A stretch of 64,000 nucleotides of DNA, from the NCBI RefSeq assembly GCF_021129235.1, contig NZ_JAJOMA010000001.1, positions 744,001-808,000 on the forward strand. Direction: 5' to 3'. Source of the DNA: Kineosporia mesophila (GTDB lineage: Bacteria; Actinomycetota; Actinomycetes; Actinomycetales; Kineosporiaceae). Made by a program: the position numbers and the translations under genes. Below the pieces are notes generated by a model, which saw only the letters and a list, made by a program, of their open reading frames with translations, searched no databases and was not told the origin of the DNA. Shown here piece by piece: positions 1 through 64,000 of this stretch (position 1 is the stretch's first letter; the number at the start of each line of letters is the position of its first letter).

Positions 1-717
1 CGCGACGTCGTCCCCCAGTGCGAGGGAGTTGAGGCTGCGGGCGGACAGCAGGCAGACGGCCAGGCCGGCTCCCAGGAAGGGGAGCACCTGCCAGATCCGC
101 TCGAAGGTCGCGCCGCCTACCCCACCGATCTGCCACGACTGCACGTTCTCGGCGATGTCGTTGCGGGGCAGGATCACTGCGGTGACGAAGGAGACCAGGG
201 CCGCCGAGGTCGCGGCCCCGGCCAGGGCCAGCTTCAGCGGAGTGGGGCCGCCTCGTCCCAGAGATCCGATGGCGTAGACGAAGACGGCAGAGATCGCGGC
301 CCCGGCGATGGCCGCCCAGATGTAGCTGTTCGGGTTGCTGAGGCCGAAGTAGGCCAGGCCGACCACGACCGCCAGGGAGGCGCCCATGTTGATGCCGAGG
401 ATTCCGGGATCGGCCAGCGGGTTCCGGGTCACTCCCTGGAAGACGGCCCCCGACACGGCCAGTGCGGCCCCGGCGAGCAGGGCCAGGACCGTACGGGGGA
501 TCCGGACCCGGATGACCGCCTGATCGAGCGTGTCGTCGGCGCCGCCCAGCGCGTCCAGAATTGTGGGCACCGGCACGAACCGGGTGCCGACCGCGATGGA
601 CGCCACGATCAGCACGGCGATGAGCCCGAGGCAGACCAGGAACCAGAGCAGGCGCACGCGCCTCGGGCGCCGCACGACGGCGGCGCCCGAGGGTGTTACG
701 GATTCGACTGTGCTCAC
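1..717 (-). CDS. FecCD-type iron-siderophore ABC transporter permease, C-terminus outside window
   Basis: Membrane permease of an iron-siderophore importer. The 239 visible codons start with GTG and include a basic N-terminus, a first membrane helix and the family block RVPRTVLALLAGAALAVSG, followed by NPLADPGILGINMGA, the typical FecCD signature. Members are usually about 340 residues, so roughly the last 100 lie outside the window. The start codon overlaps the stop of the upstream binding-protein gene by 4 bases (GTGA), which points to translational coupling in one operon. Expression should follow the iron box upstream of the binding-protein gene. The ATPase and second permease are presumably further left (inference). 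Confidence 0.93.
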   Translation of the reverse strand, partial: MSTVESVTPSGAAVVRRPRRVRLLWFLVCLGLIAVLIVASIAVGTRFVPVPTILDALGGADDTLDQAVIRVRIPRTVLALLAGAALAVSGAVFQGVTRNPLADPGILGINMGASLAVVVGLAYFGLSNPNSYIWAAIAGAAISAVFVYAIGSLGRGGPTPLKLALAGAATSAALVSFVTAVILPRNDIAENVQSWQIGGVGGATFERIWQVLPFLGAGLAVCLLSARSLNSLALGDDVA

Positions 718-1763
718 TGAGCCGCGTCGACCTTGTCGGCGGCGTCGGCGAGCATCTTCACGTAGTCGCCGAGCACGTAGCTGATGGCCAGCGGCGTCGG
801 GTTGGCGGCGGTTCCGACCTCGCTGGTGCCGTCCAGCGCGACGATGGCGCCGTTCGCGACGGCCGGCATCTTCGACAGGATCGGGTCGTCCTTCAGGGAC
901 TTCAGCAGCTTGTCGTCGCCGTAGGTCACGATGATCTCGACATCGTCGAACGTGTCGACGGTCTCGGCGCTGACCTCCTGTGAGAACTCCTCGGTCGCGG
1001 CGGAGGCCTTGGCGATGCTGTCCGGTGTGCCCATGCCCAGGTCGGAGAAGAACTGCGCGCGGGTGTCCTTGTCGGTGTAGAAGCTGACCTTGCTCAGGTC
1101 GGACGTGTCCACGTGCGTCAGGAACATCGTCTTCTTGCCCTTGAGCTGCGGGTACTTCGCGGCCTCGTCGGTCATCTGCTTCTCGATCGAGGCGATCAGC
1201 TCGTCACCGGCCGAAGACTGGCCCAGCGCCTGGCTGCTCAGCTTGATCATGTCGCGCCAGCTGGTCTCCCACGGCCCGTTCGGGTAGGGGATGGTCGGCG
1301 CGATGTCGGAGAGGGTCTTGTAGTCCTCTTCCGTCAGGCCGGAGTAGGTGGCCAGGATGATGTCGGGCTGCGTGTCGGCCACGGCCTCGAAGTCGATGCC
1401 GTCGGTCTCGTCGAACAGCACCGGCGCCTCACCGCCCAGCTCGTCGACCTTTTCCTTGGCCCAGGGCAGGTAGCCGTCGCCGTCCGCGTCACCGAAGTTG
1501 GCCTTGGCCAGGCCCACCGGAACGATGCCCAGGGCCAGCGGAACCTCGTGATTGGCCCACTGGACCGTGGCCACGCGCTCGGGCTTCTTCTCGATGACCG
1601 TCTCGCCCAGAGCGTGCTTGACGGTGATCGGGAACGCGGCATCGGATGCGGCGGAGCCGGTGCTTTCGGCCTCGGAGTCCGAGGAACCGCCACCACAGGC
1701 GGCGAGCACCAGCGCGGCGGCGGTGGCGACCGCCCCGGTCAGCAGGCGACGACGTGAGAACAC
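714..1763 (-). CDS. Iron-siderophore ABC transporter substrate-binding lipoprotein (FecB/FepB type)
   Basis: Surface lipoprotein that captures ferric siderophore and hands it to the FecCD permease encoded just downstream. The GTG start at 1763 is preferred because AAAGGAAG sits about 7 bases upstream; an in-frame start further out would add an unlikely N-terminus. The protein opens with a twin-arginine-like SRRRLL stretch, a hydrophobic core and a lipobox LVLAAC, giving a lipidated cysteine near residue 22. The body contains the periplasmic-binding-fold segments KPERVATVQW and ADTQPDIILATYSGL expected of this family. The length of 349 residues is normal. It is first in the operon, behind an IdeR-type iron box. 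Confidence 0.93.
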   Translation of the reverse strand: MFSRRRLLTGAVATAAALVLAACGGGSSDSEAESTGSAASDAAFPITVKHALGETVIEKKPERVATVQWANHEVPLALGIVPVGLAKANFGDADGDGYLPWAKEKVDELGGEAPVLFDETDGIDFEAVADTQPDIILATYSGLTEEDYKTLSDIAPTIPYPNGPWETSWRDMIKLSSQALGQSSAGDELIASIEKQMTDEAAKYPQLKGKKTMFLTHVDTSDLSKVSFYTDKDTRAQFFSDLGMGTPDSIAKASAATEEFSQEVSAETVDTFDDVEIIVTYGDDKLLKSLKDDPILSKMPAVANGAIVALDGTSEVGTAANPTPLAISYVLGDYVKMLADAADKVDAAQ

Positions 1764-1866
1764 GAGCAACTTCCTTTCGCGGACCCCTCCCTGGGTCGGA
1801 AGGAGGGCGCGTGGTGAGGGGACACAGGGTGCGTGGATCACGGAGACCGCGATCCACAGGCGTTGT

Positions 1867-1885
1867 TTAGGTTAGCCTAACCAAA
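1867..1885 (-). promoter_or_regulatory. Iron box (IdeR/DmdR/DtxR operator)
   Basis: The 19-base site reads TTAGGTTAGCCTAACCAAA, an almost perfect match to the actinobacterial consensus TTAGGTTAGSCTAACCTAA, with a central inverted repeat. It lies about 100 bases upstream of the siderophore-binding lipoprotein start. From the family, Fe(II)-loaded IdeR/DmdR would bind here and repress the uptake operon when iron is sufficient. Confidence 0.9.
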
Positions 1886-1978
1886 TCCCCAGATAGCTCA
1901 TGACCGGTGCGGAACGTGATCGTTCTGTAGTACTTTCGTTATGGTTCGTCGAGGCTGGTGTGTGCCGCCTCACAGGCG

Positions 1979-2827
1979 TTATATAGAGGGATGAATGCTG
2001 CCGAGCTGAGCATCTGGGACGGGTCGGCGACGATGGAGCACTTCGCCGACGTGCGCGGTGCCTTTCACGTGGCCTATCCGAGACGCTCGGTCGCAGACTT
2101 CCGCGACGCCCTCACCGTGCAGGCCGCGTCCGCCGGGTTCATGGCCGTCGCCGCCTATGAGGGACGCGCGCTGGTGGGGTGCGTCTACGGGTTGCCCCTG
2201 TCGTCGGGTGGGCCGTGGTGGGCCGGTCTGGATCCCCACCAGAGCGACGATTTCGTGTTCGAAGACGGCTTGAGGACGTTTGCGCTGCTCGAGTTCTGCG
2301 GTCCCCCCGGCGGGGACACGGCTCTGGGGGGCCGGCTGGTGCGGGCCCTGCTGTCCCGTCGCCGGGAGAAGCGCGCGACCACGAAATCCCCGGCGGTGAC
2401 CGGGGTCAACTCGCTGCCCTGGGGTCGGTGCGGGTCCGTGCCGGGCAGCTACGGCGACGTCCCGGTTTCGGTTCTGGGGCTTCCGATCTGAGGCGTGGGG
2501 CCGTTCTCGGCGCAGGGCGGGTGTCGCGGTGGGAACGGCCCGGGTGATGACGGACTTCTCGCGGACGAGGAATTCGTGGACCACGGGCGCGATCTCGTTC
2601 TTCCAGCGGTCGCTCTCGTAGGCGGCGGCGTAGAGCGCGACACGATGGGCCTCGTCGTCGAAGCGCCGGATCCACACGTAGCCGTCGGGGTCCTCCGCGT
2701 CCACGAACGAGGCGGTGACCGACATGCCGCGAGACTCCATGAACGGGATGACCACGGTCTCCAGGTACGGCACCCACTCGTCACGTCGTCCGGAAACAGT
2801 CTGGTAGCGGCGAATTTCGTAGAACAT
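1979..2827 (-). CDS. NIPSNAP-family protein with abnormal C-terminal read-through
   Basis: Starts at an ATG with GGAG 6 bases upstream. Residues 1-105 (MFYEIRRYQTVSGRRDEWVP, then FVDAEDPDGYVWIRRFDD) match the compact NIPSNAP/ferredoxin-like fold, usually about 105-110 residues and of poorly known function. Here the frame stays open for another 170 or so residues of arginine- and proline-rich sequence that is antisense to the decayed GNAT gene. That tail looks like non-coding read-through after loss of the normal stop near position 2490. The product is either a tailed protein or a damaged gene; the N-terminal assignment is the secure part. Confidence 0.6.
   Translation of the reverse strand: MFYEIRRYQTVSGRRDEWVPYLETVVIPFMESRGMSVTASFVDAEDPDGYVWIRRFDDEAHRVALYAAAYESDRWKNEIAPVVHEFLVREKSVITRAVPTATPALRRERPHASDRKPQNRNRDVAVAARHGPAPTPGQRVDPGHRRGFRGRALLPATGQQGPHQPAPQSRVPAGGTAELEQRKRPQAVFEHEIVALVGIQTGPPRPTRRQGQPVDAPHQRASLIGGDGHEPGGRGLHGEGVAEVCDRASRIGHVKGTAHVGEVLHRRRPVPDAQLGSIHPSI
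1991..2491 (+). pseudogene. Decayed GNAT N-acetyltransferase
   Basis: The first part reads like a normal actinobacterial GNAT: an ATG with AGAGGG upstream, then FRDALTVQAASAGFMAVAAY and LVGCVYGLPL, then the strand-4 region RTFALLEF. After that the acetyl-CoA loop, normally R/Q-x-x-G-x-G/A, reads GGDTALGG. Beyond RRREKRAT the reading frame no longer looks like a GNAT, while family-like residues (VRAGQLRRRPG) reappear in another frame near 2430-2470. I read this as one or two frameshifts. It converges on, and overlaps, the NIPSNAP gene on the other strand. A divergent but functional C-terminus is possible. Confidence 0.5.
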
Positions 2828-2937
2828 GAGGAACTCCGAGGTGGTGGCGAGGCCTGACCCGACCAGGATGCGCCGACCGGCGCCCAGGTCTCCAGTGGCC
2901 GGAAAGCCAACCGTCACAAAAACCGGCCATCCGCGCC

Positions 2938-3507
2938 CTACTGTCGCGTCGTCCTCAATCCCTGGTCGATGAACCGCACCACCCAGGTGAAACTGTCGTC
3001 GACGTCGATGCCGATCCGGAAACCACCGGTCGCCTCCAGACTCGCGAAGCCGTGCAGGGTGCTGCGCAGCAACCGCAGCACGTGGATCTCCTGGTCGGGG
3101 TCGAGCCGGTACCCGCGCAGCATGGCGCTCCAGGAGGCGAACAGCCGGTCGACGGCGGCCCGGAGCGGGTCGTCGGGCCCGCCCGGCCGGGCCGCGTTGC
3201 CGGCCGTGTACCGGCCGGGGTGTTCCAGCGCGTACGTGCGCATGGCGTCCGCGCCGGCGACCAGGGCGTCGCGACCGGCTCGTCCCCGGGTGGCCTCGCC
3301 GATCGCGTCGGCGATCTCGGTCATCGCGAGAATCCCGATCCGGTGCGAGAGATCGGCCTGGCCGGCGACGTGCTTGTAGAGCGAGGGCGCCTTGACCCCG
3401 AGGCGTTCGGCGAGCAGGCCCATACTGAGCCGGTCGAAGCCGATCTCGTCGGCCAGCGCGGCCCCGGCCGCGGTGACCGAACCCGCGTCGAGCCCGGCTC
3501 TAGGCAA
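2938..3507 (-). CDS. TetR/AcrR-family repressor
   Basis: The N-terminal helix-turn-helix is recognisable in DRLSMGLLAERLGVKAPSLY, followed by KHV, the usual TetR recognition-helix pattern. A C-terminal ligand/dimerisation domain of the WHG (TetR_C_33-like) type follows, with LRSTLHGFASLEATGGF. I use a TTG start at 3507, which overlaps the stop of the upstream hydrolase gene by several bases, with AGGA 9 bases upstream. No ATG or GTG exists nearby in frame. The product is 189 residues. Coupling to the hydrolase and a palindrome in front of that gene suggest it represses its own operon. Confidence 0.85.
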   Translation of the reverse strand: MPRAGLDAGSVTAAGAALADEIGFDRLSMGLLAERLGVKAPSLYKHVAGQADLSHRIGILAMTEIADAIGEATRGRAGRDALVAGADAMRTYALEHPGRYTAGNAARPGGPDDPLRAAVDRLFASWSAMLRGYRLDPDQEIHVLRLLRSTLHGFASLEATGGFRIGIDVDDSFTWVVRFIDQGLRTTRQ

Positions 3508-4336
3508 GGGAGAGGTTCCTGGCCAGGAAGGGCAGAGCCAGGGCGACGACCTCGTCGGGGTTCTGCGCGTGCGGATAGTGGCCGGCGCCCTCGATGACGG
3601 CCAGTTCGCCGAGACCGGCGGGCAGGTCGGCGATGATCTTCTCGCCCTCGGCGCGCGGGTCGGCCCAGTCGGGGTCGAGGCTGCCCTGGACGACCAGCAC
3701 CGGGCAGGTGACGTTGGGCAGCTGCTCACCCGCGTCCGCGGGGCTGGCCTTGCACATGGCCTGGAGGGCCTTCATCCGGCCGGGCTCGCCCATCTTCGTC
3801 TCGATGCGCGCCATTTCGCTGTCCCAGTCGGCGGGCTTGGTCGGGTAGGCCAGGGTCAGGTACTTCTTCCAGGCCGGCAGGCTGCCGAGCACCAGCGTCA
3901 GGCCCAGCTGGGTGGTGCCCGCCCGGTAGCGCTTCGACCGGAACAGCGTACCCAGGGAGACCGACTGCTTGCGGGTGAACGGGGCCAGCTCGATGGTGCC
4001 GGCGATCAGGTCGGGTGCGGTGGCGGCGGCGATGGTGGCCGCGCCGCCACTGATCGACTGGCCGATGATCACGGCCGGCCCGCCCAGGTGCCGCACCACG
4101 GCGACCAGGTCGCCGGCGATGTCGGTGCGGCTGTAGCCGTCCCAGTCCAGGCCGGAGTCGCCGCAGCCGCGGATGTCGACGTTGGCGACCCGGTATCCGG
4201 CCGCCACCAGGGCCGGGATCATGAAGCGGTAGGAGTGCCGGCTGTCTCCCATGCCGTGCGCCAGGACGACGAGGGGGCCCTCGCCGGTGACGTCGTAGGC
4301 GATGGTGTTGCCGGCGATGTTCAGGTACTCGGTCAT
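3500..4336 (-). CDS. Alpha/beta hydrolase
   Basis: A 278-residue alpha/beta hydrolase with an oxyanion region LAHGMGDSRHSY (about residues 25-36), a nucleophile elbow GQSISGG with Ser94, an acid loop QGSLDPDWAD and a catalytic histidine in GAGHYPHAQNPDE. The fold covers esterases, epoxide hydrolases and haloperoxidases, and the substrate cannot be read from sequence. The ATG has a strong GGAGG about 5 bases upstream. It is the first gene of a two-gene unit with the TetR gene, and overlapping palindromes (4356-4390) sit in its promoter. It is probably a TetR-controlled detoxification enzyme (inference). Confidence 0.88.
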   Translation of the reverse strand: MTEYLNIAGNTIAYDVTGEGPLVVLAHGMGDSRHSYRFMIPALVAAGYRVANVDIRGCGDSGLDWDGYSRTDIAGDLVAVVRHLGGPAVIIGQSISGGAATIAAATAPDLIAGTIELAPFTRKQSVSLGTLFRSKRYRAGTTQLGLTLVLGSLPAWKKYLTLAYPTKPADWDSEMARIETKMGEPGRMKALQAMCKASPADAGEQLPNVTCPVLVVQGSLDPDWADPRAEGEKIIADLPAGLGELAVIEGAGHYPHAQNPDEVVALALPFLARNLSLA

Positions 4337-4355
4337 GACGTCCTCCGTGGCTTTG

Positions 4356-4390
4356 GCTAATTCCGTTAGCTAAAAGCTAGAGGCATTAGC
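4356..4390. promoter_or_regulatory. Probable TetR operator: overlapping inverted repeats
   Basis: GCTAA-TTCCG-TTAGC (4356-4370) overlaps TAGCT-AAA-AGCTA (4367-4379), and a further half-site ATTAGC follows at 4385-4390. The cluster lies about 20-55 bases upstream of the hydrolase start and is A/T-rich in a G/C-rich neighbourhood, as TetR operators often are. The natural ligand is the TetR protein encoded in the same unit. Confidence 0.6.
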
Positions 4391-4498
4391 TTCTGATGTC
4401 AACGGGGGCTCTCCTGGGAGATTGGTGATCACAGAGCGACCTGCCATGATTCAGCGGCTGCTGGGGAACGGACGCCCCAGGCCCTGGAGGATGTGAAC

Positions 4499-5095
4499 GT
4501 GAAGCGGTCGCTGCTGGTTCGGTCGGTCGTCACCATGTCGGTGGCCGGGCTCCTGCTGACCGGGTGCGCGAGAGAGAGCGAGACCCCGACCGCCGCGGCG
4601 TCGTCCTCTCCCGCGGTCGTGACACCCACCGCCCCGGTGTCGGTCTGGAACGTGGACGAGGACAAGGACGCCACCTGGACCCGGCAGCTGAAGGAGATCA
4701 AGCAGATGCTGCAGCGGGTGCACGGCGCCAAGTCCACCAAGGCCGCCGAGGTCCGCACCGAGCAGATGATCGACCTGGAGAAGGTGCTGACCGAGATGGC
4801 CGCGGCCGGTGGCCCCGAAGGCGTCGGGCACGTGGCCTGTGAGGTCATGCCGATCCAGCTGCTGTCGTACGAGGACAGCGACTCCGCCGACATGGTGAGC
4901 ATGCAGATCGGCGCCTACTGGAGCGCCGCCGTCGCGGCCGCGGCGAACGAGCCCGGCGCGAGCTTCAAGGACGTCGAGCTCGACGCGCGCATGGAAGAGG
5001 AGTGCGAGGACGTCCACGACGACGTGCTGAAGACCATGGGCCTGCGCACCCTGAACAAGATGTACCGCCTGCCCCAGGTGTCGCCGACGTCCTGA
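4499..5095 (+). CDS. Putative secreted lipoprotein of unknown function
   Basis: A 198-residue protein with a signal peptide (MKRSLLVRSVVTMSVAGLLL) ending in lipobox LLTGC, so it is probably lipid-anchored on the outer face of the membrane. A Ser/Thr/Pro/Ala-rich linker follows, then a mainly helical, acidic domain with three cysteines (VACEV, EECED). GTG at 4499 is chosen because GGAGG sits 8 bases upstream; GTG at 4493 is too close to that site. I do not recognise the family. The gene stands alone, and the next gene is also secreted. Confidence 0.7.
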   Translation: MKRSLLVRSVVTMSVAGLLLTGCARESETPTAAASSSPAVVTPTAPVSVWNVDEDKDATWTRQLKEIKQMLQRVHGAKSTKAAEVRTEQMIDLEKVLTEMAAAGGPEGVGHVACEVMPIQLLSYEDSDSADMVSMQIGAYWSAAVAAAANEPGASFKDVELDARMEEECEDVHDDVLKTMGLRTLNKMYRLPQVSPTS

Positions 5096-5205
5096 ACGCG
5101 CTGCGTGACGGAGCAACCCGTCCGGAGTATCAGAACCGCTACGGCCTGTCCGATGGACCAGTCAGGCCCGGAGCGGTTCTGGGACAATCTGGAAGGAAAC
5201 TCTTC

Positions 5206-5550
5206 ATGCGTCGTGCCCTCATTGGCGTCGGTGTCGTTGCCACCCTCGTGGTCGGTGGTGCCACATCGGCCGATGCGGCGGTCAAGAACACGTCGTGCGT
5301 CACCAACGCCGAGTTCGGCAAGGTGAAGGTCGGCATGTCGAAGGCCCAGGTGGCGAAGGTCATCGGCGGCAACGGCACCCGGACCAGCTACGAGACCAAC
5401 GCGCAGGGCTACGGCGAGGAGGTCCGCACCTACAAGGCGTGCAACCTCCCGACGGCGACCGTGCAGGTGGTCTTCGGTTCCAAGCAGGACCTGCCGGCGC
5501 CGAGCATCGGGTGGGCCGCCGGCAAGGTGTGGGTCGAGGGCTGGAAGTAG
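5206..5550 (+). CDS. Secreted BLIP/SmpA-like single-domain protein
   Basis: A 114-residue exported protein. The ATG at 5206 has GGAAGGAAA in front, and the signal peptide runs to ATSADA-A. The mature part, beginning CVTNAEFGKVKVGMSKAQVA and continuing with YKACNLPTATVQVVFGSKQDL, shows the repeat pattern of the SmpA/OmlA and beta-lactamase-inhibitor (BLIP) fold: a helix pair with a GMSKAQV turn, then paired strands, with one likely disulfide (two cysteines). Known BLIPs have two tandem repeats; here there is one. Any inhibitor activity is speculation. Confidence 0.72.
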   Translation: MRRALIGVGVVATLVVGGATSADAAVKNTSCVTNAEFGKVKVGMSKAQVAKVIGGNGTRTSYETNAQGYGEEVRTYKACNLPTATVQVVFGSKQDLPAPSIGWAAGKVWVEGWK

Positions 5551-5642
5551 ATCTTGTAACAACGGACGAGGTTGGGCACCCGGTGGGCACCGTCAGGGCT
5601 CCCGGGTGCCCCCCGTTTGCGGGCCGTGCGGATACGGCACCG

Positions 5643-5970
5643 CTACTTCACCGTGTTCGCCAGCCAGGTCAGGGTGGCGTCGGCGATCTCGCTCCAGCCG
5701 CCGTCCAGGGCCAGGGAGTGCCCGCGGCCGGGGAACTGCTGCAGCTCGGTGACGGCCGAGGAGCCGGCGTAGAGCTTGAACGCGGCCCGGGTGACGACGT
5801 CGGGCACGGTGTGATCGTCCTGGCCCGAGATGAACAGCAGCGGGCCCCGGCTGGGGTTGGCGGTGTTCACGGCCGCGGGGGAGTGCCGGCTGAAGTTGGC
5901 GGCCGCGGCCTCGAAGAGCGGGCGGCCGGGGGAGGGGATGGTCCAGCGGTCGTAGAGCTCGTCCGACTCG
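5643..5970 (-). pseudogene. C-terminal remnant of an alpha/beta hydrolase
   Basis: The frame reads ESDELYDRWTIPSPGRPLFE, then GPLLFISGQDDHTVPD and GRGHSLALDGGW, which are the acid and histidine motifs of an alpha/beta hydrolase, ending normally in LTWLANTVK. Everything N-terminal, including the nucleophile, is missing. Homology stops at about 5970, exactly where a truncated transporter begins on the opposite strand. An internal ATG/GTG could make a 75-residue peptide, but it would lack the serine. Confidence 0.75.
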
Positions 5971-6484
5971 GCTGCCCGCCGCCCTTTTCCCCGAGATCGC
6001 CCACCGCCTCTACGGCGGCCCTGCCGAAGGAGGTCTGTCGCTGGGGCTGCTCTACGCCGCGTACCCCACCGGCGTCCTCCTGGCCGGGCTGCTGTCGGGA
6101 ACCTTCACCCATGCCCGCCGGCACGGCGCCTGGATGGCCTCGGCCGCGATCGTCTGGGGCCTGACCGTGGTGCTGTTCGGCCTGGCCCCACACCTGGCCC
6201 CGGCCCTGATCGCCCTCACCCTCGGCGGCGCGGTGAACGTCGTCCTGAGCACCTTCCGCAACGTGATCACTCAGGCCCACACCGACGACGCCCTCCGCGG
6301 CCGGACCCAGGGATCACTGACGATCGTGCTGATCGGCGGCCCCCAGATGAGCAGCGTCCTGCACGCGCTCGCGGGATCGGCGATCGGTGCGCGCGGGGCC
6401 GTCTGTCTGGGCGGACTGCTCACCATAGCCACCGTCACCGCGATCGTGCGCGCTGTTCCGTACCTGTGGCACTACCGGGCTTGA
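5971..6484 (+). pseudogene. C-terminal remnant of an MFS transporter
   Basis: The frame is open from about 5972 (LPAALFPEIAHRLYGGPAEG) to the stop at 6484 and encodes the last four or five helices of an MFS exporter of the EntS-like type: LSLGLLYAAYPTGVLLAGLL, then VWGLTVVLFGLAPHLAPALI, then the motif ALRGRTQGSLTIVLIGGPQM. The N-terminal half, with motif A, is absent. The 5' edge coincides with the truncation of the hydrolase on the other strand, so both were cut by the same rearrangement. The 6485-6695 stretch downstream shows nothing I can assign. Confidence 0.78.
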
Positions 6485-6695
6485 CTCTGCACGTCGAAAC
6501 CGCCGGATCACAGCGTGACTCACCCGTCAAAGACACGACCCTGGCCGCCACGGTAGACATCGACCCCGACGCCGCCCCGGTGAAGGCACCGGGCGGCGCC
6601 ACCATGATCGACGTGAAGGCCGTCCTGAACACCGTCTCGGCCGACACGTTCGCCGCTCTGGGCGCCGGGCTCCGACCATCTGAAAACCCGGCTGC

Positions 6696-6723
6696 GGGGC
6701 CGGAACCGTCTGATTCCGGCCCC
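6696..6723. terminator. Bidirectional hairpin terminator
   Basis: A perfect 10-base stem, GGGGCCGGAA paired with TTCCGGCCCC, with an 8-base loop. It lies directly after the stop of the SDR gene on the minus strand and after the transporter remnant on the plus strand. There is no U-tract, which is usual for high-GC actinomycetes. Confidence 0.75.
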
Positions 6724-6728
6724 GTTCC

Positions 6729-7475
6729 TCATCGCTGCTGGTCCACCGACCGCAGAAGAATCTCATTGACCGCGACCTGAGCCGGCTGAGTCACCGCGAA
6801 AACGACGGCGGCCGAGACATCCTCGGGTGCCAGCGGCCGCAGGGCCGCCGCGAACTGCTCCACCGCCTCACGGGTCGGGGAATGCGTGATGTGAGATGCC
6901 AGTTCCGTCGTCGTCGCCCCCGGCTCGATCACCACGACACGTACGCCCCGGGTGGTCACTTCCTGACGCAGCGATTCCGAGAACGCGTTCACCGCGGACT
7001 TGCTGGCGTTGTAGACACCGGTGAGCGGTCCCGCGAGACGACCGTCGACCGAGGACATCTGCACGATCGTGCCCCGGGAGTTCAGCAGGTGCGGCAACGC
7101 CGTGTGCGTCATGTACATCAACCCGAGAACATCGGTGTTGATCATCCGTCGCCAGTCGTCGGTGTCGGCATCCTCAATGGGGCCCAGCAGCATCACTCCG
7201 GCGTTGTTCACCAGGAGGTCGAGTGAGCCCCAACGGTGGACGCACCGGTCGACGGCCGCACGGCAGGTCGCCTCATCAGTGACGTCCAGTTCAACGACCA
7301 TGGCGGTGCCACCGTCGGCCCCGATCTCGGCGACCAGCTGTTCGAGCCGATCACGACGACGCGCGGCCACGGCGACCTTCGCGCCGCGTGCGGCCAGGGC
7401 CCGGGCGACAGACGCTCCGATCCCGGAGGAGGCGCCGGTGACGAGGGCTACCTTGCCGAGCAGTTCGGTATTCAT
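6729..7475 (-). CDS. Short-chain dehydrogenase/reductase (classical SDR)
   Basis: A 248-residue SDR with the complete classical set: cofactor motif TGASSGIG, ARRRDR after strand 2 (suggesting NADP preference), LDV, the NNAG motif in LVNNAGVMLLGPIED, catalytic Ser in QMSSVDGR, and Y-x-x-x-K in YNASKSA. A PG motif after strand 6 (VIEPGATTTE) is present. The substrate is unknown. ATG 7475 (MNTELLGKVALVTG) is taken, although the Shine-Dalgarno is weak and a start 12 bases upstream is possible. It is divergent from a MmyB-type regulator gene about 100 bases away, a common arrangement in actinomycetes. Confidence 0.9.
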   Translation of the reverse strand: MNTELLGKVALVTGASSGIGASVARALAARGAKVAVAARRRDRLEQLVAEIGADGGTAMVVELDVTDEATCRAAVDRCVHRWGSLDLLVNNAGVMLLGPIEDADTDDWRRMINTDVLGLMYMTHTALPHLLNSRGTIVQMSSVDGRLAGPLTGVYNASKSAVNAFSESLRQEVTTRGVRVVVIEPGATTTELASHITHSPTREAVEQFAAALRPLAPEDVSAAVVFAVTQPAQVAVNEILLRSVDQQR

Positions 7476-7577
7476 GACCGGCAGCATGCGGTAGACGAGC
7501 ATCCGGGCCACAGAACCCGCTGGGAGGGGACCCGACAGGGCCCCCTTGGCCTTTCCTCTCTGGCCTACGCTCCTGGC

Positions 7578-8396
7578 ATGGGTGAGAGCAATCATCTGGG
7601 CGAGTTCCTGCGTGCCCGCCGCGAACTGGTGTCCCCGGAAGAGGCCGGGCTCAGCATCCGGACCCAGGGCCGGCGGGTGCCCGGCCTGCGGCGCGAGGAA
7701 GTGGCGGCTCTGACGGGCATCAGCGTGGAATACCTGACCCGTCTGGAGCGGGGGAAGGACAGCGCGCCCTCACGCCAGGTGCTGGATGCCCTGGCGGCGA
7801 CGTTGCGTCTGGAGGACGAGGCCGTCCGCCACCTGCACTCCCTGGTCTGGCCGGTCGCCGTGCAGCCTCCGGCAGTGAGTGCCGGCCAGCCGGTTCCGGC
7901 CCTGGCCCGTGCTCTGGCGCGCTTCGACGGGGAGATCGCCTACATCCTGGGCCCGTACTTCGATGTGATCGCGTGCAGCGAAGTGGCCGAGGCCTTTCTG
8001 GGCCGGGCCGGCCACGGCAACCAGCTGGAATACGTCTTCCTGGACCGTGAGGCCCCTTTCACCTACCCGGACTGGGAAGCCGTGGCACTCGAAGCCGTGG
8101 CCGCCCTGCGCAGTATGGCGCGCGGCCGGGAGGACGATCAGAGACTGCATTCCCTGCTCGGACGTCTCTCGGCTGGCAGCGACGCCTTCCGCCAGCTCTG
8201 GGCCCGCCACGACGTCCACGGCCATTCTTCCGGCTCCAAGCGCATTTCCAGCCACCGCTTCGGCACCATCACCGTACTGTGGGACGCCTTCATGACCGCC
8301 TACCCCACCGCCCAGACCCTCGTCCTCTATACCGCCGACCCGTCCACCGACACCGAGACCGTCCTCCAGACGGTCCGCAGATCAGTGAGCGTGTAA
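7578..8396 (+). CDS. MmyB-type XRE transcriptional regulator
   Basis: A 272-residue regulator. The N-terminal XRE helix-turn-helix (about residues 10-75) contains RTQGRRVPGLRREEVAALTG and EYLTRLERGKDSAPS, the hallmark of the MmyB/SCO4944-like family. The C-terminal MmyB-like domain (from about residue 105) is PAS-like and is thought to bind a small hydrophobic ligand. The ATG follows a TACGCT-like -10 element by only 7-8 bases, so the mRNA may be leaderless. It is divergent from the SDR gene, and such pairs usually have the regulator controlling the dehydrogenase (inference). Confidence 0.9.
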   Translation: MGESNHLGEFLRARRELVSPEEAGLSIRTQGRRVPGLRREEVAALTGISVEYLTRLERGKDSAPSRQVLDALAATLRLEDEAVRHLHSLVWPVAVQPPAVSAGQPVPALARALARFDGEIAYILGPYFDVIACSEVAEAFLGRAGHGNQLEYVFLDREAPFTYPDWEAVALEAVAALRSMARGREDDQRLHSLLGRLSAGSDAFRQLWARHDVHGHSSGSKRISSHRFGTITVLWDAFMTAYPTAQTLVLYTADPSTDTETVLQTVRRSVSV

Positions 8397-8409
8397 CGAG
8401 ACTGTTCCT

Positions 8410-8808
8410 ATGGCAATTGCTTACCAGTGGCGGGCTGATTTCACCAACGAGGCTCTCAACGCACTGCACGCAGAAGCTTTTGGCCCAGGAGAGGACGCTG
8501 CCGACTGGTACGCGCAGGTGCACCGGCACAGTCTCGGCTGGGTCTGTGCCCACGACGACCGTCGGCTCGTCGGGTTCGTCAACGTGGCCTGGGACGGTGG
8601 TGCTCACGCCTTCCTCGTCGACACCACGGTCGCTCGCGATCGACGTCAGAGCGGTGTCGGAGCGGAACTCGTGGCCACCGCCGTTCGTGAAGCCCGGGCC
8701 GCGAACTGCGCCTGGATCCACGTCGACTTCGAAAAACGTCTGAGTCCGTTCTACTTCGAGGCATGTGGCTTCTCGCCCACGGCTGCCGGGCTTATCTCGT
8801 TGCACTGA
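8410..8808 (+). CDS. GNAT family N-acetyltransferase
   Basis: A compact 132-residue GNAT. Strands 2-4 read WVCAHDDRRLVGFVNVAWDG and AFLVDTTVARDRRQSGVGAEL; the last contains the acetyl-CoA pyrophosphate loop RRQSGVG, a good Q/R-x-x-G-x-G/A match. The C-terminal FYFEACGF is the usual Y-x-x-x-GF motif. It starts 13 bases after the regulator stop and could be cotranscribed. The substrate is unknown. Confidence 0.85.
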   Translation: MAIAYQWRADFTNEALNALHAEAFGPGEDAADWYAQVHRHSLGWVCAHDDRRLVGFVNVAWDGGAHAFLVDTTVARDRRQSGVGAELVATAVREARAANCAWIHVDFEKRLSPFYFEACGFSPTAAGLISLH

Positions 8809-8820
8809 TGCAGGGGAATC

Positions 8821-9017
8821 GTCGCCGTCGGCGTGCAGTTCGACGACGGCCCCGCCCTGTGGATCCTGCTCAATCCGGCTTCCGGGTCGCCAGTGCCGAG
8901 GAGATGAACCAGCCGGTGAAGGAACAGCGTCTCCGTCAGCTGGACGGATACCGGCAGTAGGTGGTCTACGACAAGACCGAGAACCTCGGTGGCGTCTTCT
9001 TCAACTGGTACGACTGA
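8821..9017 (+). pseudogene. Small gene relic with frameshift and in-frame stop
   Basis: Reading frame 8821 onward gives VAVGVQFDDGPALWILLNP. From about 8874 the sensible sequence moves to another frame (SGFRVASAEEMNQPVKEQRL, then RQLDGYRQ), meets TAG at 8958-8960 and continues as VVYDKTENLGGVFFNWYD before a TGA at 9017. The continuity of protein-like sequence through a shift and a stop indicates a recently inactivated gene. I do not recognise the family. Confidence 0.5.
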
Positions 9018-9048
9018 CGTTCGCGCCCGCCTTGGATAGGGTTGTGCG

Positions 9049-9516
9049 ATGAGCCTGTCCGAATTCGTGGGAACCTGGTCGGGTACCAACGGTTTCCGGT
9101 TGATGCCGGCCGATCCGCTGGTGAAGTTCCCGGCGACGGCCTCCGTGACCACCGCCGCGGGCGGCCACCTGACCCTGCTGGCCTACGCGTGGCAGCACCC
9201 CGACGACGGCCCGCAAGATGGCCTGATCCTCATCGAGTCCACCGGTGAAGGAGATGCGCTGGCGGTCACCTGGGGCGACTCATGGCACCAGAAGCCCGAC
9301 ACCATGTCCTTGTCCGGGCTCCTGACCGCCGACGGCCTGATCAGCTTCGAGGGTAGTTATGCCGGTGACTGGGGGTGGCGGATCCACCTCGGAGTCGGTG
9401 ACGAGCCCCGCGAACTGCTGATCAGGATGGAGAACGTCATCCCGGCCGAGCACGCGTCCGCTGACATGCCGGCAGGCCCCTATCCGGTGATGATCCTGGA
9501 TCTCGCAGCCGGATAG
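9049..9516 (+). CDS. Conserved hypothetical protein, DUF1579-like beta-barrel
   Basis: A 155-residue soluble protein without a signal peptide. FVGTWSGTNGFRLMP at the N-terminus, then alternating beta strands (DGLILIESTGEGDALAVTWG, then GLISFEGSYAGDWGWRIHLG), suggest a small lipocalin/DUF1579-like barrel, a weak family assignment. A TAGGGT-type -10 element ends about 7 bases before the ATG, so the transcript may be leaderless. No function can be assigned. It converges with the amidase gene, 10 bases apart. Confidence 0.7.
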   Translation: MSLSEFVGTWSGTNGFRLMPADPLVKFPATASVTTAAGGHLTLLAYAWQHPDDGPQDGLILIESTGEGDALAVTWGDSWHQKPDTMSLSGLLTADGLISFEGSYAGDWGWRIHLGVGDEPRELLIRMENVIPAEHASADMPAGPYPVMILDLAAG

Positions 9517-9526
9517 CTGGAGATGC

Positions 9527-10969
9527 TCAGTGACGTCCGGCCCATACCGGCGGCACCCGATCCGACCACGGGCTGGCCTGCTCCAGCTGACCGGCCAGAC
9601 GGAAGAGCATGCCCTCCTGCCCGTACCCCGCCGCGAACTGCATGCCGACCGGCAAACCAGTTGCTTCGTCCATCATGAGTGGCACCGACATGGCGGGTGT
9701 GCCCGACACGTTGAACGGAACGGTGAAGGGGGAACGCTCGAGCACGCGGTTGATCCAGCCGTGCCCGTCCAGCGCCTCCGCGCCCTCGGCGTACGTGCCC
9801 AGGGGGAGGGGTGGCTCCGGCAGCGTCGGTGTCAGCAAGACGTCGTAGCTGGTGAAGTACCGTCCGAGGCTTCGCGCGACCTGGTTACGCATGGCCAGAG
9901 CAGCGACGAACTGGGGCCCGCTGACCCGCCGGCCGTAGTGGTAACCGGCCAGGGTCACCGCTTCGAGGGTCGAGTCGTCGATGGGCCGGCCGAAAGCAGC
10001 CGCCAGTTCATCGATCGAGGTCGTGAGGTTCGCCGTCCACAGATGGGCGTTGGCCAGTACGAACTGCTCCCAGCTGACACCGAGATCCATGCTGACCTCG
10101 TCCACCTGGTGACCTAGGCCCTCGAGCAGACGCACTGTGCGGCTGAGCGATTCGGCAACCGGCGCGGTGGTGCGGCGCCCACCCCAGGCCTGGGCCAGAA
10201 CACCGATCCGCAGTGCGCCCGGCGCGCGGGTAACCTCTTCCAGGTACGGACGAGGGGGTCCGGGGGCGATGTAGGGGTCGCCGGGTTCGGGGCCGGCAGC
10301 TTGGTCGAGCAGGGCCGCGCTGTCGCGCACGGTGCGACTGAGACTGCCCTGTACGCCGAGGCCGTTGAAGACCTCGTCGAAGCCGGGTCCTGCGGAGATT
10401 CGTCCGCGTGAGGGCTTCATGCCGAAGAGACCGTTGTACGAGGCGGGCACGCGCAGGGAACCGGCGGCGTCGGTGGCGTGCGCGATCGGGACGATTCCGG
10501 CCGCTACGGCCGCACCCGAACCTCCACTGGAGCCGCCCGCGCTGCGTTCGAGGTCCCACGGATTCCGCGTCGCCCCGTAGAGCACCGGCTCCGTCGTGAT
10601 GCTGTAGGCCATCTCCGGTGTCGCCGTACGTCCGAACGTGACCAGCCCGGCTCGGCGGAAACGTTGCATGAGTGCGGAATCGGCGCCCGGCGTGAGCCCG
10701 GCCGCGAGCCGGCTGCCCAGCTCCATCCGTCTCCCGGCCATGGTGACGCCAATGTCCTTGATCAGGAACGGCACCCCGGCCAGGGGCGAGCTGCCAGGAC
10801 GGGGCTTGTCGTCGGTCGGCCAGGTCTCAACGACCGCATTGATCTGTGGATTGACGGCCTGTGCCGCTTCACGGGCGGTCTGCTCCAGTTCGGCGGGGGT
10901 GACCTCACCTTTGGCCACCAGTTCCGCCAGGCCGATGGCATCCGAGCCCACGTATTCAGCTGGTCTCAC
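9527..10969 (-). CDS. Amidase signature family hydrolase
   Basis: A 480-residue amidase. It has the Ser-cisSer-Lys machinery: catalytic Lys in [17 protein letters not shown], the glycine/serine-rich signature [20 protein letters not shown] and the nucleophile segment [20 protein letters not shown]. The family hydrolyses carboxamides in the cytoplasm; the exact substrate is not readable. GTG 10969 with GGAG about 9 bases upstream is preferred over the longer open frame. It is divergent from a TetR gene, with a palindromic site in between, so TetR control is likely. Confidence 0.9.
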
Positions 10970-11011
10970 AGTCGCTCCTCCTATTAAGGACGATACGGTC
11001 AGGTCCCAAAT

Positions 11012-11027
11012 GATACCTATCGGTATC
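11012..11027. promoter_or_regulatory. Inverted repeat in amidase/TetR divergent promoter
   Basis: GATACC-TATC-GGTATC is a perfect 6-base inverted repeat located 43 bases upstream of the amidase and 70 bases upstream of the TetR gene. A related GATACGG half-site lies at about 10992. The position suits a TetR operator acting on both promoters. Confidence 0.6.
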
Positions 11028-11096
11028 GTCCGGGGCTGGGTGGTACCGTAACAGGAGCTTGAGGGGGCGACAAGAGACCGGAGATGCGCGGACGTC

Positions 11097-11684
11097 ATGG
11101 CAGAAACCGTCAGAAGGCCCAGTCGGGTAGCGAAACTGCCACCCCGGGAACGCATCCTCGACGCGGCGGAAGAGCTCTTCCAGAGCGAGGGGATCATGCG
11201 GGTCAGCGTCCAGGCGATCGCCGACCGGGCCTCCACCACGAAGATGGCCGTCTATCGGCACTTCGAGACCAAGGACGAGCTGGTCGCGGAGTGGCTGCGC
11301 ATCCTGGCCGCTGACTACCAGGCAGCGTTCGACCGCGTAGCGACCGACCATCCAGGTCGTCCAAAAGCACAGATCTTCGGCCTGGCCCAGTTCATCGCCG
11401 CCGGGCTGCCGGGAATCTCCTACCGTGGCTGCCCCTTCATCAACTCCCTGGCCGAACTGCCCGACCGCAGCCACCCGGCGCGGCAGGTGATCGAGAAGCA
11501 CAAGGCCCTCCAGGCCGGCCGGATGCTGGCGCTGTGCACCGAGGCCGGCCTGCCCGATCCGGAGCAGGTCACGGCCGAGATCACCTTCCTGCTGGAGGGG
11601 GCTCAGGTGAGCATGCAGAACGGAAGTATCGATCAGGTGGCGGACCGGCTCATGCGGATCATCGGGGCTCTGCTCGAACGCTGA
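11097..11684 (+). CDS. TetR/AcrR-family regulator
   Basis: A 195-residue TetR repressor. The N-terminal DNA-binding domain covers RERILDAAEELFQSEGIMRV and AIADRASTTKMAVYRHFETK, followed by DELV. The C-terminal domain contains SYRGCPFINSLAEL, a pattern seen in the TetR_C_7/YxaF-like subgroup. It is divergently arranged with the amidase gene, which is the likely target. Confidence 0.9.
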   Translation: MAETVRRPSRVAKLPPRERILDAAEELFQSEGIMRVSVQAIADRASTTKMAVYRHFETKDELVAEWLRILAADYQAAFDRVATDHPGRPKAQIFGLAQFIAAGLPGISYRGCPFINSLAELPDRSHPARQVIEKHKALQAGRMLALCTEAGLPDPEQVTAEITFLLEGAQVSMQNGSIDQVADRLMRIIGALLER

Positions 11685-11694
11685 AGGCAGGCCG

Positions 11695-12000
11695 TCAGAC
11701 GAGTTGAAGAAGTTCCCGGGCGGCGTCTTTCGGCACTATGTAAGGAACTGAGGCGTCGACGCTGAGGCAGAGCTCGCCGGCCAGGGTCAGGAACACGACG
11801 TCGTCCTGGAGCAGGTCGTTATGGGGGTGGACGAGCCAGCGCTGCAGTTGCTGCCGATCGATGACCGCGATGTTCCGGTTGCCGATGTAGAAGATCACCA
11901 TGTCGCGCCGGACGTTGACGTCGACGGTCGCAACAGAGACTCCGAGGCCGTTGCCCAGGTCTATTTCCAGCCACCCGATCCAGGGCGCGTCAAATGACAT
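11695..12000 (-). CDS. Hypothetical protein, 101 residues
   Basis: A small protein with alternating hydrophobic strands (VSVATVDVNVRRDMVIFYIG, then DDVVFLTLAGELCLSVDASV), no signal peptide and no membrane segment. Codon use is normal for the region. I do not recognise a family. The 5' region (12033-12131) can form strong stem-loops, so expression may be controlled by the leader. The Shine-Dalgarno match GGGGAAG is about 13 bases from the ATG, a little far. Confidence 0.5.
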   Translation of the reverse strand: MSFDAPWIGWLEIDLGNGLGVSVATVDVNVRRDMVIFYIGNRNIAVIDRQQLQRWLVHPHNDLLQDDVVFLTLAGELCLSVDASVPYIVPKDAARELLQLV

Positions 12001-12032
12001 CGCTGCGTGCCTACTTCCCCGTGTGCTGAGCC

Positions 12033-12131
12033 GGGTCCCTCGCCTGGGAAGGAGGGGTTCGCATGGCGAGAGACCCGGCGATCATGAGAGGGACCCTGGT
12101 GGCCTGGAGGTGCGGGCTCCGGGCCACCAGG
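12033..12131. other. Intergenic region with competing stem-loops
   Basis: Three pairings are visible. GGGTCCCTCGCC (12033-12044) can pair with GGCGAGAGACCC (12065-12076) with one mismatch. The same left arm can instead pair with GAGGGACCC (12088-12096). CCTGGTGGCC (12095-12104) pairs perfectly with GGCCACCAGG (12122-12131). The mutually exclusive pairings resemble an attenuator or cis-regulatory leader. Read on the minus strand it would be the 5' leader of the 101-residue protein; a plus-strand RNA is equally possible. The remaining bases of the 12001-12446 gap carry only the promoter-like repeat at 12242. Confidence 0.4.
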
Positions 12132-12241
12132 AGGGTGCCGGGCACTGCCCCAAACCCCCGTCTTCGAGCGTGCTCCCCGATGACTGCACCCGGCGGATCG
12201 GGCCCCTCGGCTTGCTTCCGGGTGATCCGCCGCGACCAAGA

Positions 12242-12324
12242 TTGGCAAAAACCCGAACGGTGCGCAAGATGCTATTTGGGCTCACTGAAGTCTTGAAAGT
12301 TTGGTGGGTTAAGCCTTTTAAATG
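12242..12324 (+). promoter_or_regulatory. Repeated promoter element, copy 1
   Basis: This matches the element at 13018-13100 base for base in spacing, without gaps. The first 26 positions agree at 23 (TTGGCAAAAnCCCnAACGG, then TGnGCAA), with further shared blocks AAAGTTTG at offset +54 and CTTTTA at +73. TTGGCA and CAAGAT, 17 bases apart, make a reasonable -35/-10 pair. It lies upstream of the small ORF and membrane gene at 12447-13015. Confidence 0.6.
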
Positions 12325-12446
12325 GACGCGGCAAAGTCTTCCATTTCCGGTGGAAGGTTCGCTCCAGAACAGTGATCCGGACACGTTCACCGCGTGACAT
12401 CGCTGCTCGAAATGCGAGCATTCGGAGGTCGGGTGATCATGGGCCG

Positions 12447-12590
12447 GTGATCGACGTGGAGGTTCTTCTTGCTGCTCAGCAGCGGCAAAACGGCTTGTAC
12501 GCTGTCGTTTCGCCGCAGCTGTCGGTGGCTTCGGGTGTCGACCGGGCCGGATCTCGGCTCACCCAGCGCGGTCACGGTGGATCGACGTGA
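12447..12590 (+). CDS. Possible small protein coupled to membrane gene
   Basis: A 47-residue open frame from a GTG (VIDVEVLLAAQQRQNGLYAV) whose TGA overlaps the GTG start of the next gene by 4 bases, the typical spacing of coupled genes. GGAGG lies about 19 bases upstream, which is too far to be persuasive. No family is recognised. It is supported mainly by the overlap and by the promoter element upstream. Confidence 0.3.
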   Translation: MIDVEVLLAAQQRQNGLYAVVSPQLSVASGVDRAGSRLTQRGHGGST

Positions 12591-13015
12591 AGCAGCTCGT
12601 CTATCCGGTCCCGGAGCCGCGGTCCACCATGTCACGTCGCTACACAGTCGCCTTGTTCCTGGCGGGTCTGACGGTGTACGTGGCTCTCATGGTCCTGATC
12701 GGGATCTACCTGAGCTGGTCGCCTTTCCTCACTACCTTGTACTTGAGTGCCTACTTCGGCTATCGGCGGTACCGCCTCAAGACGACTGTGACGGCCGAGG
12801 TCATTGCCGTCCGTAACCTGGTGAGCTCGTGGACTCTGCCGGTGGCCCAGGCCGATGAACTCATGGACCGGAACCTGGGGGGAGATCCGGTCTACGTCCT
12901 CAGTAGAAGCGGGCGCAGGCGATGGCTGCCCCAGGTGAAGCCGGCCGACCTGAGCGACATCAGCGAGCTGACCGGTCTGCCGATCCGGTGGAGGGCCGGA
13001 GCGGTCGAATCCTAG
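12587..13015 (+). CDS. Small membrane protein of unknown function
   Basis: A 142-residue protein with a hydrophobic N-terminal half of two membrane helices (VALFLAGLTVYVALMVLIGI, then the FLTTLYLSAYFGY region) and a cytoplasmic tail ending GLPIRWRAG. GTG 12587 gives the 4-base overlap with the upstream small frame; ATG 12629 would also keep both helices. The family is not recognised. The shared promoter element suggests common control with the Scr1-type regulator that follows. Confidence 0.55.
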   Translation: MKQLVYPVPEPRSTMSRRYTVALFLAGLTVYVALMVLIGIYLSWSPFLTTLYLSAYFGYRRYRLKTTVTAEVIAVRNLVSSWTLPVAQADELMDRNLGGDPVYVLSRSGRRRWLPQVKPADLSDISELTGLPIRWRAGAVES

Positions 13016-13017
13016 AT

Positions 13018-13100
13018 TTGGCAAAATCCCAAACGGTGTGCAATCTTGTACTCATGCTCGCGGGCATGCCAAAAGTTTGCGGGGGATGGTCTTTTAGGTG
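13018..13100 (+). promoter_or_regulatory. Repeated promoter element, copy 2
   Basis: Ungapped counterpart of 12242-12324. TTGGCA at 13018 and CAATCT 17 bases later form the promoter-like core, with AAACGGTG between them as a candidate operator. It lies about 60-140 bases upstream of the Scr1-type regulator start and immediately after the stop of the membrane gene. Autoregulation by that regulator is the simplest reading (inference). Confidence 0.6.
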
Positions 13101-13159
13101 AACTGGCCGATGCCTTCTGCTTCAGGTGTGAGGCCTGCTCCGGACCGAGGGGGGATGAG

Positions 13160-14047
13160 GTGCAGACCGAGATCACGGGGTCGACCGTTCCGCGACGCCA
13201 GCTCGGCAGATACATGCGCGATCTGCGAGGGCAGGCTCGCATGACGGTTCGGGCCGTGGCCAAGGAACTGGAATGGTCGGAAGGCAAGATCTGGCGCATC
13301 GAGACAGGGAAGTCGTCGCTGCGCAGTCATGATGCCGAGCTGATGTGCCGGGTCTACGGAGCCAACGTCGAGATGACCGGTGTGCTCACGGCTCTTGCCA
13401 AAGAGACGAAGTCGCGTGGATGGTGGCATAGCTACGGGGATGTCATTCCCGAATACTTTGATGTGTACATCGGACTTGAGGAGTCTGCGTCCGAATTTCG
13501 CTGGTACGAGGAAAATCTCGTGCCTGGTCTTTTGCAAACGAGGCCGTATGCTCAAGCCATCATCGAGTCCGATAATCCAGAGGTGGGACCCACCGAGATT
13601 GCTCGACGCGTCGGTGTGCGCACTGGCCGGGGAGCACTGTTAACGCGTGCGACCGCGCCCCCGCGCTTCCAAGCGGTCATTGGAGAAGCCGTGCTGCGCT
13701 CGCCGGTTGGTGGAGCTGAAACGATGCACGGACAGGTTGAGCACCTGCTGAAACTCGCGCAGTTGGAGCATGTTCAAGTTCGCGTCATGCCATTTGACGC
13801 TGGTTTGCATACCGGACTGCATTCTGGATCGTTCATTACGCTTGGATTTCCGAAGACTTTAGATGGACACGACAGTGAACCAACGACTGTATATATTGAA
13901 TCGCTTACGGGGGCGTTGTATCTCGATAGACCAGCTGAACTTTCGCGGTATAACGCTGTCTGGGAGGGGCTTTGGGGATCATGCCTGGACGACTTGGCAT
14001 CGGCAGAACTGATGAGACAAGCTGCGAGGAGGTTTCGGGATGAGTGA
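13160..14047 (+). CDS. Scr1-family XRE regulator with DUF5753
   Basis: A 295-residue regulator. The N-terminal XRE helix-turn-helix reads RYMRDLRGQARMTVRAVAKE, then WSEGKIWRIETGKSS. The C-terminal DUF5753 domain (about residues 105-285) has ESASEFRWYEENLVPGLLQT and EHVQVRVMPFDAGLHTGLHS. GTG 13160 is chosen, with GGGGGGA about 7 bases upstream; the longer open frame adds cysteine-rich residues not typical of the family. The 3' part is A/T-richer than flanking genes. It overlaps the DUF397 gene by 8 bases. Such WhiJ/Scr1-DUF397 pairs act in development and, in some studies, behave like antitoxin-toxin pairs. Confidence 0.9.
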   Translation: MQTEITGSTVPRRQLGRYMRDLRGQARMTVRAVAKELEWSEGKIWRIETGKSSLRSHDAELMCRVYGANVEMTGVLTALAKETKSRGWWHSYGDVIPEYFDVYIGLEESASEFRWYEENLVPGLLQTRPYAQAIIESDNPEVGPTEIARRVGVRTGRGALLTRATAPPRFQAVIGEAVLRSPVGGAETMHGQVEHLLKLAQLEHVQVRVMPFDAGLHTGLHSGSFITLGFPKTLDGHDSEPTTVYIESLTGALYLDRPAELSRYNAVWEGLWGSCLDDLASAELMRQAARRFRDE

Positions 14048-14249
14048 AATATTTGAAGATGCTGCATGGCGGAAGAGCAGCAGGAGCAACGGTCAGGGCG
14101 CATGCGTTGAGGTCGCTTTTCTTTCTGACGGTAGGATCGCGATGCGTGAGAGCGACGAGCCTGGGTCCGTTGTTTTCACGAGCGCTATGAAGTGGGACGC
14201 CTTCTTGGCAGGTGTGCGGAACAACGAGTTTGATCGACCAAGCAGCTGA
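14040..14249 (+). CDS. DUF397 protein (Scr2/Scr3, WhiJ-partner type)
   Basis: A 69-residue DUF397 protein: AAWRKSSRSNGQGACVEVAF near the N-terminus, then VVFTSAMKWDAFLAGVRNNE at the end, the two conserved blocks of the family. It overlaps the upstream Scr1-type regulator by 8 bases, the typical order, and the two products are expected to interact. It is followed immediately by a strong hairpin terminator. Confidence 0.92.
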   Translation: MSEIFEDAAWRKSSRSNGQGACVEVAFLSDGRIAMRESDEPGSVVFTSAMKWDAFLAGVRNNEFDRPSS

Positions 14250-14252
14250 CGT

Positions 14253-14294
14253 GTTGTTGGAGGGTCCGCGCGTCGTGTCGGCCCCTCCAACAAC
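14253..14294. terminator. Bidirectional hairpin terminator
   Basis: A perfect 12-base stem, GTTGTTGGAGGG paired with CCCTCCAACAAC, with an 18-base loop. It sits 3 bases after the DUF397 stop and just beyond the end of the NaeI-type endonuclease gene on the other strand, so it can end transcription from both sides. Confidence 0.8.
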
Positions 14295-14310
14295 GGTATT
14301 AAAGTCGCAA

Positions 14311-15312
14311 CTATTTCTGATTCATCTCATCATGAGCGCGAAGCATATTAATAGCCGCTTGGGCGCTCTTCTTTGGCACGGAAGGCGCCTCCTGTATAGA
14401 ATCAGTAGTTTTGGCGATAGTCCAAAAACTTGTTCCAATGGCGGCCATTTTATCATCAGATGATTGGTCAGTTGGCTTAACTCGAACAGAAATCAACTCT
14501 CCGCTTTTTGGGGCAGGAAGCCCAAGTTGGTCGGCGATGACCGGCTCGTTTTCCATATGGCCAAGAATCAGGATGCCTTCTGGACGGAGCTTTGAGCGCG
14601 CACCACCGTTCTCGCGGGCACGTTTCATGAAATCTTCTTGCTGGGCCACCGTCGCAATTTCTGCACGGCGAATGATCCGCTGTTGGACACGGCGGAATAG
14701 TTCATTAACGCGTGCCTGCCCACTCGAAGGCTGACCATTTTCCTGAGCATTGAATATGCTAGCTCGTGTTGCGGGATCTAGTGATATAAAGAGATTGGGA
14801 GCGAGCCGTCCATGATCAGGCCACAGCCTCATGATTTTTGTCCTGCCCAGCGCGGAAAGCGTTCCTTTTCTGTCCCTATTGAGCGCCAGGTTCATAATTT
14901 TTCCATCGACCCGAACGAGTCCAGCGGTCCAGGTGGCAGTGTCATCATTGGCCCATATGAGTAGCGCAAGGTGGTTGATGATTTCGGGAGGCAAAGCCCA
15001 ACCTCCTGGACGCATTGAATACTTGCAATCGACTTGGACGCCAGCAATCCGGTAGTCGGTGGCATCACCGTCATCAAATTTGAACTCGCGCTGCAGATTT
15101 ATCTCGATAAGGGTGCCCATATGCGTCTTCTCGGTCTTGCTGAGCTGCGAGAAGTGCCAGTGACCGGTGCGTTGTCCGTCGTATAGCTGATCATAGGTAT
15201 CTCGGATGACACGGGCGATGCGTTCTCCTGTAGGATCAAGTTGATAAAGGCGATCGCGGACCGCAGCAATTTCAGGATCTTCAATTTGGTCGATTGATGC
15301 CAATAGCTTCAC
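14311..15312 (-). CDS. NaeI-type type II restriction endonuclease
   Basis: A 333-residue relative of NaeI, which cleaves GCCGGC after binding two sites. The catalytic residues fall at the NaeI numbers: Glu70 (GTLIEINLQ), Asp86 (ATDYRIAG), Asp95 and Lys97 (GVQVDCKYS). The DNA-ligase-like segment TYDQLYDGQRTG has Leu43 where ligases have the reactive lysine, as in NaeI, where that change is reported to confer topoisomerase activity. The C-terminal Topo domain is recognisable in QARVNELFRRVQQRIIRRAE and ARSKLRPEGILILGH. The GTG start overlaps the Vsr stop by one base. It is A/T-richer than host genes and probably horizontally acquired. Specificity for GCCGGC is inferred. Confidence 0.95.
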   Translation of the reverse strand: MKLLASIDQIEDPEIAAVRDRLYQLDPTGERIARVIRDTYDQLYDGQRTGHWHFSQLSKTEKTHMGTLIEINLQREFKFDDGDATDYRIAGVQVDCKYSMRPGGWALPPEIINHLALLIWANDDTATWTAGLVRVDGKIMNLALNRDRKGTLSALGRTKIMRLWPDHGRLAPNLFISLDPATRASIFNAQENGQPSSGQARVNELFRRVQQRIIRRAEIATVAQQEDFMKRARENGGARSKLRPEGILILGHMENEPVIADQLGLPAPKSGELISVRVKPTDQSSDDKMAAIGTSFWTIAKTTDSIQEAPSVPKKSAQAAINMLRAHDEMNQK

Positions 15313-15755
15313 TATGCACCCTTCTTAAGGGCAATCTCAACGGCTTCAATTGCCTCAGGTAGTGCTTCATGTTCCCAGATGCGTACGACGATCCAACCGG
15401 ACGAGGTGAGGAGGTCGTTCGTCTTCTGATCGCGAGCGACGTTCTTTCGCAGCTTCGGTGTCCAGTACCACTCGTTGCTGGTGGGTTCACGCCCATGGAT
15501 AGGACAGACATGCCAGAAGCAGCCGTCAATGAAGACGGCGACCTTGGCCCGGGTGAAGACGACGTCGGGACGAGCCCGACCGCCCGGAAGATCAAGACGA
15601 AGATCTTTGCGGAAACGGTAGCCTCGTCGATGCAGCGCTGAGCGCACTGCGACCTCAGGCTTCGTGTTGGTTCGGCGGACAGCCGCAAGGTTGCGAGAAC
15701 GCCCAGCGCTTGTAGGTACCAGCCGTCGATCCACCGTCGCTGCGTGGTCCCTCAA
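15312..15755 (-). CDS. Very short patch repair (Vsr) endonuclease
   Basis: Nicks DNA next to T:G mismatches produced when 5-methylcytosine deaminates, protecting methyltransferase target sites. The 147-residue product contains NTKPEVAVRSALHRRGYRF, the metal-site strand ARPDVVFTRAKVAVFIDGCF with Asp64, then WHVCPIHGREPTSN, WTPKLRKNVARDQKTND and the ending GWIVVRIWEHE, all standard Vsr blocks. TTG 15755 is chosen because AAGG lies 7 bases upstream; the longer frame lacks a usable start. It is translationally coupled to the NaeI-type gene and divergent from the methyltransferase, forming the usual endonuclease-Vsr-methylase trio. Confidence 0.92.
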   Translation of the reverse strand: MRDHAATVDRRLVPTSAGRSRNLAAVRRTNTKPEVAVRSALHRRGYRFRKDLRLDLPGGRARPDVVFTRAKVAVFIDGCFWHVCPIHGREPTSNEWYWTPKLRKNVARDQKTNDLLTSSGWIVVRIWEHEALPEAIEAVEIALKKGA

Positions 15756-16037
15756 TGGAGCACCTTCTGTAGCCACAGCGTGACGATATCGGTAGCCAGT
15801 TGGCAGGACGGACGCTGATCGCCGACAGGTCTCGGCTGGGCGAAAGTCCTGGCAGGCAACATGTTGGTCTCGGGACCGCGAGTTGTCTTGATTTTCGTAC
15901 AAATGTTCGACTCACTAGTGCGGTGAGTGTCACGCTCCGGGAGGCACGGAGGCGACCGTGGCAGTGGTGTGGATGCGCCATACTTCGGTGGTTTGGACTG
16001 TCGGCGAAGCCGAGCGCGATGTTGAGGAGCTTGAGCG

Positions 16038-17321
16038 ATGGATCTGGATGTTGTGGAGATCTGCGCGGGCGCGGGCGGCCAGTCGCTGGGGTTGCACCTG
16101 GCTGAGTTCCGGCACAAGTTGGCTGTTGAGCTCGACGAGCATGCGGCGAACACGCTCAAACACAACTTTGCAAATCTGGACATTGATCCGGAGAAGACGG
16201 TTCGTGTAGGCGATGTTGCAAATAAGGAGCTGTGGGACCCCAAGAATTACGGTGGGACTGCTCTCCTAGCCGGTGGCGTTCCGTGCCCCCCGTTTAGTCA
16301 GGCTGGTAAGCAGCTGGGTTCCGCGGACGAACGCGATCTCTTTGCATGGGCGGTTGATGCGGCTGGAAGAATGCAGCCAGAGGCCGTCTTGCTAGAGAAT
16401 GTTAAAGGTTTGAGAGATGCTCGCTTCGGCGGCTATCGTCAGGCTGTAGTTGATCAGTTTGACTCGATGGGCTACACGGCTGAATGGCAGCTGCTCGAGG
16501 CCCACGGATTTGATGTGCCCCAGCTTCGTCCTCGTATGGTTCTCGTAGCACTGAAAAAAGAGTATGTTGATTACTTCGAATGGCCTGAACCAAAAACAAC
16601 CGCTAAGACCGTGGCCACAACTTTGGCCTCGGATATGCAGTTTCTGCGAGCAGACTTCCAGGAAAAATTTCTCGAGCGAGCAGCCAAGATTGCGCCGACT
16701 ATCGTAGGTGGAAGTAAGAAGCATGGTGGGGCTGACCTTGGTCCTACTCGTGCCAAGCTCGCATGGGAAGCAATGTGGATTGATGCCCATGGTCTTGCAA
16801 ATGATGCGCCTGATGCTGACTGGCGTCCAGGCCCACTCAATCGCGGGCCCAAACTGACCGTAGACATGGTCAAGAAGCTTCAGGGATGGGATGGTGCGTT
16901 GTATGAGAATTGGGAAATTCTAGGTAAGAAGACTAGCCAGTATCGTCAGATTGGCAATGCTTTCCCTCCGCCGGTGGCTCACGCCGTAGGCGGCTCCATT
17001 GCACGAGCCCTTCGTAAAGAGTCAGCCGCGAAGCGAGCTCCGGCTGAACGCAAGATGCATGATGAGGTGTATCGCCTCCTTCGTGATGGTGGGGATTGGC
17101 TGACCGCTGGGAAGCTCTCAAAGTCTCTCGGTGAGAAGCTCGAAGAGCCTGAGGTTGTGAGGCGGATCGAGCTACTCAAGCGGGACTTTGAGGTTGAGGA
17201 ACGTGGGAGTGGGCGCACGAAGGCCTACCGCATTGGGAAGTGGAAGGCTTTCCAGGGGCAGGAAGACCATAATCGCCATGCGGCGTTCGCAGAGAAGAAG
17301 CAGCGCGGACGGATCAGCTAG
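16038..17321 (+). CDS. DNA (cytosine-5) methyltransferase of the NaeI-type system
   Basis: A 427-residue C5-cytosine methylase. Motif I is EICAGAGGQSLGL, motif IV GGVPCPPFS with catalytic Cys83, motif VI LLENVKG (Glu120), motif VIII QLRPRMVLVA, and motif X QIGNAFPPPVAHAV. The target-recognition region is short (about residues 175-300). After motif X a 75-residue tail (DEVYRLLRDGGDWLTAGKLS, then RTKAYRIGKW) looks like a winged helix, possibly a self-regulatory DNA-binding domain. It protects host sites from the NaeI-type nuclease. Starting codons differ from the G/C-rich host style. The stop is 18 bases from that of the convergent helicase gene. Confidence 0.95.
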   Translation: MDLDVVEICAGAGGQSLGLHLAEFRHKLAVELDEHAANTLKHNFANLDIDPEKTVRVGDVANKELWDPKNYGGTALLAGGVPCPPFSQAGKQLGSADERDLFAWAVDAAGRMQPEAVLLENVKGLRDARFGGYRQAVVDQFDSMGYTAEWQLLEAHGFDVPQLRPRMVLVALKKEYVDYFEWPEPKTTAKTVATTLASDMQFLRADFQEKFLERAAKIAPTIVGGSKKHGGADLGPTRAKLAWEAMWIDAHGLANDAPDADWRPGPLNRGPKLTVDMVKKLQGWDGALYENWEILGKKTSQYRQIGNAFPPPVAHAVGGSIARALRKESAAKRAPAERKMHDEVYRLLRDGGDWLTAGKLSKSLGEKLEEPEVVRRIELLKRDFEVEERGSGRTKAYRIGKWKAFQGQEDHNRHAAFAEKKQRGRIS

Positions 17322-17339
17322 TAAGTAGGTATCGGCGGA

Positions 17340-19166
17340 TTATTCCTTCTCGCGGAGATGGGCGAGGAGAGCATAAATGTCGGCGGTATCCATGCCGCCG
17401 GCGCTCAGCGTCTCATCTTCCTGAAGGTCGCCTAGTTGCCGAACGGCGGGGTCGTCCAGGATTCCACCCATGAACTCCAGTTTCTCCTCCAGTCGATGAG
17501 CAACGATCTCGTCAACAGTGTTGCGGGCAGCCAGCACGGTCACTCGTGTCTCGGTATTAGGGGCAAGACCAAGACGATGAATACGATCGAGGCTCTGAAG
17601 GAAACGGCCGGCCATGAAATCCCTGTCGACATAGACGGCGTCATGACAGTCATGGTGAAGGCTGATTCCTTCGCCGAGGGTCGCGGGGTTCGAGATGAGT
17701 ACGAAGCATTGTGGGTCCTCCCGGAAGCGCCTGATCTGATCATCGCGATCCTTACTGCCACCGTGAACGACTGCGGGGCTGAACGGTTCGAGTAGCCGCT
17801 CAAGAGTCATAATGCTCCGAACGAAAGTGCTCCACACAATAGTCTTGCGCTTGTCGGCCACGTTTTCGGCGACAATCTTTACAGCTTCTGTGTACTTGGG
17901 TGAAAGCTCATGCTGAGGAAGATTTTTCAGCAAGGTGTTCAGGGAATCGTGAGGCGAAGCTTCTAGAGGAGGCACCTGATAGGCAAGGGGCTCGTAGCGG
18001 GTTGTGCCTTCTGCCAGCAGTGCGGGGCTCGTGGCTGCCATGAGCATCCGGAGCATAGCCTTGCCGAGAGCATCCAGATCTCCAGCGCGAGCGCCAGGGT
18101 TGCCTTTCAGGGCTTCGTAGATCTCACGGTGCAGGTCTGGAAGATCGACGTAACGGATCTTCGTAGTTACGGGAGGAAGCCCTAGCTCTGTCTTGGTGGT
18201 ACGGGTGAACAACGGGCGCAACACAGAACTCGCGTATGCGAGGTTGCCGCCGCCAACCGCATCGGTGACTACTCGCTTACCATGACCGGGCCAGACGAAG
18301 GAGAGCAAGCTTTCCAAGTCGCGCGCGCCGTTTGGCGCTGGTGTGCCTGTGAGGATGAGCCTCCGATTCGCCAGCGGACCAAGGGCTAGGCAGGCGGCTC
18401 CGTAGGCGCCACTTGACCCGAGCTTCATACGATGAGCTTCATCCAAGATGATCATTGAAGATGCTGTTCTCAGCCAAGCCGACAAGTTCGGGACCGAACG
18501 CGCGAGGCGTTCGTAGTTGACTACAACGACTTCCGCCATGGGATCAGGGGCGCCACTCATGATCGACGTGCGCAGAGGCTTGTCAAAACAAGCTCCCGCT
18601 TCGAACTGCCATGATTCGTAGGCAGATTTTGGGCAAATGACGAGCAGGCGCTGGGCCTCACCGCGCGTGCGCATGGCTGCGAAGATGGCGAGAGCGACCC
18701 GCGTCTTACCGGCACCCGGAACACTGAAGTTTGCCCCGTGGCGCATCCCGAGCAGAGCCGCGACATCACGGCGCTGGAAGTTGGTGAGGTCAGCAGCCCA
18801 GCTGGCGCCCAGCAGGTCGATCACGTTGCTCGCGGAGGGGGCGCCAATAGCAGTCAGTTGCGCCGAGCCCGTCAGTCTCTGCTCAGCTGTGTCAGCGTCA
18901 TCGAGGACACTGGTAACTAGATTGGCAAGAGCTTCCTCCCACACCACCGCCGCATCGGGCCAGGTGGCCAGCTCGCCCACTGCGGCGAGAAACTCGTCTA
19001 GACCTATCTCTGCCGTCAGCGGTCCGCTTTGAGCTCCGGGGGAGATATGCCCCACCAGCCCGGCAAACTGATCGCGGAAGTCTGTCGCCGCCCGCAGAAC
19101 CACGCGCGTTCGCGTCACATCGAAAGTCAGGGACAGTGATGAATCCTGCGATTCGGTGGATGTCAT
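17340..19166 (-). CDS. SNF2/DEAH-type helicase of the defence island
   Basis: A 608-residue superfamily 2 ATPase. Visible motifs: Q-like NFQRRDVAALL (about 129-139), Walker A VPGAGKTRVA (149-158), Ia ICPKSAYESW, II ILDEAHRMK (240-248), III LTGTPAPNG (272-280), and the C-terminal lobe with KTIVWSTFV, ISNPATLGEGISLHH and the SNF2-like ending QSLDRIHRLGL. It probably translocates on double-stranded DNA. ATG 19166 overlaps the ParB-like gene stop as ATGA, so the two are coupled. An N-terminal region of about 120 residues is unassigned. It is last in a three-gene operon converging on the methyltransferase; no known defence helicase (DrmA, DrmD, DruE) is clearly matched. Confidence 0.9.
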   Translation of the reverse strand: MTSTESQDSSLSLTFDVTRTRVVLRAATDFRDQFAGLVGHISPGAQSGPLTAEIGLDEFLAAVGELATWPDAAVVWEEALANLVTSVLDDADTAEQRLTGSAQLTAIGAPSASNVIDLLGASWAADLTNFQRRDVAALLGMRHGANFSVPGAGKTRVALAIFAAMRTRGEAQRLLVICPKSAYESWQFEAGACFDKPLRTSIMSGAPDPMAEVVVVNYERLARSVPNLSAWLRTASSMIILDEAHRMKLGSSGAYGAACLALGPLANRRLILTGTPAPNGARDLESLLSFVWPGHGKRVVTDAVGGGNLAYASSVLRPLFTRTTKTELGLPPVTTKIRYVDLPDLHREIYEALKGNPGARAGDLDALGKAMLRMLMAATSPALLAEGTTRYEPLAYQVPPLEASPHDSLNTLLKNLPQHELSPKYTEAVKIVAENVADKRKTIVWSTFVRSIMTLERLLEPFSPAVVHGGSKDRDDQIRRFREDPQCFVLISNPATLGEGISLHHDCHDAVYVDRDFMAGRFLQSLDRIHRLGLAPNTETRVTVLAARNTVDEIVAHRLEEKLEFMGGILDDPAVRQLGDLQEDETLSAGGMDTADIYALLAHLREKE

Positions 19167-20569
19167 TCTTGAGACACCGCCTCGTTCAGCCACACGAGCC
19201 CATCGCCGGGAAGATCGATGCTCTTGTTTGCCTCGACCGCGACCTTACGAAGGGTGGCTTGCAGCTTCACGAGGGCGTCATCGAAGGCTTCCTCGTCGAG
19301 ACTGCCGTTACCACGCGCAATTACGAGGTCGGTGACGCACTGATCGAGATCCTTGCAAGCATCGACAACGCGATCGGGCGCAGCCTGGCGTTTCTTGCGC
19401 ATCCGGGAGTCCTTGCCGGCGAACTCGATTGCCTCATCGAAGGCAGCCAGCAGTTCTTCCTTGGACTTCGCGGCCTCTGCAAGCTGCTCCAGATTGGCCT
19501 TTTCGCCGGCAACTTCGACGGCCCTAACTTTCAGCACAGCGTCCGTGAGCGCTCTAGCGGCGCTGACCTGTGGAGCCGAGGTAGGTGCAGCACGGTTGAG
19601 CCCAGGAATAGTCCGGGGGGCCGCCGTGGAAGAGGTCTGTTGCTTGAAGCTGTCGGGAAGGCGCTGGTTGAGAAAGCGATCTTGGAAGTCAGATTCGATG
19701 AAACGCACGTCGGTCTTAGCGAACTCGAGAGCAATGGCGGCCAGCCGGGCCTCCTTGAGGAGGTCGGCCTTCTCCTTGTTGCGCTCGTTCTTCACCGACC
19801 GGTAGAGCTCGAAGAGCTTCTCCTTGTGGTCCTCGAAATCCATGAGCCGAAGGGAGAACTCGCCGTTAGTACTTCGGCGAATGAGGTCGAGCAGGCTACC
19901 CAGAATCCAGACGTCACGCTCCAGAGCCGGGCTCGTGGTGTGGAAAGTGCGAGCGATCTCGGGCAGGCCTCGCCCCAGTGTCATCTGCTCATCGACCGCC
20001 AGTAGATGGTTGATGTATGAGTAGTCACGCCGGTGGTCCTGCCGGAGCTGCAGCGTGAGTTCGACCGTGTGAATGTCTTCCCACGTCGTCGAAGCAGGAA
20101 GGACCCCGACGCGGATGAACTGCTTTCCAAGATCCTTCAGGGCCGCCCGGCGGGTGTTGCCATTGACGAGGATGCCGTCGCGAGTGATGAGACCCGGCTC
20201 GAGCTGGGCGTAGTCGCTCAGGCTCGTGACCAGCTCGTCGAACTTGGGGTCAGTTTTGGACGGATCGGCCGGCAGCCTCGAGAGGAGATAATGCAGGTAC
20301 TCCTGGCTTTCTTCCTGCCAGGGGTCCTGGTTCAGAAGCGCGTCCTTACCTAGGTCATGACTGCGCTGGGCGCGGATTCGGTGCGTGCCCGGGTTGTAGT
20401 ACAAGCGGGCGACAGGCATGTCGATGACCTGAACGTTTAAGGGCTGCCCTCGAAACTCGACCTTCAGGGTTTCGGGCACCCCGTTCGCTCCAGTGGCTTC
20501 CGTGAGACGTTCCTCAACGAGGCCGCGTATCTGCCCTGCATTGGGGGGAGTGCCGAAGTCAGTGCTCAA
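19163..20569 (-). CDS. ParB/Srx-fold N-terminal domain protein of the defence island
   Basis: A 468-residue protein. The ParB/sulfiredoxin-like domain covers about residues 45-165, with VIDMPVARLYYNPGTHRIRA and the diagnostic motif LITRDGILVNGNTRRAALKD (128-147). A helical segment follows (YSYINHLLAVDEQMTLGRGL), then a charged, probably coiled-coil C-terminal half (NKEKADLLKEARLAAIALEF). In ParB-like proteins this domain binds or hydrolyses nucleotide and recognises DNA; in some defence relatives it has nuclease activity. The TTG start has AAGGA 6 bases upstream. It follows the HNH-like gene by 87 bases and is coupled to the helicase. The role is inferred from context. Confidence 0.85.
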   Translation of the reverse strand: MSTDFGTPPNAGQIRGLVEERLTEATGANGVPETLKVEFRGQPLNVQVIDMPVARLYYNPGTHRIRAQRSHDLGKDALLNQDPWQEESQEYLHYLLSRLPADPSKTDPKFDELVTSLSDYAQLEPGLITRDGILVNGNTRRAALKDLGKQFIRVGVLPASTTWEDIHTVELTLQLRQDHRRDYSYINHLLAVDEQMTLGRGLPEIARTFHTTSPALERDVWILGSLLDLIRRSTNGEFSLRLMDFEDHKEKLFELYRSVKNERNKEKADLLKEARLAAIALEFAKTDVRFIESDFQDRFLNQRLPDSFKQQTSSTAAPRTIPGLNRAAPTSAPQVSAARALTDAVLKVRAVEVAGEKANLEQLAEAAKSKEELLAAFDEAIEFAGKDSRMRKKRQAAPDRVVDACKDLDQCVTDLVIARGNGSLDEEAFDDALVKLQATLRKVAVEANKSIDLPGDGLVWLNEAVSQE

Positions 20570-20656
20570 CGTCTGTCCTTGGGATCTCGAGCGCTAGGGC
20601 CGGGGTTCGGCATGAGATGACCTAGCTGTGGCCTGCAGAGCTGGTGCTGGTGAGGT

Positions 20657-21343
20657 TCAGAGAACTTTCTGGCGCACGAGGTCGCGAGCCTCGGCGGGCA
20701 ACGTTCGGTAATCAGCCCACAACTGTTCCACGTCGCTAAAAGTCCTGGTGTCCTGGTCGATCCAGGAGGACAGCATCTTCTTCTCGATGGCCGGCAGCTT
20801 GGCTGCCCGATCAATGACTTCGCCGACGTCAGCCTTGAGCTTGGAATTGCCAACTCGGCAGCGGTTGCACTCCACGATGAGCTGCACCTTGTCTTCCCCA
20901 TCGGGCTGACGCACCGTTCGCCGGGCAATGTCGAGCTGTGATGTGATGTCCGTGTCGGCGTACGTTTCCCCAGGGCTGATTCCACAGCTCCGACACTTGT
21001 GGCCATCTTGCACCAGCAGTTCGCGGCGCTGGGCGGGGCCGATCGCGCCGGCTCCAGCGCCGGATGGGGTTCCCTTGCCAGGCTCCCAGACAGCCTCACC
21101 CTGCTGAATGAATCGCTGCTGGTTAGCGTCCAGGCTGATGTCCTCGCGGTTGGTATCGATCTTCCATCCGTGCGCTCGAAGGTCACGCATACGGCGATCG
21201 ATCTGGGTGGTCTCCGGGAACGCGTCCCGAAGCGCACTCTTGGTGAAAATGTTGCCCTCACCAACCACCTGGAGCAGCCATAGAGCGGCCCTCTTTTTCG
21301 TACCGAGCTTCGAATCGGTCCAGTCGGGCAGAGACGCTGACAT
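20657..21343 (-). CDS. Winged-helix plus degenerate HNH-like zinc domain protein
   Basis: A 228-residue protein, first gene of the helicase operon; ATG 21343 has GAAGG 6 bases upstream. Residues 15-80 (KKRAALWLLQVVGEGNIFTK, then IDRRMRDLRAHGWKIDTNRE) form a winged-helix-like DNA-binding domain. Residues 105-175 resemble an HNH nuclease by the zinc pairs C117-x2-C120 and C159-x2-C162 (DGHKCRSCGI, VECNRCRVGN). The catalytic histidines expected around LDIARR (138-142) and after the second CxxC (Arg163) are missing. It may therefore be a sensor of DNA ends or modification rather than a nuclease, or a divergent nuclease. I know no characterised protein with this exact layout. Confidence 0.75.
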   Translation of the reverse strand: MSASLPDWTDSKLGTKKRAALWLLQVVGEGNIFTKSALRDAFPETTQIDRRMRDLRAHGWKIDTNREDISLDANQQRFIQQGEAVWEPGKGTPSGAGAGAIGPAQRRELLVQDGHKCRSCGISPGETYADTDITSQLDIARRTVRQPDGEDKVQLIVECNRCRVGNSKLKADVGEVIDRAAKLPAIEKKMLSSWIDQDTRTFSDVEQLWADYRTLPAEARDLVRQKVL

Positions 21344-21625
21344 CCTTCACCTTCCCCTAAAAGCGAATAAGCCGGGCCCAAAGCCTCTGGACACGCACCA
21401 ATCGCTAGGTCACGGATGCGAAGACGCCATGCGGCGTCCCGCTGCTGCTTTCGAGTATTACCCGTCGGTGGCGGTCTTGGGAACTTTTGCTGTCCATCCG
21501 ATTGGGCCGATTTTGTGGACACGATTTTGGTGACCAGAAGGAAGAAATGAGAGAGGATGCCCGCACGGGGCGCCGGACTTCATATGAGGTCTAGCCGATA
21601 GCTGTGTTATGAGAGGGAGTCAGCT

Positions 21626-22357
21626 ATGCCCCGTCGAGGAGAGCGTGCACCCATCAAGGTGCCTCCGGGCACGCCGCTGGCCAAGCTCTGTCAGGAGCTG
21701 GGAAAGCTCGACAGTTCTCTGAGTTCCAAGTTCACCCAGCGGGAGATGGCTGAGCTCTGCAGGGTGGAGAAGACTTCGTTCTCGAACCTGTTGCGTGGTT
21801 CGCAGAAGCGCCCGGATGAAGCTCTGATCAAGTCTTTCCACCAGCTAGCAATATCCCGGGGGGACGGCCGGAAGCTGCCGCAGCTCGCTGACCTGCTGGA
21901 ACTTGCTACTTGGGCGGCACTTCACGCCACCTCTCCTGATAAGTGCACCCAGTGTCTACGGCCTTGGAACTTGGGTGATCTGTCCACTGAGGTAAGGCCG
22001 GCTCCCAGGGCTGTCCTTGCTGGTCAGGAGCAGGCCGTGTTGCCGGTCCCCCCGCCGGAGGGGGACCGGCAAGGGTCTTGGGACGGTTTGCCTGAACTGC
22101 GGGCGCGATTGGATGCCCGCCAGGATGGCGACGCGGCGGGCGTCCTGCGAGACATCGGGCGCTACTGGAAACCTCGCGAGGTGGTCACGGTGATTGTGGC
22201 CTGCCGGCGTGAAGGGCTCGAAGATGCTGCGCAAGTGATGCTTCACTACGCAGCGCAACGGGAGGATCGCGAAATCATTGATCTAGTCGGAGCTTTTCTG
22301 AAGGCCGAAGAGACGGTAGCCGCGAGGACCCTCGTCTCACTCAATCGAGAGCGATAG
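21626..22357 (+). CDS. XRE-like regulator with C-terminal helical repeats
   Basis: A 243-residue protein. The N-terminal part (about residues 15-75) has SKFTQREMAELCRVEKTSFS followed by NLLRGSQKRP, a helix-turn-helix of XRE type. A proline-rich linker follows with one CTQC pair. The C-terminal half consists of short helical pairs (RLDARQDGDAAGVLRDIGRY, then REVVTVIVACRREGLEDAAQ) like those in actinomycete regulators related to the Scr1 world. The Shine-Dalgarno GAGAGGGAG is good. It is divergent from the HNH/ParB/helicase operon across a 282-base A/T-rich gap, so it may control that operon (inference). Confidence 0.75.
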   Translation: MPRRGERAPIKVPPGTPLAKLCQELGKLDSSLSSKFTQREMAELCRVEKTSFSNLLRGSQKRPDEALIKSFHQLAISRGDGRKLPQLADLLELATWAALHATSPDKCTQCLRPWNLGDLSTEVRPAPRAVLAGQEQAVLPVPPPEGDRQGSWDGLPELRARLDARQDGDAAGVLRDIGRYWKPREVVTVIVACRREGLEDAAQVMLHYAAQREDREIIDLVGAFLKAEETVAARTLVSLNRER

Positions 22358-22494
22358 GCCAGGCTCATATGTCTGATTCTTGTGCCGACGGCCTGGTCGG
22401 CGAGGTCACGCAGCCCATTAAGTAAATATACGGACCATCGCGATTCGTCGTTATCGCTGAAATGTGGATTAACCATAAACTGGGACGAGAAGGT

Positions 22495-23110
22495 TCATGC
22501 GATGGTTATAGATATCCAGGGCCCGGCAAGTGGCCACGACTCGATGGGCATGACTCTATCCATAAGTGCGAGATTGGCTGCGCTGATGGCGTCAAGCGCG
22601 GCGAGGGACCCGTCATTGTCCTGAGCGATGGCCATGCGCACGGCTTCTCGGACCAGGTCTTCCGCTGCCGGATCAACGTGCATCTGAAGAGCCCTCTCCT
22701 CGCCACCATGTTCTGGCCACCTTGAAAGACGTCAAAGGCCATTATTCCTGTTCCCTCGGTTCCGCAGACTCACACTAGAACTGCAGGAAACACTCGACGC
22801 TTACTCGTAGACGGCGGCTTCCGTGACGATCGCCACGTTTTTCCGCTGTCCGCCTTTTCGGAAGCTGTGTCACTGTCTCTTACTTCTGTGGTTCTTGTTG
22901 TGAATCCCTGACCGGTGGGGCGCTCACCTCTTTGGCGATGCGCAGGTCTTCCTTGGCCTAGCCCGCGAGGGAGATGTCATCTTCGAATCGGCTCTCCTCG
23001 CCGGTCTGCCGATGCGTCACGTGATCGTCCAAAGAGGTCGGAGACTTGGTAGAGCCGCTCGTCCTTCACCTGTGCCGGCCAGGTCTCGATCTCAGCCTGA
23101 CGTACTCCTA
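22495..23110 (-). pseudogene. Decayed duplicate of the 23246-24083 gene pair
   Basis: Positions 22495-22683 encode MHVDPAAEDLVREAVRMAIA, closely matching the start of the intact gene at 23704 (MHIDPAAEDLGREAVRTAIA), but stop after 62 residues. Upstream, the same strand gives AFDVFQGGQN (matching ASDAFKAIRT) and, near 22930-22990, RFEDDISLAG-stop-AKEDLRIAKE against the intact RLEDDIAFAGWSEEDLRITR, so a tryptophan codon has become TAG. The order is conserved but there are shifts and stops between. The remaining 23111-23245 shows nothing I can assign. Confidence 0.75.
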
Positions 23111-23245
23111 ACGGACGGATTCCCGAGAGAATGCATCCGCTGGCGAGTCTGGGTTCGGTGGCCGTTCACGTCTCTCGAAGCTCATGTCGGGCACTGGACC
23201 TGGGCGAATTCAGACCCGCGATGTGCCCTCGCAAGGTTTTGTATT

Positions 23246-23704
23246 TCAGCTTTGTTGCGTTACTAGTTCGTTCAAGATGTCATCCAGGTATTCATAGAAC
23301 GTAGTGAACCCCGTGTTCCCCACGTAATGAGAGAGCAGGTAACCCACGACTACGAAAATCGCTACGGCAAAGCGGTCAGCCGGCACCTGGGGAGCGTGAT
23401 CATCGGTAGATAGCCCTTCGATGATCTCCCAGAGCTCGCGAACCTCCAGCGGCGTCCAGTCTTCCTTCTCCTTGATCCGGCGGGCCATGTCGAGGTTCTG
23501 CTGCTGGTTCGGAGGACCATCCTTATAGATGCGCATTAGTGCAGACCGGCCCACCGCACCGTAGATGGGAAGAACTGCTTCCTGGACGGGGGTCTCGGCT
23601 TGGGCGATTTGCTCGAGAGCTGCAAGCAGACCGTCCTTGTCCTGGGCAATGGCCGTACGTACGGCCTCACGCCCGAGGTCTTCTGCCGCAGGGTCAATGT
23701 GCAT
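23246..23704 (-). CDS. Hypothetical protein of the duplicated cassette (third gene)
   Basis: A 152-residue protein. The ATG at 23704 has GGAGAAGG just upstream, and a decayed copy next door begins at the same point. The first half is acidic and helical (EDLGREAVRTAIAQDKDGLL, ALEQIAQAET). The middle holds NLDMARRIKEKEDWTPLEVR, and a hydrophobic stretch RFAVAIFVVVGYLLSHYVG near the C-terminus may be a membrane helix. It overlaps the preceding gene by 11 bases. I do not recognise the family; duplication followed by decay of one copy suggests a cassette under diversifying selection. Confidence 0.6.
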   Translation of the reverse strand: MHIDPAAEDLGREAVRTAIAQDKDGLLAALEQIAQAETPVQEAVLPIYGAVGRSALMRIYKDGPPNQQQNLDMARRIKEKEDWTPLEVRELWEIIEGLSTDDHAPQVPADRFAVAIFVVVGYLLSHYVGNTGFTTFYEYLDDILNELVTQQS

Positions 23705-23963
23705 CTGGACCTTCTCCTCGCCACCAGGTTCTGATTGCTTTGAACGCATCTGAGGCCACCAAAGTGCCTCCAATGATTCCCCAGGCCCAGCCGGGGAGAC
23801 CGGGTAGGGCGTTTGAGGCTACTTCGTAAACCAAGGCTCCGGACGCGATTGCCGCTGGACGGCTGTTCTTCCAGCTCAGACGTGGATCCTTCGCGGTTTC
23901 ACGCTGCTCAGTCAGTTTTTCCGGAGTGTCTGGTGCCCAGCCTGCTTCTCGCGTGATCCGCAA
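23694..23963 (-). CDS. Hypothetical protein of the duplicated cassette (second gene), start unclear
   Basis: The 89 residues from a TTG at 23963 include RLSWKNSRPAAIASGALVYE and a likely membrane-embedded segment ALPGLPGWAWGIIGGTLVAS. The protein-like frame continues further upstream (LSKPPEPRQPAEESRLEDDI, then AFAGWSEEDL) without ATG or GTG, up to the stop of the previous gene at 24084-24086. The start may be TTG, or the gene may be fused by read-through or shifted from a TTG at about 24087. Conservation of the upstream part in the decayed copy argues that it is translated. Confidence 0.5.
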   Translation of the reverse strand: MRITREAGWAPDTPEKLTEQRETAKDPRLSWKNSRPAAIASGALVYEVASNALPGLPGWAWGIIGGTLVASDAFKAIRTWWRGEGPDAH

Positions 23964-24083
23964 GTCTTCCTCTGACCAGCCAGCGAACGCAATATCGTCC
24001 TCGAGTCGGCTCTCCTCGGCGGGCTGCCGCGGCTCTGGTGGTTTACTCAGCTTGGCCGGCAGGTCGACGGAGCCGTCCGTCCT

Positions 24084-24338
24084 TCAACCCTTGCCGGCCT
24101 CCAGCACCGCCACCACTGCGTCCAGCTGTTCGTCGATTCCCTCAGTGGCCTGTGTAATTGCCTCGAGCCCTTGCTTGGCCTGGCTGAACAACTCGACGAT
24201 GCCCTCCACTCCCAGAGCTTCGCCAGCCGCAGCACCCTCCTCGATCTCGGAGATTGCGGCCTGCAACTGCCCAAGGGCGCTGTTGAAGTGCTGCCGGACT
24301 GCGTCTACCGCCTGAATGCTGTCGTCGAGCTTGCTCAC
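24084..24338 (-). CDS. DUF6244-like small helical protein (first gene of cassette)
   Basis: An 84-residue, almost entirely helical and acidic protein: KLDDSIQAVDAVRQHFNSAL, then GQLQAAISEIEEGAAAGEAL and QATEGIDEQLDAVVAVLEAG. This resembles DUF6244/WXG100-like helical hairpins of actinomycetes; the assignment is tentative. GTG 24338 is favoured over 24353 because GAGAGG lies 4-5 bases upstream. It heads the three-gene unit. No second copy of this gene is visible next to the decayed duplicate. Confidence 0.6.
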   Translation of the reverse strand: MSKLDDSIQAVDAVRQHFNSALGQLQAAISEIEEGAAAGEALGVEGIVELFSQAKQGLEAITQATEGIDEQLDAVVAVLEAGKG

Positions 24339-24577
24339 GTTGCCTCTCCCCACGTCGGCCCACCGGCAAAACTACCGAAAGGTCATCATTCGACACTATG
24401 GGTTGGGCGTCATTCGCTACGAGATCGGATTTTCCGTTGTCAGCGACGTTGGCGGCACCTTTGGGCAGCGCGACATCTCCTGGAGGGCGGAGTGTCCGGG
24501 GCACCTCGTTTAAGCCGTGCCGATCTGTTGGCGACCCGACAGATCGAAGCTCAACGACGTCCAAAAGCAGGTGAAGT

Positions 24578-25276
24578 TCAGCCCGCCTGGCTGCGCAACT
24601 GGGCGGCACGCATCAGCAGATCGCTGACGGTGCGATCGCTGTCCGCAGCGTGGGGGAACGCTGTGCTGTTCTCGGCGGCGGCCGCGATTAGATACGGATC
24701 GAGGTTGAGGAATCCGGCGACGGTCTGCGACGGGTCGGACAGGTGCGCCAGGCTTGCGGGCGCCGGGGGTTCCAGTTCGTCGTCATCGAGCAACCCGCTG
24801 TCGGCCGCCAGCAGCCAGCCCAGGTACAGCAGCCGTAGTCGCCCTCCATAACCTCTGAGCGGACGGGCGCCATGATGCTGAGCTGGCCCTCGCCTTCGTA
24901 CTGGTCTTCCCGCTCGGCATCGTCGTCGAAGTTCTCGGCCGAGTAGGTCAGGCCGACGAGGGTGTAGCTCGCTTTGGTTCAGGCTTTGATGTCATCGAAG
25001 TAGCAGTACTGTTCGGTTGTTTCGAGGCTTAGTAGCTTCTTGGGGAAACGGAGTATCAGTTGCCGGGTGCCCCAGTTGGCGGTGTAGAGGAACGCGTCGA
25101 AGTACTTCTCGACCATCTGCCGGGGGTCTGCCTTGAGATCGGCCCCAGTCGTAGGCATTGACGCAACCGCTGGACGTAATCGTCGCTCGCATCGAGATCT
25201 CCCGCAGTGCAGCCTGTTCTGCCGACGTCAAGGGTTAGTCGATCGCTACGAAGTCGTAGTACTGGTATGTGCTCAC
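24578..25276 (-). pseudogene. Inactivated gene of a conserved actinomycete family
   Basis: A continuous protein can be followed through several breaks. GTG 25276 starts VSTYQYYDFVAID, then TAA, then LTSAEQAALREISMRATITS and AYDWG. After a frameshift come DPRQMVEKYFDAFLYTANWG and TRQLILRFPKKLLSLETTEQ, ending in a TGA near 24979. Two more shifts give SYTLVGLTYSAENFDDDAER, GEGQLSIMAPVR and RLRLLYLGWLLAADSGLLDD. It matches from memory a widespread Streptomyces family of unknown function (start MSTYQYYEF, end EPPVPAGL). At least one stop and two frameshifts make it non-functional unless the assembly is wrong here. Confidence 0.65.
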
Positions 25277-25474
25277 GCCTGCCCGTTCGGATTCTCGATG
25301 GCTTCTTCAGCTGCGGTTGGGCGGCAGGCTACCGAACTAGCCGCGGGCGTCGAGAGTTTTGACAAATGTGGGATACCGGTGGTGGCTGTGCAAGATTGGT
25401 CAGGTAGCCATGAATGCTCTCTCCCAATGGTTATCCAGGGGTGACAGCGGGGAGCGGGGCGGAGATACTGAAGG

Positions 25475-25818
25475 GTGTCTGAGCTTGGTACCGCCCTGCG
25501 CCGGGTATGGATCGTGACCGGCATCGGACTGGTTGTGCAGCTGCTTGTCGCGGCTCTCGCCTGGTCTCACCTTCCTGACGGTGGCATCGTTGTCCACTAC
25601 AAGGCGGATGGGCCTGACCGCTGGGCCGGCCGCACCGAGGCTGTGCTGACCGGGCCCATTCTTCTGCTCGGGATCACGGTGCTCGTCAGCGTGCTGCTAT
25701 GGCTGTTCGAGCGGCGTCCCGGCTCAGGCAGGACTTCGCCCGTCTCCCGGTGGTCTGGATCAGTCTCACCGTCATGATGACTTGTATCGAGCTGGTCATC
25801 ATCGGGAACGCGCTCTGA
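25475..25818 (+). pseudogene. DUF1648-like membrane protein with a frameshift
   Basis: GTG 25475 begins a protein with a first membrane helix, the DUF1648 signature LPDGGIVVHYKADGPDRWAG and a second helix (LTGPILLLGITVLVSVLLWL). At about 25713 the annotated frame turns into low-complexity RRPGSGRTSP, but the +1 frame continues as RLRQDFARLPVVWISLTVMM and TCIELVIIGNAL, clearly the third helix, ending at 25818. One inserted or deleted base explains this. It could be a sequencing error or a recent mutation. Confidence 0.7.
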
Positions 25819-25847
25819 GGGCGTAGGCGAGAGGGCTCCTCCCCGCA

Positions 25848-27416
25848 TCAGAAGGGCGGTTCTCCGAAACGCACCTCGGGTTCGGCGGGCACGGTGCGGT
25901 TGCCCGGGTCGACCCGTCGCAGTTCGCTCTGCCACTCCTCCTCACGGATCCGGTCACGGGTTGCGCGGTCAGGGACGCCGGGCATGGATGGCGGCTCCTC
26001 GACGTGATGCTGGCCCAGCCGGCTCTTCCACTCGATGCTGCCGGTCGGGTACGGCTCGTCGGGGCGGGTGAGGCGCATCTTCCAGCCTCCGTGCGTCTTG
26101 AGGCGGTGGTGGAAGCGGCACAACGGCACCAAGTTACAGGGGCACGATTCGCCGCCCTCGGCGAACGGGATCGCGTGGTCGATGTCGCACTGCACGGCGT
26201 CGCGACTGCAACCCGGGTGCACGCAGTGCTGGAACCGGCCGAGTACCTGGTCGATGACCTTCTGGCGGGGCTTGTAGCGTGTCGAGGGTTCGGTGCAGCT
26301 CGCCTGATCGCCGGGACCGTGCTGGGGTGTGCCGACCGGGATGACGGTGACCTGGCCTGCCTGGCGGGCGATCTCGCGCGCCAGGTCGGCCGGGACGGCG
26401 CCGAAGCGTTGCAGGTCTCCCGGTAGGTCGTCGGTGCCGAGCAGAGTGTCGGCGCTGATGGTGACGACCAGATGCGGCTTTCGGCCCTGCTGGCGGGGAG
26501 TGTGCGGAGTCTGCCACCAGCCCAGGATGCAACCCTCGGTGAAGGGCGCGGCCTGGCGGCTGAAGGCGTCGCTCGTGGATCGGGGTTCCGAGAGGTAGGG
26601 GAGCGGGTTCTGGTCGTGGACGGCCTGGAACAGGGCCACCAAGGCGTCTGCCCGGCGTTCCTGATGGCTTCGTGCGTCGGGAACACCGGCTCGCTGCAAG
26701 GCGTCACGGCAACTGTCGGCCAGGGCGTCGAGCATGGAGTTGATGAGCATGACCTTGTCGGCACGCAGCTTGACGGTCAGCCCACCCATGCCGTCGGCCA
26801 GCGGGTATGCGTAGACGCAGCTCTCTTTCACCGCCTCCTCGTAGCGATTGCGGGCGGCGTTGAGATCGACCTTCTGGATCTCCCGCTTGGCGGCATCGAT
26901 GGCCTGGCGCTGATTCTTGCCCGGCAGCTGCTGGGCCAGGGCCTTCTGCACGGCTTCCCAGGCCGGGCTGCCGGGCTTCAGACGGTTACGCATCTGCGTG
27001 TTCACCGAAACCGCAGCGCGCCAGTCGAACTTCCCGTCGTACACAAGCCGCCAGATGGCCGGCAGGTCTTGGCAGATCTCGATCGAGTTGACGACCTGGT
27101 GCGTGGCGACACCCCGCGTAATATTTAGCGCCAGGCAGCTTTCGGCAGCGACCGCATCGATACCGTCGATCGGGTCGAACGTTGCACCGGGCGGGACGGT
27201 CTGGGCCTGCGCCGCCAAGGCCGCGGCCCGGGCCAGGGATTGAGCCTGGACGGCGTCGAGGTACCGCTTCACGCGCTCGGCTGCGGTGGTCGCGCCCAGG
27301 CAATGCTTCTCGGAAGATGATGTCCAGGAGAATTTTTCAACTTCCTGGAAGAGGTCGAGAGGTGGCATGGCCGCCAGGTTCACCTGGGGCCAGACTGATA
27401 ACACGCTCTTCTGCAT
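25848..27416 (-). CDS. HNH endonuclease with DUF222 (13E12 repeat family)
   Basis: A 522-residue protein of the actinobacterial 13E12-repeat family. DUF222 covers about residues 40-330 (AERVKRYLDAVQAQSLARAA, RNRYEEAVKESCVYAYPLAD). The C-terminal HNH domain reads CVHPGCSRDAVQCDIDHAIP, then CNLVPLCRFHHRLKTHGGWK, with intact D-H, N and H-H residues and zinc cysteines. These proteins occur in many copies in actinomycete genomes and have been linked to mobile elements, though their role is uncertain. The start at 27416 is plausible. It is the last gene before the high-GC background resumes fully. Confidence 0.9.
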   Translation of the reverse strand: MQKSVLSVWPQVNLAAMPPLDLFQEVEKFSWTSSSEKHCLGATTAAERVKRYLDAVQAQSLARAAALAAQAQTVPPGATFDPIDGIDAVAAESCLALNITRGVATHQVVNSIEICQDLPAIWRLVYDGKFDWRAAVSVNTQMRNRLKPGSPAWEAVQKALAQQLPGKNQRQAIDAAKREIQKVDLNAARNRYEEAVKESCVYAYPLADGMGGLTVKLRADKVMLINSMLDALADSCRDALQRAGVPDARSHQERRADALVALFQAVHDQNPLPYLSEPRSTSDAFSRQAAPFTEGCILGWWQTPHTPRQQGRKPHLVVTISADTLLGTDDLPGDLQRFGAVPADLAREIARQAGQVTVIPVGTPQHGPGDQASCTEPSTRYKPRQKVIDQVLGRFQHCVHPGCSRDAVQCDIDHAIPFAEGGESCPCNLVPLCRFHHRLKTHGGWKMRLTRPDEPYPTGSIEWKSRLGQHHVEEPPSMPGVPDRATRDRIREEEWQSELRRVDPGNRTVPAEPEVRFGEPPF

Positions 27417-27569
27417 GACCGCGCCCCCGCACCGTCGGTTCGAACATTTGTCCGAATGCTACGGCATGTGGGCGTGGTTTCATACTCCGAGGCCGTCCGG
27501 TCGGAGAGCGATAATTGCATCGCTGGATGTCGTGAAAAACCGCCACCAGAAACGTGTCACCATGGATCC

Positions 27570-28325
27570 ATGAGTGATGACGCCTTCGTGTATCGGATCG
27601 CAGATCAGCTCGTGGTTCTGCCGGGGGTCGAGGCGGTGACGCTCGGCGGCTCGCGCGCCCAGGGCACGGCCCGTCCTGACAGCGACTGGGATCTGGGCAT
27701 CTACTACCGAGGTCGGTTCGATCCTCAGGGGCTGCGTGATATTGGCTGGGAGGGTGAGGCTTCCGAGGTCGGTGGCTGGGGCGGTGGGGTCTTCAACGGT
27801 GGCGTCTGGCTGCGCATCGAGGGCCGGCGGGTCGACATTCATTACCGCGAACTGGAAGTCGTGGAGGCCCAGCTGGCCCGGGCGCAGCGCGGCGAGTTCG
27901 ACATTGAGCCACTCATGTTCCACCTCGCCGGAATCCCGACGTATCTGGTCGTGGCCGAGTTGGCGATCAACAAGGTGTTACGTGGCAGCCTGCCCGAGGT
28001 CGCGGTCTACCCCGAGGCTCTGCGCCACGCGGCCCGGGGCACGTGGTGCAGCCGTGCCGATATGCATCTGGACTATGCCGAGAACAACCACGCCGCACAG
28101 GGCCGCACCGTCCAGGCCCTCGGCCTCATTGCCGTGGCGCTCACCGAATACGCCCATGCAATAGCGGCTTCCAAGGGGCAGTGGGTGACCAACGAGAAAC
28201 GGATCCTGGCCGACCTGCATGAGGTCGACCGGCTCGTGGAAGAAGGCGGAGACCCGGCAGGCCTCATCCAAGCCGTGCGCGCACTGTCGGCGATCCAGGA
28301 GATCAAGGCTCAACAACGTCCATAA
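27570..28325 (+). CDS. Nucleotidyltransferase-domain protein
   Basis: A 251-residue protein of the minimal nucleotidyltransferase superfamily: TLGGSRAQGTARPDSDWDLG contains the hG(G/S)-x9-13-Dh[DE]h core, and the third acidic residue is in RRVDIHYREL. The C-terminal helical part (SRADMHLDYAENNHAAQGRT) resembles HEPN/KNTase-type domains. Possible roles range from antibiotic adenylylation to tRNA or protein AMPylation. ATG 27570 (MSDDAFVYRIADQL) is chosen; the longer frame upstream is unlike coding sequence. No partner toxin gene is visible. Confidence 0.82.
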   Translation: MSDDAFVYRIADQLVVLPGVEAVTLGGSRAQGTARPDSDWDLGIYYRGRFDPQGLRDIGWEGEASEVGGWGGGVFNGGVWLRIEGRRVDIHYRELEVVEAQLARAQRGEFDIEPLMFHLAGIPTYLVVAELAINKVLRGSLPEVAVYPEALRHAARGTWCSRADMHLDYAENNHAAQGRTVQALGLIAVALTEYAHAIAASKGQWVTNEKRILADLHEVDRLVEEGGDPAGLIQAVRALSAIQEIKAQQRP

Positions 28326-28380
28326 ACATGGTCGGCCAGACCCGAACAACCACGAGCCGGCGGGTCATCGAACCCTGGGC

Positions 28381-28414
28381 CGGCTCTGAGCGGGGCCGGC
28401 CCCGCTCAGAGCCG
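28381..28414. terminator. 34-base perfect palindrome, bidirectional terminator
   Basis: Both arms are perfect: CGGCTCTGAGCGGGGCC followed directly by its reverse complement, with no loop spacer. It lies between the ends of the nucleotidyltransferase gene (+) and the patatin gene (-), the position of a shared terminator. Confidence 0.7.
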
Positions 28415-28468
28415 CCGAAGGGTCGGCCAAAGAGGCTCCGGTCGGTGAAGCGCACCGGAATCAGCGGC

Positions 28469-29353
28469 TCAATGCGTGGTCACCGGCCGGTACTCCTCCT
28501 GGAGCATCGCCACCATGTCGGCTCGCCCCAGCTCGGCCGTGTGCCGCAGCACGCCCGAGTCGGTCTTGGTCCGGTCGACCGGAATGGCTTCCGGCGCAAC
28601 GGTCCACGTCGAGCGCCACGCCAGCGACTTCTCGACCTTCAGCCGGGCGAGCAACTGGGCGTACGGCTCGCTGGGCCGGCTGATGTTCTCCTTCACGAAC
28701 GGTGCCTGACCCCGGGCCAGCAGTACGCCCAGCTTGCGCATGAGGGTGCTCAGGTCGTTCTGCTGGAAGTCGAACGACCTGGTCATGACCACGAGGGCTC
28801 GGGTGGCCCCGGCGGCGAAGGCCTGATCGACGGGGACGGGGGCGACGATGCCACCGTCGATGTAGCGGCGGTTCCCGACGAGGACTCGCTTGTTGTAGAG
28901 AGCGGGCAGGGCGGCGGTGGCCCGCAACACCTCGTGCAGATCGTGTCCGTCGTCCGTGTTCACGACATGGGCCTCACCGGTCTCGGCGTCGGTGAGCACG
29001 ATGTGCAGATCGGCGGAAGCTGCCTTCAGGGCCTCGAAGTCCAGGGGCATCCGGGTACGCATCACGTCGTCGATCAGGTAGTCGACGTCCACCACCCGCC
29101 ACAGCCGACGGGTGTTGATGAACCGTTTGGTGCACAGGTGATCAAGGTAGATGTGCAGGCCGTCATTGGCTTGCCCGGCAAGAAAATACGCACTGTTGAT
29201 CGCCCCGGCACTGCTGCCGACGACCACCGAGAACGCATCCCGCAGACCCGCGTCCTCAAGCGCCGCCAGTGCACCGATCGAGTAGATCCCGCGCATTCCA
29301 CCGCCTTGAACCACCAGGGCCGGCTTGTGGGTCGGGTCTTCCTCGCGAGTCAT
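28469..29353 (-). CDS. Patatin-like phospholipase
   Basis: A 294-residue patatin-like lipid acyl hydrolase. The oxyanion hole is QGGGMRGIYSIGALAALEDA, the nucleophile elbow GSSAG in VVVGSSAGAINSAYF, and the catalytic aspartate lies in RRYIDGGIVAPVPVD, giving a complete Ser-Asp dyad. ATG 29353 is preferred because the 21 codons upstream (to 29416) have A/T-rich third positions unlike the gene. No convincing Shine-Dalgarno exists for either. AAGATG-T-CATCTT at 29407-29419 is a short palindrome in the promoter. The substrate is unknown, and there is no neighbouring CBASS cyclase despite the nucleotidyltransferase nearby. Confidence 0.88.
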   Translation of the reverse strand: MTREEDPTHKPALVVQGGGMRGIYSIGALAALEDAGLRDAFSVVVGSSAGAINSAYFLAGQANDGLHIYLDHLCTKRFINTRRLWRVVDVDYLIDDVMRTRMPLDFEALKAASADLHIVLTDAETGEAHVVNTDDGHDLHEVLRATAALPALYNKRVLVGNRRYIDGGIVAPVPVDQAFAAGATRALVVMTRSFDFQQNDLSTLMRKLGVLLARGQAPFVKENISRPSEPYAQLLARLKVEKSLAWRSTWTVAPEAIPVDRTKTDSGVLRHTAELGRADMVAMLQEEYRPVTTH

Positions 29354-29487
29354 GAGGGTCAGATGTTCGCCGAGTTTCAAAAGACCCCTCAGAAAGATGA
29401 CATTGAAAGATGTCATCTTAGGTGTGAATCGGGGTTACTGACGTGATCTTGCCTGTCCGTGGGTACGGGGCGGGCGCACGTGCGGAT

Positions 29488-30108
29488 TCACTGGTTGAGC
29501 AGTAGCGGCGGCAGGGTCTCGTTCAGCCACTTCTCCGACGTGTCCAGGCTCCAGCCGAGATCGTCAGTGCGGATGAAATATGCTGTGTTGCAGAGATTTA
29601 GCCAAAGAATATCGGTGGCCTGAGGAATCGTGACGCGCAGGGCGCCGAGCCCGTCCAGGCGCCGCGCCGTGAGTTCCAGGCCTCCGCGCAGGGAACGATG
29701 GGCGATCTCCAGGCTGTCGCGCACCGACGGCTCCTGGGGCGCAGCGGCGACGACCTGTCGCATCAGGGGCGACCAGGTCTCGAAGATCATCCTGGTTGAA
29801 CGGATCAGGAACGTCAGCAGTTCCAGCGGGTCCGTAGCGGTCTGGATCCGGGCCAGGATCTCGGTGACGTCCTCGGTGGCGACGCCGGCCTCCATCAGCG
29901 TGCGCAGAATCCCGCTCTTGCCTCCGCCGACCGCGTAGACCGTCGCCGGCGCGACCCGGGCCGTCCGGGCGATCTCCTCGACCTTGGTGGCGAAGTAGCC
30001 CTGTTCGGCGAACAGCGTGCGCCCGGCCTCGAGGATCGCCTGCTTCGTCTGCTCGGCGTACTCCGCCCGCCTTCCCGCGCCGTTCGCCGGGCGTTGTTCC
30101 TTGGCCAC
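29488..30108 (-). CDS. TetR/AcrR-family regulator
   Basis: A 206-residue TetR protein. The DNA-binding domain covers AEYAEQTKQAILEAGRTLFA and VEEIARTARVAPATVYAVGG. The C-terminal domain carries TFLIRSTRMIFETWSPLMRQ and a terminal LNLCNTAYFIRTDDLGW, typical of macrolide- or glycopeptide-type TetR_C domains. The start is GTG. It is divergent from the glycosyltransferase gene, whose promoter carries a GTTGA/TCAAC inverted repeat, so repression of that gene is likely. Confidence 0.9.
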   Translation of the reverse strand: MAKEQRPANGAGRRAEYAEQTKQAILEAGRTLFAEQGYFATKVEEIARTARVAPATVYAVGGGKSGILRTLMEAGVATEDVTEILARIQTATDPLELLTFLIRSTRMIFETWSPLMRQVVAAAPQEPSVRDSLEIAHRSLRGGLELTARRLDGLGALRVTIPQATDILWLNLCNTAYFIRTDDLGWSLDTSEKWLNETLPPLLLNQ

Positions 30109-30180
30109 CCGGTGATCTTAGGTGGACCCGCTCGGGCGGGTCGACCTGGGCGTTTTAGGAAGTACCGAAGTTTGGCTAGA

Positions 30181-30196
30181 GTTGACTCTGATCAAC
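30181..30196. promoter_or_regulatory. Inverted repeat in TetR/glycosyltransferase divergent promoter
   Basis: GTTGA-CTCTGA-TCAAC, a 5-base inverted repeat 33 bases upstream of the glycosyltransferase ATG and 73 bases from the TetR start. GTTGAC can also serve as a -35 box, so a repressor bound here would block the polymerase. Confidence 0.45.
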
Positions 30197-30228
30197 AGAA
30201 TCAGTTCCAGAGACCGGAGTTTGCTCCC

Positions 30229-31374
30229 ATGCGCATTCTGATCAGCAGCTGCCCCGCCTACGGGCACCTGCTCCCGATGCTTCCTCTGGCCCGCGCGGCC
30301 CAGCGGGCCGGTCACGACGTGGCCCTGATGACCCATCCGTCGGTGGCCGCGCAGGCGCCGTCCCTGCCCTTGCTGGCGGCCGGTCCGTCCATCGAGGAGA
30401 ACCTGGCCGAGGTGTTCAGCCGGTCCGGCCGGGACGTGCGCGACGTGTCCCTGGACGAGGACGCCGACACCGCGAGCACCCCGATCGACTTCTTCGTGGA
30501 CGCGCGGATGGATCTCGGCGCCGCCCAGGCCCTGGCCGTCGTGAAGGACTTCGCCCCTGACCTGGTCGTCGCCGACATGGCCGACCATCTCGGTCCGCTC
30601 GCCGCCGCCGCGATCGGTGTTCCCTGGGCGGTCCACGGCGGGAGCCTGCCGCTGTACCCCGGGCTCGCCGTCCGGATCGAGGAGGCTGCGGTGAAGCGCT
30701 ACGCCCAGGAGGGAGTGGTGCGCACGCAGCCGCTGGCCTACCTGGACCCCTGGCCCCAGGTGCTGCTGGACGCAGCTGACCACTACCCGGTCGAGCGCAT
30801 CGCGGTGCAGGCCGAGCCGCATGCGGGGGAGGGGCCGACGTGGCAGCGCCCGGCGTTCTCCGGGAGGGAGGACCGGCCGACGGTGTTGCTCACGCTCGGC
30901 ACCGTCGTGGAGGATCCGCAGGCGCTCGGCGCGGCACTCGACTCGCTGCTGGAGTACGACGTCAACGTCGTGGTCGCACCGCACACCCCCGGTGACCTCG
31001 GCGACCGGGTGCTCGCTGAGGACCGCGTCCGTGTCGCCGGGTTCGTGCCCATGCGCGATCTGCTCGACAGCGGGATCGATGTGGTGGTCAGTGCGGCCGG
31101 GGCCGGCACAGTGCTCTCGTCCCTGGCGGTGGGCGTCCCGATGGTGCTGCTGCCCTTCGGCCTGGACAAGCCGATGAACGCCGCCCGGGTGGCATCGGTG
31201 GGTGCCGGGAAGGTGGTGTCGTCGCCGGGTGATGTCGGTGCGGCGGTCGAAAAGGTACTCGGGGAGACCTCTTTCGAATCGGCTGCGGCGGGTGTGGCGG
31301 AGGCTGTCCGGGCGGGGAACACAGCCGATGAGGCTCTGTCGCTACTTCTCGCCCGGGCTGCCTCTGTCTCGTAA
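30229..31374 (+). CDS. MGT/UGT-family glycosyltransferase (GT1)
   Basis: A 381-residue GT-B fold enzyme. The N-terminal acceptor domain begins MRILISSCPAYGHLLPMLPL, with the catalytic-histidine type GH. The C-terminal nucleotide-sugar domain has TVLLTLGTVVEDPQALGAAL, RVRVAGFVPMRDLLDSGIDV and VVSAAGAGTVLSSLAVGVPM followed by LLPFGLDKPMNA, the GT1 donor motif. Such enzymes glycosylate small molecules, often to inactivate macrolides or finish natural products. The ATG has GGAG 9 bases upstream. Control by the divergent TetR suggests a xenobiotic-inactivation role (inference). Confidence 0.9.
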   Translation: MRILISSCPAYGHLLPMLPLARAAQRAGHDVALMTHPSVAAQAPSLPLLAAGPSIEENLAEVFSRSGRDVRDVSLDEDADTASTPIDFFVDARMDLGAAQALAVVKDFAPDLVVADMADHLGPLAAAAIGVPWAVHGGSLPLYPGLAVRIEEAAVKRYAQEGVVRTQPLAYLDPWPQVLLDAADHYPVERIAVQAEPHAGEGPTWQRPAFSGREDRPTVLLTLGTVVEDPQALGAALDSLLEYDVNVVVAPHTPGDLGDRVLAEDRVRVAGFVPMRDLLDSGIDVVVSAAGAGTVLSSLAVGVPMVLLPFGLDKPMNAARVASVGAGKVVSSPGDVGAAVEKVLGETSFESAAAGVAEAVRAGNTADEALSLLLARAASVS

Positions 31375-31421
31375 TTCAAGACGCCCTTCTCGGAATGCGA
31401 ACACCCGGGTTAGCGTCGGAC

Positions 31422-32234
31422 ATGACTCCTCGAGCCACCTACACCCATGGGCATGCCGAGAGCGTGCTCCGGTCGCACCGCAGTCGCACGGTGGAGAACT
31501 CCGCCGGCTATCTGGTGCCGCATCTTCGGGCCGGTCAGACGGTGCTCGACATCGGCAGCGGGCCCGGCACGATCACGGTCGATCTCGCGCAGCGGGTCGC
31601 CCCCGGCCGGCTGACAGCGGTCGAGAGAACTGAAGACGCACTGGCTCACACGCGCGCGGAGGTCCAGCGAAGCGGTGGTGGCCCGATGGATCTGGTGGTC
31701 GGGGACGTGCACGATCTCCCGCTCCCGTCCGGCTCCTTCGACGTGGTGCACGCCCACCAGGTTCTGCAGCACGTGGGCGACCCGGTGCAGGCGCTGCGCG
31801 AGATGATCCGCGTCTGCCGGCCGGGTGGGGTCGTCGCGGTGCGTGACGCCGATTACAGCGGCTTCATCTGGTATCCGGAGCTCCCGGGACTCGACCGATG
31901 GCGGACGATGTACCTCACCACTGCGCGTGCCAACGGCGGCGAACCCGACGCCGGGCGGCACCTTCTCGCCTGGGCGCACGCGGCGGGGGCCACGAATGTC
32001 ACGGTGTCTTCGTCGAACTGGTGTTACGCCGAGCCCGCGACCCGTGACTGGTGGGGCGGGATGTGGGCCGACCGCATCACCGGTTCGGCCATCACCGAGC
32101 AGCTGCTGGCCGGTGGGCACGCCTCGGCGAACGATCTCGAGACGGTCGCCGAGGCCTGGCGGGAATGGGCGGCCCACGAGGACGGCTGGATCAGCATCCC
32201 GCACGGTGAGCTACTGATCCGCGTTCCGGCGTGA
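31422..32234 (+). CDS. Class I SAM-dependent methyltransferase
   Basis: A 270-residue methyltransferase of the UbiE/COQ5-like type. Motif I is VLDIGSGPGTITVDLAQRVA, followed by LTAVERTEDALAH (post I), VVGDVHDLPLPSGSFDVVHA (motif II) and CRPGGVVAVRDADY (motif III). A TTAGCGT-type -10 ends close to the ATG, suggesting a leaderless transcript. ATG 31422 (MTPRATYTHGHAESV) is preferred to 31395. The substrate is unknown. Confidence 0.9.
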   Translation: MTPRATYTHGHAESVLRSHRSRTVENSAGYLVPHLRAGQTVLDIGSGPGTITVDLAQRVAPGRLTAVERTEDALAHTRAEVQRSGGGPMDLVVGDVHDLPLPSGSFDVVHAHQVLQHVGDPVQALREMIRVCRPGGVVAVRDADYSGFIWYPELPGLDRWRTMYLTTARANGGEPDAGRHLLAWAHAAGATNVTVSSSNWCYAEPATRDWWGGMWADRITGSAITEQLLAGGHASANDLETVAEAWREWAAHEDGWISIPHGELLIRVPA

Positions 32235-32274
32235 AAACCCTCACCCGGGGCGGTCCGTCGGCCGATGGAGGTGG

Positions 32275-32670
32275 ATGACCGATCATCAGCAGCGAAAGCG
32301 CCTGATCCTCGTGGCAGTCGGTGCGGTCGCGATCAGCTCGCTGATGGCCGGCCCGGCGTCCGCCGCTCCGCCGGACGGTTTCATCGGCCGGGCACCCCGT
32401 ACCGCCCAGGACGTGGAACGGATGGAGGTCATCTACCGGGGCCGGTCGTACACCTGGGCCCAGATCTACGACCTCCAGGATGCGACCCACCCGATGTTCA
32501 CCGTGGAGGAACCGGTCAGCTACGGCCAGGGCCGGGCCTATGCCTTCGACTCCGAGGCCGAGGTCCGGGCCTGGACGTGTGCCCATGTCGCGGGTCTGGC
32601 GCAGCGGCCGGTCTGCCGGGCCGTATCCGGTGACAGGGCCGCCTCCGGTGGGAGGGCGGCAAACGGGTGA
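32275..32670 (+). CDS. Small secreted protein of unknown function
   Basis: A 131-residue exported protein: KRLILVAVGAVAISSLMAGP with cleavage after ASA is a standard signal peptide. The mature part (VERMEVIYRGRSYTWAQIYD, then YGQGRAYAFDSEAEVRAWTC) has two cysteines and ends in an alanine/glycine-rich tail. GGAGG precedes the ATG. I do not recognise the family. Confidence 0.68.
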   Translation: MTDHQQRKRLILVAVGAVAISSLMAGPASAAPPDGFIGRAPRTAQDVERMEVIYRGRSYTWAQIYDLQDATHPMFTVEEPVSYGQGRAYAFDSEAEVRAWTCAHVAGLAQRPVCRAVSGDRAASGGRAANG

Positions 32671-32721
32671 ACCGCCCGGGGCACGGGGCCGGGTGGTGAA
32701 AGAGCGGGTTACCGTGCCCGG

Positions 32722-33189
32722 ATGGGGACATCACGCCGAGGTGGCAGGCCGGGGAGGCTCGGTCGGCGCCCCACGAAGAACGACATCGTTCCGGTGCTGG
32801 AGTCGGCGCTGGCCCGCGCCACCATTCACCTGAACCTGAAGAACTTTCCGGACGCGGCGCAGGCTGCGCTGGAAGCGATCGAGGCCGACCCGGATTTTCT
32901 GGTGCTGATGCCGTACGTCGGTTTCGGCCGGCCCGCGGTCAGCGGCCACCGCTTCATGCCCGAGGGGCAGGCGTTCTACTCGCCCGCCCACGGCCTGCTG
33001 CTGGTCAGCCGCGACACCTGGCACGACCACATCATGAACATGGGCATTCACCGGTTCGCGCTCGCGGTGGCCGCCGAACATCCCGAACCGACCTGGATCC
33101 CTTACCGGGCGACCGATTTCGTCCATCATGACGACATTCGGCCGGGGCTGCGCGAACAACTCGACGGCCAATGGGGCGACGGCTGGTGA
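32722..33189 (+). CDS. Hypothetical protein, 155 residues
   Basis: A soluble protein with a basic N-terminus (RRGGRPGRLGRRPTKNDIVP) and a compact domain with LNLKNFPDAAQAALEAIEAD and HGLLLVSRDTWHDHIMNMGI, followed by HRFALAVAAEHPEPTWIPYR. Histidines are frequent, but no known metal motif is evident. The stop overlaps the next gene by 4 bases, so the two are probably cotranscribed. The family is not recognised. Confidence 0.62.
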   Translation: MGTSRRGGRPGRLGRRPTKNDIVPVLESALARATIHLNLKNFPDAAQAALEAIEADPDFLVLMPYVGFGRPAVSGHRFMPEGQAFYSPAHGLLLVSRDTWHDHIMNMGIHRFALAVAAEHPEPTWIPYRATDFVHHDDIRPGLREQLDGQWGDGW

Positions 33190-33542
33190 GCACGTGCGCC
33201 TGCGGCGCGTCGCTGGCGCACGAGGTGAACTGGTGCCTGCGGTGCTACCAGCCGCGTCCGGTGCCGACGGCCCTGGAACCGCTGATGCCGGACGTGGTCC
33301 CGACCTCGTCGCGGGTCGCGGCGGAAGGGCTGCAAAGGCGTCGCCAGGGGGTCGGGCGCTGGGACGCCACCGAGGTCACCTTCGGGGTGCCCGGACGGAT
33401 CCTCGGCACGATCCTGGTGACGCTGCCGCTGCTGTTCTTCCTGCGGAACATCCTGCCGTTCGGGTTCGTCGGCGTCGTCACCTACCTCGCCGTCTACCCG
33501 CGGTTCCTGCGTGACCTGTGGCGCCGGTCCGACCGCCTCTGA
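33186..33542 (+). CDS. Zinc-ribbon membrane protein
   Basis: A 118-residue protein. GTG 33186 overlaps the upstream stop (GTGA). The N-terminus is a zinc ribbon, CACGASLAHEVNWCLRCYQP (C-x-C and C-x-x-C). The C-terminal part has two hydrophobic stretches (GRILGTILVTLPLLFFLRNI, GFVGVVTYLAVYPRF), so it is probably a small membrane protein with a cytosolic metal site. The role is unknown. Confidence 0.68.
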   Translation: MSTCACGASLAHEVNWCLRCYQPRPVPTALEPLMPDVVPTSSRVAAEGLQRRRQGVGRWDATEVTFGVPGRILGTILVTLPLLFFLRNILPFGFVGVVTYLAVYPRFLRDLWRRSDRL

Positions 33543-33668
33543 TGCGGGCAGGCGTTCCCAGGGCTGTCCGTACCAGAGCACCAAGACCAAAAACCGGTGA
33601 TCAAGGTCGGCAACACGCCTGACTTCCCGCCCTCTCCTCAGGACGTCAGGGCCCCTAGGCTCGGCCTC

Positions 33669-34730
33669 GTGACGCAGACGGAGGGCATTCGGACACCATC
33701 TTCATGGGTCGTCGTCGGGCTCGACAACGGGGGCACCACTGACAATGCCACTGTTCTCGACGCGACCGGCAGCTTCCTGGTGGATCAGCTGGTCGAGATC
33801 CCGAGCCGCGTGCTCGACGGGCCCGAGCTGGCTGTCGAGGCGCTCGCGGACTCGTTCGAGAACATCATCCGCATCACCAACACACCCTTGACCCTGGTCC
33901 GGGCGGTCGGGCTGGACACCCCGGGCCCGGCCAGCGCCACGGGCATCATCTCCAGCAAGGGCGCGACCAACTTTTCGCAGGTCAGCTGGCACGGCTTCGA
34001 CATCCGCGCGGCCCTGGAGCGCAGGCTCGGGCTGCCGGTGGTCTACAACAACGACGCCAACGCCGCGGCCCTGTACGCCCACCACCGGTACTTCGGGCCC
34101 GAGGAGGCGATGCAGAAGTCGTCCGTCGCCGGCATCGTCGGCACCGGCTTCGGCGGAGGCGTGGTCGACGACGGGCGCGTGATCAAGGGCGCCGCCGGGA
34201 TGGCCGGAGAACTGGGGCACGTGCAGCTGCCCCTGCAGGACGTGCTCGAGGACGGTCAGCCCATCCCGCGGTGCAACTGCGGATTTCTGGGCGATGTCGA
34301 AAGCTTCGCCTCGCTGACCGGCATCAAGAACAACCTGCTGCCGTACTGGCTGACCCGGTTCCCCGGGCACCCGCTCGCCGACGAGCCCATCGAGCGCGCG
34401 GCCAAGATGCTGCGCGGTTACGGCGAGAAGGAAGACCCGCTGGCCCTGGCCGTCTTCGGGCAGCAGGCCAAGGCCATGGGCAAGCTCTTCACCATCGCCG
34501 CGAACTTCACCGACCCCGACGTCTACTTCATCGGCGGGGGAGTGGTGGAGGCGGAACCCTCGTTCCGCCAGTGGTTCCTCAACACCGTGCGGGAGTCGAC
34601 CCAGCTGCGCGCGGAGCAGCTCGCCGCGGCCTCGTTCGAGCTCGTGCCCGACCGCGACATGGCCGGCGCCCGCGGTGCGGCTGTAGCGGCGTTCGACGCG
34701 GTGATGGCCGAGGTGCCCAAGTCCGTCTAG
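33669..34730 (+). CDS. ROK-family sugar kinase
   Basis: A 353-residue ROK kinase. The phosphate-1 loop is VVVGLDNGGTTDNATVLDAT, the catalytic aspartate is in VVYNNDANAAALYAHHRYFG, the phosphate-2 loop is GIVGTGFGGGVVDDGRVIKG, and the ROK signature AGMAGELGHVQL carries the GxGH-type site. The zinc motif, normally CxCGxxGC, reads CNCGFLGDVES, so the last cysteine is replaced. GTG 33669 lies close behind a TAGGCT-type -10 element, possibly leaderless. There is no adjacent transporter or ROK repressor, and the sugar is unknown. Confidence 0.88.
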   Translation: MTQTEGIRTPSSWVVVGLDNGGTTDNATVLDATGSFLVDQLVEIPSRVLDGPELAVEALADSFENIIRITNTPLTLVRAVGLDTPGPASATGIISSKGATNFSQVSWHGFDIRAALERRLGLPVVYNNDANAAALYAHHRYFGPEEAMQKSSVAGIVGTGFGGGVVDDGRVIKGAAGMAGELGHVQLPLQDVLEDGQPIPRCNCGFLGDVESFASLTGIKNNLLPYWLTRFPGHPLADEPIERAAKMLRGYGEKEDPLALAVFGQQAKAMGKLFTIAANFTDPDVYFIGGGVVEAEPSFRQWFLNTVRESTQLRAEQLAAASFELVPDRDMAGARGAAVAAFDAVMAEVPKSV

Positions 34731-34914
34731 CTCTTCCTTCCGGCGCAGTGTGAGCGCCTCTTCCGGGGCCGTTACACGGCGAAGAGCCGTTGAGCGTGCG
34801 AATCGCACTTGCTGGGTAGCGTATGTTGCGATGGTGGGGTTAGTCTTGTCCAAGTCGTAGACGGTTGGACGCGCTAGGGGCGGCGCGTGCTGTTGCGACG
34901 GCTTGGAGGATTCG

Positions 34915-36273
34915 ATGAGCCAACCCGTCGAGAGGTCCCGCACGGAAGCGGACGTGCTCGCTCTTCTGGGTATTCCTGATACCCCCGAAAATCGAGCGCC
35001 TGAGGCGAGTGCGGAAACGGCTGAGCAGGACGGCTCAGTGGGCCGGCGGATTGCCGAGGCGCGCAGGCGTGTTCATCTCACCGGGGCTGAACTGGGCGCC
35101 CGGGTGGATCTGGGTCGTGACCAGATCAGCAAGATAGAAACAGGTAAGCGGCGGTTGGGAGCCCGGGAGGCTCCGGAGATCGCACGAGCTCTGGGCGTAA
35201 GCGTCGAATGGTTGCTGGGACAGGATGAGTCGCCCAGGATGGCGCTTGCCCACAGGCTCGCACTCGGCGTGGCCGGGGACGAGGTGCCGCGGGAAGATCT
35301 CCCGGCGACGCAACGCCGGGCACTTGAGATTCTCGAGATCGACAGGGTGTTGTCGAGTGTCGTCGACGTGCCCCGGGCGCGTCTCAGCGCCATGGGCGCC
35401 CAGGTGTTGCGGAGTTGCCGCACAGATCCAGGCGGTCGACCGCGCAACAAGCTCGAGGCGCAGCGTCAGGGGCGTCGCCTGGCCGAGAAGGTCCGTGAGG
35501 AACTGGACCTGGGCAGCGCGGAAATTCGTGACCTGACTGCGCTGATCGAAAGTCACTTCGGCGTCGATGTTGTGTTGTCCCGGCTCGGGCGTACTGCGGA
35601 CGGGCTCTGTGCGCACACCACGGAGCAGGCTCTGATCGTGGCGAGTACCGATTTTCCCGATGGGCACGTTCGTTTTACGCTCGCCCACGAGTTGGGCCAT
35701 CATCTGGTCAGCGATCCGCGCGAGGTCATCACCGAAGGTGGTGAGCAGATGTTCTCGGACGATATCGCGGAGCGACGGGTCAACGCTTTCGCCGCGCACC
35801 TTCTGCTGCCGGAGGCGGGAGTCCGGGCGGCGTTGTCAGGTCTCGGCGCTCCCGCCGGGGAGCTGGCCGACGGCAGCGTCGGGGCCCAGCGGGTGCTGGG
35901 GAATCTGATGGTCCGTTTCGGAGTGTCGCTGCAGGCGCTTCTTTTTCAACTGGCTGACCTGCATGTGCTGACCTTTGACGAGGCTGTCGCACTGAAGAAG
36001 TCTCTTCGCGTTCGGCAGATTACTGCTCGCCATTCCACGGGCACCGGAATGCCTCTGCTCGGTGCTCCTCTGGCGGACTCGGTCTGCGAGGTGGTCAGGC
36101 CTCCGCAGCGGCTACTGGAAGCCGCTTTGACCGCAGCGCGGTCAGGGAGGATCGGAACTCGTCTGATCGCCGCTCTTTTGGAGCGGGACGACGACGAAGC
36201 TCTCTTCGACGAGGTCATGGGAGCCGTGGAAGAGGAAGCAGAGGCTTTGTCAGGGGTTGCTGACGGTCCATGA
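34915..36273 (+). CDS. XRE regulator fused to ImmA/IrrE metallopeptidase
   Basis: A 452-residue protein. The XRE helix-turn-helix lies at residues 43-103 (RRVHLTGAELGARVDLGRDQ, ISKIETGKRRLGAREAPEI). The ImmA/IrrE zinc-peptidase domain has the motif TLAHELGHHLVSD with HELGHH at 258-263, then the C-terminal family block RRVNAFAAHLLLPEAGV. Such proteins cleave repressors or antitoxins when triggered. ATG 34915 has GGAGGA 4 bases upstream. The stop overlaps the PIN-like gene start (ATGA), so the pair is translationally coupled, the format of ImmA-linked toxin-antitoxin or stress modules. Confidence 0.92.
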   Translation: MSQPVERSRTEADVLALLGIPDTPENRAPEASAETAEQDGSVGRRIAEARRRVHLTGAELGARVDLGRDQISKIETGKRRLGAREAPEIARALGVSVEWLLGQDESPRMALAHRLALGVAGDEVPREDLPATQRRALEILEIDRVLSSVVDVPRARLSAMGAQVLRSCRTDPGGRPRNKLEAQRQGRRLAEKVREELDLGSAEIRDLTALIESHFGVDVVLSRLGRTADGLCAHTTEQALIVASTDFPDGHVRFTLAHELGHHLVSDPREVITEGGEQMFSDDIAERRVNAFAAHLLLPEAGVRAALSGLGAPAGELADGSVGAQRVLGNLMVRFGVSLQALLFQLADLHVLTFDEAVALKKSLRVRQITARHSTGTGMPLLGAPLADSVCEVVRPPQRLLEAALTAARSGRIGTRLIAALLERDDDEALFDEVMGAVEEEAEALSGVADGP

Positions 36274-36908
36274 CCATTCGCTCGACGGGGGAAAAAGGAG
36301 TGGTGCAGTTACAGGTCTGGTTCATTGATACGTCTGCTCTGATGTCTGCAGCAGTCAGCCTTCACCTGGACAGGGAGATCCAGTCTGCCATTGGAACTGA
36401 CCCGTGCATGTTGCTTGATGTGGTTGTTGACGAGCTGAGATATCGAGCAGCGACTGATGGGCGCCGGTCGTTGGCCGAGATTGCTCTCGGCAGCTTGGCC
36501 CGGTACGGCCCGCCCGTGAAAACTCTGGGTCTGGTAGCTGAGGCAGACGTTCGCGGGATTCAAGCCCTCCTCTCAGACCCACACCCTCTTCGCCATCCTG
36601 CCGAACACTATGCCGAGTCCGTCGCGATCGAGATGATGCGGGCCGCACACAATCGAGGTTCGCAACATCGTTTTCGCTTTCTGAGCGAGGACTACGACGC
36701 GCGGGTCGCCGCGAACCAGGTGCCCTCCTGCGAACCCTTGAGTACACCTCGACTGCTGTGGGCACGTGTCCGCCAAGGCGGACTGGCAGCTGCCCAGGCG
36801 GTCAGTATCACTGATGAACTGATGAGGGCCGGCCGATGCCGGGATTTCACGGTCGCCGAGCTCTCCGGCAGTCAACGAGCACGGCTGGGCCGCGCCGGGC
36901 ATCCCTGA
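36270..36908 (+). CDS. PIN-domain-like protein partnered with ImmA/IrrE regulator
   Basis: A 212-residue protein. The start of a PIN fold is visible: LQVWFIDTSALMSAAVSLHL with Asp20, then MLLDVVVDELRYRA with the second acidic residue, and RFLSEDYDARVAANQ as the third acidic strand. This fits a PIN RNase active site, though the spacing is unusual and the C-terminal 70 residues (ARVRQGGLAAAQAVSITDEL) are extra. It overlaps the XRE-ImmA/IrrE gene by 4 bases. The most economical reading is a toxin-like RNase controlled by the upstream regulator/peptidase (inference). Confidence 0.7.
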   Translation: MTIRSTGEKGVVQLQVWFIDTSALMSAAVSLHLDREIQSAIGTDPCMLLDVVVDELRYRAATDGRRSLAEIALGSLARYGPPVKTLGLVAEADVRGIQALLSDPHPLRHPAEHYAESVAIEMMRAAHNRGSQHRFRFLSEDYDARVAANQVPSCEPLSTPRLLWARVRQGGLAAAQAVSITDELMRAGRCRDFTVAELSGSQRARLGRAGHP

Positions 36909-36956
36909 GCCTCCTCGCCGTCCAGGTTTCGGGGCGCAGATCCTCGACAGTGAATG

Positions 36957-37505
36957 TCACGTCGATGTCGAGAACCGATCGAGCCGGTACACCACGTGGA
37001 GCGGCGGGTCGATCGGGTTGTCAGGCTCCAGGTCGCCCTCAGCCACCCGGGTGAACCCGGCCTTCTCCAGAGCCCTCCAGGAACGGCGGTTCCCGGCGGC
37101 AACGGGGACGATGATGCAGGGCGCGCCCGGGTGGTCGACCCAGGTTCTGGTGACCATCGACGAGATCATCCGTACGCCCAGGCCCTGACCGCGCAGGGTG
37201 GAGGCGGCGACGAAGTAGTCCAGGCTCATCGCGCCGGTCGGGACCTCGGTGATCCGGGCGAGCGGGTCACGGAACTCGGGGTAGTCGGCGAACGCCGAGC
37301 GCTGGATCAGGCCGAACGGGTCATCGTCCAGGAGGGCCAGCCAGTCCTGGTTGGGCTCCTGGCCGCGGGCCGATGCGCCGAAGTCGTGTTCGACCGCCTC
37401 GGCGGTGGTCTCGTGGTTCCACCAGCGCTTCACCAGTGGTTCGGCCAGCCACTCGAGCAGCAACGGGAAGTCGTCCTCGACGACGCGGCGCCACGTGATC
37501 GTCAT
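36957..37505 (-). CDS. GNAT acetyltransferase, AAC(6')-like
   Basis: A 182-residue GNAT of the RimJ/AAC(6')-Ib type. It begins MTITWRRVVEDDFPLLLEWL, then VKRWWNHETTAEAVEHDFGA, followed by GAMSLDYFVAASTLRGQGLG with the acetyl-CoA loop RGQGLG. RRSWRALEKAGFTRVAEGDL completes the domain. Members include aminoglycoside 6'-N-acetyltransferases, and also siderophore-biosynthesis and protein-acetylating enzymes. A resistance role cannot be claimed from sequence alone. Confidence 0.85.
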   Translation of the reverse strand: MTITWRRVVEDDFPLLLEWLAEPLVKRWWNHETTAEAVEHDFGASARGQEPNQDWLALLDDDPFGLIQRSAFADYPEFRDPLARITEVPTGAMSLDYFVAASTLRGQGLGVRMISSMVTRTWVDHPGAPCIIVPVAAGNRRSWRALEKAGFTRVAEGDLEPDNPIDPPLHVVYRLDRFSTST

Positions 37506-37546
37506 GCGACCATCGTGGCGTCACGGATCGGGACCTGGCGAGGCGA

Positions 37547-37735
37547 TTAATGATCGCCCTGATGTCGCAGGTGCAGCCGCATGCGCACGGCCTGCTCGAT
37601 CTGGTTGGCGGTGTCGTGCGGTGCGCGGGATGCGGCCTTGTGCACGCTCTTGTCCAGGACTTCGCGATCCATCCCGGGGAAGTCGGTACGTAGGTCGTCG
37701 ACGACCTCGCCCAGTTCCTGTTCGGTGAGAGTCAT
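37547..37735 (-). CDS. Small helical protein, 62 residues
   Basis: TLTEQELGEVVDDLRTDFPG and REVLDKSVHKAASRAPHDTA are two amphipathic helices, probably a small helical bundle like those of DUF3562 or other actinomycete regulators (tentative). ATG 37735 is chosen because AGGAG is 6 bases upstream; ATG 37741 touches it. The stop lies within a small hairpin, GGCGAT-TAATG-ATCGCC (37542-37558). Function unknown. Confidence 0.6.
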   Translation of the reverse strand: MTLTEQELGEVVDDLRTDFPGMDREVLDKSVHKAASRAPHDTANQIEQAVRMRLHLRHQGDH

Positions 37736-37879
37736 GACCATCTCCTGTCCATGTCCCCATCCAGTCTTGCGCGTCACGCCGCGATGGCAAGTCGCCCCAC
37801 GGGTGGATACCCAACCTTGTCGTCGGGTGGCAGGGTGTGGGGCGAACCCGCGGGACATCTACCCGACAGGAGTCTCCCC

Positions 37880-38578
37880 ATGGCCACCACGACAGCTGCC
37901 TGCCGCATCCCGGCCGGAGGGGTCGAGCTCGGTGCGGACATCCTCTTCCCCGATCCGTATCCGGCGCAGAGCCCGAACGGCGTAGTGCTTTTCGCCAACG
38001 GCAGCGACATCTCGCGGTTCAGCCCCCGCAACCGGTCGGTGGCCGCCGGGCTCAACCGGCGGGGCCTCGCGGCCGTGCTGGTCGACCTCCTCACCGACGA
38101 GGAGGAGCGGGCCGACAGCCAGACGTCGGAGTACCGTTTCGCCACCGGGCTCCTCACCGAGAGACTGATCGCGGTCGTCGACTGGGCCGTGAACGAACCC
38201 TCATTGGCCGGAATATCTTGGGGGACGTTCGGCACGAGTACCGGCGCGGCTGCGGCTCTGGGGGCGGCGGCCTACCGGCCGTCGGCGGTCCGGGCGGTGG
38301 TCTCGCGCGGCGGGCGGCCCGATCTGGCCGGCCCGGCCCTGGACTCGGTCACCGCCCCGACCCTGCTGATCGTCGGCAGCAACGACGTGACCGTGCTGGA
38401 GCAGAACCAGCAGGCGCAGAACGTGATGCGGGCCCCCACCATGCTCTACCTGATTCCCGGCGCCGGGCACCAGTTCACCGAGCCCGGCAAGCTGGAACAG
38501 GTCTCAGCCCTGGGCGGTGCCTGGTTCGAGCGGCACCTCACTGACGGGAGCACTGACGAGAGCACTGACGGAAGCTGA
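37880..38578 (+). CDS. Dienelactone-hydrolase-like alpha/beta hydrolase
   Basis: A 232-residue hydrolase. The nucleophile elbow GTFGTSTGAAAALGAAAYRP has the serine in GTSTG. PTLLIVGSNDVTVLEQNQQA supplies the acid, and LYLIPGAGHQFTEPGKLEQV the histidine. These proteins are often phosphoribosyltransferase-associated or stress hydrolases of unknown substrate. The ATG has AGGAG 8 bases upstream. The C-terminal tail is a short DGSTDESTDGS repeat, and the last 75 bases overlap the convergent LRR/TPR gene. Confidence 0.82.
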   Translation: MATTTAACRIPAGGVELGADILFPDPYPAQSPNGVVLFANGSDISRFSPRNRSVAAGLNRRGLAAVLVDLLTDEEERADSQTSEYRFATGLLTERLIAVVDWAVNEPSLAGISWGTFGTSTGAAAALGAAAYRPSAVRAVVSRGGRPDLAGPALDSVTAPTLLIVGSNDVTVLEQNQQAQNVMRAPTMLYLIPGAGHQFTEPGKLEQVSALGGAWFERHLTDGSTDESTDGS

Positions 38579-40012
38579 TGTGAAGGCCGCGTGATTGGCC
38601 GGGATCAGGAGCACGGCACCGGCCGCTATCAGCGCGCTGATGAGTAGCCACCGCAGGCTCGGGCCGTGGCGTTCGCCGGTGAGCCGGTCGGAGTTGCGGA
38701 TCGTGCGGCGGATGTCGCGGGGTGTGCGCCACCAGATGAACCGGGTGACGAGATGGCCCACCAGCAGCGTGAAGGCGATCGACCAGCCCCAGACGTGATG
38801 CTCGAACGGCCCGCCGACCGACAGCAGGAGCACGAAAACCGGCCAGGAAAGCAGGGAAAGACCGAGTGCCGAGGTCAGCCGGTGACCGCGCACGGTGGCC
38901 ATCATCGGGCGCCCGTACTTGCCGATGTCCGCGGTGGCCGCCCGGTTCAGCGTCGTCATCCAGCGGAACGAGCGCGGCCGGGCCGAGCGTTGCGAGCGGG
39001 AGAGACCGGCCAGGGCGTCGGCGTCGTCGGGCACCACGGTGAGCAGCCGGTGCCAGGCGGCGGCCTCGTCCGCGTACTTCTTGCGGGCCCGGGCGAGACG
39101 GGCCGAGAGCTTGGCCTCGTCGATGTCGTCGTACGTGCGCGAGCGCAGCAGTTTCAGGGCCTCCTCGGCGAGAACCAGCTGATCGCGGTTGAGATAGGCC
39201 GAGACCAGGGCCCATTCGGCCACCTGGTTCTCGAAGGTCTCACGGAGCGCCGCCTTCGCCACCCGGGCGGCCTCGGGCGGACTGAGGGTGGTGAGAACCA
39301 CCGAGCGCCAGGCCAGTACGGCGCCGGTCGGGGGTGCCTGGGCGAGGGCGGCGAGTGCCTGCAGCGGCAGGTTCAGCTTGAGCAGGCACCGCGCGGCAAC
39401 GATCAGGACGGCCGGTTCCTGGGTGGCGAGGAACGTGGCCACCACGGCCAGGGCGGCCTCGGTCTGCTCGGCGTCGAGCAGGACCCGGGCGCGGGCCACG
39501 GCCTCGTCCGGGTCGTGTGCGCCGGAGCCCGCGTGCTTCGTCACGGCCTGACGGATGGTCTCGTGCAGGCCGACGACGTCCGGGTCGGGAACGCCGGTGG
39601 AGACCGGCACCAGGGCGGTCGACCCGGCGACCAGCTGGGGCCGGCGATTCGGGTCGCGGGTCAGCAGGAGGTGCGGGTCGACGCCGATGTACTGCAGGGT
39701 GCGGATTTTCGCCAGGTCGTGGAGGGCGGCGGCGGTGACGTGGGTGCCGCGCAGGTCGATCCAGCGCAGTTCCCGGCCGCGGCGGGCGATGAACCGCACG
39801 TCGTCGTCGGTGGCGTTCAGCCCGGCGAGTGACAGCCCGCGCAGGTGCGCCGGCAGGTCGGCGAGGCGGTGCAGGACGGCGGGGGAGGCGTCGAGCGCGA
39901 GGGGCAGTTTGCGGACGTCCAGCGCCCCCTGGGCGTCGTACCAGCGCTCCCAGCCGACGCGGGTGGCGATCAGATAGGTGCCGAGATAGGTGCCGTCGTG
40001 CCAGGAGTTCAT
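38504..40012 (-). CDS. LRR- and TPR-like repeat protein with C-terminal membrane anchor
   Basis: A 502-residue protein without a close family name. The N-terminal 100 residues contain leucine-rich-repeat-like turns (LRGLSLAGLNATDDDVRFIA, ELRWIDLRGTHVTAAALHDL). The middle (about 160-370) is a TPR-like helical array (EQTEAALAVVATFLATQEPA, WALVSAYLNRDQLVLAEEAL). Two or three membrane helices follow near 395-490. ATG 40012 is used; TTG 40036 is possible. It sits 27 bases after an AAA+ ATPase gene on the same strand, so they are probably cotranscribed and may form a membrane complex (inference). Confidence 0.75.
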   Translation of the reverse strand: MNSWHDGTYLGTYLIATRVGWERWYDAQGALDVRKLPLALDASPAVLHRLADLPAHLRGLSLAGLNATDDDVRFIARRGRELRWIDLRGTHVTAAALHDLAKIRTLQYIGVDPHLLLTRDPNRRPQLVAGSTALVPVSTGVPDPDVVGLHETIRQAVTKHAGSGAHDPDEAVARARVLLDAEQTEAALAVVATFLATQEPAVLIVAARCLLKLNLPLQALAALAQAPPTGAVLAWRSVVLTTLSPPEAARVAKAALRETFENQVAEWALVSAYLNRDQLVLAEEALKLLRSRTYDDIDEAKLSARLARARKKYADEAAAWHRLLTVVPDDADALAGLSRSQRSARPRSFRWMTTLNRAATADIGKYGRPMMATVRGHRLTSALGLSLLSWPVFVLLLSVGGPFEHHVWGWSIAFTLLVGHLVTRFIWWRTPRDIRRTIRNSDRLTGERHGPSLRWLLISALIAAGAVLLIPANHAAFTSASVSALVSAPVSEVPLEPGTAQG

Positions 40013-40039
40013 CGCCCAGACCGGCGCAAGGGTCAAGTC

Positions 40040-41329
40040 TCAGCCGATCTTGTGCGTGCGCAGATAGGCGCGGAGCTCGTCGAAGTCGTCACCCGCGCCG
40101 GCGGCGTGGGCCAGGTAGGTCGCGGCCGTGGACAGCCAGGCCCGGGTGGAGGGCGGGGTGTCGCGCAGCGCGCCCTGGAGGTCGGCGTTCGTCACCGGGC
40201 TGACCAGGCCGACCTGCACCGAGCGCTCGAGCGCGCGCTCGGTGGCGGCCTCGACCAGGCGCACCAGGTCGGCGCCGGAGAACATCTCGGTGCCGCGCAC
40301 GAGGGTCTCCAGGGCAGTCTGGTTGACGTCGGGGGCGACGGGACGGCCCGTGATCTGCAGCTTCAGCAGGGCCTCACGGGCCGGGGCGTCGGGCGGCAGG
40401 ACGAGGACGGTGCGGTCGAAACGGCCGGGGCGGCGCAGGGCCTCGTCCACGTCCCAGGGCGCGTTCGTGGCCGCGAGCACGTAGACGCCGTCGTTGCTGG
40501 TCATGCCGTCGAGCTCGACGAGCAGCTGGTTGACCACGGCCCGGGCCTGGTCGGTGTTGCGGCGCGAGCGGCGGCCGCCGATGGCGTCGAGCTCGTCGAG
40601 GAACACCACGCCGGGTGACTCCTGGCGGGCCTGGGTGAACAGCCGGGCGATGTTCTGCTCGCTCTGGCCGAAGTAGCTGCCGTAGATGTCGGCCGGGGTG
40701 GCGGAGAAGAACTGGGCCCCGAGCTCACCGCTGAGCGCGCGGGCGATGAAGGTCTTGCCGGTGCCGGGCGGGCCCCACAGCATCAGGCCACCGCGCAGCT
40801 GCTGGCCGAAGGCCTCCCGCAGCTGGGGGTTACGCATCGGGCCGAGCAGCGATCGGTGCAGGCGCTGCTTCACGTCGTTCATGCCGGCGACGTCGGCCAG
40901 GGTCACCAGGTTCGGGTCGCCGGAGTCCCAGCCGGTGGCGGGTGCGACCGGATCGAGGGTGGGACTGAACAGGTTGGTCACCGGTCCGGGCTCAGGGGTC
41001 TGTGCGCTGGGAGCCGGCGTGATGCGCGTCCGCAATTCGGTTTTACCCGACCCCTCGTCGAGGAGGGCCGCGTGAACGGCCCGGTACCCCTCGGCCAGCT
41101 GCTCGTTGCCCGACGCGGAAGCGGCCGCGGCAGCCACCGACAGCGCCGTGGTGTCGTGCGGGGAGGCCGCGAGGGCACCGGTGGCGTGTTGCAGGGCCTG
41201 GGCCGCGTCCCCGGCGGACAGGTACAGACCGGCCAGATGCACGCGGAGGGGGACCCCCGTCGGATCGGTGGGTGTCATGTTCGCCGCAGCGGTCTCCAGG
41301 GCCTGGAACACCGACCGATCTACCGTCAT
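40040..41329 (-). CDS. AAA+ ATPase (CDC48/FtsH-like) with N-terminal TPR
   Basis: A 429-residue ATPase. The N-terminal 100 residues are TPR-like (PLRVHLAGLYLSAGDAAQAL, then HATGALAASPHDTT). The AAA+ core (about 175-400) has DVAGMNDVKQRLHRSLLGPM, Walker A LWGPPGTGKTFIARAL, pore-loop region GSYFGQSEQN, Walker B VVFLDELDAIGGRR, sensor 1 VLAATNAPWDVD and arginine fingers RRPGRFDRTV. There is no protease domain, so it is a remodelling ATPase. ATG 41329 is chosen (MTVDRSVFQALETA). Partner: the downstream LRR/TPR membrane protein. Confidence 0.9.
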   Translation of the reverse strand: MTVDRSVFQALETAAANMTPTDPTGVPLRVHLAGLYLSAGDAAQALQHATGALAASPHDTTALSVAAAAASASGNEQLAEGYRAVHAALLDEGSGKTELRTRITPAPSAQTPEPGPVTNLFSPTLDPVAPATGWDSGDPNLVTLADVAGMNDVKQRLHRSLLGPMRNPQLREAFGQQLRGGLMLWGPPGTGKTFIARALSGELGAQFFSATPADIYGSYFGQSEQNIARLFTQARQESPGVVFLDELDAIGGRRSRRNTDQARAVVNQLLVELDGMTSNDGVYVLAATNAPWDVDEALRRPGRFDRTVLVLPPDAPAREALLKLQITGRPVAPDVNQTALETLVRGTEMFSGADLVRLVEAATERALERSVQVGLVSPVTNADLQGALRDTPPSTRAWLSTAATYLAHAAGAGDDFDELRAYLRTHKIG

Positions 41330-41451
41330 CCCGACACGATACCGACACGCCGCCGGGCCGCACTGACTGTTTGCGCCCCCTGGATGACCGCTTTTGCTCC
41401 AGGTCTGTGGTGGAGGGCGGTCGAGGTCATATCGTTTTCGGCGTGAAAGCA

Positions 41452-42939
41452 ATGCCGCTGACTCAGAAGACGCTGTCCCACCTCGACGAGAGGGTGGCGC
41501 GGCCGGGCTACGACAGATCCGAAGTCACGGTGGGCATCGTGCATTTCGGGGTCGGAGGATTCCACCGGGCGCACCAGGCGATGTATCTGGACACCCTGAT
41601 GAACTCCGGCCGGGCGATGGACTGGGGCATCTTCGGGGTCGGGGTGATGCCGCCCGACAAGGCCATGGCCGATGCGCTGTCGAAGCAGGATCACCTCTAC
41701 ACGCTGATGCTCAAGGACGGGCACGGCAACCTGGATGCCCGGGTGATCGGCTCGATCGTCGACTACGCCTACGCCCCCGACGAACCGCAGCGGGTGCTCG
41801 ACGTGCTGACCGCGCCCTCGACGCGCATCGTCTCGCTGACGGTGACCGAGGGCGGCTACAACATCGACAACACCACCGGTGCGTTCGACGTGGACAACCC
41901 GGTGATCACTGCGGACGTCGCCGGCCTCTCGGAGGGGAAGGCGCCGGTCACGATGTACGCCTGGGTGGCGGAGGCACTCCGGATCCGGCGGGAGCGCGGT
42001 ATCGAGCCGTTCACGGTGATGTCCTGCGACAACATCCAGTCGAACGGTGACGTGGCCCGCTCGTCCATCGCCGCGTTCGCCGGTCTGGTCGACGAGGACC
42101 TGGCGCAGTACATCCGCACCGAGGTGTTCTTCCCGAACGCCATGGTCGACCGGATCACGCCGGTCACCACGCCCGACGTGGTCGAGGCGGTGTCGGGTGT
42201 CTTCGGCATCGACGACGCCTGGCCGGTGGCCTGCGAGCCGTTCACCCAGTGGGTGCTGCAGGACGCGTTCCAGTCCGGGGTCCGTCCTCCGTTCGAGGAG
42301 GCCGGCGTGCAGATGGTCGCCGACGTCGAGCCGTACGAGCTGATGAAGCTGCGCCTGCTCAACGCCGGGCACCAGGCCATCGCCTACGCCGGGCACCTGT
42401 GCGGGTACACGTACGCCCACGAGCCCTCGTCCGACCCGTTGTTCGTGCAGTTCCTGCGTGACTACTGGAACCACGAGGCCCGGCTCACGCTGGCCCCGGT
42501 CGAGGGCATCGACGTGGACGAGTACTGCAACACCCTGATCGAGCGCTTCGCCAACCCGGAGGTCCGCGACACGATCGCCCGGCTGGCCTCCTACGCCTCC
42601 GACCGCATCCCCAAGTTCGTGGTGCCGGTGATCCGTGCCAACCTGGCGAAGGGCCTGGTCAGCACCCGGGCCATCGCGATCGCGGTGACCTGGGCGCGCT
42701 ACGCCGAGGCGGTCGACGAGCAAGGGCAGCCGATCACGGTCGTCGACGTGGAGAAGGACGAGGTGCTCGCCCGGGGCGCCCGGCAGAAGGACGACCCGCT
42801 GGCCCTGGCCCGCTCCACCCGCTGGTTCGGTGACCTGGCCGACGACCCGCGCTTCGCCGAGGTCTACACGGCCCAGCTGGCACTGATCCACGAGGTCGGG
42901 GCCCGGGAGTTCCTGAACATCCTGAACAAGAGCGCGTAA
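41452..42939 (+). CDS. Polyol dehydrogenase (mannitol 2-dehydrogenase/fructuronate reductase family)
   Basis: A 495-residue long-chain dehydrogenase that interconverts polyols and ketoses with NAD(H). The Rossmann domain contains VGIVHFGVGGFHRAHQAMYL (the GxGxFHRAH signature). The C-terminal domain has the catalytic K-x4-N-x2-H motif in ELMKLRLLNAGHQAIAYAGH. Residues between (VMSCDNIQSNGDVARSSIAA) match mannitol 2-dehydrogenases closely. The convergent xylulokinase suggests D-arabitol to D-xylulose, or mannitol to fructose (inference). ATG 41452 is used; GTG 41443 is an alternative. It is divergent from the AAA+ ATPase gene. Confidence 0.92.
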   Translation: MPLTQKTLSHLDERVARPGYDRSEVTVGIVHFGVGGFHRAHQAMYLDTLMNSGRAMDWGIFGVGVMPPDKAMADALSKQDHLYTLMLKDGHGNLDARVIGSIVDYAYAPDEPQRVLDVLTAPSTRIVSLTVTEGGYNIDNTTGAFDVDNPVITADVAGLSEGKAPVTMYAWVAEALRIRRERGIEPFTVMSCDNIQSNGDVARSSIAAFAGLVDEDLAQYIRTEVFFPNAMVDRITPVTTPDVVEAVSGVFGIDDAWPVACEPFTQWVLQDAFQSGVRPPFEEAGVQMVADVEPYELMKLRLLNAGHQAIAYAGHLCGYTYAHEPSSDPLFVQFLRDYWNHEARLTLAPVEGIDVDEYCNTLIERFANPEVRDTIARLASYASDRIPKFVVPVIRANLAKGLVSTRAIAIAVTWARYAEAVDEQGQPITVVDVEKDEVLARGARQKDDPLALARSTRWFGDLADDPRFAEVYTAQLALIHEVGAREFLNILNKSA

Positions 42940-42950
42940 CTGAACCCGGC

Positions 42951-42994
42951 CGTGATCATGCGAACCTTCCCCGGGGAAGGTTCGCATGATCACG
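42951..42994. terminator. 44-base perfect palindrome between convergent genes
   Basis: The two 22-base arms are exact reverse complements: CGTGATCATGCGAACCTTCC plus CC, then the mirror half, with no spacer. It starts 12 bases after the dehydrogenase stop and ends 17 bases before the xylulokinase stop. Position and symmetry suit a shared terminator. The unusual length and the GATCATGCGAACCTTCC core suggest it could also be a member of a dispersed palindromic repeat family. Confidence 0.75.
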
Positions 42995-43011
42995 AGGGGT
43001 CTCGGGGGCTC

Positions 43012-44436
43012 TCAGCGTTCGGCCGTCAGCTCCCGGACCTCGGCGTACTGCTCCCGCACCTGCGGGGTGAGCTGGTCGGCCGCGAGCACCGTCGGCTCGC
43101 CGGAGGACGACCACTGTGGCAGGGTCTGCGAGCCGGACAGCACCCAGGCCGCCTGGCGGGCGGCGCCGTCGGCCACGTACTCACCCGGGGTCGGCACCAG
43201 GACGTCCAGGCCCAGGATGCCCGGGGCCAGCCGCTGCACCGCCTCGGACTGCGCCGCCCCACCGATGAGGAAGGCCCGCTGCACCGGGACGCCCGCGGCG
43301 CGCAGGGCGTCGATGCCGTCGGCCAGGGAGCACAGCAGCGCCTCGACCGCGGCCCGGGCGATGTGCGCGGGTGTGGTGTTGGACAGCCGCATACCGTGCA
43401 GCGACGCCGTCGAGCGGGGCCGGTTGGGCGTGCGCTCGCCCTCGAAGTAGGGCACCAGCACCAGTCCTTCGGCGCCCGAGGGAGCCTGCAGGGCGAGCTT
43501 GGCCAGGCCTTCGTGGTCGACGCCGAGCAGGTTCGCCGCCCAGTCGAGCACCCGCGCCGCATTCAGGGTGCAGGCCAGGGGCAGGTAGCGGCCGGTCGCG
43601 TCGGCGAAACCGGTGACCAGGCCGGAGCCGTCGGCGGTCGGTGAACCGGCGATCGCCGAGACCACGCCCGAGGTGCCGATCGACACCGCGACGTCACCGG
43701 GCTTCAGCGCCAGGGCCAGAGCGGCCGCCGCGTTGTCGCCCGCACCCGGCCCGAGGATGGGCGAGGACCCGTCGAAGAACCCGGCCGTGCCCGTTCCTGC
43801 CCGTTCGCGTGGTCCGAGTACCCGGGGAACTGTGGCTTCGTGACCGAGTGCGCGCTCCAGCAGATCGTTGCGGTAGCCCTCGGAGGCGGGCGACCAGTAG
43901 CCGGTACCCGACGCGTCCGACCGGTCGGTGACCAGGCCCTCGAATCCCGTTCCGGCGAAACCACCGGCGAGTTGCCAGGTCAGCCAGTCGTGAGGCAGAG
44001 CCACCGCGTGGGTCCGGGTGGCGTTCGCCGGTTCCGCGTCGCGCAGCCAGCGCAGCTTGGTCACGGTCAGCGAGGCCACCGGGACCGAGCCGATCGCGTC
44101 GGCCCACTGCTGCTCGTCGAGCTCACCGATCAGGTCGGTGGCGGCGCCGGCCGATCGGGTGTCGTTCCACAGCAGGGCGTCGCGCACCACCTCGCCGGAG
44201 GAGTCGAGGGCGATCATGCCGTGCTGCTGGCCACCCACCGAGAGCGCGGCCACGTCGTGCAGTCCGCCCGCATCGCTGACCGCTGTCTGCAGGGCCTCCC
44301 ACCAGGCCCGGGGGTGTACTTCGGTGCCGTCGGGATGCCGGGCGCGACCGGAGCGCACGAGCTCTCCGGTGTCGGCATCCCGAATCACGATCTTGCAGGA
44401 CTGGGTGGACGAGTCCACACCGGCGACGAGGGTCAT
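43012..44436 (-). CDS. xylB: Xylulokinase
   Basis: A 474-residue FGGY-family kinase that phosphorylates D-xylulose to enter the pentose phosphate pathway. It begins [20 protein letters not shown]. The substrate region reads [20 protein letters not shown] followed by LLWNDTRS, the xylulokinase signature, with ATP-site blocks [20 protein letters not shown] and [14 protein letters not shown], and the FGGY-like [18 protein letters not shown] near the end. Two adjacent ATGs exist; 44436 has better spacing from GGGAG. It converges on the polyol dehydrogenase gene, which could supply xylulose. Confidence 0.93.
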
Positions 44437-44559
44437 CATTGCTCCCGAACGATCGACAGACTGGCCGGCTCCGGCCGTCTGAGCACAGCCCGGCCCAGCT
44501 TACTGGCCGGTCAGGAAGGGGCGGCGATGAGTTCCGCCCCCTGACCTCGTCCTGAAGGT

Positions 44560-45522
<963 letters not shown>

Positions 45523-45862
45523 AAGGTGTTCCGGTGCAGGTATAGAGCAGTTAGGCGCCCGTTGAGAACTGCACCGCAGGCCCGAACGGGTTAACATGGC
45601 GCGACGTGGGAGGAAAGTTCAGCTAGGGCCGGCGCGATCCGCCGGAGCCGGCCGCCTCCCATGCCGGTGGCCCGACGCCACGTATTGCCGTGGCGTGAAA
45701 TCACTGTCGATGTTCTGGGCTTTCCGTGCCCGCGTGCCGATGCATGTAGCAAGCCGTCTTCGGCGCGCGATCAGTACAACGCGGGCGTTGCTCGATGCCG
45801 CATGCCCGCCGGAACTCTGCATACCTCTGCACAGGCGACAAGAGAAGATCGGATCAACGATC

Positions 45863-46840
45863 ATGGTGGCGGACAGTAGCGACACATCGGCCCTCTTCGG
45901 TGCGATCGGCGGGGTCATCCCGCCGATCTGCACCCCCCTGACGCCCGATCGGCGTCTTGACCTGGATTCCTTGCGCAGCTTGAGAACTCACCTGATCGGG
46001 CAGGGGGTGAGCGGCATCTTCGCGCTCGGTACGATGGGAGAGGGGCACTACCTCACGCCCAGTCAGTCGACCACGGTCGTGGAGACCCTGGCCGCCGAGA
46101 AGGGCCCCGAACCGCTGCTCGTCGGTATCGTGGAACCCACGACGCCACGGGTGCTCGAGGGCATCGACCGCCTGGTGTCCGAGCAGGTCGACGGCATCGT
46201 CGTCACCGGGCCGTTCTACGCCAACGTCAGTGAGCCGGAAATCCTGCGGCACTTCGAGCTCGTCGCAAAGCATTCTCCGGTACCAGTTCTCGCCTACAAC
46301 ATGCCCAGCAACACGGGTTACGCGCTGACCGCGCACAACATGATCGAGCTGCTCGCCGAAGACCTCATCGTCGGCATCAAAGACAGTTCGCTCGACCTCA
46401 CCAACCTGCGCCGGGTCACGGTGGAGGTGCCGAACGTGGACAAGAAGCTCATCTTCACCGGGTCCGACACCCTGCTCGACTGTGCCCTCGACATCGGCGC
46501 GAACGGTGCGGTCACCGGCCTGTCCAACATCGCGGCCGACTACTTCGTCGCGGCGATGGCCGCACACGCCGGTGACCGGCGCATCGACCTCTCCCGCATC
46601 CTGCGCGTCCTCAACATTCTCGTGCAGGTGTATGTGCCCACCGAGGTCGAGCGGGGCCCCAACAGCACGGCGATCGGCGCGCTCAAGTCGGCGCTCGTCG
46701 AGCAGGGCATCATCGCCAGCGATGCCCTGAGCGAGCCGATGACCCCTGTCACCGAGGGCCGTCGCGAGCACGTCCGCTCGGTGCTGGCCGAGGCCCGTCA
46801 GCTGGTCGACATGGCAGAGAGCCAGGGGTTGGCAAGCTGA
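45863..46840 (+). CDS. DHDPS/NAL-family aldolase (dihydrodipicolinate synthase-like)
   Basis: A 325-residue TIM-barrel class I aldolase. GVIPPICTPLTPDRRLDLDS opens the barrel, and GIFALGTMGEGHYLTPSQST holds the pyruvate-carboxylate site, normally GTTGE and here GTMGE. The tyrosine is in VLAYNMPSNTGYALT, and the Schiff-base lysine in LIVGIKDSSLDLTNL. Lysine-biosynthetic DapA enzymes have GTTGE and an Arg138 equivalent; the deviation suggests a catabolic aldolase such as a sialic-acid, KDG or hydroxyproline lyase. ATG 45863 is chosen after a 340-base leader. It is not clearly in an operon. Confidence 0.9.
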   Translation: MVADSSDTSALFGAIGGVIPPICTPLTPDRRLDLDSLRSLRTHLIGQGVSGIFALGTMGEGHYLTPSQSTTVVETLAAEKGPEPLLVGIVEPTTPRVLEGIDRLVSEQVDGIVVTGPFYANVSEPEILRHFELVAKHSPVPVLAYNMPSNTGYALTAHNMIELLAEDLIVGIKDSSLDLTNLRRVTVEVPNVDKKLIFTGSDTLLDCALDIGANGAVTGLSNIAADYFVAAMAAHAGDRRIDLSRILRVLNILVQVYVPTEVERGPNSTAIGALKSALVEQGIIASDALSEPMTPVTEGRREHVRSVLAEARQLVDMAESQGLAS

Positions 46841-46861
46841 AGTTGGCTGATCTCTCTCAGC

Positions 46862-46882
46862 AACCTCTCCCCTTACGTAAGG
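46862..46882 (+). promoter_or_regulatory. Shared promoter element, polysaccharide acyltransferase copy
   Basis: AACCTCTC, five bases, then ACGTAAGG, inside the 12-base palindrome CCTTACGTAAGG (46871-46882). A similar pair, AACCTCTC-3-ACGTAAGG, is at 54143-54161 in front of another probable polysaccharide gene. The distance to the start is 46 bases here and 25 there. It may be a common operator; the match is short. Confidence 0.35.
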
Positions 46883-46927
46883 TTAGGTTTCCTCGACGTC
46901 GGACGAGCGACGACGAGACGAGGAAGC

Positions 46928-48016
46928 GTGATCCTGACCATCGGCACGATCAGTGCGATCGGCGGGGCGGGCGCGGGTAGGCACCGCTCCGCCCCGTCGC
47001 CAGACACCCTGGCTTCGGCGTTCGACCCCCGGAACAACGCGCTCAACGTCATGAGACTCGCGCTGGCGACCACCGTGGCGGTGGTCCACGCGATGTTCCT
47101 GGGGTTCGGACACCAGCCGCGCATCGGTGTCACCGAGGTGGGCGCGCTGTGTGTGGACGCGTTCTTCGTGCTCAGCGGGTTCCTCGTCACCCGCAGCCTG
47201 CTGCGCCTGAACTCGGTGCCGCGCTACCTGCGGCACCGGGCGCTGCGCATCCTGCCCGGGTTCTGGGCGGTCATGCTGCTCTCGGCGTTCGTGGTGGCAC
47301 CGCTGATGGCCGTACTGGCCGGCCGCGGTGCCGCCACGGTCTTCAGCGGTCCCGACTCCTCGTTCGGTTACCTGGTGCAGAACGCGGCCCTGCTCATGCG
47401 CCAGTTCGGCATCAGCGGCCTGCCCGGTGACGGCGGCAATCCGGACGTGATCAACGGTTCGCTGTGGACGCTGTTCTACGAGGCCTGCTGCTACCTGCTG
47501 ATCGCGGGGCTCGGGGTGATCGGGGTGCTGCGCCGGTGGCCGTGGGTGGTGCTCGCCCTGATCGTCGTGCTCTGGGGGCTGACCGTCGCCAGCGAGGTCG
47601 GCATCAACCCGCTGGGCTCGTCGTACATGCTGCGCTTCTCGTTCGTGTTCCTGCTCGGCGCGGCCGGTTTTCTCTTCGCCGACCGCATTCCGGTCAACCG
47701 CTGGATCGCCCTGGCCGGTCTCGCCGTCGTCGTCGCCAGTCTGCTGGTGATGCACGACTGGCGAGGGGCCGGTGGGCCGGCCTTCGCCTACCTGTGCCTC
47801 TACGCGATGGTGCGCCTGCCCGTTCCGTGGGAGCCCCGCTGGGACCTGTCCTACGGGATGTACGTCTGGCACTGGCCGATTGCCCAGCTGCTGGTGGGTT
47901 TCGGGGTGCAGCAGTACACCCACGTGCCGTTCGTCCTGCTCACCGTGGTGCTGGCCGCGGGGATCGCCGCGCTCTCCTGGAACCTGGTGGAGAGACCCGC
48001 GATGAGTTTCAAGTGA
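46928..48016 (+). CDS. Acyltransferase 3 family membrane protein
   Basis: A 362-residue membrane acyltransferase (OafA/ExoZ type) with about ten helices. The first segment has RLALATTVAVVHAMFLGFGH, with the catalytic histidine of the family, followed by GALCVDAFFVLSGFLVTRSL, the signature VxxFFxxSGF, and the periplasmic loop LRILPGFWAVMLLSA. It transfers acetyl or succinyl groups to surface polysaccharide or antibiotic sugars. GTG 46928 has GAGGAAG upstream. The last 8 bases overlap the convergent hydrolase gene. Confidence 0.9.
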   Translation: MILTIGTISAIGGAGAGRHRSAPSPDTLASAFDPRNNALNVMRLALATTVAVVHAMFLGFGHQPRIGVTEVGALCVDAFFVLSGFLVTRSLLRLNSVPRYLRHRALRILPGFWAVMLLSAFVVAPLMAVLAGRGAATVFSGPDSSFGYLVQNAALLMRQFGISGLPGDGGNPDVINGSLWTLFYEACCYLLIAGLGVIGVLRRWPWVVLALIVVLWGLTVASEVGINPLGSSYMLRFSFVFLLGAAGFLFADRIPVNRWIALAGLAVVVASLLVMHDWRGAGGPAFAYLCLYAMVRLPVPWEPRWDLSYGMYVWHWPIAQLLVGFGVQQYTHVPFVLLTVVLAAGIAALSWNLVERPAMSFK

Positions 48017-49316
48017 GGTCGTTGCGGAAAGCGGCCTCCAGGAAGGTCTGCGTCGCCCCGGTCATGGCGGTGTAGGCCGTCTCCCGGTCCGCCGAGCCGA
48101 ACAGCACCGGCAGGCCGGGCAGCAGGAACGGGGCGTCGGTGAAGCTGAGGTGCTTGGTGTTCTTCACCGTGATGCGGCGGCTGAGGGGGTTCTGCGCCAG
48201 CACCTGCGTGAGCGCCTGTTGGTAGGCAACATTGTCCTGCTGGTCGCCCGCCACCAGGGCCAGCACCGGCTGTCGCGGCCGGGCGTTGTTGCGCGGCAGG
48301 CCGTCGATGTCGATGGCGGCGCGGAACCGGCTGTCCTGCGCCGCTGCCTGGAGTGCCGCGGCCCCACCGGCCGAGTGCCCGGTCACGGCCACCCGATCGG
48401 TGTCGAGGCGGTGGCGGAAGAACGCGTCGGCCTCGATCCGGTCGAGGGCGAAGCTCAGGTCCTGGGCCCGGATCGCGGTGAGATGGTCGGCGTCCCGGTT
48501 GCCCTGCTCGTCGTCACTGGTGGCCCGCACCTTCGACCACAGGGGCCGGCCGTCCTGCGTGAGGGTGACGGCCGAGTCGTACGGATGGTCCAGCGCCACC
48601 ACCACATAGCCCCGCGCCGCGAGATATTCGGCCCAGGCGGTGTTCTGGGTGCGCACACTGAGTAGCCCGGGGGAGAAGAGAACGACCCCGTACTTCTCGC
48701 CCGTGGCCGGGAGCGGGGCGTTCTCCGTGGAATGACCGTGTCCGTCCACGGCCTCGCCGAACAAGAACGCCGGAACCCCGAACGAGCGGCCCAGCCCCTC
48801 GGCGACGATCTGCGGCCGCCGGCCCAGATAGGGGGATGCCGGGCCCTTCAAGGTTGTCGGGTACCAGATCTGTGCGGTGACCCGCCGCCGGTCGGACGCC
48901 GTCGTGGCCGGCTCGTCCCTCGCGGGGTCGGTCCAGTAGGCGGTACGGGTGCCGACGGCGTACTGCCCCTGCGGATCGGGCAGATCCAGCGGCCGGAAAC
49001 CCCAGATCGCGGCCGCGCCCCCGAGCAGGCCGGCGAAACCCAGGGTCAGGACCAGGCCGAGGGCCGCGTAGCCCCTCTTCGTGCGGGGGCGCTGCGTCGC
49101 CACCCGGAACCCGGACAGCGCCATCGCGATCAGCCCGGCCCCGATCACCCCGGTGAGCTGCCAGCGCGGTCCCTCAGTGGCCAGCGCCGCCCCGGCCAGG
49201 ACCAGCAGCAGCACACCGGTGCCGACCGCGGCCGGCCGGCGAGTTGGTTCCGGCGCCAGCACCGCCAGGAGGCAGAGCAGCGCGCTGGCTTCCAAAGCGC
49301 TCTCGAGCAGAGTCAT
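48009..49316 (-). CDS. Membrane-anchored PAF-acetylhydrolase-like lipase
   Basis: A 435-residue protein. The N-terminal 110 residues contain four hydrophobic helices (ALEASALLCLLAVLAPEP, VGTGVLLLVLAGAALATE, LTGVIGAGLIAMALSGF, ALGLVLTLGFAGLLGGAAAI). The C-terminal 300 residues are a PAF-AH class II alpha/beta hydrolase: VVLFSPGLLSVRTQNTAWAE, YVVVALDHPYDSAVT, nucleophile VAVTGHSAGGAAALQAA, and the histidine in KNTKHLSFTDAPF. The catalytic domain should be outside. It probably acts on oxidised or short-chain esters or polymers; the substrate is uncertain. Confidence 0.88.
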   Translation of the reverse strand: MTLLESALEASALLCLLAVLAPEPTRRPAAVGTGVLLLVLAGAALATEGPRWQLTGVIGAGLIAMALSGFRVATQRPRTKRGYAALGLVLTLGFAGLLGGAAAIWGFRPLDLPDPQGQYAVGTRTAYWTDPARDEPATTASDRRRVTAQIWYPTTLKGPASPYLGRRPQIVAEGLGRSFGVPAFLFGEAVDGHGHSTENAPLPATGEKYGVVLFSPGLLSVRTQNTAWAEYLAARGYVVVALDHPYDSAVTLTQDGRPLWSKVRATSDDEQGNRDADHLTAIRAQDLSFALDRIEADAFFRHRLDTDRVAVTGHSAGGAAALQAAAQDSRFRAAIDIDGLPRNNARPRQPVLALVAGDQQDNVAYQQALTQVLAQNPLSRRITVKNTKHLSFTDAPFLLPGLPVLFGSADRETAYTAMTGATQTFLEAAFRNDLT

Positions 49317-49408
49317 TTCACCATCCCCTCACCGATGGTTCATGCTCTCGCAGAGGGGGCCCGCACGTCGTCAGTCCAGGGTCGTAGGCACCTGGGCGGA
49401 TAGGGTGG

Positions 49409-49969
49409 TCAGGACAGCGGACCGGGGGATCTGGTCAGGTTCATCAGGATCTCGCGGATGTGTTCCAGGTCTTCGTGGGAGTGGCCGCCCTCGTAGAGCC
49501 CGGCGATCGCGGCGCCGTCGGCGGCCCGCAGGATCACCAGCAGGCGCTGGGGGTCGAGGCCGTCGTCGGCGAAATAGGCTTCCCAGCGGACCTTGTCCTT
49601 GCGCATGAGGTCGGCCACGCCCGGCGCCTTGAACACCGCGGAGACCAGGGCCACGTGCTCGGCGGGCGACGACTCCTGCAGCAGGACGTCGAACGAGGCC
49701 TTGATGTAACCCCGCATCAGCCGGCCCTCGGCTCGGTCGGCCGGATCGGCCGCGGCCTGGACAGCGACGAAGAAGGCCTCCAGCATGTCGTCGGCCAGGG
49801 CCCGGATCAGCTCGTCCCGGGAGCGGAAGTGATGCAGCAGCCCACCCTTGGACACCCCGGCCTCCCGGGCGATCGCGTCGATGCTGACCCCCGCGCCGCG
49901 CTCGGCCACCACCCGGGCCGCCGCGTCGAGCACCGTGCGCCGGGTCTTCGCCGGATCGCGCTCCGCCAC
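49409..49969 (-). CDS. TetR-family repressor of efflux pump
   Basis: A 186-residue TetR. The DNA-binding domain is TRRTVLDAAARVVAERGAGV, then IDAIAREAGVSKGGLLHHFR, followed by SRDELI. The C-terminal domain has MRGYIKASFDVLLQESSPAE, as in TetR_C_6/BetI-like proteins. GTG 49969 has GAGGAGG just upstream. It is divergent from an MFS exporter across 115 bases containing two phased palindromes, the usual QacR/TetR layout, so it should repress the pump and itself. Confidence 0.92.
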   Translation of the reverse strand: MAERDPAKTRRTVLDAAARVVAERGAGVSIDAIAREAGVSKGGLLHHFRSRDELIRALADDMLEAFFVAVQAAADPADRAEGRLMRGYIKASFDVLLQESSPAEHVALVSAVFKAPGVADLMRKDKVRWEAYFADDGLDPQRLLVILRAADGAAIAGLYEGGHSHEDLEHIREILMNLTRSPGPLS

Positions 49970-50035
49970 CTGACCTCCTCCTGCTTCTCGCTGATTCTCG
50001 GCCCGGACCGGGTCCCGACCGGCACACCCTAGTAG

Positions 50036-50072
50036 CCGACCAAATGGTTTGCTTAACCGACCAGATGGTCCG
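50036..50072. promoter_or_regulatory. Twin palindromic operator of the efflux pump
   Basis: ACCA-AA-TGGT (50039-50048) and GACCA-GA-TGGTC (50059-50070) are near-identical palindromes whose centres are 21 bases apart, two helical turns. They sit in the divergent promoter between the TetR and MFS genes. Cooperative binding of two dimers on one face of the DNA is the likely mode. Confidence 0.78.
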
Positions 50073-50084
50073 TAGCCTGTCGGC

Positions 50085-51584
50085 ATGAGTACCACCCTCG
50101 TGCAGCCGACCCGGCTGGCCGGGCCCCGCGAGTGGGCCGCCCTCGTCCCCCTGACCCTCGCCGTGACCCTGCTCGCCGTGGACGGCACCGTTCTCGCGCT
50201 CGCCGTTCCCTCCCTGACCGTCGACCTCGACGCATCCGCCCAGCAGTTGCTCTGGATCGGCGACTCCTACTCCTTCGCCCTGGCCGGTCTGCTGATCAGC
50301 ATGGGCACGCTGGCCGACCGGATCGGGCGCCGGCGCCTGCTGCTCATCGGCGGAACCGCATTCGGCCTGGTGTCGCTGATGGCGGCCTTCGCGCCCGGGC
50401 CCGGATGGCTGATCGCGGCGCGGGTCCTGCTCGGGGTGGCGGGCGCGACGCTGATGCCCTCGACCCTGTCGATCGTGCGGAACCTGTTCCCCGACGACCG
50501 GCAGCGCACGAAGGCCGTGGCGATCTGGTCGACCGGAGGCGCCGGTGGTGCCGCGCTCGGCCCGCTCGTGGGTGGCGTTCTGCTGGAGCATTTCTGGTGG
50601 GGATCGGTGTTCGTGATCAACCTGCCGATCATGGCGCTGATGGTGGCGACCGTCGGGCGGCTGGTGCCCGAGTCGCGCAATCCGGATCCGGGCCGGTTCG
50701 ACCTGCTGAGCTCGGTGCTGTCGGTGATCGCGATCGTCCCGCTGGTCTGGGCCGTGAAGCACACCGCGCACGAGGGGCTCGACGGGTTCGGGGCGGGTGC
50801 CGCACTGGCCGGCCTGGCCTTCGGCGTGATCTTCGTGCGGCGGCAGAGAACGCTGAAGGACCCGCTGGTCGACGTCACCCTGTTCCGTCGCCCGGCCTTC
50901 GCGGGCACGGTGCTGTCGTCGTTCATCGCGATCTTCGCGTTCAGCGGTCTGCTGTACTTCTTCTCGCAGTATCTGCAGCTGGTGCACGGCTATTCGCCGT
51001 TCCAGGCCGGGCTGCGCGAGATGCCGCTGACCGTCGCGTCGATCCTGGTGGTGGTGATCGCGGTGCCGATGATCAACCGGCTCGGGGTCGGCCGGACACT
51101 CGCTCTGTCGCTTCTGGTCTCGGCTCTCGGGTTCGCCGTGCTGGCGCATTTCGAGACCGCCCGGGGCTACGCCGGTCTGGCGGCCGGCCTGGTGGTGATC
51201 GGCCTGGGGGTGGGCATCGTGTTCACCGCGGCCACCGACGCCGTGCTCGGGTCGGTGCCGCACGAGCGGGCGGGCGCGGCCTCGGCAATCTCCGAGATGT
51301 CGTACGAGATGGGCGTCGCGGTCGGGATCGCGGTGCTCGGCAGCCTTCAGGGCGTGCTGTATCGCAGCCATCTGCCGAGTCTTTCGGGGTTGTCCGGCAC
51401 CGCGGGGGACGCGGTGTCGGACTCCCTGGCCCGTGCCACCCAGGTGCTGGGCAGCGGGGAGATGCTCGGTGCGGCCCGGGAGGCCTTCGCCGAGGCGATG
51501 CAGACCACCTCGTGGATCGCGTCGGTGCTGCTCGTGCTGGCGGGAGTGGTGGCCTGGCGGGTCGTTCCGTCGCCTCGCGGCTGA
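50085..51584 (+). CDS. DHA2-family MFS multidrug exporter (QacA/EmrB-like)
   Basis: A 499-residue 14-helix proton-drug antiporter. TVLALAVPSLTVDLDASAQQ follows helix 1 (motif D1), motif A is GTLADRIGRRRLLLIGG, motif C is LGVAGATLMPSTLSIVRNLF, then TGGAGGAALGPLVGGVLLEH. The C-terminal half has MSYEMGVAVGIAVLGSLQGV. The substrate range is unknown. Its gene is divergent from a TetR repressor with twin operators. It is an intact relative of the exporter relic at 45.3 kb. Confidence 0.93.
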   Translation: MSTTLVQPTRLAGPREWAALVPLTLAVTLLAVDGTVLALAVPSLTVDLDASAQQLLWIGDSYSFALAGLLISMGTLADRIGRRRLLLIGGTAFGLVSLMAAFAPGPGWLIAARVLLGVAGATLMPSTLSIVRNLFPDDRQRTKAVAIWSTGGAGGAALGPLVGGVLLEHFWWGSVFVINLPIMALMVATVGRLVPESRNPDPGRFDLLSSVLSVIAIVPLVWAVKHTAHEGLDGFGAGAALAGLAFGVIFVRRQRTLKDPLVDVTLFRRPAFAGTVLSSFIAIFAFSGLLYFFSQYLQLVHGYSPFQAGLREMPLTVASILVVVIAVPMINRLGVGRTLALSLLVSALGFAVLAHFETARGYAGLAAGLVVIGLGVGIVFTAATDAVLGSVPHERAGAASAISEMSYEMGVAVGIAVLGSLQGVLYRSHLPSLSGLSGTAGDAVSDSLARATQVLGSGEMLGAAREAFAEAMQTTSWIASVLLVLAGVVAWRVVPSPRG

Positions 51585-51590
51585 GAGGAC

Positions 51591-52205
51591 CTACCAGCCC
51601 TTGGTCTCGCGCACCGCGGCGGCGATCTCCTCGTACAGCGACTGGCCCAGGGCCGCGCCCTCACGGCGCACCACCTTCGGGTCCAGTTGCAGCACCCGGT
51701 CGAGACGCACTTCGCTGGGCCGGTTCTGGCGGTCCCAGGCCCCGGTACCGATATCCATCCAGACCCGTCCGTACCGGGCTTCCTGGGCCGCGTCCCGGTC
51801 GTGGTCCTTGCTCGTCAGCATGAGCCCCAGCACCTTGCCCCGGTGCTCGGCGATGACCAGCACCGGCCGGTCCTTGCCCTGCGAGTGGTCTTCCTCGAAG
51901 GGGACCCAGGCCCAGACCACTTCACCCGGGTCCGGGTTCCCGTCGTTCACCGGGGCGTAGGCCAGCTTGGCCTTGCCCTCGAAGTCGCCCGCGTAATCAG
52001 CATTTCCGTTGTCGGTCGGAGGACGTTCCACCTGGCGCGGCTTCGGCGGTGCCGGCTTGGCGGTGGCCGGCTGGGGCGGGGTCGCCTGGGGCCCCCGGGT
52101 GCGCGTGGTGATCCGCCCGGGGGCTTTCTGCCCGGTCTGCCCGGTCTGACCGGGTTGACCCAGCCCGAGGAGACGCGCCACTGTTGCCCAGAATCCTGAT
52201 GCCAT
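51591..52205 (-). CDS. PemK/MazF-family protein with N-terminal linker
   Basis: A 204-residue protein. The C-terminal 120 residues match the PemK/MazF endoribonuclease fold: PDPGEVVWAWVPFEEDHSQG, then KDRPVLVIAEHRGKVLGLML and TSKDHDRD, and a final LQLDPKVVRREGAAL. The N-terminal 65 residues are a membrane- or surface-like start (MASGFWATVARLLGLG) plus a Gly-Gln-Thr and proline-rich linker, unusual for PemK toxins. No antitoxin gene is adjacent. It resembles the solitary actinobacterial PemK-like proteins, which may not be toxins. Confidence 0.8.
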   Translation of the reverse strand: MASGFWATVARLLGLGQPGQTGQTGQKAPGRITTRTRGPQATPPQPATAKPAPPKPRQVERPPTDNGNADYAGDFEGKAKLAYAPVNDGNPDPGEVVWAWVPFEEDHSQGKDRPVLVIAEHRGKVLGLMLTSKDHDRDAAQEARYGRVWMDIGTGAWDRQNRPSEVRLDRVLQLDPKVVRREGAALGQSLYEEIAAAVRETKGW

Positions 52206-52214
52206 GCCCGAACC

Positions 52215-52335
52215 TTAGAGCCTGTTCCTGAACCCACACATCCTGGCGGATCCGCCAGAAGGTGAGGGCCGTCAGCAGCGTCGCGCCGCTCAGCATCAGG
52301 CCGGTCTCGCGCCACCGCAGGCTCCAGAAGGTGCG
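52215..52335 (-). pseudogene. C-terminal relic of an ABC transporter permease
   Basis: The stretch FWSLRWRETGLMLSGATLLT followed by ALTFWRIRQDVW resembles the last helix of ABC-2 type permeases found next to YtrA-like GntR regulators. Upstream residues are missing, and the frame runs on without a proper stop into the PemK gene start. It is assigned from the short match and the neighbouring GntR relic. Confidence 0.4.
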
Positions 52336-52429
52336 ACCAGCGGTGCGCCCCAGAAGGTGCCGATCAGCAGTCCGACAGGGCCCACCGGCGCCGGTACCGC
52401 CGGCCCGGGCCCTGTGTCCGGGAATCCCG

Positions 52430-52630
52430 GGTTTGCCGGGGGGAGCCGGGAGCCGACGCGAAACCCGGCCAGGAACAGCGCCTCGATGCTCTCGTCGTCC
52501 AGCCCGGCCGAGCGGGCCCGGCCCATCCAGGCCGCCAGCTCGCGCCGTAACGGGCGGACGGTGGCCAGGCTCGGGCTCTCGATCGTGCCGGAGGCCAAGG
52601 TGCCGACGCCCGGGCGGGGTGCGACCAAGG
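52430..52630 (-). pseudogene. C-terminal relic of a YtrA-type GntR regulator
   Basis: RPGVGTLASGTIESPSLATV, then RPLRRELAAWMGRARSAGLD and DESIEALFLAGFR, the characteristic end of short GntR/YtrA repressors (GQGTFV followed by a helical tail with AGLDDESIEALF). The helix-turn-helix half is missing. Together with the permease remnant it indicates a deleted regulator plus ABC-transporter locus between 52.2 and 52.7 kb. Confidence 0.6.
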
Positions 52631-52736
52631 CCCTCCCGATCCGTCTCGCGTTCGGCCGTTGGGACGACACGACCTGCGGGGGAGGCCGGATCGCGACATG
52701 GTGTTGGCTCGGGTGCCGGACGTCTGGGGGGCGAAC

Positions 52737-53270
52737 ATGGGAACTCAGCTGTCGTGGCCGGTGGTCACGTATCTCAAGAGCCCGCGTCTGGATCTGGAGC
52801 CGATCCGGCTGGATCACGCCGAGGAGGCGTATCCGTGGCTGAGCGACGAGCGCATCCATGCCTTCACCGGCGGATCCCCGGCCTCGCTCGACGAACTGAA
52901 GGCACGGTTCCGCCGTCAGGCCGAGGGGCAGTCGCCGGACGGGAGCCAGGGCTGGCTGAACTGGATGATCCGGCACCGCACGGGGCGGCTCGTCGGCACG
53001 GTGCAGGCCACGATCAGCCGGGCCCGTAGCGGCGACATGCAGGCCGAGCTGGCCTGGGTGCTCGCCTTCGACGCGCAGGGCCACGGGTTCGCCCGCGAGG
53101 CGGCGGCGGAGATGGTGATCTGGCTGCGGGGCAACGACGTGCAGCGGTTCATCGCGCACATCCATCCGCGGCACCGGGCGTCCAAGGGCGTGGCCCGGTC
53201 CATCGGGCTGCACCCCACGATCACGGTGGTGGACGGGGAGATCGAATGGACGAGCGACGCGATCGTCTGA
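52737..53270 (+). CDS. GNAT/RimJ-like N-acetyltransferase
   Basis: A 177-residue acetyltransferase. LKSPRLDLEPIRLDHAEEAY starts the RimJ/RimL type, and GRLVGTVQATISRARSGDMQ gives strands 2-3. AELAWVLAFDAQGHGFAREA holds the acetyl-CoA loop, here QGHGFA, and the C-terminus is HPRHRASKGVARSIGL, matching N-x-AS-x-x-V-A-x-x-x-GL. ATG 52737 is used. The substrate is unknown. Confidence 0.88.
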   Translation: MGTQLSWPVVTYLKSPRLDLEPIRLDHAEEAYPWLSDERIHAFTGGSPASLDELKARFRRQAEGQSPDGSQGWLNWMIRHRTGRLVGTVQATISRARSGDMQAELAWVLAFDAQGHGFAREAAAEMVIWLRGNDVQRFIAHIHPRHRASKGVARSIGLHPTITVVDGEIEWTSDAIV

Positions 53271-53358
53271 CCCTCGGTGATGTCCGGTGAGGGGTGACCC
53301 ACGCCACGAAACGGCCTGACCGGGAACTCGGTGGGCACCAGGGGCAGTCGAATGCTGT

Positions 53359-54084
53359 GTGACTGCCCTCGTTCTGCCACCGATGACAGCCCGTGAAGCC
53401 GGTTCCACCACCGATTCCTCCGGGATCGGGGGACTGACCGGCTGGGTGCTCGACCTGACCGCCGAACTCGGCGCGATCGGGGTGGGCGCCCTCAGCTTCC
53501 TCGAGGTGGTGTTCCCACCCATCCCGAGCGAGATCGTGCTGCCCCTGGCCGGCTACCAGGTGCAGGTCGGCGAGCTCGGCCTGGCGGCGGTGTTCGTCCT
53601 GGCCACACTCGGGTCGGTGCTCGGTTCGCTGGTGCTCTACTGGCTCGGGGCGAAGATCGGCCTGGAGCGGGCCGCCTGGCTCGCGTCCAGGATCCCCCTC
53701 GTTGATCCGGGTGACGTGTACGCGTCCGCCGCCTGGTTCAGCAAGTACGACTCGGTGGCCGTGTTCACCGGCCGCTTCGTGCCCGGCGTGCGCAGCCTGA
53801 TCTCGCTGCCCGCGGGGGCCGCGGGCATGTCGCTGTGGAAGTTCACCGGTTGGACCCTGCTCGGCACCAGCATCTGGAACGGCATCCTGATCGGCGCCGG
53901 CATGGCGCTCGGCACGCAGTACGAGAAGGTCGAGTCCTACGCGCACTACCTCGACTACATCCTCTACGCGGTGATCCTCGGCCTGCTCGCCTTCGGGATC
54001 GGCCGGCGCGTCGTGCAGTACCGCCGCACCCCGTCCCGGCACGGTACCGACCCCCGCGCGAAACGGGATCGCACCCGGGTCTGA
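53359..54084 (+). CDS. DedA-family membrane protein
   Basis: A 241-residue DedA/VTT-domain protein. ALSFLEVVFPPIPSEIVLPL (the E-x-FPPIPSE motif), SVLGSLVLYWLGAKIGLERA, then FTGRFVPGVRSLISLPAGAA with GMSLWKFTGWTLLGTSIWNG are the defining blocks, including the R-x-x-PG-x-R motif. Such proteins act in membrane homeostasis, with recent work pointing to lipid (undecaprenyl or phospholipid) translocation. A basic C-terminal tail of 25 residues is cytoplasmic. The GTG start lacks a clear Shine-Dalgarno. Confidence 0.92.
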   Translation: MTALVLPPMTAREAGSTTDSSGIGGLTGWVLDLTAELGAIGVGALSFLEVVFPPIPSEIVLPLAGYQVQVGELGLAAVFVLATLGSVLGSLVLYWLGAKIGLERAAWLASRIPLVDPGDVYASAAWFSKYDSVAVFTGRFVPGVRSLISLPAGAAGMSLWKFTGWTLLGTSIWNGILIGAGMALGTQYEKVESYAHYLDYILYAVILGLLAFGIGRRVVQYRRTPSRHGTDPRAKRDRTRV

Positions 54085-54142
54085 ACGGGTGACGGGCCGG
54101 CCATCTTCCGGAATGTCAGCTCGCTCTCAGTTGTGACCGTCT

Positions 54143-54161
54143 AACCTCTCGTCACGTAAGG
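54143..54161 (+). promoter_or_regulatory. Shared promoter element, flippase-like gene copy
   Basis: AACCTCTC, three bases, then ACGTAAGG, the counterpart of 46862-46882. It lies 25 bases upstream of the flippase-like gene start. The spacer differs by two bases between copies, so the match may be coincidental. Confidence 0.3.
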
Positions 54162-54185
54162 GTTCTTCGGCGGCTGGGGGTGGGC

Positions 54186-55466
54186 GTGACGCAGGTCGTG
54201 GGTGCGGGGACGGCACCCCCGGGAGGTCCGGGGCAGCCGTCGCTCCGTTCGCGGATCCGCTGGCGAGTCGCCGACCAGGTGCTTTCCAGTCTCACCGTGG
54301 TCGGTCTGTCGTTCGTGGTCGCCCGTTCCGTCGAGGCGCACATCTTCGGCATCTTCGGCGTGGTGCTGCTGCTGGCCGGGTTCGCGCTCGGCATCACCCG
54401 GGCCATGGTCAGCGACGTCTTCCTGATCCAGTTCGGGGACGCGGTGCCGGGCGTGCGGCGGCAGGCGGCGCGCAACGCGACCGGTGCCGCCGTGGCCCTC
54501 GGCCTGGCCGCGGGCACGTTCTGCTGCCTGGTCTCCGCCGTGCTGCCCGGGCAGCCGATCCGGACAGCCGTGTTCGCCGTCGGCCTGGCGCTGCCCGGGC
54601 TGCTCGTGCAGGACTGCTTCCGTCTCGTCTTCATCGCCGCGGGCCGTCCCCGCCCGGCCCTGCTGCTCGGGCTGTCCGGCGCGGCCGTGCAGCTCACCGT
54701 GGTCGTGCTGCTGACCGGCGCCGGTCACCACTCGATGGTCGGCATCACCGCGGGCTGGGGTGCCGCCGCCCTGCTGAGCGCCGGGATCGGCTGCCTGCTG
54801 GCCCGGCTCACCCCCTCGCTGCGCGAGGTGCCCCTGTGGTTCGCCCTGAACCGGCACCTGACCGTGCGGCTGAGCATCGACTACCTGCTCGGCCTGGGCT
54901 CGCTCTACCTGGCCTACTGCCTGATCGGCGGCGTGGTCGGGATCGCCGCGATCGGTGCGCTCTGGGCGGCGCAGATGTTCCTGGTGCCGGCCTACCTGGT
55001 GATCAGCGGTACCTCGGCCCTGCTGCGGGCGCCGTTCGCCGCCCGGGCCGAGCGGGGGCAGGGCCTGTTGCGCCCGGCCCTGCTGACCGGGCTGGGGCTG
55101 GGCGTGGTCACCGCACTGTGGGGTGTCGCTCTGACCGCCGTGCCCGAGTGGCTCGGGATGCACCTGTCCGGCCAGAGCTGGGACGGCGCCAGCGACGTGC
55201 TGGAACCGGCCGTGATCGGCGTGGTCATGGCCGGTCTGGGGGCCGGACCGGTGCTGGCGCTGCGGGCCCGGGGCCGGCTGGACGCCCTGCGCCGCGCCTG
55301 GCTGGTCCGGGCCCTGCTGCTGCTCGTCCTGGGGACCGTCGGCGCGGACCTTCACGGTGTCCGGGGTGCGGCGATCGGGCTGGTGGCCGCGCACGTGATC
55401 GGGGCGATCGCGCTGTGGGCCCAGTTCCTGCGGAACTCTGCGCAGCCGGTCGACCCCGTCCGGTGA
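54186..55466 (+). CDS. Wzx/MOP-like polysaccharide export membrane protein
   Basis: A 426-residue protein with about 12 hydrophobic segments (VLSSLTVVGLSFVVARSVEA, FGIFGVVLLLAGFALGITRA, LGLGSLYLAYCLIGGVVGIA). Length, helix count and the pattern VADQVLSSLT near the N-terminus fit the MOP flippase family (Wzx or oligosaccharide transport). There is no nearby glycosyltransferase cluster. GTG 54186 is preferred because of the G-rich Shine-Dalgarno; 54180 is an alternative. The promoter shares AACCTCTC and ACGTAAGG with the acyltransferase 3 gene. Confidence 0.75.
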   Translation: MTQVVGAGTAPPGGPGQPSLRSRIRWRVADQVLSSLTVVGLSFVVARSVEAHIFGIFGVVLLLAGFALGITRAMVSDVFLIQFGDAVPGVRRQAARNATGAAVALGLAAGTFCCLVSAVLPGQPIRTAVFAVGLALPGLLVQDCFRLVFIAAGRPRPALLLGLSGAAVQLTVVVLLTGAGHHSMVGITAGWGAAALLSAGIGCLLARLTPSLREVPLWFALNRHLTVRLSIDYLLGLGSLYLAYCLIGGVVGIAAIGALWAAQMFLVPAYLVISGTSALLRAPFAARAERGQGLLRPALLTGLGLGVVTALWGVALTAVPEWLGMHLSGQSWDGASDVLEPAVIGVVMAGLGAGPVLALRARGRLDALRRAWLVRALLLLVLGTVGADLHGVRGAAIGLVAAHVIGAIALWAQFLRNSAQPVDPVR

Positions 55467-55512
55467 CCTGAACGCGTCCGTCCTGACCCGCGTCCACCAT
55501 GACCGAAATCTG

Positions 55513-55526
55513 CCCTAGCGTTAGGG
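55513..55526 (+). promoter_or_regulatory. Short inverted repeat upstream of SulP gene
   Basis: CCCTA-GCGT-TAGGG, a 5-base inverted repeat 30-43 bases upstream of the SulP start. It may be an operator or part of the promoter (TAGCGT or TAGGGT as a -10). The evidence is weak. Confidence 0.3.
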
Positions 55527-55555
55527 TCTCGATGCTCTGAAAGAAAGGGAAGGCC

Positions 55556-57025
55556 GTGGGTGCCGTTCTCCGCAATACCTCATGGCTGCGTTCGGGGACG
55601 GTGCTGCGGGTGGAGGTCCTCGCCGGGCTGGTCACCGCGCTCGCGCTGATCCCCGAGGTCATCTCCTTCTCCATCGTGGCCGGGCTGGACCCGCGCGTGG
55701 GCCTGTTCACCTCGTTCGTCATGGCCGTGGTCATCGCCTTCACCGGCGGGCGCCCGGGAATGGTGACGGCCGCGGCCGGTTCGGTGGCGCTCGTGATCGC
55801 ACCCCTGGCGCGGGAATTCGGCTTGCAGTACGTAATCGCGGCGGTGCTGCTCGGGGGTGCGATCCAGTTCCTGCTGGCGGTGCTGGGGGTGGCCCGGCTG
55901 ATGCGGTTCATCCCGCGCAGCGTGATGATCGGCTTCGTCAACGCCCTGGCCATCCTGATCTTCAGCGCCCAGCTGCGGCACCTGTTCGACGTGCCGTGGC
56001 TGGTCTACCCGCTGCTGGCGCTGTCGATCGTGATCATCGTGTTCCTCCCGCGGGTGTTCACTGCCGTTCCGGCGCAACTGGTCTCGATCGTCGTGGTGAC
56101 GGCGACCGCCATCGGGTTCGGCCTGCACGTGCCCACCGTGGGTGATGAGGGGGCGCTGCCGGACGGCCTGCCGCTGCCGGGTCTGCCCGACATCCCGTGG
56201 ACGTTCGCGACGCTGCGCACGATCCTGCCCTACGCGATCGGCCTGGCCCTGGTCGGTCTGCTCGAGACGCTGCTGACGGCCAAGCTGGTCGACGACCTCA
56301 CCGACACCGGCTCGGACAAGACCCGGGAGTCGTGGGGGCTGGGCGTGGCCAACCTGGCCGCCGGCCTCTTCGGTGGCATGGGTGGCTGCGCGATGATCGG
56401 CCAGACCATGATCAACGTGAAGAGCGGTGGGCGGCACCGGCTCAGCACCTTCCTGGCCGGCGCCTGGCTGCTGATGCTGGTTCTGCTGCTCGGCCCGGTG
56501 GTGGCCCGGATGCCGATGGTGGCGCTGGTCGCGGTGATGGTCGTGGTCGCCGCCACCACCTTCGACTGGCACAGCGTGGCCCCCGCCACGCTGCGGCGGA
56601 TGCCGCGCAGCGAGACCTCGGTGATGGTCGTGACCGTCGCCGTCACGGTGGCCACGAACAACCTGGCCTACGGCGTGATCGTCGGGGTGCTGGCCGCCAG
56701 CGTGCTGTTCGCGCGGCGGGTGGCGCACCTGGTCACCGTCACCTCACGGCTCTCGCCGGACCGCTCGGTGAAGACCTACCAGGTGCACGGACAGCTCTTC
56801 TTCGCCTCCAGCAACGACATCGTGCACCAGTTCGAGTACGCCCAGGACCCCGGGCGCGTAGTCATCGATCTGACCACGGCACACATCTGGGACGCCTCCT
56901 CGGTCGCCGCGATGGACACGATCCGGACCAAGTACGGCGCCCGCGGCAAGGAAGTCACCATCGTGGGCCTGGACCCGCACAGCGAAGCCATGCACGGCCG
57001 TCTGGCGGGTACGCTCGGCGGCTGA
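55556..57025 (+). CDS. SulP/SLC26-family anion transporter with STAS domain
   Basis: A 489-residue transporter. The membrane part includes EVLAGLVTALALIPEVISFS (the SulP signature), GLDPRVGLFTSFVMAVVIAF and GRPGMVTAAAGSVALVIAPL. VGLLETLLTAKLVDDLTDTG and ANLAAGLFGGMGGCAMIGQT form the second half of the fold. The C-terminal STAS domain covers about residues 400-485 (YQVHGQLFFASSNDIVHQFE, WDASSVAAMD). It moves sulfate, bicarbonate or a related anion. GTG 55556 has AGGGAAGG upstream. Confidence 0.93.
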   Translation: MGAVLRNTSWLRSGTVLRVEVLAGLVTALALIPEVISFSIVAGLDPRVGLFTSFVMAVVIAFTGGRPGMVTAAAGSVALVIAPLAREFGLQYVIAAVLLGGAIQFLLAVLGVARLMRFIPRSVMIGFVNALAILIFSAQLRHLFDVPWLVYPLLALSIVIIVFLPRVFTAVPAQLVSIVVVTATAIGFGLHVPTVGDEGALPDGLPLPGLPDIPWTFATLRTILPYAIGLALVGLLETLLTAKLVDDLTDTGSDKTRESWGLGVANLAAGLFGGMGGCAMIGQTMINVKSGGRHRLSTFLAGAWLLMLVLLLGPVVARMPMVALVAVMVVVAATTFDWHSVAPATLRRMPRSETSVMVVTVAVTVATNNLAYGVIVGVLAASVLFARRVAHLVTVTSRLSPDRSVKTYQVHGQLFFASSNDIVHQFEYAQDPGRVVIDLTTAHIWDASSVAAMDTIRTKYGARGKEVTIVGLDPHSEAMHGRLAGTLGG

Positions 57026-57151
57026 TGGTTGGGGCTTCGGGGATTTCGGCCGGGTAAGTCCACTTGCGCTATCTCCGGCCGGTGCGAAGGTCAAGGCGAG
57101 TGCAGACAGCCGCTCGGCTCTTCACGCACCAATTTCCTTTGTGAGGCTCTT

Positions 57152-57925
57152 ATGGCCGACGAATTCGGTGCGCCCCTGCGCGCCCAGAACACCACCACGA
57201 CCACGGAGCCGGTGTACGACCCCGCCGCACCCGTGGAGTACACCGAAACCACTTACACCGAAACGTATGTCGAGGATTCCGACAGTGGTTCGGATTCTAC
57301 GAAGGATGTCGCCCGGGAGCAGGCCGCCAACGTCGGGCACGGTGCGGCGCAGGCCGGCCAGCACGTGGCCGGGGTGGCTGGTGAGCAGGCCGCCGGGGTT
57401 GCCTCGGAAGCCGCTGACCAGGCGAAGAACCTGTACGCACAGACCCGTGAGGAGCTGCGCGGCCAGGCGTCCACGCAGCAGCAGCGGCTGGCCGAGGGCG
57501 TGCGCTCGCTGAGCACCGAACTCGAGTCGATGGCCGACGGCGCGAACTCGGGCACCGCCTCCGACCTGGTGCGGGAGGTCTCCGGCCGGGCTCGTGACGT
57601 GGCCGGCTGGCTCGACCAGCGCGACCCGGGCGCCCTGCTGAGCGAGGTCACCGACTTCGCCCGGCGCCGTCCCGGCACGTTCCTGGCGATCGCCGCGGGT
57701 GCGGGCCTGATCGCCGGGCGCCTGACCCGGGGCGCGATCAGCGAGGCCCGCCACGAGTCCGCGAAAACTGACGCCGAGTCCGGGCCGACCGGCCGTGCCG
57801 ACGCACCCGTGAACGAGTACGTACAGCCCGAGCCCTACGCGTCGTACGAGCGGTACGACACCGACGGCACGGAGATCGTGGAGACCACCCGCTACGAGGA
57901 AACCGTTGCCGGGGGCCGTCTGTGA
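57152..57925 (+). CDS. Alanine-rich envelope-stress protein, first gene of operon
   Basis: A 257-residue low-complexity protein. The N-terminus is Thr/Tyr/Glu-rich (VYDPAAPVEYTETTYTETYV). A long alanine/glutamine-rich helical or coiled segment follows (EQAANVGHGAAQAGQHVAGV, EEAREELRGQASTQQQ-like). A short hydrophobic stretch FLAIAAGAGLIAGRLTRGAI about 75 residues from the end suggests a membrane-associated protein. The stop overlaps the Holin-X gene as GTGA. Similar proteins open DUF3618/Holin-X operons in actinomycetes; function unproven. Confidence 0.75.
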   Translation: MADEFGAPLRAQNTTTTTEPVYDPAAPVEYTETTYTETYVEDSDSGSDSTKDVAREQAANVGHGAAQAGQHVAGVAGEQAAGVASEAADQAKNLYAQTREELRGQASTQQQRLAEGVRSLSTELESMADGANSGTASDLVREVSGRARDVAGWLDQRDPGALLSEVTDFARRRPGTFLAIAAGAGLIAGRLTRGAISEARHESAKTDAESGPTGRADAPVNEYVQPEPYASYERYDTDGTEIVETTRYEETVAGGRL

Positions 57926-58347
57926 GCGCGGGTCACGGGGTTCCGGCCCCCACCCCGACCGGCGAGTCGCCCTCGATCGGTGACCTGCTCGGCGACATCA
58001 CCCGCGACCTGTCCACGCTGATGCGCCAGGAGGTCGAGCTCGCCAAGGCGGAGCTGCGGCAGTCGGCGAAGCAGTCCGGCAAGGGCGCCGGAATGCTCGG
58101 TGCGGCAGGCGTTGCCGCGCACTTCACGGTGCTGTTCCTGCTGATCGCCATCTGGTGGTCACTGGGCGAACAGATCGGCCACGGCTGGTCCGCCCTGGTG
58201 GTGGCGCTCGTGCTGGCCGTGATCACCGCGGTGCTGGGTGTTCTCGGTCGCAACCAGATCAAGGCGGCCCCCGGGCTGCCCCGGACGACCGACAGCGTCA
58301 AGCGCATCCCGGACGCGGTCAAGGGCAACGAGGGGAACATCCGATGA
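57922..58347 (+). CDS. Actinobacterial Holin-X family (holin superfamily III) protein
   Basis: A 141-residue protein. SIGDLLGDITRDLSTLMRQE followed by VELAKAELRQSAKQSGKGAG is the Holin-X signature. Two membrane helices follow: MLGAAGVAAHFTVLFLLIAI and ALVVALVLAVITAVLGVLGR. Despite the name these chromosomal proteins are not shown to be holins; they usually travel with DUF3618 proteins in envelope-stress operons. It is coupled on both sides by 4-base overlaps (GTGA, ATGA). Confidence 0.9.
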   Translation: MSAGHGVPAPTPTGESPSIGDLLGDITRDLSTLMRQEVELAKAELRQSAKQSGKGAGMLGAAGVAAHFTVLFLLIAIWWSLGEQIGHGWSALVVALVLAVITAVLGVLGRNQIKAAPGLPRTTDSVKRIPDAVKGNEGNIR

Positions 58348-59027
58348 GCCAGCAGACCAGTCCATCCACGTCATCGACGTCGGCGGAGACGCCGGAGGAG
58401 ATCCGGGCGCGGATCGAGAACACCCGCCAGGAACTCAGCACCGACGTGAACACGCTCGCCGAGACGGTTCGGCCGGGCAATGTCGCCAAGCGTCAGGTGG
58501 ACAAGGTGAAGGACGCCGCGGGCTCGGCCCGGGACCGGGTGATGGGTTCCGCCGGAACCGCGAAGGAGAAGGTCATGGGAACCGCCACGAGTTCCGGCCG
58601 GAGCACGTCATCGACCCTGGGTGACGCGAAGTCAGCGGTGAGCGACGCCGCGTCCTCGTCCCAGCAGGCCGTGGCCGGCGCCCCGGGCGCGGTCAAGGCC
58701 CGCACCGAGGGCAACCCGCTGGCCGCCGGCCTGATCGCGTTCGGCGCGGGCATGCTGCTGGGCTCGCTCCTGCCGGCCACCCGGCAGGAGGAGAAGGCCG
58801 TGACGAAGCTGAAGGAGAACGCCTCCACCGTCACCGGCCCGGCGACCGAGATGGCCAAGGAGGTCGGTGAGAACCTGCGCGGCAGCGCCCAGGAAGCGGC
58901 CGACTCCGTGCGGTCCACCGCCACCGATGCCGCGCAGACGGTGAAGGAAGAGGCCTCCTCCGCCGGTCAGCAGGTGAAGGACCAGGGGGTACAGGCCAAG
59001 GAGCAGGTGCAGGAGACGCGTTCCTGA
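58344..59027 (+). CDS. DUF3618-domain protein
   Basis: A 227-residue protein. TPEEIRARIENTRQELSTDV, then NTLAETVRPGNVAKRQVDKV, is the DUF3618 domain. A serine/alanine-rich helical linker follows, then a probable membrane helix (AAGLIAFGAGMLLGSLLPAT), and a repetitive tail of TxxAxEx(A/V)KE heptad-like units (QEAADSVRSTATDAAQTVKE) resembling LEA or apolipoprotein-like amphipathic helices. Such a tail is consistent with membrane surface binding under osmotic or desiccation stress (inference). It is last in the operon. Confidence 0.9.
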   Translation: MSQQTSPSTSSTSAETPEEIRARIENTRQELSTDVNTLAETVRPGNVAKRQVDKVKDAAGSARDRVMGSAGTAKEKVMGTATSSGRSTSSTLGDAKSAVSDAASSSQQAVAGAPGAVKARTEGNPLAAGLIAFGAGMLLGSLLPATRQEEKAVTKLKENASTVTGPATEMAKEVGENLRGSAQEAADSVRSTATDAAQTVKEEASSAGQQVKDQGVQAKEQVQETRS

Positions 59028-59143
59028 TCCATGGTCCCGCCGGCGGCCCGCGGGTGATCCTGGCGCTTCCGGGATCGCCCGCTCCGTCGCCTCGTTCGCC
59101 CACCGGTGGTCACACTTCAGCGCCAAAGGGTGACCGCGTTTGG

Positions 59144-59169
59144 CACTGTGCGCCGAACGGTGCACAGTG
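59144..59169 (+). promoter_or_regulatory. Hairpin upstream of the GH15-like gene
   Basis: CACTGTGC (59144-59151) and GCACAGTG (59162-59169) form an 8-base perfect stem with a 10-base loop, ending 5 bases before the GTG used as start. A wider inverted repeat, GCCAAA/TTTGGC, lies at about 59122-59143. It may be an operator or a translation-control element. Confidence 0.5.
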
Positions 59170-59174
59170 AGCCT

Positions 59175-60548
59175 GTGGGCTCGGCCGGAACTGTTCTGTC
59201 GACGGCCCGCAGGCTCCGAAGTGCCCTGATCGTCACGATCGTCCTGCTGCTCATCGCCGCTCTGGTCATTCACCTCGAGCATCGCCGGCAGCGGTCGGAG
59301 AACCGGGTCCTGCCACTGATGAGTCAGGTGGTCGGCATCGCCCCGAACGGGGACCGGATCGCCGTCCCGGCGGAGACCGACCCGTCGGTGGTCGATTTCT
59401 ACCCGGGTACGCGCGTGCTGACGCCCGAGTCGGCCGCCGTTCTCACCCGGACGAAGGCCACGGCGCAGGACGTCAGCCGGGCGCAGGCCCTGGCCGAGGC
59501 CCAGCGGGCCTGGCTGGCGGCGGGCGACCGGCCCGGCCGCGGCGGGCCCTACGCCGAGATGGTCGAGAACGCGCTGCTCGACATCCACACCCTGCTGCTC
59601 GACAACGGGGCCCTGGTGGCGGCGTGGGCGGGACCGTGGCGTTACGTCTGGCCCCGCGACGCCGCGTTCGCCGCGGTCGCGCTGATCGAGACCGGGCACC
59701 CGGCCGACGCTCTGCGGATCCTGGAGTTCCTGCAACGGCAGCAGCCGGCCGACGGGGTCTTCGAAGCCCGTTACCGGCCGGACGAGTCCGGGGTGCCCGA
59801 CGACCGGGGTAAGCAGAACGACGGGTCCGGCTGGGTGCTGTGGGCCACGCTGGAACTGGTGGACTCGTTGCCGCCGGCGCAGGCCCAGAAGGCTCTCGAC
59901 ACCCTTCGCCCGATGATCGAGGCGTCCACCCGGGGCCTGCTGAACCTCACGGACGGCCCCGGCGCGCTGCCCCCGCACTCGCAGGACTACTGGGAACTGC
60001 CCATGTACCGGCTGAGTCTGGGAACGGCGGCACCGATCGCTCTGGGTCTGCGCTCGGCGACGTCACTGCAGACCATGCTCGGCGCCCCGGCCACGGTCCG
60101 GGCCACCCGGCAGCGGGCCCAGCGGCTGGAGAAGAGCATCACGGACGATTTCGGTTCCCAGGGATATCCCCGGGAACTGGGCGGCGACGTGTCCGACGCC
60201 TCGATCTCGTTCCTGCTGCCGCCCTTCACCGCGGCCGCCCCACCGTCGGTCGTACGGGCCTGGAACAAGGCGGGGAACGGCATGATCAGGGCGGCCGGGG
60301 GACTGGCCCCCGGCGTCGGCTGGCCCAACGACGGCATCAGCTGGACCCCTCCGACCGCCCTGTACGCCCTCACCGCGGCCTCCGTCGGCGACCGGGCACA
60401 GGCCAACCACTGGCTGACCTGGCTGCGTGACCATCGCACCGCGTTCGGGGCGATCCCCGAGAAACTGCTCAGCACCGGCGCGCCGGCCTATCCCGCGCCG
60501 CTGGCCTGGTCCGACGCACTCGTCGTGATGGCGGTGGCCCGGATCTGA
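59175..60548 (+). CDS. Membrane-anchored GH15-like glycoside hydrolase
   Basis: A 457-residue (alpha/alpha)6-barrel protein related to glucoamylase-type GH15. After an N-terminal membrane anchor (SALIVTIVLLLIAALVIHLE), the catalytic domain begins near LDIHTLLLDNGALVAAWAGP, with WRYVWPRDAAFAAVALIE, the conserved GH15 block, QNDGSGWVLWATLELVDS and FGAIPEKLLSTGAPAYPAPL with the proposed catalytic base Glu. The substrate is probably an alpha-glucan or related exopolysaccharide. GTG 59175 is a choice among several starts. Confidence 0.8.
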   Translation: MGSAGTVLSTARRLRSALIVTIVLLLIAALVIHLEHRRQRSENRVLPLMSQVVGIAPNGDRIAVPAETDPSVVDFYPGTRVLTPESAAVLTRTKATAQDVSRAQALAEAQRAWLAAGDRPGRGGPYAEMVENALLDIHTLLLDNGALVAAWAGPWRYVWPRDAAFAAVALIETGHPADALRILEFLQRQQPADGVFEARYRPDESGVPDDRGKQNDGSGWVLWATLELVDSLPPAQAQKALDTLRPMIEASTRGLLNLTDGPGALPPHSQDYWELPMYRLSLGTAAPIALGLRSATSLQTMLGAPATVRATRQRAQRLEKSITDDFGSQGYPRELGGDVSDASISFLLPPFTAAAPPSVVRAWNKAGNGMIRAAGGLAPGVGWPNDGISWTPPTALYALTAASVGDRAQANHWLTWLRDHRTAFGAIPEKLLSTGAPAYPAPLAWSDALVVMAVARI

Positions 60549-60638
60549 GAAGGACCTGAGTGGCGCCCCATTGGTCACTGAGCGGAGTGCTACCGTCACG
60601 TCCGGTAACTCGCCCGCCGCTCTGCCCCCGGGGATGTC

Positions 60639-61658
60639 GTGAAAATCAGACGCTGGCTCTCGTTCGGTGTGATCCCTGCTGTCGGCCTGGGGGTGATCCT
60701 CGCGACCCTGGCCGGTGTGGAGCCGGCCACCGCCGTCACCCCCCGGATCCCGTCCACCCAGTCCGGGATGCCGTGGGCCAGTGGCGCGTTCATGCCCGAC
60801 TACGTGCCCTCCGCGCAGACGGAGTTCGGCCGGCAGCGCGGTGCCGGGTCGGACGTCGCCGTGGTGTACTCCGGCCGCACCGACTGGGAGTCTCTCAGTA
60901 ACCCCGCGTGGCTGTACCGGACCTGGAAGGACGCCTCCCAGACGCTGGTCATCAGCAGCGCTCCGTTCCCGGAGGGTCCCGGCTACTCGCTGGCCGCCTG
61001 CGCCGCCGGCCGCTACGACACCTACTGGAACGCGTTCGGGCAGAACGCCGCCGACTCGGGCATGTCCCAGCGCACGGTGATCCGGCTGGCCTGGGAGTTC
61101 AACGGCACCTGGGTGGACTGGGCGGCGTACAGGCCGCAGACCTTCGTGAAGTGCTGGCGCCGTATCTTCACCGCCGCCGAGGCGAAGGCCCCGAAGCTGC
61201 GCTGGGACTGGACGGTCAACCGGGGGGTCGGCGACGCCCTCAGCGACGCCACCAAGGCCTGGCCGGGCAAGAAGTACGTGGACTTCGTCGGCATCGACAC
61301 CTACGACGGGTACCCGGCCGTCACCACCAAGGCGGGCTGGGACAAGCAGCTCAACGGTAACCAGGGGCTGAAGTACTGGGCGGCCTTCGCGCGGCGCAAG
61401 GGCAAGCGGCTGACCGTGCCGGAATGGGGCCTCTACCCGGGCTACGCCTGGAAGGGCCACGGCGGTGGTGACAATGCCAACTACATGAAGAAGATGTTCA
61501 GCTTCTTCCGGTCGCAGCAGGGCAACCTGGCCTACGAGGGGTACTTCAACGACACCGACCCGGCCCACGCGGGCGCGCTGAGCCTCAACCCCAAGGCCAG
61601 GGCCGAGTACCGCCGGCAGGTTCGGTCGGCGATCCGCCTGGCCCGGGGCGCTTCGTAG
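60639..61658 (+). CDS. Secreted GH26-family glycoside hydrolase (beta-mannanase/glucanase type)
   Basis: A 339-residue exported hydrolase. The signal peptide is KIRRWLSFGVIPAVGLGVIL, cleaved near ATA-V. The TIM barrel carries the acid/base glutamate in TVIRLAWEFNGTWVDW and the nucleophile in RLTVPEWGLYPGYAWKGHGG, both GH26 signatures; WDWTVNRGVGDAL and FVGIDTYDGYP lie between. The family includes endo-beta-mannanases and beta-1,3/1,4-glucanases. It follows the GH15-like gene by 90 bases and is probably linked in polysaccharide processing. Confidence 0.88.
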   Translation: MKIRRWLSFGVIPAVGLGVILATLAGVEPATAVTPRIPSTQSGMPWASGAFMPDYVPSAQTEFGRQRGAGSDVAVVYSGRTDWESLSNPAWLYRTWKDASQTLVISSAPFPEGPGYSLAACAAGRYDTYWNAFGQNAADSGMSQRTVIRLAWEFNGTWVDWAAYRPQTFVKCWRRIFTAAEAKAPKLRWDWTVNRGVGDALSDATKAWPGKKYVDFVGIDTYDGYPAVTTKAGWDKQLNGNQGLKYWAAFARRKGKRLTVPEWGLYPGYAWKGHGGGDNANYMKKMFSFFRSQQGNLAYEGYFNDTDPAHAGALSLNPKARAEYRRQVRSAIRLARGAS

Positions 61659-61836
61659 CGCAAGGCATTCGCAGTGCATTGTGCACTCGTAGCCTGGGGT
61701 TGAAAAGTGCTAGCGGACAGTGATGTTCGCCGCTGGAAGAACTTCTCCACAGAACCGGCACTGCGGTCCCAAGTTGTCGGTGGGTGCGCCTACTCTCATC
61801 TCCACCTACAGATCGTTTGGTGAGGGAGCGGCAAGG

Positions 61837-62571
61837 GTGGAGCTCATCCAGGCGCGGGCGCTCGCAGTCGGGCTCATGAGGCGTCACGGGCTGTCCGACT
61901 GGCGCCTCGTCTTCGACAACGCCAAGACCAGGGCCGGCATCTGCCGGGCCGAGCCCCGGGAGATCGGGCTCAGCCGGGTGCTGGCGCAACTGCACAGCCG
62001 GGCCGAGGTCACCGAGACGGTACTGCACGAGATCGCGCACGCACTGGTCGGCCCGGCCCACGGGCACGACGAGATCTGGCAGGCCCAGGCCCGGGCCATC
62101 GGGTGCTCGGGCACCCGCTGCCTGCCGCAGGACGCGCCCCGGCCCCCGGGGCCGTGGCGGGGTACCTGCCCGCGCGGTCACTCGATCACCCGGCACCGGC
62201 AGCCCGTGCGGGTGCAGTCGTGCGGGGAGTGCTCCCGGGCCTTCGACCCCTCGTCCCTGCTCGACTGGATGCGCAACGGTGAGGTCGTGCCGATGCACCC
62301 CAGTTACGTGGCCGAGCGGCGCTGGGTGGTGCAGCGGGTGCGCCCGGGCCGGCCGGAGCCCGCGGTCGCCGCCCGGGGTGCCGTCCCGGAACCGGCCGTC
62401 ACCGGCCGCGACGCGGCACTCTTCCCGATCGGCACCCGGGTCCGGCTGATCTGCCCGGGCAAGTACGCGGGCACCACCGGCAAGGTGGTCCGGATCGGCC
62501 GCACCCGCTATCACGTGCAGGTCCGGCGCCAGCTCCTCACAGTGCCGTTCTCGCAGGTGGAGCGCTATTAG
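61837..62571 (+). CDS. SprT-like zinc metalloprotease-domain protein
   Basis: A 244-residue protein with a SprT-like domain: VTETVLHEIAHALVGPAHGH, where HEIAHALVG gives the zinc ligands and HGHDEIW supplies the third. A four-cysteine zinc ribbon, CPRGHSITRHRQPVRVQSCG followed by ECSRAFDP, comes next. The C-terminal 60 residues include an SH3/KOW-like strand set (FPIGTRVRLICPGKYAGTTG). Related eukaryotic SPRTN digests DNA-protein crosslinks; the bacterial role is open. GTG 61837 is chosen with AGGGAG upstream. The stop overlaps that of the convergent GGDEF-EAL gene by 4 bases. Confidence 0.88.
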   Translation: MELIQARALAVGLMRRHGLSDWRLVFDNAKTRAGICRAEPREIGLSRVLAQLHSRAEVTETVLHEIAHALVGPAHGHDEIWQAQARAIGCSGTRCLPQDAPRPPGPWRGTCPRGHSITRHRQPVRVQSCGECSRAFDPSSLLDWMRNGEVVPMHPSYVAERRWVVQRVRPGRPEPAVAARGAVPEPAVTGRDAALFPIGTRVRLICPGKYAGTTGKVVRIGRTRYHVQVRRQLLTVPFSQVERY

Positions 62572-64000
62572 AAGGGCGCCACGGTCCGGTAGCTGACGAG
62601 GTCGGCGCTGCCGCCCAGCTCGTTCGTCGGACGGGCGAGCAGGTCGTGCACGCCGTCCTCGTCCACCGGTCGCGACCAGTAGTAGCCCTGGCCGATCGGG
62701 CAGCGCACCTGACGCAGCCAGGCGGCCTGTTCGGCCACCTCCACCCCCTCGGCCACGGTGGAGAGGTTCATGGTGTGGCTCATCGCGATGATCGCCTCGG
62801 TGACGCTGGCGCCCTGGGCGTCCGAGGCCACCCGGTCGATGAACGACTTGTCCACCTTGAGCACGTCGATGGGTAGCTCGGTCAGGTAGGCCAGCGAGCT
62901 GTAGCCGGTTCCGAAGTCGTCGACGGCGACCCGCACGCCCCGTGAGCGCAGGTGCGAGAGCCGCGGGATGACGTCCTCAAGATCGTGCAGCACCACACTT
63001 TCGGTGATCTCCAGGGTGAGCCGGTCGGCGGGCAGGCCGGACTCGGTCAGGGCCCGGTCGACCTGCTCGACGAAGTCGGAGCGCACCAGTTGCTGGGCGG
63101 AGATGTTCACCGCCATGCTCGGCCGGCGCCAGTCACCCTGCAGGGCGGCCGCGAACCGGCAGGCCTGGAAGAGCACCCAGGTGTTCAGCTGCACGACCAG
63201 GCCGGTCTCCTCGGCCATCGGCACGAAGGCGGCGGGGGAGAGCAGGCCCCGCACCGGGTGCTGCCAGCGCACCAGGGCCTCGAAGCCGACGATCTTGCCG
63301 GTCTCCAGCTCGACGGTGGGCTGGTAGTGCAGCACCAGCTCGTTGCCGAAGATCGCCCGTTGCAGGTCGGCGCGCAGTTCCAGCCGGTCCAGGGCCTCGG
63401 CGTGCAGCCGGGAGTCGTAGGCCGCGACGGTGCTCTTGCCGCGGTCCTTGGCCGAGTACATCGCCACATCGGCGTTGCGCAGGGCCTCCTCGCTGCTGAT
63501 CTCGCCGGGGACGGCCTCGGCCAGGCCCACGCTCGCGGTCACCGGCATCCGGGCGTCGTCGATGACGATCGGCTCGGCGATCAGGTCGACCAGCTGCTGG
63601 GCCCGCGCTTCGGCCTCGGAGAGGGTGGACGACTCCAGGAGCACCGCGAACTCATCTCCTCCCAGCCGGGCCGCGGTGTCGCCCGCCCGGGTCGCCCCGC
63701 GGATGCGCCGGCCGATCACCTCGAGCACCTTGTCGCCGGTGCCGTGCCCGAGCCGGTCGTTGATGTTCTTGAAGTCGTCCAGATCGATGAACAGCACGAC
63801 CAGCGACCGGGTCGGGCCGGGCCGCCGCACCAGCGCGTGGGAGAGCCGGTCGGCGAACAGCTGGCGGTTGGCCAGGCCGGTCAGCGAATCGTGAAAGGCC
63901 TGGTGGGTGAGGCGTTCCTCGAGGGCGTGCCGTTCGGTGACGTCGCGGAAGGTGAGCACGAACCCGCCCACGACCTCCTCGTGCAGCAGGTTCGCCAGCA
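62568..64000 (-). CDS. PAS-GGDEF-EAL cyclic-di-GMP enzyme, N-terminus outside window
   Basis: The 477 visible codons start in the end of a PAS domain (LLHEEVVGGFVLTFRDVTER). The diguanylate cyclase domain follows: LFIDLDDFKNINDRLGHGTG, an I-site RAGD, and an intact ARLGGDEFAVLLE. The phosphodiesterase domain has FEALVRWQHPVRG (EAL), MAVNISAQQL, LTLEITESVV, VAVDDFGTGYSSLAYL and VAEGVEVAEQAAWL, all active-site motifs. Both domains look catalytically competent, so net activity may depend on the sensory part. The gene continues to the right of the window. Confidence 0.94.
   Translation of the reverse strand, partial: LANLLHEEVVGGFVLTFRDVTERHALEERLTHQAFHDSLTGLANRQLFADRLSHALVRRPGPTRSLVVLFIDLDDFKNINDRLGHGTGDKVLEVIGRRIRGATRAGDTAARLGGDEFAVLLESSTLSEAEARAQQLVDLIAEPIVIDDARMPVTASVGLAEAVPGEISSEEALRNADVAMYSAKDRGKSTVAAYDSRLHAEALDRLELRADLQRAIFGNELVLHYQPTVELETGKIVGFEALVRWQHPVRGLLSPAAFVPMAEETGLVVQLNTWVLFQACRFAAALQGDWRRPSMAVNISAQQLVRSDFVEQVDRALTESGLPADRLTLEITESVVLHDLEDVIPRLSHLRSRGVRVAVDDFGTGYSSLAYLTELPIDVLKVDKSFIDRVASDAQGASVTEAIIAMSHTMNLSTVAEGVEVAEQAAWLRQVRCPIGQGYYWSRPVDEDGVHDLLARPTNELGGSADLVSYRTVAPF

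What the first reader, a model, noticed from the sequence alone, without database searches (positions are those of the whole stretch)
14311..21343. NaeI-type restriction-modification fused into a larger island with a helicase/ParB-like/HNH-like operon
A NaeI-type nuclease, Vsr and C5-methyltransferase trio faces an operon of winged-helix/HNH-like, ParB-like and SNF2-type helicase genes, the last two coupled by ATGA. The helicase gene ends 18 bases from the methyltransferase stop, and all share a lower G/C style than the flanks. Helicase-ParB-nuclease sets occur in several defence systems, but I cannot match this trio to DISARM, BREX, Druantia or Dnd. It could be an add-on that processes NaeI-cut or unmethylated DNA, or an independent system parked beside the R-M genes.
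Basis: partly seen in the sequence, partly recalled or inferred. Interest (0 to 1): 0.88.

Follow-up and report, generated by a model that had tools for sequence, protein, structure and literature searches.

The report
Dead restriction enzyme guiding ParB–SNF2 module
Next to an ordinary NaeI restriction system lies a conserved three-gene machine, made of a disarmed restriction enzyme, a ParB-type DNA clamp and a DNA motor, which travels with DNA methylases of one predicted target sequence and looks like an undescribed partner of bacterial restriction-modification.

Summary
The six genes are real. NaeI, Vsr and a C5 methyltransferase form a GCCGGC-type R-M cassette. The HNH-like, ParB-like and SNF2 genes form a separate conserved unit, found complete at 85 of 85 distinct actinobacterial loci recovered with the ParB gene. 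The unit shares one history with a divergent HTH gene, while methyltransferase, Vsr and NaeI follow others. It accompanies methyltransferases with one recognition-domain signature, at 80 of 85 loci and elsewhere in three more genomes, whether the nuclease is NaeI, NgoMIV-type, DUF3883, HNH or none found.

The 'HNH' is a disarmed paralogue of a wHTH-HNH enzyme that mostly sits beside methyltransferases of the same signature. The 'ParB' has a predicted ParB CTPase fold. Related ParB-SNF2 operons on plasmids of two other phyla carry other disarmed restriction enzymes: a PD-(D/E)XK paralogue that lost its acidic residues, and the non-catalytic half of Sau3AI.

Best reading: a nuclease-dead restriction enzyme reads unmethylated sites and loads a ParB clamp and SNF2 motor onto foreign DNA. 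Genes, linkage and disarmed sites are shown; biochemistry and defence are inferred. Ten literature searches showed no description.

The parts
14311..15312 (-). NaeI-family restriction endonuclease
   Evidence: PF09126 6.2e-104; PDB 1ev7 1.6e-113 with the active-site region conserved in the printed alignment
15312..15902 (-). Vsr endonuclease
   Evidence: TIGR00632 148 bits over its cut-off of 97.85
16038..17321 (+). C5 methyltransferase with the signature PT-x-(V/C)-GGS-x-(K/R)-HGG(A/P)DLGP(T/S)RA; predicted target GCCGGC
   Evidence: PF00145 1.8e-53; signature
17340..19166 (-). SNF2-type SF2 ATPase (motor); Walker A PGAGKT and DEAH kept in 85 of 85 loci
   Evidence: PF00176 5.5e-21
19163..20569 (-). 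ParB-like protein with predicted CTPase domain, HTH region and helical C-terminal part; VNGNTR motif
   Evidence: model pLDDT 88.3; Z 11.4, 93 residues, rmsd 1.4 to 7bnk_A
20657..21343 (-). HNH-like protein: winged-helix part plus Cys4 zinc fold without the catalytic histidine; predicted dead restriction enzyme used as reader
   Evidence: model pLDDT 87.7
21626..22357 (+). Divergent HTH gene that shares the trio's history; probable regulator
   Evidence: 77 of 85 distinct loci; distance correlations 0.69-0.75 with the trio

Best explanation
The HNH-like, ParB-like and SNF2 genes are the restriction or remodelling arm of a composite R-M system. The HNH-like protein is a restriction enzyme that lost its nuclease but kept its DNA-binding part, and it reads the methyltransferase's target (predicted GCCGGC) when unmethylated. 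It loads the ParB-like protein, a predicted CTP-dependent DNA clamp, and the clamp with the SNF2 ATPase spreads or translocates along the foreign DNA. This blocks or remodels that DNA, or delivers it to a nuclease: NaeI or Vsr here, DUF3883 or a PLD domain in relatives. Host DNA is spared by C5 methylation. Shown: genes, linkage, disarmed catalytic sites, ParB fold prediction. Inferred: sequence reading, CTP use, translocation, phage defence.
For: (1) Trio block at 85 of 85 distinct loci; C5 methyltransferase and Vsr each at 81 of 85; nuclease varies. (2) Methyltransferase signature at 80 of 85 loci; of the five others three genomes encode it elsewhere, one contig cuts the gene off, one is unresolved. 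(3) 8 of 14 NaeI loci without a trio show the same signature within the 3.7-3.9 kb fetched, and a ninth a little further off; NaeI (GCC/GGC) and NgoMIV (G/CCGGC) share that site (PMC6449724 passage). (4) Distance correlations are 0.69-0.89 within helicase, ParB, HNH-like and HTH, but 0.13-0.33 between these and methyltransferase or Vsr, so the link outlives cassette exchange. (5) HNH-like proteins lack the catalytic His in 80 of 80 aligned copies; 14 of 17 non-trio paralogues keep it; 5 of the 8 outside trio loci lie within 2 kb of a signature methyltransferase; trio copies form one clade, 84 against 17, support 0.995. (6) Alphaproteobacteria: gene X matches a Type II REase family (PADLOC PDLC03501, 2.1e-19) but has hydrophobic residues at both acidic places in 4 of 4, while 10 of 10 relatives examined keep them. 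(7) Bacillota: in the three loci aligned the unit carries only the C-terminal half of Sau3AI, a domain that lost its catalytic residues (PMC548270 passage). (8) ParB fold.
Against: No wet evidence. The ParB-like family does not align with the genome's own chromosomal ParB by profile, and GNTR stands where ParB has GERR (recalled motif), so CTP use is uncertain. The shared specificity is inferred from a conserved segment. GCCGGC is not enriched upstream of the unit (6 of 82 loci). Three of 17 non-trio HNH paralogues (L027, L082, L186) lack the histidine as well. Exceptions: Crossiella L019 has no methyltransferase at the locus (one elsewhere); Streptomyces plasmid L146 has ParB and helicase without HNH-like or C5MT hits; two Enterococcus plasmid loci have ParB and helicase with a sigma-like HTH gene and no C5MT hit in the 17 kb held; Paracoccus L151 has an amino-methylase-like ORF and no X. 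No dedicated nuclease is evident in the window's trio; 23 of 85 loci carry DUF3883, so the window may be a reduced form. Sampling outside actinobacteria is thin: four alphaproteobacterial loci with X, and one Lactiplantibacillus plus two near-identical Priestia loci. Distance correlations were not corrected for species kinship.
Confidence: 0.5

Rival explanations
1. Safety or repair device: the dead enzyme competes with or marks target sites, and ParB-SNF2 removes the restriction enzyme or handles breaks when host sites lose methylation, so that the unit protects the host from its own R-M system.
For: Tied to the methyltransferase signature; a dead paralogue is a natural competitor; Vsr, a repair-type enzyme, is at 81 of 85 loci.
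Against: The unit occurs at 14 of 85 loci where none of the four nuclease types I searched for was found (other nucleases may be there); relatives carry DUF3883, called a restriction-type nuclease domain (PMC3710099 passage), or a PLD domain, which suggests attack.
Confidence: 0.2
2. Enhancer of two-site restriction enzymes: the reader binds a second copy of the site and the clamp and motor bring distant sites together for NaeI, Sau3AI or NgoMIV, which need two sites.
For: NaeI and Sau3AI are Type IIE enzymes that bind two copies of the site (PMC1189080 passage); NgoMIV is grouped as Type IIF (PMC548270 passage); the Bacillota reader is exactly the Sau3AI effector half.
Against: Many trio loci carry other nucleases or none found.
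Confidence: 0.12
3. Transcriptional or chromatin-type regulator of the R-M locus, with ParB spreading as a silencer.
For: ParB/KorB-like fold with HTH; divergent HTH gene shares its history.
Against: An SNF2 motor is unusual for this; no conserved operator was found by the tests run.
Confidence: 0.08
4. Independent defence system merely parked in defence islands, or a plasmid/element partition system.
For: Found on plasmids; annotated as partition protein there; Enterococcus loci show no methyltransferase.
Against: Constant methyltransferase signature; no ParA was found among the trio families at actinobacterial loci, though I did not search ParA by itself; readers come from restriction enzymes in three lineages.
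Confidence: 0.08

Closest known systems
MORC/paraMORC R-M neighbourhoods (PMC2292703, passages read)
   Same: C5 methyltransferase, Vsr and an SF2 helicase together; one of their three operon types uses SWI2/SNF2 helicases with HNH or EcoRII-like nucleases
   Different: Their defining GHKL ATPase was not found in the window part searched and lies near 22 of 85 trio loci, usually with Z1; the passages I read mention no ParB clamp and no dead restriction enzyme
CglI / NgoAVII ATP-dependent R-M (PMC4267653, passages read)
   Same: C5 methyltransferase, sequence-reading R protein and helicase ATPase; catalytically inactive R protein still stimulates the ATPase
Type IIE restriction enzymes NaeI and Sau3AI (passages in PMC1189080, PMC548270)
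   Same: A non-cleaving part reads the same site; the Bacillota unit uses the Sau3AI effector half
   Different: There the effector domain is fused to its nuclease; here it stands alone beside ParB and SNF2
GmrSD Type IV enzymes (PMC4619093, start of abstract in a search listing only)
   Same: ParB-like NTPase with an HNH domain (also passage in PMC12839542)
   Different: GmrSD attacks modified DNA; here the HNH is dead, SNF2 is added and a methyltransferase is present
Chromosomal ParB, Noc, KorB CTPase clamps
   Same: Predicted CTPase fold plus HTH region
   Different: GNTR in place of GERR (recalled motif), long helical C-terminal part, R-M context
MZA (MzaB/MzaC)
   Same: Z1 and GHKL genes related to MzaC and MzaB lie beside about a quarter of trio loci
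   Different: Not found in the window part searched; not part of the trio

Membership tests
Type II R-M (NaeI isoschizomer) | NaeI-family endonuclease plus C5 methyltransferase | tested here: met
Type II R-M (NaeI isoschizomer) | Cleavage and methylation of GCCGGC | not testable with these tools
   inferred from NaeI similarity and shared signature
HNH endonuclease (first gene of the trio) | Catalytic histidine of the HNH motif | tested here: not met
   absent in 80 of 80 aligned copies
ParB CTPase clamp | ParB N-terminal CTPase fold | tested here: met
   predicted model: VIA Z 11.4, 93 residues, rmsd 1.4 to 7bnk_A; Foldseek 7.7e-5 to 6sdk_A
ParB CTPase clamp | GERR-type phosphate motif and CTP hydrolysis | tested here: inconclusive
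   GNTR in its place; profile comparison with the chromosomal ParB gave no match
DISARM | DrmA, DrmB and DrmC with DrmD or DrmE (definition recalled) | tested here: not met
   helicase only: DrmD at 37 bits against a cut-off of 610; no Drm hit shown for ParB-like, HNH-like, NaeI or Vsr; DrmMII similarity of the methyltransferase is general
Druantia | DruE helicase with its partners (definition recalled) | tested here: not met
   only the methyltransferase matches DruM models; no DruE, DruF or DruG shown among eight proteins scanned
BREX / Pgl | PglZ and BrxC | tested here: not met
   no such hit shown; only weak BrxH-type helicase similarity, eight proteins scanned
Dnd / Ssp | DndBCDE or SspBCD modification genes (definition recalled) | tested here: not met
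   no such hit shown among eight proteins scanned
MORC-Z1 R-M / MZA | GHKL ATPase and Z1 protein | tested here: not met
   no tblastn hit in window 8001-30000 with one set of queries; present at 22 and 24 of 85 loci
CglI/NgoAVII | PLD-B3 R protein and DEAD-Z1 ATPase | tested here: not met
   no PLD, B3 or Z1 family among eight proteins scanned
GmrSD | DUF262 ParB-like domain with active HNH | tested here: not met
   no DUF262 or HNH family at E 0.1 or less for the window proteins

The most novel reading that the evidence does not exclude
A general, undescribed class of bacterial immunity spanning at least three phyla: ParB-SNF2 machines aimed by restriction enzymes that were disarmed independently from three unrelated folds (wHTH-HNH, PD-(D/E)XK, MutH/Sau3AI effector domain). 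The dead enzyme supplies sequence recognition, the C5 methyltransferase supplies self-marking, and a CTP-gated clamp plus motor, with optional DUF3883 or PLD nuclease, carries out the attack. The nuclease of the classical R-M system is then a replaceable extra.
Probability: 0.45. Interest if true: 0.93.

Novelty: categorically new. Interest (0 to 1): 0.86.

Why it matters
If right, restriction-modification loci carry a second, ATP- and possibly CTP-driven arm in which evolution has turned restriction enzymes into pure sequence readers, much as engineered dead nucleases are used. It would give ParB-type clamps a role in immunity, explain why one methyltransferase specificity persists while nucleases are swapped around it, and give an immediately testable rule for finding more such systems: look for inactivated restriction enzymes next to ParB and SNF2 genes.

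Tried and rejected
A GC-frame gene caller missed NaeI, Vsr, methyltransferase and helicase in the low-GC island and was replaced by homology-weighted calling. A family 'f13' in those calls lies where Vsr lies and was taken as its reverse strand, not a gene. A TGCC-N5-GGCA operator suspected from enriched words was rejected: 3 exact sites against 2.4 expected; I think the words come from the start of the HNH-like coding region, which the region included. Profile comparison with the genome's chromosomal ParB gave nothing; PDB sequence searches gave nothing convincing for ParB-like or HNH-like. Foldseek gave no match at E 0.001 for the HNH-like model; the second look gave wHTH proteins (best Z 6.7, 61 residues, rmsd 2.0) and the HNH region of Cap5 (Z 5.9, 71 residues, rmsd 4.6), both weak. 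The ParB protein has no match in phage records. An early note that the aspartate of the alphaproteobacterial reader became threonine was corrected from the alignment: it is I or V, and the E/D is I.

Rows dropped before counts: L040 and L067 are the same loci as L008 and L009, leaving 85; L069 was left out of the HNH-like alignment (truncated); one search used 82 of 85 (in L010, L011 and L072 the HNH-like gene is on the other strand). The first tree wrongly left out L186 and held two duplicates; it was redone with L186 and without duplicates, and the His count is now 14 of 17 instead of 14 of 16. Still left out there: nine weak HNH-only hits and the catalytic-less half gene L195. tblastn hits had to cover 30% of a query at E 1e-8 or less. 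Of 13 further plasmid records with relatives of X nine were opened (H24, H26, H27, H31 not). Of 71 records with the Bacillota-type ParB five loci were opened.

Literature: all ten searches showed no description of a ParB-SNF2-dead restriction enzyme unit. Passages were read in PMC8011034, PMC2292703, PMC12458937, PMC12839542, PMC10853773, PMC4267653, PMC6449724, PMC1189080, PMC548270 and PMC3710099; no whole paper was read, supplements were not open to me, and subscription papers are mostly not held.
Full report
What is there. The window lies in a 7.78 Mb genome of the class called here actinobacterial (the class is judged from its relatives). Six genes fill 14311-21343. NaeI, Vsr and a C5 methyltransferase are clear family members. 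The other three lie in one operon on the minus strand, HNH-like then ParB-like then SNF2 helicase, with an ATGA overlap between the last two and 18 bases between helicase and methyltransferase ends. A divergent HTH gene starts 282 bases upstream. For the trio, Pfam gives only general helicase models over their cut-offs, NCBIfam gives nothing over a cut-off, and PADLOC gives partial SNF2 similarity for the helicase (best DrmD, 58.9 bits), nothing for ParB-like and a chance-level hit for HNH-like.

The trio is a unit. In 296 genomes of the class 7 carry the ParB relative. A pattern scan of GTDB contigs found 196 relatives; the best 80 were kept, all from actinobacterial genera by their titles. 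With six further unnamed-genome loci and the window this gives 87 loci, 85 of them distinct. All 85 have helicase, ParB-like and HNH-like genes (in 82 the HNH-like gene directly precedes ParB on the same strand); 81 have C5 methyltransferase, 81 Vsr, 77 the divergent HTH gene, 44 NaeI-like, 12 NgoMIV-type, 23 DUF3883/NOV_C, 4 another HNH enzyme; 24 and 22 have nearby Z1 and GHKL (MORC-like) genes (minus the two duplicates; families named). Fourteen of 85 show none of those four nuclease types; some are short contigs and other nucleases may have been missed. The nuclease-methyltransferase block lies on either side of the trio and in either orientation.

Separate histories, one specificity. Pairwise distances of helicase, ParB-like, HNH-like and HTH correlate at 0.69-0.89 (Pearson), but with methyltransferase and Vsr only at 0.13-0.33 and with NaeI at 0.20-0.34 (38 to 85 shared loci per pair, no correction for species kinship). 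The R-M genes also correlate weakly with each other (0.14-0.29). So R-M genes have been exchanged around the unit. Yet the methyltransferases, 40-64% identical to the window's over the catalytic part, share the segment PT-x-(V/C)-GGS-x-(K/R)-HGG(A/P)DLGP(T/S)RA between the C5 motifs whatever nuclease sits beside them. It is present at 80 of 85 loci. Of the other five, the genomes of L019, L050 and L083 encode a methyltransferase with it elsewhere (for L050 apparently just beyond the fetched stretch), L090 is cut off inside the gene, and L034 is unresolved. Of 14 NaeI loci without trio, 8 show the segment within the 3.7-3.9 kb fetched and a ninth (L128) a little further off; for five it was not seen. 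Of 30 relatives of the methyltransferase fetched from the sample, 21 carry it and 9 (36-50% identical) do not. NaeI and NgoMIV, of different families, cut the same GCCGGC (passage in PMC6449724). The simplest reading is that the unit is tied to a target sequence. All 7 trio genomes of the sample fall among those 21; drawn blindly that would have a chance near 3 in a billion (my hand calculation, ignoring kinship). The reverse does not hold: 14 of the 21 lack the trio, so the trio seems to need the methyltransferase rather than the other way round.

The HNH-like protein is a disarmed restriction enzyme. Its four zinc cysteines are invariant in 80 of 80 copies, but none has histidine at the catalytic place. 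Seven trio loci (L023, L027, L030, L035, L041, L042, L047) carry in addition a paralogue next to a second signature methyltransferase, and further paralogues occur outside trio loci. Of 17 such non-trio copies 14 keep the histidine; L027, L082 and L186 do not. Of the eight outside trio loci, five lie within 2 kb of a signature methyltransferase, one beside a methyltransferase without it, one on another contig than its genome's, and one (L186) was not seen near any. A tree separates 84 trio sequences from the 17 others with support 0.995. So a restriction enzyme of apparently the same specificity was disarmed once and kept.

The ParB-like protein. Sequence profiles do not reach ParB. The AlphaFold2 model (pLDDT 88.3) matches ParB-CDP 7bnk_A over 93 residues at Z 11.4, rmsd 1.4, and KorB over 200 residues at Z 10.2, rmsd 5.1, covering CTPase domain and HTH. 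V(N/D)GNTR is kept in 82 of 85, where ParB has GERR (motif recalled). The SNF2 protein keeps Walker A and DEAH in 85 of 85.

The same plan in other phyla. The ParB protein finds five alphaproteobacterial plasmids and one Streptomyces plasmid. In Mesorhizobium, Azospirillum, Kozakia and Rhizobium the operon is X, ParB, helicase, DUF3883, with C5 methyltransferase and Vsr on the same plasmid stretch or plasmid; DUF3883 has been called a novel REase domain (PMC3710099 passage). X matches a PADLOC Type II restriction enzyme family (2.1e-19; an intact relative 2e-137). Ten relatives examined keep D and (E/D)LK; nine of these directly follow a C5 methyltransferase and one is in an unannotated record (two are from near-identical Methylocystis plasmids). 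X has hydrophobic residues at both acidic positions in 4 of 4. Rhizobium carries both X and an intact relative; Kozakia carries X and a relative that appears in two pieces. The methyltransferases are 60-73% identical to that of Mesorhizobium, while the neighbouring nucleases differ (GIY-YIG, DUF4928, X-relative). In Bacillota, a Lactiplantibacillus plasmid and two near-identical Priestia loci have C5 methyltransferase, ParB, SNF2 (with a PLD domain in Lactiplantibacillus) and a protein that holds the C-terminal half of Sau3AI without the catalytic N-terminal domain (in Priestia it has a further C-terminal part and lies on the other strand). That half lost its catalytic residues and serves as effector-binding domain (PMC548270 passage). 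One Priestia plasmid also has a complete Sau3AI with its own methyltransferase about 5 kb away.

Exceptions. Streptomyces plasmid L146 has the HTH, ParB and helicase but no HNH-like or C5MT hit in the stretch. Paracoccus L151 has ParB, helicase and a DUF3883-like ORF with an amino-methylase-like ORF and no X hit (these two ORFs were assigned by reading only). Two Enterococcus plasmid loci pair ParB and helicase with a sigma-like HTH protein and show no C5MT hit in the 17 kb held; they may be a different system. ParB relatives of this Bacillota type number 71 plasmid records, 52 of them Enterococcus, of which five loci were opened, so the R-M link is not proved for the ParB-SNF2 pair at large.

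How it most likely works. Methylation protects the host. The closest mechanistic precedent is CglI, where a catalytically inactive R protein still triggers the ATPase (PMC4267653 passage). Every step after gene content, linkage and loss of catalytic residues is inference.

Verdict. The R-M part is ordinary. The trio is a conserved, apparently undescribed partner of R-M methyltransferases, and the repeated use of disarmed restriction enzymes next to ParB and SNF2 in three phyla is the surprising part.

Noticed in passing
L023:13849-15832, L027, L030, L035, L041, L042, L047; outside trio loci L172, L173, L182, L184, L185: An apparently active wHTH-HNH restriction enzyme paired with a C5 methyltransferase of the same signature (L027 has lost the histidine): a probable further GCCGGC-type R-M family.
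   Followed up: partly
22 (GHKL) and 24 (Z1) of 85 trio loci, e.g. L084:1428-3008 and L057:15793-18768: GHKL (MORC-like, MzaB-related) and Z1 (MzaC-related) genes sit beside many trio loci, so two ATPase modules may share one methyltransferase.
   Followed up: partly
L009 about 3407-5326: A NaeI-like region lies within a 639-residue open frame, a possible fusion or overlap.
   Followed up: no
   Followed up: partly
L164, L165 (Enterococcus plasmids): A sigma-region-4-like protein of about 865 residues, a ParB-like protein and a helicase form an operon without a visible methyltransferase; many plasmid records hold near-identical copies.
   Followed up: partly
L148:17280-18209 and L147:16415-17194: DUF4928 and GIY-YIG proteins directly follow related C5 methyltransferases (60% identical), which suggests interchangeable nucleases for one site.
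   Followed up: no
window 13046-14047: XRE/DUF5753 (Sco1979-like) regulator at the left edge of the low-GC island; its family recurs near 29 of 87 trio loci in the gene calls.
   Followed up: no
L152:5512-8100: The SNF2 protein of the Lactiplantibacillus unit has an N-terminal PLD domain whose region matches PADLOC PbeA (5.3e-67).
   Followed up: no
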